A stretch of 23,801 nucleotides of DNA from the IMG/VR virus record IMGVR_UViG_3300046011_003787, positions 1 through 23,801 of that record; one strand, written 5' to 3'. Of the stretch, positions 1 to 23,801 are shown piece by piece (position 1 is the first letter of the stretch; every line of letters starts with the position of its first letter). This DNA comes from a virus. Under the pieces are notes generated by a model, which saw only the letters and a program-made list of their open reading frames with translations, ran no database searches and was not told the origin of the DNA. A program made the translations under genes and the position numbers.

Positions 1-1730
1 GAACATATATTATCCACAAATCGGACAATAAAACAAAACTAGCTGAAGTACCTGATGGTTCCATCGATCAGCTTACTACAGATATAACGTTGATCGGAAA
101 GAACTATTCAGGATTTGGTCAAGTATTAAACGAAAACTTCGTCAAACTGCTTGAAAACTTTGCAAGCACTGAATACCCATCACATCCGGTTAAAGGACAG
201 ATATGGTACGACTCGGTTAATAAAAAATTAAAAGTATATAGCGGTTCATCGTTCGTCCCGGTCAGTTCTACTACGGTGTCGTCTACTCAACCACCAAGTC
301 CCAATATCGGTGATTTGTGGTACAATGATTCTGAAAAACAGTTGTTTTTTTGGAACGGGAATGCTCCTGTTCTTTTAGGTCCTAGCTATACGGATTTGCA
401 ACAATTGAGTGGATTGAAAACTATATCTGTTTTAGATAAAAATAACCAAACTAGAGTAGTATCAGGATTGTATAACGGTGGTGTATTATTAGGATTATTC
501 GCATCTGAACGTATCGAATTACTTAATAAAAACGCAATTGCTGGTTTTTCTGGTGAAATTACAGTTGGTTTTAATGCTAGTGATTTAATTGGATTGCAGT
601 TCAATACCACATCAACAAATGCCGAAAACCTTGGTGGATATCCAGCCGCTAACTATGTAAAAACAAATACGGCAAATGCGTTAACTGGGCAACTTAGAGT
701 AACCACCGATGCTGGTATTGTAGTTGGTGTTGCCGGTGCAGCCAATCTAACAGTTAATTCTGGTAATGTTATAGTCGCAAATGGTTTGCAATCTAAATCA
801 TTGATACTTGCTGTTAAAAATGCAGCAAATATTCAAGAAAATGCAATCGTGGTAACACCAAGTAGCCAATCAACTACTGGTATTGTGGCGGTTGATCCCG
901 AATTTACGGTTAACGTCGGTGGTGATTTGTCAGTTAATGGGAACCTAATTGTCAAAGGTGATACCACTTCGATTAACACAACATCGATAACAGTAAAAGA
1001 TAAAGTAATTGAATTGGCAACCCCTTCAAGTGGAACGCCATCTGATAGTATCGCATCCGGTGGTGGGCTTATATTACATGGGTCAACCGATCATAGTATC
1101 ATTTGGTCAAACACCGATAGTTTATCATTAAGCAGTCAAGCATGGAACAGCACTGAGCATTTTAACTTATCCAGCGGTAAAGAGTTTAAAATTGGTGGAG
1201 TTACGGTGATCACAGGTAATTCACTCGGTGAAGCTATAACTAGTATACCAGGTGTCACTTCATTTGGTACACAAGAGGTTGTTAATATTGGACCAAGTTC
1301 CATATATTTAAAATTAACAGGTAACACTATTTCAACTGAGCAACCAAATGCTGATTTGCGATTATCACCAAATGGTGATGGAAATGTTGCACTTATCGGA
1401 AATCCGCGTATTACTGGATTAGCTAAACCGGAACACGATTTAGACGCCGCCAATCGAGAATATGTAGACGACGCAGTAAAGTCACAGCCGTTATTTTTAA
1501 GTTTGGATTTTACTGGTTCGGTTACTGACACCTATATAGCCGGTATTTTAGAATTATTAGTACCGGTGGAAGAACATAACATCGATACAATAATTCGGGT
1601 GCTGTGTAATACCATTTCATATTCATCTGGGATTACAATATCTCGGACTATCAAATTATTTGTAATCACAACGGTTATCAATTCACCTAGGTGGATGTTC
1701 GTTGACGGCTCAACAACCATAATACCGTAA
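1..1730 (+). CDS. Virion/tail structural protein, paralogue 1 (5' end cut by window)
   Basis: Probable phage structural protein; exact place in the virion unknown. The reading frame is open from position 3 to the stop at 1728-1730. The TTG at 90 is internal and not the true start, because the residues upstream (…VPDGSIDQLTTDITLIGKNY) align with the N-termini of the next two genes. The shared N-terminal module follows: IGKNYSGFG, NENFVKLLENF, then two 'GQIWYDS…YSGSSF' / 'GDLWYND…WNGN' units. The middle is a β-rich, Gly/Asn/Thr/Val-rich stretch typical of fibre shafts. The C-terminus (ANREYVDDAV, then a region ending SPRWMFVDGSTTIIP) differs from its paralogues and lacks their YADLAE domain. 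It is separated from the next gene by 19 bases that carry a good AGGAG site. It is likely a late gene. An alternative role is a fibre or baseplate-attached protein; the structural call is fairly sure, the subtype is not. Confidence 0.7.
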   Translation, partial: TYIIHKSDNKTKLAEVPDGSIDQLTTDITLIGKNYSGFGQVLNENFVKLLENFASTEYPSHPVKGQIWYDSVNKKLKVYSGSSFVPVSSTTVSSTQPPSPNIGDLWYNDSEKQLFFWNGNAPVLLGPSYTDLQQLSGLKTISVLDKNNQTRVVSGLYNGGVLLGLFASERIELLNKNAIAGFSGEITVGFNASDLIGLQFNTTSTNAENLGGYPAANYVKTNTANALTGQLRVTTDAGIVVGVAGAANLTVNSGNVIVANGLQSKSLILAVKNAANIQENAIVVTPSSQSTTGIVAVDPEFTVNVGGDLSVNGNLIVKGDTTSINTTSITVKDKVIELATPSSGTPSDSIASGGGLILHGSTDHSIIWSNTDSLSLSSQAWNSTEHFNLSSGKEFKIGGVTVITGNSLGEAITSIPGVTSFGTQEVVNIGPSSIYLKLTGNTISTEQPNADLRLSPNGDGNVALIGNPRITGLAKPEHDLDAANREYVDDAVKSQPLFLSLDFTGSVTDTYIAGILELLVPVEEHNIDTIIRVLCNTISYSSGITISRTIKLFVITTVINSPRWMFVDGSTTIIP

Positions 1731-1749
1731 GAATCAGGAGATATAATAA

Positions 1750-3540
1750 ATGCCTTATACAATAAACAAATTCAACGGTACTGTATTCACAACCCTACAA
1801 GACGGCCAACTAAATGTTGAGTCAAATATTGGGTTAGTTGGTAGAAACTACGTTGGATATGGAGAAATACAAAATGAAAACTTTCTATATTTGCTAGAGA
1901 ATTTCGCTAATGATGGTGCGCCAAATAGACCAGTGATTGGACAAACTTGGTTTGATACTAAATCAAAAATAATGAATGTGTACAACGGTAGTCAATGGAG
2001 TCCTATTGGTTCTGCTACAGTTGCTGACGCAGCGCCATTGTCTCCAGTTCCAGGTCAAGTATGGTTTGATACAAAAAATGCGCAGTTATACACCTATCAC
2101 AATTCCGCATGGACTTTCATTGGTCCTGAATCAGTTGTCAATTTTGGCACAACTCGAGCAAAAGCAGTAGGTATTAAAGACTCAACCGGTACAACAAGAC
2201 CAATCTTAATATTAACAGTAAACGAAACGCCGATTGCAATTTGCTCCGCAGTTGCATTTACCATTGCACAAACAAACCCGGTGAATGGGTTTTTGGATGT
2301 AGTTGCTGGGTTGACAATTTCAAGCCTATTATCGGTTAAAGGTGCTATTACTGGTAATGCAGATTCTGCGTCTAAGTTAAAAAACACAGTAACTATCAAT
2401 GGCGTTGGATTTAATGGTGAATCTCCAATCACAATCAACGCAAATACAACCAACAAGTTAACAGCTGGAATGTATATATTAGGTAATGAATTTGATGGTT
2501 CATCACCGCAAACGTGGACGATAAACGCGTCATCAACCTCCTCACCTGGAACGGTTGTTGTTAGAGATGGCGCTGGTTCATTTAGTGCGGCTGTAGTGAA
2601 AGCAAATTTAGAAGGTAACGTAATTGGTACAGTAACAGCACCAGATGCATCTTTAAGTAAATTTGGTATTATTGAAGCCAAAGAATATCGTGGTGCTGCA
2701 TTCAGTGGTACTGCCGAATCAGCTATTAAACTCACCACTGCTAGACGAATCAATGGAGTGCTATTTGATGGTACAGTTGATATTAATCCACCAGCAAATG
2801 CCGCAAGTTTAACCGGAACTACGATAAATTCATCGGTTACTGCATCGAATTTAAAAACCCTTGGAACGTTGGATGCACTGTATGTTGCAAATACGGGGAT
2901 AAACGTTGGTTCAGTTGGTGGTCCGCAGCTAAAACTATCCGTCACTGGTAATATACCAACTATCAATGCACCAAGTGGTAATTTCAATCTGGATTTAGGA
3001 GCAACTGGTGCATCATTGACTTTCATCAATGCTACAGCTGCTGGTTCATTAAATTGGGATACAAAGGCAACTATCTATAGTAAACAAGCAATTAACATTG
3101 GGTCATCTGCTAATAAGATCAATAAGATTTATGCTACCGAATTCAATGGTACTGCAACTGCTGCACAGTATGCTGATTTAGCAGAAAATTACGTAGCAGA
3201 TGCGCAGTATCCAGCTGGCACGGTGGTTGAATTTGGTGGTGAATTTGAAGTAACGATTGGAACAAATGAATCACCGAGAGTAGCTGGTGTTATTTCAACA
3301 CAACCTGCATATTTAATGAACTCGATGGCTGATGGCGAATTCGTTGTTCCTGTTGCATTGCAAGGTAAGGTACCATGTAAAGTTTCTGGTACTATTCGCA
3401 AAGGTGATTTGCTGGTTAGTGGCGGGTATGGATATGCGATTTCAGGAACGCATCCTAAAATTGGAACAGTTATAGGCAAAGCCATCGAAGATTTTGATGG
3501 TGAATATGGTGTAATTAACATCGTCGTTGGTCGAGTTTAA
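1750..3540 (+). CDS. Virion/tail structural protein, paralogue 2, with YADLAE C-terminal domain
   Basis: Probable phage tail-fibre-like structural protein of 596 residues. The start is supported by AGGAG about 10 bases upstream. Residues 1-55 form the paralogue module (MPYTINKFNG, GRNYVGYGEIQNENFLYLLENF). Residues 62-126 hold two repeats of the GQ[TV]WFDTK…Y-N/H…W type. The middle is a β-rich shaft with Gly-Thr/Gly-Asn turns. From about residue 465 comes a compact C-terminal domain (FNGTATAAQYADLAENY, then VAGVISTQPAYLMNS, KGDLLVSGGYGYA) that is also present in the next gene. From memory, this 'YADLAE' domain ends many T4-like phage fibre proteins and somewhat resembles the Peptidase_G2 type domain of phage tailspikes. 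Whether it cleaves itself or assists trimerisation cannot be told here. It sits in a row with its paralogues, so joint assembly is inferred. Confidence 0.72.
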   Translation: MPYTINKFNGTVFTTLQDGQLNVESNIGLVGRNYVGYGEIQNENFLYLLENFANDGAPNRPVIGQTWFDTKSKIMNVYNGSQWSPIGSATVADAAPLSPVPGQVWFDTKNAQLYTYHNSAWTFIGPESVVNFGTTRAKAVGIKDSTGTTRPILILTVNETPIAICSAVAFTIAQTNPVNGFLDVVAGLTISSLLSVKGAITGNADSASKLKNTVTINGVGFNGESPITINANTTNKLTAGMYILGNEFDGSSPQTWTINASSTSSPGTVVVRDGAGSFSAAVVKANLEGNVIGTVTAPDASLSKFGIIEAKEYRGAAFSGTAESAIKLTTARRINGVLFDGTVDINPPANAASLTGTTINSSVTASNLKTLGTLDALYVANTGINVGSVGGPQLKLSVTGNIPTINAPSGNFNLDLGATGASLTFINATAAGSLNWDTKATIYSKQAINIGSSANKINKIYATEFNGTATAAQYADLAENYVADAQYPAGTVVEFGGEFEVTIGTNESPRVAGVISTQPAYLMNSMADGEFVVPVALQGKVPCKVSGTIRKGDLLVSGGYGYAISGTHPKIGTVIGKAIEDFDGEYGVINIVVGRV

Positions 3541-3544
3541 TAGG

Positions 3545-3551
3545 CTAAATA
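3545..3551 (+). promoter_or_regulatory. Candidate late-promoter-like CTAAATA element
   Basis: The 37-base gap before the third paralogue contains GGCTAAATATC. The word resembles the T4 late promoter core (TATAAATA) without matching it. The same word occurs in two - strand gaps (15557-15563 and 22960-22966). The assignment is inferred from similarity and position only. Confidence 0.25.
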
Positions 3552-3577
3552 TCATGAAGCCCCATGGAGTTTAAGTA

Positions 3578-5293
3578 ATGGCATATCAAGTAAATAAATT
3601 TAACGGAATACAGTTAACCTCAGTATCAGATGGTACTATAGACACCTCGACAGATTTGACCTTCATTGGTAAGAATTATGCAGGATATGGTGAAGTACAA
3701 AATGAAAACTTCCTTCATCTTTTAGAAAGTTTTTCAAATGCGACACAACCACCAAAACCAATTTCAGGCCAATTGTGGTATGATACAAGCACCAAGAAAA
3801 TAAAAGTATATGATGATGAAAAATTCAAAGTAGTCGGTGGTGCTGAATTTGGGTCTGCCGAACCAATGAATCCAGGATTAGGTGATTTATGGTTCAATAG
3901 CCAAACTCAGCAGTTACATGCATGGAATGGAACTTCATATCAACTAGTCGGCCCAGACTTAAACACTGGTCAATCTGCAATGGCATCTGTTCCAGTAACG
4001 GATGTTAATGGTGTTTCCCATACAATTACTAAATTATCAGCTGGTGGTAAGGTAATTCTCGTTTTAAACAAGGATGCTGAATTTGAATTGAATGCAGATA
4101 TTATCCCAGATTTCACGGTTATCAAGCAAGGTGTTACCTTAGCATCTAGTTCAACTGGTATTAGTTTGGGTGATTGGATTTACTGGGGCACTACCTCAAA
4201 TTCTCTTAAACTTGGTGGGACGGATGCAGAATATTTCATGCGTCGAGATAATCCAACATTTAATACCCTTGTCAAATTCAAAGACCCTGGCTTTACTGTT
4301 GGTGATCAAGAAGATTTATCAGTCAGAGTTGATGCAAATGATCAGGTGATTTTAGAAAATAGATTAGGAAATCCAATTACGTTTAAAGTAGCAGAGAGTA
4401 CAGCTACTCAAGGGGTTTTAGTAATCGATAAACAAGTTGTAAAACCCGGTAATGGTGATATTGTTGATTTAGGCACTAATGAATTAAAATGGGGTACCGT
4501 TTATTCGTTGGCCATCAATACAACTGCGGTTAATTCTACGGCAGTAGTAGCATCAACGTTTACCGGCGCACTTACCGGAAATGTAACAGGCAGCGTAACC
4601 GGAAATATAACTGGTGATGTAACCGGAAATATAACTGGTGATGTAACCGGAAATGTAACCGGAAATATAACTGGTGATGTAACCGGAAATGTAACCGGAA
4701 AACTTAATACATATCAAACTGCGGTACCAGCAACAGCAAATACTATAGTGGTTCGTGATTCTAATGGTGCTATCAGTGTATCAGGTATTACCGGTACTGT
4801 TGACACTTCTAATAAAATCAAAGTATCAGATTACGGTTCAGAATTCTACACCACTGCAAATATTCAGGGCACTGCTAATACCGTTGTGGTTAGAGATTCA
4901 CAGAGTATAATAAATGGTACAGCAACTGCGGCCCGATATGCTGATTTGGCTGAAAAATATTTGACTGATAAAGAATATGAAGTTGGTACCGTGGTTACTG
5001 TTGGTGGTAATGCTGAAGTAACTGCATGCGAAATTGGAAACCATGCAATCGGTGTTGTTAGTAAAAATCCAGCATTTATGATGAATAGTGGATTAGTTAA
5101 TGGAACATACATCGCATTGAAAGGTAGAGTTCCAGTGCTAACTACCGGCCCAGTTATGAAAGGAGATAAATTGACAGCTGGTCCTACTGGTTTGGCAATT
5201 CCTACCAAATCACCAAACAATCACATATTTGCAATTGCATTGGAAACCAATGATACAGCTGGTGTGAAATTAATCGAAGCAGTTGTACTATAA
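3578..5293 (+). CDS. Virion/tail structural protein, paralogue 3, with VTGN/VTGD repeats
   Basis: Probable phage tail-fibre-like structural protein of 571 residues. The start is preceded by GGAG about 8 bases upstream. Residues 1-50 are close to the previous gene (MAYQVNKFNGIQ, GKNYAGYGEVQNENFLHLLESF), followed by GQLWYDTST and GDLWFNSQT units. Near residues 420-445 the sequence TANIQGTANTVVVRDSQ recalls the VVVRD segment of paralogue 2. Around residues 333-374 there is a low-complexity run of four-residue Gly-[Asn/Asp]-[Val/Ile]-Thr units, probably a β-helical shaft. From residue 447 the YADLAE C-terminal domain follows (GTATAARYADLAEKY, IGVVSKNPAFMMNS, MKGDKLTAGPTG). The gene ends 9 bases before the giant fibre gene and presumably shares its transcript. 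Confidence 0.72.
   Translation: MAYQVNKFNGIQLTSVSDGTIDTSTDLTFIGKNYAGYGEVQNENFLHLLESFSNATQPPKPISGQLWYDTSTKKIKVYDDEKFKVVGGAEFGSAEPMNPGLGDLWFNSQTQQLHAWNGTSYQLVGPDLNTGQSAMASVPVTDVNGVSHTITKLSAGGKVILVLNKDAEFELNADIIPDFTVIKQGVTLASSSTGISLGDWIYWGTTSNSLKLGGTDAEYFMRRDNPTFNTLVKFKDPGFTVGDQEDLSVRVDANDQVILENRLGNPITFKVAESTATQGVLVIDKQVVKPGNGDIVDLGTNELKWGTVYSLAINTTAVNSTAVVASTFTGALTGNVTGSVTGNITGDVTGNITGDVTGNVTGNITGDVTGNVTGKLNTYQTAVPATANTIVVRDSNGAISVSGITGTVDTSNKIKVSDYGSEFYTTANIQGTANTVVVRDSQSIINGTATAARYADLAEKYLTDKEYEVGTVVTVGGNAEVTACEIGNHAIGVVSKNPAFMMNSGLVNGTYIALKGRVPVLTTGPVMKGDKLTAGPTGLAIPTKSPNNHIFAIALETNDTAGVKLIEAVVL
4577..4698 (+). repeat. Tandem 12/24-base repeat in fibre shaft
   Basis: Perfect 24-base units encoding G-N-I-T-G-D-V-T occur at 4601-4624, 4625-4648 and 4661-4684. 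Twelve-base half units encoding G-N-V-T are interleaved at 4649-4660 and 4685-4696, with degenerate copies just upstream. The copies are identical at DNA level, so the array looks recently expanded and may vary in copy number by slippage. Confidence 0.85.
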
Positions 5294-5302
5294 GGAGATA
5301 TA

Positions 5303-8300
5303 ATGGCCGTTACAGATTTGATTACCGCAGAAAGATACAATGCGTTGCAGCGTCGAATAGCAGCTGTTTTGGGCATAAGTGATACAGGCTATGGTATGGC
5401 TGTTACTAGTTCAACAGTGATCGCAAAAACAACCATGCAAGGGTTGGATATGCAAAAGTTAAGAAACGATATGATTTTATCGCGTCAACACCAAACTGGA
5501 ACACCCGTATCAGCGAATGATTTACCAATTATCGTTAAAGATAGCGTAGTATCCGATTCGACTTATTCGTTGTATTATGAACCATTTATGACTCAAATCG
5601 AGACATATAAATTAGATATGGCGAATAATCAATCAACAACAGCTGATCCAGTAACTAGCTTACGTGCCGTACCATGGAATACTGGTGTCAATCACGTGAT
5701 TAGATTCAAGTTCTTGAATGCTTTGGATGCTAAACACTTCTTCAATGCTGGTGGTGAATTGTTAATTAGTGCATCCTTGGAAAATCCAGTAGGTGTAAAG
5801 AGTAATTCGTGGAATGCGTTTTTAGCTAAACTTGGTACTATAAAAATAACAAAAAATGCAACGACTTCAGGTTGGACCTCCACAGGTACTGCACTTGGGT
5901 ATTCATCGTTAACCGATGCTGGTGAATCCGGGGACTACCGAGTATTTTTCACTGGTAATGATACTGGTTCGTATGCGTTGAATTCATATGTTGTTGCAGT
6001 AAAAAAGTGGACAGCTGTTGACCAAACTCATAATATAGATGTTAAAGTTATGTTTATTGATACAGTAGCAGAAACGCCATCGGATTTACTAGTATCTGGT
6101 ACATTGACCAGCCGGGTTACTTATAGAATTGCGTCAGGTGATAATGTATCATTAATAGATAAAAAACCGACCGTGTCAACAATCACACCGTTAACGGATT
6201 CGTCGAGTTACCAAGCATCATTGTCAACTTCAACACCAGGTAGCAGCACAGCGCTTGAAGGTTTGACAGTAACGGCAACTGTATCAAACTATGGTAGTTC
6301 AAATGCAATTGTTTGGTATTTGATTGGTGGTGATGTATCAAGTTCAGATTTAGCAACTGGTACGGTTATGAAGGCGCCAATCACATTTGACGGTAATGGA
6401 CAATTCACGTTGCCTATTGTCACTGCGGTAGATGGAATATTAGATAGAAACACAATGCAATTTTTCGTGTATGATAGAGATCCTAATCTTACAGGCGCAA
6501 CACAACTTGCTGGTAGTAATATAATAACCATCACTGATGACGTTTCGATTGCGTTATCATCATCGGTATCGGAGATTAACGAAACTACCAGTAAACTAGC
6601 CACTATCTCCATTGCAACCACTGGGATTAGTAATGGAAAATATTTACAATGGGAAGTTACTGGTGTAGATGGAAAAGATGTATCTAGTAGATTGGATATC
6701 GTACCGCCTAATACTAGTTCTAATTCCGGTACTTCTACTCAAATCACCAATCAACTTGCATCATTTAAGATTTCTGCAAAGAATAACAGTACTGCGGATG
6801 GTGATATTCAGCTAAAAATAATCGCAAAATTAATAACAGATGGTGATATATTAGCAGTATCAGAACCGCTTCTTATGTGGCTACGTGATACGTCATCACC
6901 TACGTTGAGCATCCGAACATATGCGTATTGGTTAACTCCAGGGGTTAATGAAGGCACTGGTATATCAGTTGATATCAATACTGTAAATATCCCAAATGAT
7001 GCAAGAATTGATTGGAAAATAACAAACAAAACTGGAAAGATAACTGCAGCAGATTTTGATCCTCCAGTATTAACGGATTACACCAACACAACTGTTGCAA
7101 GCGGTTCAGTTAATGGAACAGCAACCGTACCACTTAAGATTTATGCGGATAGTACATTCAACGAAGGCGATGAAACCTTTACCTTTACGGCTACTTATAC
7201 TGCACCAAACGCGGTAGTATATACCGCAACTACTGACATTAATATTAAAGATACATCAACGTTCCCTGCGTCGTTTGTTAAATCACCGAATTATACAAGT
7301 CCTACAACATTGATAACTTACACCAAGTTAACATTATCAATGCTACAGTGGCCTATTGGATCATTGGTTGGTGATATTTTTAATTATACGATTAAAGCAT
7401 ATGCTACAACTGATGTAACGTTCACAACACCATTGATAACCTTTAATCCAGGTAGTTTTGTTAACAACACCAATAGTTTAGCTGATGTTCTAATACAGCA
7501 CCCACATCAAGCGTATAAGGTAAAAGCTACTATTACAAATTCAAAATATGATAATTTTTCAAGTGTGTTGGATATACCGTCATCCACAGCACCGACTGCG
7601 ACTGTCGCGTATTCACCAGACACAACAACGGTAAATGTCGATTCGGCTGTTACCTATACAATTTCGAATGGTATCCCATATGGTTATTACCACTTTGAAG
7701 TTAAAAATGGTAGTACATATACACGACCTACTGCGATGAAGCAACTTGATTCCAATGGCAGTGATACTGGTGAATTTACCTCTAATATAGCGGGTGACGT
7801 TATAACTCGGATAAATTTCATTAATGGAACGCCATCAACAGATAAAACCATCACATTTAAGTTTGGTATTGAAGAAGTGAAGTTAGTGCAAACTGGACCA
7901 TATACTTCCGGGGTGAAATATACTGCAAAAATAACAAATGCGTTGGTTAATGACACATATACCATTAGCAATTATCCAAAAGCATCTATACCGGTGACTT
8001 CTGGAACGATTTCAGTAAATGCGAATGCAAATACATTTGAAATTACACCAACCGCTGGTGGTACAGTATCAGCTGATATTGCATTTACTCGATCTGGTCA
8101 TACGGCGTACTTAAATTTCACGGTAGGTGCAACGGTAGGTCTTACCTTGACGCAAAATCCATTGTGGACCACGACGGGTGTAAACGAGGGGACTAGTTTG
8201 TCTGTTTCAGTATCGACGGTGAATATCCCAAATGGTGCTACTATTAACTGGGCTATCACAAACAAAACTGGCACTGGCATAACTGCAAATGATTTTTCAC

Positions 8301-10417
8301 CAGCTACATTATCTGGATTCGTAAAACCAACAGTGCCATCTGGTTCAATTAACGGTACTTGTACTATACCATTAACTATCGTCAATGACAGTTCATTTAA
8401 TGAAGGCGTTGAATCGTTCATATTAACTGCGTCATACACGGATGGTACTCAATCATATACTGGTACATGTGAAGTTAAAATAAATGATACCTCGTCTTTC
8501 CCGGCAGCATTTACTAGATTATCAAATTATAAAGACCCAGCCACGCAAGTCATGTATTCCGTGTTATCGTTGGTTATGACTTCTTGGCCGGTTGGTTCTG
8601 TTGTGGGTGATAAATTTGGATATGACATTAAAGTATATTCAGATGCTGGACTTCAAACCCCAGTGAAATCGTTAGCATCTGACTATTTCGTTAATAATTA
8701 TTCTAGTTCAATATCAGTTAGTATACCGCAACCACACCCAGTGTATTACGTTACTGCAACGATCAAAAATTCAAAATATGACACGTATACTAGTACACTG
8801 CAAGTATCAGCAGCTGCCGCAACACCGTTAACTGTATCATACTCACCGACCACGAATGCTACAGTGGATAGTAATGTGATATACAATGTCGCCGGTCCTG
8901 CTAACGCATATTACTTCTTCGAGGTAAAAAACGGTACTACTTATACACAATCTGATAAACGACAGTTATCTGATACTGGTGCTGGTAGTGGTACATTCAC
9001 GTCAAACGTTGCGGGTGATGTAATAACACGTGTAAATGTTATAAGTAGCAATCAACAATCGGACGATCATACTACTAAGTTTACATACTCAACCGAATCT
9101 GTTAGTCTGGTTCAAACAGCACCATATTATACAGGTATTCCGTATACTGTGAAGATAGGAGATGCAAAACTGGGTGATACTTATATGATAACCGAATTGT
9201 CGAAATGCAAAACCAATAAAGAAAACGGAACAATTACCAAAAATTCGGCTGATAACGTGTTCACGGTAACACCAATAGGAACTGATGAATCATACAATCT
9301 AAATTTGACTGTTGGATTCGCACAATCCGGTCATAAATTTCCACTATCCATCGCAGCGTTGACCAAAGGATTGACTTACAGTGCAAGTACGCTGTATGGG
9401 GATATTACCGGTAAAATAACAACCGATATTACAATCACGTTATCAAATGCAACATTCGTAGTTGATTTGGCAAGTACGAGTACGTATGTTACATTCCCAA
9501 ATGCGCCGACATGGTTATCTCCAGTAATAACAAGATTATCAGATACACAAGTTAGACTCACCATTACGACAAGATCACCAACCGCTGACAATCTAGCAAC
9601 TGGGTTTAGTAACTTAAATATTACATTCTTAGACGCTGCATTCACTGATGGTGGTGCGGCTACTCTATTAAATTACAAATATAACGTAAATATTAAATTC
9701 CCAACAATCACTAAATTTACTACGGATGACGTATTTGTAGTCCCAGCTGGTGTATCTCAGATTCAGTTTACTGCTGTTGGTGGTATGGGTGGTGGTGGTG
9801 GAAAAGACACCAACTGGGGGTATTGCGGATTTAGTGGAACTGTGGTTTCTGGTAAGTTTTCGGTTACACCATCAAACACCATTGATATCAAGGTTGGTAA
9901 AAGTGGTGGTAGTAATCTGTCAGCCGGTAACAATACACCCGGTGGATTGGGTGGTGTTGGGTATAGTAACGGTGGTGGTGGTGGTTCTTCTGGCGGTACT
10001 GGTATATCAGGATCAGGTGGCGGTGGAGGTGGATCGAGTGCATTATCTTTAAATGGTACCGTGATAGTAATTGCCGGTGGTGGTGGCGGTGGAGGTGGTG
10101 GCGGTCAGTTTGGAAAAGGACAGAGTAACACCAACGTCATCGTTAATAGCGGTTCGACTGGAGGGCATGGTGCCAATAGAGGATCTAGTGATGGTGCTGG
10201 CGGTGGAGGTGGTGGTGGAGGTTACGTAGGTGGTGGTGGTGGAAATCTAGTATCTGGCGATAAAGGCGGGTATTCTGGTGAATCTGGTACTTCATACACT
10301 AATCAGTTAGTAACTAGTGTTACTATTGTACCTGGCGTTAGTAGTGGTGCAGTTGACCCAAAAACGGTGACACAATATTTCCCTGGTTATGTTGTAATAT
10401 CATACCAATTACCATAA
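5303..10417 (+). CDS. Giant adhesin-like tail fibre protein with duplicated modules and poly-glycine tip
   Basis: A 1704-residue probable fibre or receptor-binding protein. The start has AGGAG six bases upstream. The N-terminus (MAVTDLITAERYNALQRRIAAVLG) looks like a short α-helical attachment segment; I recall similar starts in marine T4-like structural proteins. A segment of about 410 residues occurs twice, at roughly residues 540-945 and 950-1355. Each copy starts with a Calx-β-like stretch (VNEG…VNIPN…NKTG…FNEG[DV]E) and continues with matching blocks (GD[IK]F.Y.IK, NSKYD, YSP[DT]T, FEVKNG[ST]TYT, FTSN[IV]AGDVITR, SGH). From about residue 1470, FVVPAGVSQIQFTAVGG leads into a glycine-rich domain with poly-Gly runs of up to ten residues, ending VVISYQLP. 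Poly-Gly tips occur in T4-family adhesins such as gp38, so receptor contact is inferred. No enzymatic motif was seen. A convergent terminator follows. Confidence 0.75.
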   Translation: MAVTDLITAERYNALQRRIAAVLGISDTGYGMAVTSSTVIAKTTMQGLDMQKLRNDMILSRQHQTGTPVSANDLPIIVKDSVVSDSTYSLYYEPFMTQIETYKLDMANNQSTTADPVTSLRAVPWNTGVNHVIRFKFLNALDAKHFFNAGGELLISASLENPVGVKSNSWNAFLAKLGTIKITKNATTSGWTSTGTALGYSSLTDAGESGDYRVFFTGNDTGSYALNSYVVAVKKWTAVDQTHNIDVKVMFIDTVAETPSDLLVSGTLTSRVTYRIASGDNVSLIDKKPTVSTITPLTDSSSYQASLSTSTPGSSTALEGLTVTATVSNYGSSNAIVWYLIGGDVSSSDLATGTVMKAPITFDGNGQFTLPIVTAVDGILDRNTMQFFVYDRDPNLTGATQLAGSNIITITDDVSIALSSSVSEINETTSKLATISIATTGISNGKYLQWEVTGVDGKDVSSRLDIVPPNTSSNSGTSTQITNQLASFKISAKNNSTADGDIQLKIIAKLITDGDILAVSEPLLMWLRDTSSPTLSIRTYAYWLTPGVNEGTGISVDINTVNIPNDARIDWKITNKTGKITAADFDPPVLTDYTNTTVASGSVNGTATVPLKIYADSTFNEGDETFTFTATYTAPNAVVYTATTDINIKDTSTFPASFVKSPNYTSPTTLITYTKLTLSMLQWPIGSLVGDIFNYTIKAYATTDVTFTTPLITFNPGSFVNNTNSLADVLIQHPHQAYKVKATITNSKYDNFSSVLDIPSSTAPTATVAYSPDTTTVNVDSAVTYTISNGIPYGYYHFEVKNGSTYTRPTAMKQLDSNGSDTGEFTSNIAGDVITRINFINGTPSTDKTITFKFGIEEVKLVQTGPYTSGVKYTAKITNALVNDTYTISNYPKASIPVTSGTISVNANANTFEITPTAGGTVSADIAFTRSGHTAYLNFTVGATVGLTLTQNPLWTTTGVNEGTSLSVSVSTVNIPNGATINWAITNKTGTGITANDFSPATLSGFVKPTVPSGSINGTCTIPLTIVNDSSFNEGVESFILTASYTDGTQSYTGTCEVKINDTSSFPAAFTRLSNYKDPATQVMYSVLSLVMTSWPVGSVVGDKFGYDIKVYSDAGLQTPVKSLASDYFVNNYSSSISVSIPQPHPVYYVTATIKNSKYDTYTSTLQVSAAAATPLTVSYSPTTNATVDSNVIYNVAGPANAYYFFEVKNGTTYTQSDKRQLSDTGAGSGTFTSNVAGDVITRVNVISSNQQSDDHTTKFTYSTESVSLVQTAPYYTGIPYTVKIGDAKLGDTYMITELSKCKTNKENGTITKNSADNVFTVTPIGTDESYNLNLTVGFAQSGHKFPLSIAALTKGLTYSASTLYGDITGKITTDITITLSNATFVVDLASTSTYVTFPNAPTWLSPVITRLSDTQVRLTITTRSPTADNLATGFSNLNITFLDAAFTDGGAATLLNYKYNVNIKFPTITKFTTDDVFVVPAGVSQIQFTAVGGMGGGGGKDTNWGYCGFSGTVVSGKFSVTPSNTIDIKVGKSGGSNLSAGNNTPGGLGGVGYSNGGGGGSSGGTGISGSGGGGGGSSALSLNGTVIVIAGGGGGGGGGGQFGKGQSNTNVIVNSGSTGGHGANRGSSDGAGGGGGGGGYVGGGGGNLVSGDKGGYSGESGTSYTNQLVTSVTIVPGVSSGAVDPKTVTQYFPGYVVISYQLP
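6895..9370 (+). repeat. Internal duplication of ~410 residues in the giant fibre gene
   Basis: The first copy spans about 6895-8130 and the second about 8131-9370. The encoded blocks occur in the same order in both copies: VNEGT, VNIPN, NKTG, SFNEG, NSKYD, FEVKNG, AGDVITR, LVQT.PY, SGH. The DNA copies have diverged substantially, so the duplication is old. Boundaries are approximate. Confidence 0.8.
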
Positions 10418-10424
10418 ACCACAA

Positions 10425-10457
10425 AAAATCCCCAGAAGTTTTACTTCTGGGGATTTT
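10425..10457. terminator. Bidirectional Rho-independent terminator
   Basis: A perfect 15-base-pair stem (AAAATCCCCAGAAGT pairing with ACTTCTGGGGATTTT) closes a three-base loop. A-rich and T-rich ends give a U-tract in both directions. It sits between the convergent structural (+) and replication (-) blocks and can stop both. Confidence 0.93.
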
Positions 10458-10471
10458 CAACATTCAAAACA

Positions 10472-11257
10472 TTAAACGTCAGAAGTTTCCTTTGATTCAA
10501 CTACTTTAGAAGTAGTCTTAGCAACGGTTTTCGTAGCAGTTTTAGCTACTGTTTTTACAGGAGCTTTAGTAGCAGTCTTTGCAGCAGGTTTAGCCTGTGC
10601 TTTTACTACTGGTTTAGTTTCAACTTTAGCAACTACTGCAGGTGGATCTAAGTCATCCGCTTGTTTGCGTAATTCAGCAGCTTCTTTCAAAAGAGCTTCT
10701 GCTTGGTTACGATAACTTTTAGCAATATCTGCATCAGACAATACAGCATTTGCATTGGCTTGTAGTGGTGCAACTGCGGCTTGCGCTCTAGCTGGTTCAC
10801 CAACATCACGACCTAAATCTTGAACTGGATCTGCATTTTCGTTTGCAGCAGCATTTGCTTTAGCACCAGAAACAAACTGGCACAAATCATCAACTGCACA
10901 ATTGCGTTGTTCTGCAATTAAAACATTCAAATCTGACAACAAGATTTCATCATTTAATGTAGGCATCATGATAACTGAATCAGTTGGTACTTTATGTAAC
11001 AACCCATCTGCACGTAATGCACGTAACATTGGACGACCATCTGGGAACATACGAGTGAATAAGATTTCACCAAACTCAAATGATTCTTGTGCTTGAATTG
11101 TTTCAACCAACTGATTCACCGCATCATGATACAAATCTGACAAACCAGCAGTTGGTAATACTAAAGCACTGCCTGAATCACCTGGTAATGTTCTGAATAC
11201 AACAAGAACATTTTCCTTGGTTTTTGCAATTTTACCAATGTGTTTGAGAGTTCTCAT
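10472..11257 (-). CDS. Conserved-type phage protein with Ala/Lys-rich tail, function unknown
   Basis: A 261-residue cytoplasmic protein of unknown function. Residues 1-120 look like a compact domain (MRTLKHIGKIAKTKENVLVVFRT, FEFGEILFTRMFPDGRPMLRAL, VLIAEQRN). From memory, proteins with this start are widely conserved among T4-like cyanophages and pelagiphages without an assigned role. Residues 125-205 are Ala-rich with predicted helix (ADIAKSYRNQAEALLKEAAELRKQADDL). From about residue 208 comes a low-complexity tail rich in Lys, Ala, Thr and Val (repeats such as KTVAKTATKTVAKTT), which resembles a histone H1-like basic tail, so nucleic-acid contact is possible but unproven. It is the last gene of the - strand run and lies 6 bases after its neighbour. 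Confidence 0.7.
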   Translation of the reverse strand: MRTLKHIGKIAKTKENVLVVFRTLPGDSGSALVLPTAGLSDLYHDAVNQLVETIQAQESFEFGEILFTRMFPDGRPMLRALRADGLLHKVPTDSVIMMPTLNDEILLSDLNVLIAEQRNCAVDDLCQFVSGAKANAAANENADPVQDLGRDVGEPARAQAAVAPLQANANAVLSDADIAKSYRNQAEALLKEAAELRKQADDLDPPAVVAKVETKPVVKAQAKPAAKTATKAPVKTVAKTATKTVAKTTSKVVESKETSDV

Positions 11258-11263
11258 GATTGA

Positions 11264-11545
11264 TTAGCCTTGTGATGCTGATTCGGTTGCAGCATCTAAG
11301 AATGCTGATAATTTATTGAATGCTTTACCAACTGCTTCTAATTCAGCCGCTTTGAATGCACCGCGTTGTGATGCCACTTCAATGATTTGACGTAATACAG
11401 CTAAGTCATTTAAAGTTAATTCAGGAGCAGGTGCTGCATCAGCCGCTTGTGTAGATGCTTCTGCTGCGGTTGTAGTAGTTGTAGTATCAACAGTTTCTGT
11501 AGATTCTACGGTTGCGGTTGTTGCTTCTAATACAGCTTCAGTCAT
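11264..11545 (-). CDS. Small acidic phage protein, function unknown
   Basis: A 93-residue protein of unknown function. Residues 1-42 are low complexity (Thr, Ala, Glu; a run of six Thr), likely disordered. Residues 43-90 look like one helical domain (ELTLNDLAVLRQIIEVASQRGAFKAAEL… GKAFNKLSAFLD). I recall similar short proteins in T4-like cyanophages, always unannotated. AGAGGA lies about 7 bases before the ATG. It sits one base after the previous gene's stop and 6 bases before the next gene, so it is co-transcribed with both. Confidence 0.7.
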   Translation of the reverse strand: MTEAVLEATTATVESTETVDTTTTTTAAEASTQAADAAPAPELTLNDLAVLRQIIEVASQRGAFKAAELEAVGKAFNKLSAFLDAATESASQG

Positions 11546-11546
11546 T

Positions 11547-11804
11547 TTAATTTCCTCTAAAGAATGTGCATGCTAACGCGAAATACGTGAGTTCATGCAT
11601 GTTTTCAAAAGCCACAAAGGTGGCGGTTTTTCCAGAATCCTTGTTATTACTAGGATATCTAACTATACAAAATCGTCCTGAAAGTCTATTTCGAATCCAT
11701 TCTCGTACTTCCTGTTCCTTATCATAACACATCTCTATTTTATGGAAATGCGGTGGTAAGGTTTTTAATTCTCTTTTCTTTACAATATCTAGTGGAGTAA
11801 ACAT
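11547..11804 (-). CDS. Small phage protein, function unknown
   Basis: An 85-residue protein that I do not recognise. It has a basic/hydrophobic composition (WIRNRLSGRFCIVRYPS, TATFVAFENMHELTYFALACTFF) with mixed α/β character and no membrane segment or catalytic motif visible. The ATG follows GGAG by 7 bases, and the start lies 2 bases after the upstream gene's stop, so translation is probably coupled. Confidence 0.65.
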   Translation of the reverse strand: MFTPLDIVKKRELKTLPPHFHKIEMCYDKEQEVREWIRNRLSGRFCIVRYPSNNKDSGKTATFVAFENMHELTYFALACTFFRGN

Positions 11805-11806
11805 AT

Positions 11807-12202
11807 TTAGTCTCCGAGTTCTTGCTGGAATTTCTTAGCAGATGCTTTGTTATTACCCAACTTCTTAAGATCACCATCGAATATCATCAATTCAAATGCC
11901 ATTTTCTCACAGAATACAACAATTATACCATGTTTTGCGAACCATGGGCAAGTAATAAACTCATCTAATTGTAACAACAGTTGAGCAGTTACATCTCCTT
12001 CAATTTTTAAGTTGACTTCATAAGATGTAATATTAGCACGATACAAAACAAATTGCAACCCTTTTTCAGTTAATCTTAAACCTCTATTGGTTGCTCTTAA
12101 ATTTGACCACCAGCGACTTCTATGTTCTTTAACAGAAATATCGTCAACTGGCAGTCCAGCCACTTCAAGGAATATCCTAGTGTACTTGGTTTTCAAGTCC
12201 AC
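11807..12202 (-). CDS. Conserved-type phage protein, function unknown (GTG start)
   Basis: A 131-residue protein of unknown function. The start is GTG at 12202, whose G is shared with the TAG stop of the upstream gene; GGTGG lies about 7 bases before it. Visible blocks are RSRWWSNLRATNRGLRLTEKGLQFV, close to a motif I recall in unannotated T4-like cyanophage proteins, and LDEFITCPWF…MAFELMIFDGDLKKLG. It sits in a tight run downstream of RNase H, which suggests a role in DNA metabolism or late-gene expression; that is inference from position only. Confidence 0.68.
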   Translation of the reverse strand: MDLKTKYTRIFLEVAGLPVDDISVKEHRSRWWSNLRATNRGLRLTEKGLQFVLYRANITSYEVNLKIEGDVTAQLLLQLDEFITCPWFAKHGIIVVFCEKMAFELMIFDGDLKKLGNNKASAKKFQQELGD

Positions 12203-12438
12203 TAAAATCCACCACCATCAAACTTAACTTCAACTGATGTAGAAGATTCTTTGATTTCAGCCAACATGCTATGAATTTCAGTAACTGTTTTACCTAGATT
12301 CATAGTCATGCCAGCCAATTCAGTGGCTAACTCACGAGCTTCTTGTATAGAAAGTCGAATATCTTTCTGTTGAGATTTCTCAGCAGCTGCAACTCGTTGA
12401 AACAATCTTTCAATTGTCGGCAAAGTCATGTTTCTCAT
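12202..12438 (-). CDS. Small helical phage protein, function unknown
   Basis: A 78-residue protein of unknown function. Nearly the whole chain is predicted helical with heptad-like spacing (RLFQRVAAAEKSQQKDIRLSIQ…LAGMTMNLGKTVTEIHSMLAEI), ending in a short extended segment VEVKFDGGGF. A coiled-coil adaptor or oligomer is plausible. The first 29 bases overlap the end of the RNase H gene in another frame. GGAG six bases before the ATG at 12438 supports this start over the internal Met4. Confidence 0.7.
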   Translation of the reverse strand: MRNMTLPTIERLFQRVAAAEKSQQKDIRLSIQEARELATELAGMTMNLGKTVTEIHSMLAEIKESSTSVEVKFDGGGF

Positions 12439-13429
12439 GTTTTACTCCGTTCGTTGTATATGAAGCACCTAATGGAGATGCATACTTAATGGATTGGTCT
12501 GAAATCTTCTTTAAATCATACAACCCGCAAAACTTAATCAACCTAGAACCCACTTGATTAATAGACTTTGGTTCAACTGACCGAATAGTTTCATCAATAA
12601 TAGCACGTACATCAGCTGGCTGTTTAGTCAAATCAATCAGGGTACAATTACGATTATAATCATCTAAAACACGATGGTCAGTACCGTTGTGATCTGTCCA
12701 TTTCTGCAACATTAGGTTATTCCAACTGAAACCTTTGTGTTTTTTGTCTTCAAATGCTTCAAGTAAACCAACTTTGTTTTTACTACCTTTGGTACGAACC
12801 CCAGGATAAGCAGAAAACACATTATCAGACGTATCACCACGTATACATTTCTCAAATAACAACCATTGTGGATCTGGTGGTGGTTTTGGTAAGTTTGTTT
12901 TCTTATCAATAACTAACTTACCTTTTACATCAAAGAATCCACTTTCACATACAGTAGTTTCACTAACACCGTTGTACTGACGTACATTCGGTGCAATTAA
13001 CTGATAAAAATCACTATCTGTACTAATAATAACATGGTTATCATTAGGATGGTTTTGAATCCAACCAGCAATCAAGTCATCTGCTTCTAAACGAGGATGT
13101 TGCAATACTGTACAGTTAGTCTTTTCAGTTAGAAAGTTTGCCAACTTTTCATACGCTTCCCAGAAAACCTTTTCTTCAATGGCTTCTTTTTCAGTATGTG
13201 CTGCTCTGGTATCAGAACGATTACGTTTATAAGGTGGATAGAAGTCTTTACGCCAACTACGACCTTCTAAGAAGACAACCACATGACTGCCATCGAAGTC
13301 TTCCCATGCTTTCTTGATAGAATGCAACGTAATATGAAATGCCATACCTAGTTTAAGGTCAACATCACCGTTAATAGAGAATCTTGCTCTATAAAACGTA
13401 TTTGATAAATCAACTAGGATGTGGCTCAT
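12410..13429 (-). CDS. rnh: T4-type RNase H / 5'-3' exonuclease (FEN family)
   Basis: A 339-residue 5'-nuclease that removes RNA primers and adjacent DNA from lagging-strand fragments at the phage replication fork. The acidic metal-binding residues expected of the FEN/RNase H family are visible in order: D7 (HILVDLSN), E115/D117/D118 (RLEADDLIAGW), D138/D140 (ISTDSDFYQL) and D199/D202 (RGDTSDNV). A basic arch segment, YKRNRSDTR, lies at 67-75. The length is slightly above T4 RNase H (305). The ATG overlaps the upstream stop codon (ATGA), and the 3' end overlaps the next gene by 29 bases, so translation is coupled on both sides. In T4, rnh lies beside dsbA, genes 33, 59 and 32; here the neighbours are small unknowns. 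Confidence 0.92.
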   Translation of the reverse strand: MSHILVDLSNTFYRARFSINGDVDLKLGMAFHITLHSIKKAWEDFDGSHVVVFLEGRSWRKDFYPPYKRNRSDTRAAHTEKEAIEEKVFWEAYEKLANFLTEKTNCTVLQHPRLEADDLIAGWIQNHPNDNHVIISTDSDFYQLIAPNVRQYNGVSETTVCESGFFDVKGKLVIDKKTNLPKPPPDPQWLLFEKCIRGDTSDNVFSAYPGVRTKGSKNKVGLLEAFEDKKHKGFSWNNLMLQKWTDHNGTDHRVLDDYNRNCTLIDLTKQPADVRAIIDETIRSVEPKSINQVGSRLIKFCGLYDLKKISDQSIKYASPLGASYTTNGVKHEKHDFADN

Positions 13430-13920
13430 GCGTTTGCTCTCAAAACAGAGGCAATATCAAGTGTACCAGTAGTAATATCACTTGGATAATCATCTTCCAT
13501 TACAACATTAGCACATAATTCTTTAAACCAACGGTCGATAATACTTTCATCAGAATCGCCATTAGCACCATAGCCGTTATTTCTCAATTGGGTGATAAAC
13601 ATATCATTCCAATCAAGTTCAAAGAACCCATTGCGAATATTATCAGCATTTACATGAGTTTCAAGTACGCCAACCCAAGGTTCACCATTGGCGGTTGCCT
13701 TATCTTTAGGTGATGCGTAATTGGCTTGTTGCTGTTCTGCTTTGATAATAGCTTCTTCTGCTTCGGCTTTTGCTTGTTCAGCAGCCTTAGTTGCTTTCTC
13801 AGCAGACTTAATCTTTTTCTGAAGTCTAGCCTCTGCTTCTTCTAATTGTTTAATAGTTGCTGCAGCAGTTTCTTCCATTGCAGCAATACCTGTTATCTTT
13901 CTAAGTGCGTCTTTAATCAT
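13426..13920 (-). CDS. Conserved-type phage protein with N-terminal coiled coil, function unknown
   Basis: A 164-residue protein of unknown function. Residues 15-67 are a strongly charged Ala/Glu/Lys helix (EEAEARLQKKIKSAEKATKAAEQ), probably a coiled coil. After residue 70 a compact domain follows (GEPWVGVLETHVN, FFELDWNDMFITQLRNNGY, DESIIDRWFKELC). I recall the 'GxFELDWNxxFIxxLRxxGY' pattern from unannotated T4-like phage proteins. The stop overlaps the RNase H start (ATGA), so the two are probably made together. Confidence 0.68.
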   Translation of the reverse strand: MIKDALRKITGIAAMEETAAATIKQLEEAEARLQKKIKSAEKATKAAEQAKAEAEEAIIKAEQQQANYASPKDKATANGEPWVGVLETHVNADNIRNGFFELDWNDMFITQLRNNGYGANGDSDESIIDRWFKELCANVVMEDDYPSDITTGTLDIASVLRANA

Positions 13921-13941
13921 TTTTGATTCCCGTATTGGTGG

Positions 13942-13968
13942 AAAACCGTGGGTAGTTTAACTACCCAC
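13942..13968 (-). terminator. Probable hairpin terminator after the AbrB-like gene
   Basis: A perfect nine-pair stem (GTGGGTAGT with ACTACCCAC) at 13948-13968 has a three-base loop and is followed on the - strand by GGTTTTCC. The U-tract is short, so termination may be partial. Confidence 0.6.
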
Positions 13969-13973
13969 ACGTA

Positions 13974-14306
13974 TTACTTTGTATTTAATATGAATTGAGC
14001 AGACCAACCAGCTTTAACCGGTGTTAATTTTGACAAACCTTTCATTGTTTCAGAATACACCACTGAATCTACTGGAGTCAAGTCTAATGGCCATTCAATG
14101 ATCTCATCGTATGAACTAAAGTCTAATTGCGTAGAATCTGCCACATAATCAACTCGTTTAATAGTCCAAGATCCATCTTTATTATCAATCCATTCCACGT
14201 CATCACCACCGCTTAAGTCAACTGTATCTAAAAGATCATCAGGTAAGATGATAAAATGTGTATCGGTTGTTTCGTCATATTGTACTTCTGTTGTCCACTG
14301 CTTCAT
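13974..14306 (-). CDS. Small AbrB/MazE-like phage protein
   Basis: A 110-residue protein. The start at 14306 is chosen because its ATG overlaps the TGA of the upstream phosphoribosyltransferase gene (ATGA); an in-frame ATG at 14318 would give four more residues. The N-terminal part (ILPDDLLDTVDLSGGDDVEWIDNKDGSWTIKR) has the 'LP..LL..L.L..GD.V.W.D..DGS..I' pattern of small AbrB/SpoVT-like swapped-hairpin domains, which bind DNA or act as antitoxin folds. No toxin partner is visible nearby. The C-terminal 50 residues show no known motif. The role is unknown; the fold suggestion is moderate. Confidence 0.6.
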   Translation of the reverse strand: MKQWTTEVQYDETTDTHFIILPDDLLDTVDLSGGDDVEWIDNKDGSWTIKRVDYVADSTQLDFSSYDEIIEWPLDLTPVDSVVYSETMKGLSKLTPVKAGWSAQFILNTK

Positions 14307-14812
14307 AATTGCCACCATCTTGAATAAGGAAAGGTTATAAGGTATTCTTCTTTTGGGTAATGCATTTCAAAACCACAAAAGTCGATGTTTTTGTTAAACT
14401 TACTAGTGGTATTGTCTGCTACTACAGCAAATTTAACGTTTGCGTTCCAAATAGAATCCCATTCTGGTGAATCTGGTAAACAAGAAGATTGCCAATCATC
14501 AACAATCCAGTTTAAAGTTTCACCAGTTTCGTTTAAGTCATCAACTACTAGGATATTCTTACGTTCACCTGATTCACCAAACGCATCACATGAAATCCAG
14601 CAATTATGCTCAGTATTAGAATGGGTATGCAAGTTTACGCCAACTGAATGATAGGGAATATCAAAGTATTGGCTAATCATCACAGCTGGAACTGCACCAC
14701 CACGGCCAATACCAACAACATAATCAGGTTTCCAATTGGTTTTTGCGATTTGTCTACAGATATTAGCAACATATCCGTTAAACTCTCGCTGGTCAATTGT
14801 TATTAATTCCAT
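14303..14812 (-). CDS. Phosphoribosyltransferase-domain protein
   Basis: A 169-residue protein with a type I phosphoribosyltransferase fold. The PRPP-binding loop is visible at 87-100 (ILVVDDLNETGETL; the family usually has VDD..[DE]TG.T), and the upstream βα turn is VVGIGRGGAVPA at 32-43. Known relatives transfer or release a phosphoribosyl group in purine or pyrimidine salvage, which would feed phage nucleotide pools. The substrate-selecting hood region is not diagnostic, so guanine/xanthine/hypoxanthine specificity cannot be named. A GAGGTG site lies before the ATG, and a sigma70-like promoter lies at 14840-14868. It is followed by the AbrB-like gene with a 4-base overlap. Confidence 0.82.
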   Translation of the reverse strand: MELITIDQREFNGYVANICRQIAKTNWKPDYVVGIGRGGAVPAVMISQYFDIPYHSVGVNLHTHSNTEHNCWISCDAFGESGERKNILVVDDLNETGETLNWIVDDWQSSCLPDSPEWDSIWNANVKFAVVADNTTSKFNKNIDFCGFEMHYPKEEYLITFPYSRWWQL

Positions 14813-14839
14813 CTTTCACCTCTTGATTTGTAAAATCCT

Positions 14840-14868
14840 AGTTTAGTCTAAAAGATAATAGAAGTCAA
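14840..14868 (-). promoter_or_regulatory. Sigma70-like promoter upstream of phosphoribosyltransferase
   Basis: On the - strand TTGACT (14863-14868) and TAAACT (14840-14845) are separated by exactly 17 bases. It lies in a gene gap 28 bases before the ATG of the phosphoribosyltransferase gene. Confidence 0.65.
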
Positions 14869-14871
14869 CCT

Positions 14872-15219
14872 TTAAATCCATCCATTTGGCGTATACTTTT
14901 CAACCCATCGCCAATAAAGACCTACCTTTGGTATATGCTTATCAGAAAATCTTCTTTCTGCAGAAGCCCACTTTGATTGAATCGGTAATGGTGCATGATA
15001 AGCTAGATAATGCAATTGACCATATATTTTCATCAAAGTTTTGCGGTTTATAGTTGTTGGACTTTCCCAACCATAATACTTCTCAAACGCATAGTTTTCC
15101 CATTGACCTCTAAGTTTGGATTTAAGTTTGAATATTGGGCAAAAATACTGTGGTCTAAATCTAATAGTATAAGGAGCAGTATCGTTTTCAACTGCATCGA
15201 AGAATTCTTCAGGAGTCAT
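14872..15219 (-). CDS. Small phage protein, function unknown
   Basis: A 115-residue protein that I do not recognise. The start is placed at the ATG at 15219, since GAGGT lies five bases before it; a GTG two codons upstream is part of that ribosome binding site. The protein is rich in Tyr and Trp (FRPQYFCPIFKLKSKLRGQWENYAF, YGQLHYLAYHAPLPIQ, GLYWRWVEKYTPNGW) and basic. No signal peptide, membrane segment or catalytic motif is seen. It lies between the terminator at 15235-15262 and the promoter at 14840-14868. Confidence 0.65.
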   Translation of the reverse strand: MTPEEFFDAVENDTAPYTIRFRPQYFCPIFKLKSKLRGQWENYAFEKYYGWESPTTINRKTLMKIYGQLHYLAYHAPLPIQSKWASAERRFSDKHIPKVGLYWRWVEKYTPNGWI

Positions 15220-15234
15220 AATCACCTCAATGTA

Positions 15235-15262
15235 AAAGAGCAGATTAACTAATCTGCTCTTT
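15235..15262 (-). terminator. Rho-independent terminator after the 76-residue gene
   Basis: A 12-13 pair stem (AAGAGCAGATTA with TAATCTGCTCTT) has a very short loop. On the - strand it is followed by TTTTA. It lies between the genes ending at 15269 and starting at 15219. Confidence 0.75.
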
Positions 15263-15268
15263 GTTGTT

Positions 15269-15499
15269 TTACGAATTTTGGTATTTCTTGTTTCTAGGAT
15301 TATTACCTAGATACGGTTTTCGCGGACGTTTACTTGTAAGATAAGCAGTGTAATTTGCTGAATCTCTGCGGTATAACTCCGCTGGGTTGTACTCTCTTAA
15401 CTCAAAACGGCAGAAATCAAGATATGAATCTAAATCGTCAAAGATTTGGTCAACTGTACGTCGTCCATGATAAAAAACTGATGGTTCAATAGTAGCCAT
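15269..15499 (-). CDS. Small conserved-type phage protein, function unknown
   Basis: A 76-residue basic protein of unknown function. The central block GRRTVDQIFDDLDSYLDFCRFELREYNPAELYRRDS resembles short unannotated proteins I recall from T4-like phages. The C-terminus is rich in Lys, Arg, Asn and Pro (KRPRKPYLGNNPRNKK) and could contact nucleic acid. A TAGGAA site lies 8 bases before the ATG. It is flanked by stem-loops on both sides, so it is probably its own short transcription unit. Confidence 0.65.
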   Translation of the reverse strand: MATIEPSVFYHGRRTVDQIFDDLDSYLDFCRFELREYNPAELYRRDSANYTAYLTSKRPRKPYLGNNPRNKKYQNS

Positions 15500-15526
15500 T
15501 GTTTGGTTCCTAATTGTGTTATTGAA

Positions 15527-15568
15527 AAGGGTTTAAATTGCTTACTTAAGCAATAGTATTTAGCCCTT
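15527..15568 (-). other. Intergenic stem-loop, possible weak terminator
   Basis: An inner stem ATTGCTT/AAGCAAT (15537-15543 with 15548-15554) is nested in an outer AAGGG/CCCTT pair (15527-15531 with 15564-15568). It overlaps the end of the 198-residue gene and precedes the 76-residue gene. On the - strand TTTTC follows the outer arm. Confidence 0.45.
15557..15563 (-). promoter_or_regulatory. Candidate CTAAATA element
   Basis: GGGCTAAATACT occurs on the - strand, 58 bases before the 76-residue gene. It matches the word at 3545-3551 (GGCTAAATA). A late-promoter role is speculative. Confidence 0.25.
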
Positions 15569-16163
15569 ACAATGACTTCGTTGTTATTGCCATCCTTCGC
15601 ATTTTCCCAACTTTTGCAGGAGTCCAGATAATATCACCCATCTTAGCATAGAATGATTTCCAATATCCTACGTCTGGAATGTGCTGCGTCGTTCGTTTTT
15701 CAAAATCAACGTAGTACACCTGTAGACCCTTATCAAATGCCTTTGGGATTAGACCCATCCAATATCGCGCACCGTCCCAAGACTGTCGAGAGTCAGTTAA
15801 CACGGTTCCGTATGTTGGTATTAAATATTCAAAGAACACCTTATCAGGTAATCCGGTGGTGATTGGATCAATCTTGGAATGCCACACACTAGCTTGCCAC
15901 ACAAAGGTACCAATCAACGGATCGGTTTTTGTATTAAATTCCATATCATACGTCACTCGTTGGATGCTAGAATCTAAACAATAGATTTCCTTCGAATGAA
16001 TATAAACCTTTGAAGTAGCTGATAATGAAAATAATTCATCCTTGTTTGGCATTCGAGAAAACTGCAAATACAATTCATGATTATTTTCTTTGTTATGCAA
16101 CTCATTTGGTTTATACGTGCTAAACGTCTGTGGCATTTCGTTAATGAATTCCGATGCTTTCAT
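15567..16163 (-). CDS. Phage protein with MKASEFI start, function unknown
   Basis: A 198-residue protein that I cannot assign. The N-terminus MKASEFINE resembles a short leader that I recall on various otherwise unrelated phage proteins. The rest has mixed α/β character, rich in aromatic residues (FFEYLIPTYGTVLTDSRQSWDGARYWMGLI, GLQVYYVDFEKRTTQHI), with a basic C-terminus (KVGKMRRMAITTKSL). No catalytic motif was recognised. GGTGA before the ATG overlaps the TGA stop of the upstream gene three bases away, so translation is likely coupled. Confidence 0.65.
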   Translation of the reverse strand: MKASEFINEMPQTFSTYKPNELHNKENNHELYLQFSRMPNKDELFSLSATSKVYIHSKEIYCLDSSIQRVTYDMEFNTKTDPLIGTFVWQASVWHSKIDPITTGLPDKVFFEYLIPTYGTVLTDSRQSWDGARYWMGLIPKAFDKGLQVYYVDFEKRTTQHIPDVGYWKSFYAKMGDIIWTPAKVGKMRRMAITTKSL

Positions 16164-16166
16164 AAA

Positions 16167-16358
16167 TCACCAGTTACTCACATCTGTAATATCAATCGTA
16201 ATTTGCAGCGAACCATGTTCAAACTTAACATAATCATTAACCCCAATACCAGATTCGGATTTCTCCCAAATCTCAAATTGTGGTATATCTTCAAATCTAT
16301 CAGCGATTTCACTCAACTTACTGATCTGTTCACGGGTTAATATCGTAACTCTTTGCAT
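16167..16358 (-). CDS. Small phage protein, function unknown
   Basis: A 63-residue protein that I do not recognise. It begins with a helix (TREQISKLSEIADRFEDI), followed by β-type segments (FEIWEKSESGIGVNDYVKFEHGSLQITIDI). A strong GGAGG site lies four bases upstream of the ATG. It is the first gene after the clamp terminator and is coupled to the next gene through an overlapping stop and ribosome binding site. Confidence 0.65.
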   Translation of the reverse strand: MQRVTILTREQISKLSEIADRFEDIPQFEIWEKSESGIGVNDYVKFEHGSLQITIDITDVSNW

Positions 16359-16367
16359 AAAACCTCC

Positions 16368-16393
16368 AAAAAAGGGTGGCTATTAACCACCCT
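16368..16393 (-). terminator. Rho-independent terminator after sliding clamp
   Basis: A seven-pair stem (AGGGTGG with CCACCCT, 16373-16379 with 16387-16393) has a seven-base loop and runs into a tract of T residues on the - strand. It lies 7 bases past the clamp stop codon. Confidence 0.82.
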
Positions 16394-16399
16394 AAAAGA

Positions 16400-17140
16400 T
16401 TACTTACTAGATAATGCAGGTAAGATGTACTTATATACTGCAATACCACTATCAACAATAATTTGCATCGCACCAACATCAGAAATGTTCATAGTTTTAG
16501 TACCAGCTAATCCAAGAATCTGAATGATTTGATGCACTGGCCAAGACCAAGTATATTTTAAGGATTCAGTAGCAGTAACTGTATGGAATATAAAACTACC
16601 AGCATGAGTAGATGCATCACCAAAACTAACGATTAAGTTATTGTTCTTTGTACTTATTTCCAGGACTGGTTCTTGTGAATGAGCCGTACTTTGATACTTC
16701 AAACGCGTAATACTTGCAACAGTCGGTTCAAATGAAATCTTCCACTGTGCACCATTGAAAATAGCATTCTTGATCTTTTCGTTAATAACCGCAGTACTCA
16801 TAAAACGGTAGTCATTTGAAAAGTCACCTGCTGCATTTTCAAAATGTAGGGAAGTAGGAACTTCAACACCATCACGTACTTCACGTACAACTTCAATTTT
16901 ACCATCTTCACGGTATTCAGGACATTTTAAATGAATGTTTAGTTTATCTAAGTTGGGTAAACCAAATACACCTTCGAATTCTGCAACTGGCTTATGTACT
17001 TCAGCCTGCAAAATAACCGATTTATCTTCGGCAATAGATTCAATAGAAGTTGACGTTGGTGTTCCAGTTACTTTTACTGTTGGTAAAATGCCTAATGAAT
17101 GAGTGTGTGCTACGATGTCTTGTAGAGTATCTTTAATCAT
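16400..17140 (-). CDS. 45: DNA polymerase sliding clamp, gp45 type
   Basis: A 246-residue trimeric ring clamp that tethers the phage polymerase to DNA and, in T4, also activates late transcription. The start at 17140 (MIKDTLQDIVAHTHSLGILPTVKV) is preferred over a GTG twelve codons upstream, because T4 gp45 is 228 residues and begins near this point. Recognisable family features are the N-terminal helix plus β-strand, a VFGLPNLDKL segment (residues 67-76), FMSTAVINEKIKNA, and the C-terminal IIQILGLAGTKTMNI…MQIIVDSGIAVYKYILP. The call rests on overall pattern and context next to the polymerase. A sigma70-like promoter lies 67 bases upstream and a terminator directly follows, so the clamp appears to be a one-gene unit made in large amounts. 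Confidence 0.85.
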   Translation of the reverse strand: MIKDTLQDIVAHTHSLGILPTVKVTGTPTSTSIESIAEDKSVILQAEVHKPVAEFEGVFGLPNLDKLNIHLKCPEYREDGKIEVVREVRDGVEVPTSLHFENAAGDFSNDYRFMSTAVINEKIKNAIFNGAQWKISFEPTVASITRLKYQSTAHSQEPVLEISTKNNNLIVSFGDASTHAGSFIFHTVTATESLKYTWSWPVHQIIQILGLAGTKTMNISDVGAMQIIVDSGIAVYKYILPALSSK

Positions 17141-17206
17141 AATATAATCTCGAGGTTTGAAGTTAAAATAATCCACATATAAGTGGAATCTGGTACTGCT
17201 TTATGT

Positions 17207-17235
17207 AGTTTAATGGTTTGTGACTGGGTTGTCAA
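17207..17235 (-). promoter_or_regulatory. Sigma70-like promoter of the sliding clamp
   Basis: TTGACA (17230-17235) and TAAACT (17207-17212) on the - strand are separated by exactly 17 bases. The -35 box overlaps the stop codon of the upstream DUF1566-like gene. The leader to the clamp ATG is about 60 bases and contains a short inverted repeat, CCAC…GTGG. Confidence 0.72.
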
Positions 17236-17555
17236 GTGATATCTCGTACTGGTCTAACCATGAGTTTAGCCATATACTTATCATATCCAGTAGCATCTAT
17301 ACCGTCAGAATCAACAGCCCATGCGAAATCTTCACCTGGTGTGGTTTGATTTGTCCAGTAGATTCCATCTATTTCGGAAGCATCATAGTGGAACCATAAA
17401 TCTTGTACATCTGATATAGTAGGTAATCTCCAGCCAGTTTTTCCATTAATATCTAATGAAAAGCAGTACATCGTACCAGTATCCCATGCTAATTCTTTTT
17501 CGTATTGCTTTGGTGCCATCTCAATGGTAAGTTTTACATCCTCACGTTTCAGCAT
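17232..17555 (-). CDS. DUF1566 / Lcl C-terminal-like domain protein
   Basis: A 107-residue protein with the pattern of the DUF1566 (Lcl C-terminal) fold: W-D-T-G near residue 24, GKTGWRLPTISDVQDL at 38-53 (the WRLPT..E/D.. hallmark), then YWTNQT (66-71), FAWAVDSDG (77-85) and a closing VRPVRD. Known relatives are mostly bacterial surface or secreted domains related to C-type-lectin-like/FGE-like folds, and some phage proteins. No signal peptide is present. Its position between the two replication genes is unusual, and its function here is unknown. GGAAAATAGT precedes the ATG. A sigma70-like promoter lies at 17619-17648, and the clamp's promoter begins at its stop codon. Confidence 0.7.
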   Translation of the reverse strand: MLKREDVKLTIEMAPKQYEKELAWDTGTMYCFSLDINGKTGWRLPTISDVQDLWFHYDASEIDGIYWTNQTTPGEDFAWAVDSDGIDATGYDKYMAKLMVRPVRDIT

Positions 17556-17582
17556 ACTATTTTCCTTTATTGGTTATTGCGA

Positions 17583-17596
17583 GTGCCGATAGGCAC
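17583..17596 (-). other. Short perfect hairpin in the 5' leader of the DUF1566-like gene
   Basis: GTGCC-TATC-GGCAC (- strand) forms a five-pair stem with a four-base loop. It lies downstream of the promoter at 17619-17648 and 27 bases before the ATG at 17555. No U-tract follows, so it may affect mRNA stability or translation rather than stop transcription. Confidence 0.45.
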
Positions 17597-17618
17597 GAGC
17601 CTTGTTTAAGATGCGGTC

Positions 17619-17648
17619 AGTATATTACAACCAACCGCACGGTGTCAA
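17619..17648 (-). promoter_or_regulatory. Sigma70-like promoter between polymerase part 2 and DUF1566-like gene
   Basis: TTGACA (17643-17648) and TATACT (17619-17624) on the - strand are 18 bases apart. The -10 region is bracketed by an inverted repeat TGCGGT/ACCGCA (17612-17617 and 17634-17639), which could be an operator or a hairpin. Confidence 0.65.
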
Positions 17649-17651
17649 TAC

Positions 17652-18638
17652 TTAAAAAGAAAACAACGAATTGAAGAAGTTATCCTGACGGGTTTCACGC
17701 AAATCCCAGTTGAGTACACCAATCAAGTTGTCCAACTTGTCATCGATCAACTTCTCTTCCATGATGGCTTCATCAAATGGAAGTTCCTTAAACCATTGAG
17801 GTAAACGTTGTTCATCAACTGGATACGCTACGCTCTTGAATCCCATCGGGTTATCTTTTAGTGTACAAACTACCACTTTGGATCCATCGATAATAGACAT
17901 AGTATACTTGTCACTATTCATTCGTTTTAATGTATTCCAATTGATACTAGCTCTGACTTGACCTGGCATAGTTGCCTTGCCTTTATCGGTTAATAACGTA
18001 CCGTACTTGGTGATGTTATTAGCTCGTTTAGGAGAACCCTTTTCCCAACCATTCCATTTCTTGAATTCTTGTCTGAATTCGGTAATGTACTGGATTGTAT
18101 CCTCTTTTGGTTTACCATTAAGTACCATATTCAATACATTACTTAAAAAGTCTTGAATTGGTGGGGGGGTATCAGATCGTCTTAAGTCCAAACCCATGGC
18201 TTTGACTTTACCGGTTTTTCCGTTTACGTCTGTTCGTTTACCTTCTTTATCGAAGTAAAGTACAGCATAACGTTTCTTGGTGATGAATAATGCTTTAGAA
18301 CCTATGATCTCGCGGCCAGCCTTAATAACAGAACCACGTGCTTTAGGGCAATGAAACGCAGTGGACATAAACTTAGGGAAAGTCTCGTTAACTTCTTCAC
18401 CAATAGCATCATAAAACTGAATGATTGATTCTTTATCCCATGGAATCAAACCAGCTTCGATATCTGGTTTAAGTGTTTCATACGCAGAGAAATATACTGA
18501 ATTATGAACTAGTATATCGTTACCAAAAAACCATGGATCTGTTGCGTTAACTCCAATGTCGTATACGTATTCGTCATCAAACGGTGATAACTCCTCAACG
18601 ACTGTCACCGTTGATAATTCTGAAACAAATTGCATCAT
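17652..18638 (-). CDS. 43: DNA polymerase part 2: C-terminal split-intein half plus polymerase C-terminus
   Basis: A 328-residue precursor. Residues 1-46 are the C-terminal half of a split intein: block F at about 24-44 (YVYDIGVNATDPWFFGNDIL), then VHN, with His45 and Asn46 as the cleavage pair. Residues 47-328 (18500 down to 17655) are the polymerase C-terminus, starting SVYFSAYETL, the continuation of motif C (DTD|S). The palm/thumb segment contains KKRYAVL (a KxY-type motif), and the end FFNSLFSF resembles the hydrophobic clamp-binding tail of T4 gp43. By itself it lacks catalytic aspartates and must be joined to part 1. AGGAG overlaps the TAG stop of the endonuclease gene; it lies 3 bases before the first ATG and 6 before the second (18635), so Met2 may be the real start. 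Confidence 0.93.
   Translation of the reverse strand: MMQFVSELSTVTVVEELSPFDDEYVYDIGVNATDPWFFGNDILVHNSVYFSAYETLKPDIEAGLIPWDKESIIQFYDAIGEEVNETFPKFMSTAFHCPKARGSVIKAGREIIGSKALFITKKRYAVLYFDKEGKRTDVNGKTGKVKAMGLDLRRSDTPPPIQDFLSNVLNMVLNGKPKEDTIQYITEFRQEFKKWNGWEKGSPKRANNITKYGTLLTDKGKATMPGQVRASINWNTLKRMNSDKYTMSIIDGSKVVVCTLKDNPMGFKSVAYPVDEQRLPQWFKELPFDEAIMEEKLIDDKLDNLIGVLNWDLRETRQDNFFNSLFSF
18501..18638 (-). other. Split intein, C-terminal half (46 residues)
   Basis: The encoded segment matches intein blocks F and G: Y-V-Y-D-I-G-V…W-F-F-G-N-D-I-L-V-H-N followed by Ser+1. The last His-Asn pair performs Asn cyclisation, and Ser+1 is the acceptor nucleophile in the family. The N-terminal residues (MMQFVSELSTVTVVEEL) would pair with the N half. 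Confidence 0.92.
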
Positions 18639-18644
18639 AAACTC

Positions 18645-20375
18645 CTAAAATTGTAAAATATAAATCAATTGGCCACAATCCCACATTCTGCGGTATTTGT
18701 TATCATACATATTTTCAACCAAAGTTTTGCTTTTGTCAAATATTGGTAATGTATTTTCCGCGATTGATTTGGTGAATTTGCAACGATGGTACGTTTTTTG
18801 ACCTTTGATATATTGATATGTTGGTTTTTCAATTGAATCTAACACGAACCCATTGGATTCAAACAAAGCACCGTTATCGAATCTACGATCAGCATATGCA
18901 ATTAATGCACCAGTCTTATCCTGTGTGAAATGCGAAAGTATTACACTAAACGCGGATGGTATGCTTGTGTATATTAGGGTGGCATACCTTACCAGTTCAT
19001 ACGTGTTTGGTTTCGCATTTCTATCATTAGATTTGGCAAAGGTGGCTAATGCAACTAGTACACCATCACGTTCTAAACCAATATGCGATGATCCATGAAA
19101 GTAACCATAAATATGATTTTCTTCCATGAACTCGATTGCGGTGCTAGAATCCACAATTATGATATCGCAGTCAGTAATCTTTAATATCGTTGGTGCGACC
19201 TGTAGGTTTTCAAGTATAATCGATTTCCATATTTCCTTTTTCGTTGCATTCAATCCCCATTCTGATTCGTTGATATGAAATAGTTGAATACCTCGACTTT
19301 CACACTCAGTGGTCTTGTACAAGTGTGCAGATTTATATTTCCAATCTAAATCTTTACTATTGGAAGAATGCCAATGCAATCCATTATATTCGATTGCAAT
19401 GTTATAATCTGGCAGATAAACGTCTAACTCGTAACTGAAAATCCTATTAGAGTAGGTTACATTAGAAATACCAGAGTCTTCCAACCACGTAACCAATTCT
19501 TTTTCTGCAGCGGACCTGCTTGTTGTTGTCTCATAACCACACTGTTGACACCCATTCCCGGCAAGGTGGTAATACGCGACTTGATTAAATGGCCCGTGTA
19601 TCGGACATTCAATTTCTACAATAGAACGAGAACCATTATATATTGTATTCGGGTATTGGTATTTTCCAGAATGCTTGATATTTGCCAACCTGATAAATTC
19701 TGCAGTCGATCGAGTTAGATTTGTACTACTCAATGCGTTTGCACATTTTTTACAACCATGGCCGCGCATATGAGTCGATGCGACTTGTGTAAATTCACCA
19801 TGTACTGGGCATATAATAGTAATGATGTCTTTTTCAACTTTATCAAATTGCACTTTGGAATAATCGTAATAGTCACCAAAATACTCTTTGCTTCTAGCTA
19901 ACCAGGTAGCATAATCTACTCTCGGTGGCATTTCTGTCCGATCGTAACATTTATTACAACGCATACCGGCTAGGAAATTAGCAGCTGGTTGTGAAAAATC
20001 ACCATGGTTGTGACAATGTAGTTTTATATAGGTAGATGGAGATGCATATTGAGGCACATCAACGATCGTATACCCATATGGGTTATTTGCCTCTAATATT
20101 TCACGAGTTACAATATTTTCGGGTTTTGTATTCAAATGAGATTTACATCTTGGGGTGTATGATACATTCCTCAGTTGCTTGTCAACCCCTAAAGGCTTGT
20201 TACATATTGCGCAAGTAGGTGGTTTAGCCCCGCGCAAATATAAGCACACCGCCGCAGCTTTGTCAAATATACGAATACCACCGTAATATTCAAGTAAGTA
20301 CTTGTACTGCCGTGGGTACTTCTTTTTAAATGTTAGTACTGTCAAATTACGTTCTTCCAATTCATTCATCATCAT
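18645..20375 (-). CDS. Free-standing homing-type endonuclease, Vsr-like (EDxHD) with zinc-ribbon repeats
   Basis: A 576-residue probable DNA endonuclease that would cut alleles lacking the insertion and so drive its own spread. In order: residues 55-80, a Cys/His cluster (CAIC…CKSH). Residues 121-143, 189-211 and 257-279 are three repeats of the C-x-x-H-G-x-F-x-Q…G-x-x-C-x-x-C type (DUF723-like zinc ribbons), likely for DNA recognition. About 290-372 is a nuclease core with AEKELVTWLED, then ELDVYLPDYNIAIEYNGLHWH, the E…D…E-Y-x-G-x-H-W-H pattern of Vsr-like enzymes. The C-terminal domain of about 420-576 (ATFAKSN, YELVRYATL, YADRRFDNGALFESNGF) often accompanies such nucleases. It lies exactly between the two polymerase halves. 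GAGGAG overlaps the upstream TGA stop; the third ATG (20369) has the best spacing. Confidence 0.88.
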   Translation of the reverse strand: MMMNELEERNLTVLTFKKKYPRQYKYLLEYYGGIRIFDKAAAVCLYLRGAKPPTCAICNKPLGVDKQLRNVSYTPRCKSHLNTKPENIVTREILEANNPYGYTIVDVPQYASPSTYIKLHCHNHGDFSQPAANFLAGMRCNKCYDRTEMPPRVDYATWLARSKEYFGDYYDYSKVQFDKVEKDIITIICPVHGEFTQVASTHMRGHGCKKCANALSSTNLTRSTAEFIRLANIKHSGKYQYPNTIYNGSRSIVEIECPIHGPFNQVAYYHLAGNGCQQCGYETTTSRSAAEKELVTWLEDSGISNVTYSNRIFSYELDVYLPDYNIAIEYNGLHWHSSNSKDLDWKYKSAHLYKTTECESRGIQLFHINESEWGLNATKKEIWKSIILENLQVAPTILKITDCDIIIVDSSTAIEFMEENHIYGYFHGSSHIGLERDGVLVALATFAKSNDRNAKPNTYELVRYATLIYTSIPSAFSVILSHFTQDKTGALIAYADRRFDNGALFESNGFVLDSIEKPTYQYIKGQKTYHRCKFTKSIAENTLPIFDKSKTLVENMYDNKYRRMWDCGQLIYILQF

Positions 20376-20379
20376 CTCC

Positions 20380-22551
20380 TCATACTGTATTAATAGTCAT
20401 TACTATATCACCTGGTTTAATATCCATCGGTTTCTTTTCAATATATCCAGCATCCGTTTTGATCATAACACTATGATCTTCGGTTACTGTTACCGTTTTT
20501 CCATTCGCTGTCATTATTTTAAATCGTCTTTTAGACACTTTATGTCGATAAACATAATTGTAATTGGTGTATGACAATCGGTCTGTTCCATCGCAGTGTA
20601 TCACTTGTATATCATCATCTCGCGAATATTCTTTATCCCCCGAATTCCATTTTAAGTTACCACGATTGAATAATTCTTCGATAGTCAAATCTCCACTCGT
20701 TGTTCGAATGATAGATCCAGATTCTAGCGAATCCGTGTCATTATAAAGTATTGATTTTCCTAGATAATTATATTCACCACATACGATTTCATTAACCTGA
20801 GCCGTCATATGTCTAGTGATAGACCTACCGGTCAATGTTGTACTTTGGCCAATACGTTTATCAAAAAATCTACAACCGCTATTGAGCAAAGCTCCGTATA
20901 AACTATTTAGCAGTAATTTACAAAACTGTTCCTTAATACTCCAGTATCGTTCTTCGATGTCGAGTCCGGCATCGCGTGCAATTTTCATTTTCGCTTGCAT
21001 ACCTTGCCTATCAGCGTACCACTTTTTCAATAGCCCAGGTACAATTCCCTCTTTTTCAAATGTAAAGATAGTACCATTTGCACTTAGCATCCATGATTGA
21101 CCAGACTTGAAAATTAAATCATAGGTCTGTGCAGCACTCAGTTCATCACTGCTACCTTCTTCCCAGTCGATAGTAAGCATACGATTCGAATCTCTTGACA
21201 TAACATCATCATATTCTAAAGTCGAAAACACCCCTTCCCAACATGAAGCAAACTTCTTACCTGTAGCCATTTGATCTGCAATAAACTTATCAGTTGCCAC
21301 TGGTCTAAGTTGACCGATGATAGTCTCTGGACTCATGTTAAGTGCACGAATCGTACTAGGATACAGTGAGTTGATATCCAACGAGGCAACCCAATCATGA
21401 AGACCTTTTTTTGGATAAGCAACGTATGCTCCTGCAGCTTGCGTGTTTTCATTGTCATTACGTGGCTTTCTATTAGGTGCAATCTGACCTTTACTATGCG
21501 CCTCATTGATAATAGCTTGTTCAATAGCTGCAACAGAACCTAACGTGGTTGGTAACAATACAGTACAACCATGCGCAGTCGTATTAGCCAAATCCATAAA
21601 CTTTAACTTCTTATCCATTCTATCCAACAGTGCAACGTCTTGTCTGTTATATTCGATAAACGTCTTAAAGTCTTGATTGTATAGCTGTTCTAAGGTACCA
21701 TCATAAACAGTTTTATGGTCACCTAATTCATATTCAGCAATTGCATCTAATCGATAAGATGGCTTTTCTTCATGGGTATACTTACGATAAATGTCCAAGT
21801 AATCCATATGAACTCGACCAACCAAATCGAAAGTAGTCGAAACCTTACCAAACTTCTCGAATTCACGTTTCTTAGGAGATTGATCCCATAAGCAGAATCG
21901 ACGAGTATCGTTCTTACTTAAAACCTTAGCAACTCGATTAACGGTATATGGAATATCGAATGATTCAGAATTCCAACCACTTAATACATCAGCATCTTCG
22001 ATAATAGTAAGGAATGTATCTAATAATTCCTTTTCTGTTTTAAAGATAAACGTATTCTCAAACTCAGCTACTTGCTCTTCAGCTTCTTTGATACTCATAT
22101 GTTTTGGTGGAATTGCCAAACAAATCATAGTTTCAGACCACTGAAGATATACAGCAATAGAAACAATTGGCATAAAAGGATCGTCTGGTGCGGCATACCC
22201 ACGATCAGGACACATACTGGTCTCGATATCGAAATACGCGACATTGAGTTTAGGTGCATCTGCGTTAAGGTAATGGTCTTCAAGACAACGATAGGTAACA
22301 TTGATATCACTTTCATATAACTTCTTGGTTTGACCAAATATAGCAATATTCTTGTGATGTTCTTTGTGGGTTTTACTTTTAACCCTAGACAACGGTTTAC
22401 CTTTCATTGAATGATGGTTACCATTGGGGTCTTCGTAATAAAAGACGTAGTTTGCTGGGAATTCTCTGTAATGACGAATGCCATCTGTATCACGTTCAAC
22501 TACGTGAATGATATCGCGATCTTTTTCATAAAAAGCATCTACATAACTCAT
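20380..22551 (-). CDS. 43: DNA polymerase part 1: exonuclease and palm/finger domains plus N-terminal split-intein half
   Basis: A 723-residue precursor. Residues 1-607 are the T4-type family B replicative polymerase: Exo I YFDIETS (D108, E110), Exo II GWNSESFDIP (192-201), Exo III YNRQD (301-305), motif A LDINSLYPS (D392), motif B KLLLNSLYG (545-553) and the first part of motif C, YNDTD (603-607). Residues 608-723 are an N-terminal intein half. The second metal-binding aspartate D607 is the very last extein residue, so the active site is completed only by joining SVYF from part 2; 607 + 282 gives 889 residues versus 898 in T4 gp43. AGGAG lies six bases before the ATG. The TGA stop overlaps the ribosome binding site of the endonuclease gene. 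A premature stop or frameshift is excluded by the intact intein motifs. Confidence 0.95.
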   Translation of the reverse strand: MSYVDAFYEKDRDIIHVVERDTDGIRHYREFPANYVFYYEDPNGNHHSMKGKPLSRVKSKTHKEHHKNIAIFGQTKKLYESDINVTYRCLEDHYLNADAPKLNVAYFDIETSMCPDRGYAAPDDPFMPIVSIAVYLQWSETMICLAIPPKHMSIKEAEEQVAEFENTFIFKTEKELLDTFLTIIEDADVLSGWNSESFDIPYTVNRVAKVLSKNDTRRFCLWDQSPKKREFEKFGKVSTTFDLVGRVHMDYLDIYRKYTHEEKPSYRLDAIAEYELGDHKTVYDGTLEQLYNQDFKTFIEYNRQDVALLDRMDKKLKFMDLANTTAHGCTVLLPTTLGSVAAIEQAIINEAHSKGQIAPNRKPRNDNENTQAAGAYVAYPKKGLHDWVASLDINSLYPSTIRALNMSPETIIGQLRPVATDKFIADQMATGKKFASCWEGVFSTLEYDDVMSRDSNRMLTIDWEEGSSDELSAAQTYDLIFKSGQSWMLSANGTIFTFEKEGIVPGLLKKWYADRQGMQAKMKIARDAGLDIEERYWSIKEQFCKLLLNSLYGALLNSGCRFFDKRIGQSTTLTGRSITRHMTAQVNEIVCGEYNYLGKSILYNDTDSLESGSIIRTTSGDLTIEELFNRGNLKWNSGDKEYSRDDDIQVIHCDGTDRLSYTNYNYVYRHKVSKRRFKIMTANGKTVTVTEDHSVMIKTDAGYIEKKPMDIKPGDIVMTINTV
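20383..20730 (-). other. Split intein, N-terminal half (116 residues, Ser at position 1)
   Basis: The half begins directly after YNDTD with S-L-E-S-G-S-I-I-R (block A; Ser1 replaces the commoner Cys1). It contains block B at about 78-90 (GKTVTVTEDHSVM, with the T83-x-x-H86 motif) and ends after a PGD segment (MDIKPGDIVMTINTV). The stretch YVYRHKVSKRRFKI followed by VTEDHS resembles the N-terminal region of inteins in archaeal family B DNA polymerases, as far as I recall them. No endonuclease domain lies within the half. Confidence 0.92.
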
Positions 22552-22622
22552 TTAAACTCCTGATTGTTTCTGGCCAATCTTACCGTATAATCCGACACTT
22601 ATGGCGGTCGTAAACCTGTTTG

Positions 22623-22652
22623 ATTATATCTTATTTGCCGTGTTTTAAGCAA
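22623..22652 (-). promoter_or_regulatory. Possible sigma70-like promoter upstream of polymerase part 1
   Basis: On the - strand TTGCTT (22647-22652) and a perfect TATAAT (22623-22628) are 18 bases apart. The -35 box lies within the last codons of the upstream gene. The leader to the polymerase ATG is about 70 bases. The -35 match is weak. Confidence 0.45.
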
Positions 22653-22873
22653 TACATAGTTACCAGTGGATTTTCTTCCATTACGATTAAGTCAAACTGA
22701 TACTTGCGATAATGCCTATTACGGTCTCTGTCTATTTCTGTTATCATGATTAGTTTTGGGCATACCTTAGTTACTACACCAACTCGTAAGTCGTTATGAT
22801 GTGCAAATGCAACGAAGTTACCTGCTACTACTGGTCTACCTAGTTTGTCACTTTGTTCAATTATTTTAGCCAT
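22631..22873 (-). CDS. Small phage protein, SH3/KOW-like, function unknown
   Basis: An 80-residue protein of unknown function. The pattern GRPVVAGNFVAFAHHNDLRVGVVTKVCPKLIMI suggests a small β-barrel (SH3- or KOW-like) domain, a type common among unannotated small T4-like phage proteins. The middle is basic (IDRDRNRHYRKYQ), so RNA or DNA contact is possible. GGATT lies 4 bases before the ATG. It is preceded by a 98-base gap with inverted repeats and followed by the polymerase. Confidence 0.62.
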   Translation of the reverse strand: MAKIIEQSDKLGRPVVAGNFVAFAHHNDLRVGVVTKVCPKLIMITEIDRDRNRHYRKYQFDLIVMEENPLVTMYCLKHGK

Positions 22874-22896
22874 TTTGAATCCTAATATCAGTTAAT

Positions 22897-22951
22897 CTCG
22901 CACCTAGCGGTGCTCGCAATGTACGAGTGAGGTGCGAGCAAGGTGCTAGCG
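22897..22951 (-). repeat. Overlapping inverted repeats in the intergenic gap
   Basis: Three competing pairings are visible: CTCGCACC with GGTGCGAG (22897-22904/22931-22938), GCTCGCA with TGCGAGC (22912-22918/22933-22939), and CACC-TAGC-GGTG (22901-22912). The words GCGAGCA and GGTGC recur. No U-tract follows, so a simple terminator is unlikely. It lies in the leader region of the 80-residue gene. Confidence 0.55.
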
Positions 22952-22959
22952 TAAACCAA

Positions 22960-22966
22960 TATTTAG
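22960..22966 (-). promoter_or_regulatory. Candidate CTAAATA element
   Basis: TCTAAATATTGG occurs on the - strand, just after the stop of the 164-residue gene and 87 bases before the next ATG. Same word as at 3545-3551; the role is speculative. Confidence 0.2.
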
Positions 22967-22971
22967 ATTAT

Positions 22972-23466
22972 TCAATAACTATTCACGATAACCAAATCAC
23001 TATTTTCCAATTTTCGAATGGCTGAATTCTTTGGAAAGAATGAAAGAGCAGTAACCCAGTCTGAGTCATTTATGATGTATTGTAGGTTATTCTTACGAAC
23101 CCAGCTATTGTAATTGACTGGTTCACTGCTTATACATTGGATACGAGTACCGTGTAGCACGTAATTATTTTCGATTGCTGATGGGATATCTGATAATGGA
23201 ATAACAATAGGTCCATCTTGTTCTTTAACCCAAACTGACCATCCATCTTCGTGGACATAGTAACCAGCCATTTCGATAGTATATTGCTTTTTCAGTTGTT
23301 CTCTTACTGCCCAAGTATCGTATACAGTTTCTTCTGTTACCGTAAACAATTCGCGATACGTATCTAGTAATTCTTTTAGATTTGGATCTGTTAAATCACT
23401 TTCGAGAAAGTTTGCAATCTTGTCGCCTTCTGCGGTTATCTTGTAGACATCTGCTGCGAAACTCAT
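22972..23466 (-). CDS. Phage protein, function unknown
   Basis: A 164-residue protein that I do not recognise. The N-terminal 70 residues look helical and acidic (ITAEGDKIANFLESDLTDPNLKELLDTYRELF). The rest is β-rich (YTIEMAGYYVHEDGWSVWVKEQDGPIVIPLSDIP, YVLHGTRIQCISS). No membrane segment, metal site or catalytic motif is visible. CAGGAGAT lies about 7 bases before the ATG. It directly follows the terminator at 23480-23505, so it either has its own promoter (none obvious in the short gap) or is reached by readthrough. Confidence 0.65.
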   Translation of the reverse strand: MSFAADVYKITAEGDKIANFLESDLTDPNLKELLDTYRELFTVTEETVYDTWAVREQLKKQYTIEMAGYYVHEDGWSVWVKEQDGPIVIPLSDIPSAIENNYVLHGTRIQCISSEPVNYNSWVRKNNLQYIINDSDWVTALSFFPKNSAIRKLENSDLVIVNSY

Positions 23467-23479
23467 AGTACATCTCCTG

Positions 23480-23505
23480 AAAAAAGAGCAGCCCGTAGGC
23501 TGCTC
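23480..23505 (-). terminator. Rho-independent terminator after the DsbA-like gene
   Basis: An eight-pair stem GAGCAGCC/GGCTGCTC (23486-23493 with 23498-23505) with a four-base loop is followed on the - strand by six T residues. It is a textbook intrinsic terminator, between the genes ending at 23515 and starting at 23466. Confidence 0.88.
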
Positions 23506-23514
23506 AATGATAGA

Positions 23515-23772
23515 TTAATCTAAACGTTTAGTGATATCAAGGATAGCTTCAACTTCTTCCCAGTCTTCGTTAAATGTAGACCAATTGCCCTTGTGGGCGA
23601 TCTTGATGGCTTTGTTGATAATAGAAGGTTTGATTTGAAGTTCTTCAGCTACTGCTTTTACAGTATCTTTAAGACCCATAGAAAGGTCTTCAACTTCACG
23701 TAGTACGTTAGAACCTTCATTGATTAAACGTTCTAATTTTGCTTTTTCTTCTGGACCGTAGATTTTTGACAT
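23515..23772 (-). CDS. dsbA: DsbA-like small DNA-binding protein (T4 late transcription accessory type)
   Basis: An 85-residue, mostly helical, charged protein. Its middle and C-terminal part (LKDTVKAVAEELQIKPSIINKAIKIAHKGNWSTFNEDWEEVEAILD) follows the layout of T4 DsbA, an 89-residue double-stranded DNA-binding protein that T4 work linked to late promoters: IRxxAKDELGVDGKMFNRLLALYHK…FEAETEEVVELYD. The pattern 'IKP…INKAIKIAHKGN' looks like a helix-turn-helix-type region. GAGAGAA lies 7 bases before the ATG. In T4, dsbA lies beside rnh; here they are separated by about 10 kb. The call rests on pattern and size, so it is moderate; it could be a different small DNA-binding protein. Confidence 0.62.
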   Translation of the reverse strand: MSKIYGPEEKAKLERLINEGSNVLREVEDLSMGLKDTVKAVAEELQIKPSIINKAIKIAHKGNWSTFNEDWEEVEAILDITKRLD

Positions 23773-23801
23773 TGGATTCTCTCGTTGTGGTTAAAAATTC
23801 C

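Follow-up and report, generated by a model that had tools for sequence, protein, structure and literature searches.

Split inteins in fractured genes were reportedly described by Dassa and colleagues in 2009, with the intein halves encoded by two genes that flank a free-standing gene for a Vsr-like endonuclease, which is also the layout of the locus analyzed here; their best-known members are said to be the Cys1 inteins of the gp41, NrdJ, and IMPDH genes, whereas the present intein starts with serine. Within family B DNA polymerases, Ser1 split inteins have been published as Neq Pol, which lies at the pol-c position (PMC549080), Aes123 PolB1, CP21 PolB1, LCGC14 PolB2, PolB16 OarG, and GOM-OPS-1 PolB2 (PMC10189870, PMC11923092, PMC12707363), and the split PolB intein of phage MIJ3 was described in 2019 (PMC6892783). 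The intein studied here adds one more to this known and already studied split PolB intein family. It is encoded in a 23.8-kb virus fragment (IMG/VR record IMGVR_UViG_3300046011_003787, positions 1 to 23,801), the whole of which is referred to below as the window.

The intein Aes123 PolB1 of Aeromonas phage Aes123 (PDB 9hth; PMC11923092) shares with the window intein the host gene family, Ser1 and Ser+1, insertion at DTD/S of a phage family B polymerase (the slash marks the insertion point throughout), and a natural split at the endonuclease position, with a Vsr-like endonuclease gene between the halves. Its split into 120 and 39 residues is similar to the 116 and 46 residues in the window. The two systems differ in the endonuclease, which has 576 aa with zinc-finger, Vsr, and GNAT-like parts in the window but is of a 353-aa type in Aes123, and in the polymerase gene gp43, which in the window lacks the additional gp43A/B split of Aes123. 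The window intein also has one non-conserved Cys and lies on another branch than Aes123 PolB1. The Pseudomonas jumbo phages MIJ3 and PA5oct (PMC6892783) belong to a different phage lineage but resemble the window in the insertion site, Ser1/Ser+1, and the long endonuclease type (37-38% identical), and their IntN is about 39% identical to the window IntN. The best single match among annotated phages was the PolB mini-intein of Salicola phage SCTP-2 (41% identity over the full 162 aa), which, unlike the window intein, is contiguous, occupies the YGD/TDS site two residues upstream, and has Thr+1 and a penultimate Lys. The archaeal and Mimivirus pol-c inteins lie in the same family B polymerase active-site motif, and the archaeal copies covered here also start with Ser1, carry Arg-His where the NX motif lies, and have a block resembling TEDHS; the preliminary description of this DNA had likened the N-terminal half to archaeal family B polymerase inteins, in part through a VTEDHS stretch. 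The pol-c inteins differ from the window intein in their site, YxD/TD, and in Thr+1; among the archaeal copies, long inteins (381-400 aa) predominate beside a single 157-aa mini-intein.

Anatomy of the split polymerase locus

The locus is a run of three minus-strand genes, separated by spacers of 4 and 6 bases, that encode the N part of the polymerase, the endonuclease, and the C part of the polymerase. The first open reading frame (20380-22551, minus strand) comprises the N-extein and IntN and reads ...SILYNDTD/SLESGSIIRTTSGDLTIEELF..., with Ser as residue 608. Its N-extein (20731-22551), residues 1-607 of a gp43-type family B DNA polymerase, ends with YNDTD of the active-site motif and matched Pfam DNA_pol_B (E 4.5e-23), DNA_pol_B_exo1 (E 5.1e-21), and the DNA polymerase family PHROG 262 (E 7e-143). 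IntN follows with 116 aa (20383-20730, minus strand; Ser1 codon 20728-20730). The C-part frame (17652-18638, minus strand) comprises IntC and the C-extein and begins MMQFVSELSTVTVVEELSPFDDEYVYDIGVNATDPWFFGNDILVHN/SVYFSAY. IntC has 46 aa (18501-18638, minus strand) and ends with His45-Asn46, and the 282-aa C-extein (17655-18500, minus strand) opens with Ser+1 (codon 18498-18500) in SVYFSAY, the expected remainder of the polymerase motif; it matched PHROG 1918 (E 4e-46) and PHROG 262 (E 3e-45), both DNA polymerase.

The exact junction was located by comparison with 86 related phage IMG/VR loci (56 distinct 300-nt junction sequences; N-extein 56-68% identical) that are intein-free at precisely the junction base of the window, with both exteins adjacent as [IV]YGDTDS. 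Because the exteins abut at the same base in all 86 empty-site loci, the junction is fixed at Asp607/Ser and a position elsewhere, the possibility against which the preliminary description had hedged, is ruled out. Its reading of an extein ending at D607, followed by Ser and with Ser again at +1, is thereby confirmed, as is its joined intein of 162 residues (116 + 46). The full locus recurs nearly identically in a 327-kb contig (L017; IntN 96% identical) and with the same layout in another contig, L018 (IntN 75% identical). Elsewhere in the window, positions 5303-10417 hold a 1704-aa open reading frame that probably encodes a tail or adhesin-like protein; its translation contains repeated segments and, toward the C terminus, a stretch rich in glycine.

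The 576-aa endonuclease gene (18645-20375, minus strand) lies between the two intein halves, and its product contains, at about residues 288-383, a nuclease core like those of Vsr and I-Bth0305I. When seven homologues (alignment A2) were made into a profile and searched against PDB with hmmsearch, I-Bth0305I (3R3P) matched with E 4.2e-5 over profile positions 288-383; Foldseek with a structural model of modest quality (pLDDT 68) ranked 3R3P first (E 1.2e-3) and had Vsr (1CW0) among its matches. The protein further matched the HNH/homing endonuclease families PHROG 559/3339 and DUF723 (E 1.6e-5). Although the MIJ3 endonuclease was called HNH (PMC6892783), the core of its homologue in the window matches Vsr/I-Bth0305I by both profile and fold, and we therefore do not retain that label. 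Upstream of the core are repeated zinc-finger-like units of the form CPxHG...GC..C, and the C-terminal third (about residues 400-570) has a GNAT-like fold with GCN5 and phage Mu Mom among the Foldseek matches, the profile match to GNAT being weak (2bsw, E 0.068).

Two endonuclease types occupy this one split position across the split loci. The long type of the window lies between PolB IntN and IntC in L017, L018, MIJ3, PA5oct, and the contigs L120, L123, and L153 (37-91% identical); L122 and L124 also carry it, and the endonuclease of L156 is of this type in its C-terminal half. The shorter type, mostly of 300-410 aa, is found in Aes123, CP21, and many other loci, and about 18 split loci, several of them near-duplicates, had no endonuclease gene. 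The coexistence of two endonuclease types and endonuclease-free split loci fits cycles in which endonucleases may have been gained, replaced, and lost around the split intein. In a further contig (L027:3880-4421), a gp43 fragment stops around residue 535 and is immediately followed by a relative of the window endonuclease (46% identity across the first 84 aa), with no intein visible before the contig end; gp43 may have another split point associated with an endonuclease here.

Catalytic residues and kinship of the intein

IntN matched TIGR01445 (intein_Nterm; E 6.6e-11, passing the curated cut-off) and Pfam Intein_splicing (E 1.8e-8, slightly below its cut-off), and IntC matched TIGR01443 (E 0.0046, with the bit score above the curated cut-off). 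Against profiles of phage PolB inteins, E values were 4e-42 for IntN, itself among the nine seeds of the profile, and 6e-22 for IntC, likewise among the seeds. The NX motif, a His preceded by Arg or Lys, is highly conserved in Ser1/Ser+1(Thr+1) inteins but not in Cys1 inteins (PMC10189870). In the window it is Arg62-His63 (20542-20547, minus strand), invariant in alignment A1, within the stretch YRHKVSKRRFKI that the preliminary description had singled out. Block B (motif N3) is Thr83-x-x-His86 (TEDH; 20473-20484, minus strand), with T83, D85, and H86 invariant in the same alignment. The class 1 residues are thus all intact, namely Ser1, the TxxH motif, the NX His, the penultimate His45, the terminal Asn46, and Ser+1, and they are equally intact, NX motif included, in L017 and L018. 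This is the set that characterizes cysteine-independent class 1 inteins: Ser1 with Ser or Thr at +1, Arg/Lys-His at NX, and the block B, His, and Asn residues. From these residues, splicing would be expected to pass through oxygen esters. The only cysteine of the window IntN, Cys46, occupies a position that is not conserved in the family; its presence makes the intein cysteine-independent rather than cysteine-less, the term used in the PDB title of the Aes123 PolB1 split intein (9hth). The latter was the best solved relative by phmmer (2.6e-15), compared with only 0.008 for gp41-1. It was also the top structural match (TM 0.87) of a model (pLDDT 95.6) of a contiguous 164-aa relative inserted at the same site, intein B of contig L032.

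The serine start had been regarded as remarkable. Ser1 and Ser+1 are real, but Ser1 is the rule and no anomaly within the phage PolB intein family: viral contigs and annotated phages were scanned, and each of the 104 distinct phage PolB IntN sequences obtained begins with Ser. The scans were seeded with the window's own family and hence give no count of Cys1 inteins in phage polymerases generally. Among the 104 sequences, 47 have Thr+1 at YGD/TDS, 51 have Ser+1 at YGDTD/S, and the remainder have no visible C half. Likewise, the naturally split Ser1 intein that had been pointed out is present in the window but is of a kind already published in PolB.

A tree of 88 inteins, built with residue 1 removed, placed the Ser1 PolB inteins, including that of the window, apart from the Cys1 inteins of gp41, NrdJ, and DnaE with support of 91/92. 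Forcing the window intein among the Cys1 inteins cost 37.7 log units (AU p 0.035, evidence of moderate strength). It neither starts with Cys nor groups with gp41-1 or NrdJ-1, and the tree, the AU test, and the phmmer comparison all speak against kinship with the Cys1 split inteins of gp41/NrdJ. The phylogeny called for in the preliminary description therefore supports its proposal that the intein descends from a polymerase-specific intein and not from the gp41/NrdJ type. In the same tree, phage PolB inteins and archaeal pol-c inteins were joined at 80/64. A PolB-only tree of 99 rows united the phage inteins in one group (98/83), in which the window intein stands with those of Aes516, a Campylobacter phage, and MIJ3, and this group adjoins archaeal pol-c, which is a tentative candidate for its exact sister. 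Aes516 stands in for Aes123 in the tree, their IntN being identical over the compared part. The sequences that served as references for gp41-1, NrdJ-1, Npu DnaE, and Neq agreed with PDB chains over the aligned stretches, and the archaeal sequences used come from the genomes themselves.

Insertion sites and tandem inteins

The pol-c intein lies at YxD/TD[GS], two residues upstream of the window site, in nine of nine archaeal loci, and the Mimivirus intein lies at YGD/TDS (PMC549080), so the archaeal position given in the preliminary description was right. The window intein, at YNDTD/S with Ser+1, does not belong to this allele, which is defined by YxD/TD and Thr+1. Phage inteins occupy both points, site A (YGD/TDS) and site B (YGDTD/S), and inteins of the two sites are intermingled on the tree. 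Three changes (a point estimate) are required for site A on each of the two trees; one site-A intein (L167) is sister to a site-B intein (L173) at 100/95, and SCTP-2 and intein A of L143 join at 100/98 inside a B-rich group. A single clade of phage site-A inteins was rejected in the 88-row set (AU p 0.022) but not in the 99-row set (p 0.095), and a clade uniting phage site A with archaeal pol-c was rejected (AU p 0.005). More than one shift between the two sites is likely, a statement that we make with moderate confidence and that leaves the number and direction of shifts free. A few phage site-A inteins (in L003, L143, and L323) end in Lys-Asn rather than His-Asn (NILLKN/TD, LLVKN/TD). In an archaeal polymerase gene (L009), the pol-a intein starts with Cys (DFR/CHPADT) and the pol-c intein starts with Ser.

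In three contigs of two lineages both sites are filled, leaving a two-residue extein, TD, between the inteins. Contig L032 (IMGVR_UViG_3300043449_000599; inteins A and B at 5149-6126) reads in one open frame ...IIYGD, a 160-aa intein A, TD, a 164-aa intein B, and SCYFSAY; the 483 nt that separate the N-extein from the intein were considered as a possible group I intron and proved to be a second in-frame intein. In L285 (IMGVR_UViG_3300020198_000887; 2608-3700), a contiguous intein A and TD are followed by a split intein B whose C half is encoded by the adjacent gene downstream. In L143 (IMGVR_UViG_3300009194_000009; 4001-5887), an endonuclease gene separates the halves of intein A, after which come TD and a contiguous intein B. 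One of the three tandem contigs was found by a scan with the junction alignment. All three are metagenomic assemblies, and the tandem junctions are those of the assembled contigs. The catalytic residues of the tandem inteins appear intact, except that intein A of L143 ends in Lys-Asn. For each of the two inteins, the L032 and L285 copies are relatives on the tree (100/92 and 100/93), and the L143 pair groups elsewhere, which argues that the tandem arrangement probably arose at least twice. A text search of mainly open-access literature returned no report of inteins this close together. In L032, gp43 is also broken upstream of the inteins into two overlapping open reading frames (3140-4781 and 4762-6973), like gp43A/gp43B of Aeromonas phages.

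On balance, we favor the view that the lineage of the window intein has moved between YGD/TDS and YGDTD/S, both of which are filled in L032, L285, and L143, and that the window site is one half of a paired target. In those three contigs the middle extein would then consist of Thr-Asp alone, and the polymerase active site would be rebuilt only when two separate splicing events both succeed, which in L285 would be a cis and a trans reaction.

Proposed mechanism and significance

We consider it highly probable that a fractured-gene element divides the DNA polymerase gene of a large phage in the window, with a naturally split cysteine-independent class 1 intein and a Vsr-like homing endonuclease gene interrupting it at codon 607/608 (YNDTD/S), and that the two polymerase pieces are joined by the predicted trans-splicing. 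The two precursors would be translated separately, and IntN and IntC would associate and fold. Ser1 would attack the Asp607-Ser1 bond in an N-to-O acyl shift, Ser+1 would take over the ester, and Asn46 of IntC would cyclize, leaving the exteins joined as YNDTDSVYFSA with the catalytic motif restored. By analogy with I-Bth0305I, the endonuclease may cut intein-free polymerase genes near the site and so spread the whole cassette between phages.

It is conceivable that the halves no longer splice and that the polymerase pieces assemble non-covalently, like gp43A/gp43B of some T4-related phages; a non-covalent two-piece gp43 does function in Aeromonas phage 25 (PMC2988022), and a related endonuclease adjoins the truncated gp43 of L027, where no intein is visible up to the contig end. 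We regard this as very improbable, given that the window, L017, and L018 have kept every class 1 catalytic residue together with the NX motif, that in vitro splicing is published for the relatives Aes123 and LCGC14 (PMC11923092, PMC12707363), and that the break falls inside the YGDTDS motif, where an unspliced intein would presumably occupy the active site. Less probable still, to the point of being negligible, is an origin of the window intein in the Cys1 split lineage of gp41/NrdJ with a later change of Cys1 to Ser. The two do have the fractured-gene layout in common, and the L032 intein B model also matches NrdJ-1 and gp41-1, though as inteins generally do. Against this origin stand the separation on a tree built without residue 1, the AU test, the far stronger phmmer match to Aes123 PolB1 than to gp41-1, and the NX His typical of Ser1 inteins.

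The window locus adds a predicted Ser1 split intein to the small set relevant to thiol-free protein ligation. The survey of the family outweighs this single locus. At both neighboring insertion points, Ser1 is invariant across some 100 distinct inteins of phage polymerases, two endonuclease types occur at one intein split, and tandem inteins with a two-residue extein are present in sequenced phage contigs. Together, these observations open two questions to experiment: by what route an intein comes to lie two codons away from its former site, and how splicing proceeds at two inteins with a two-residue extein between them.
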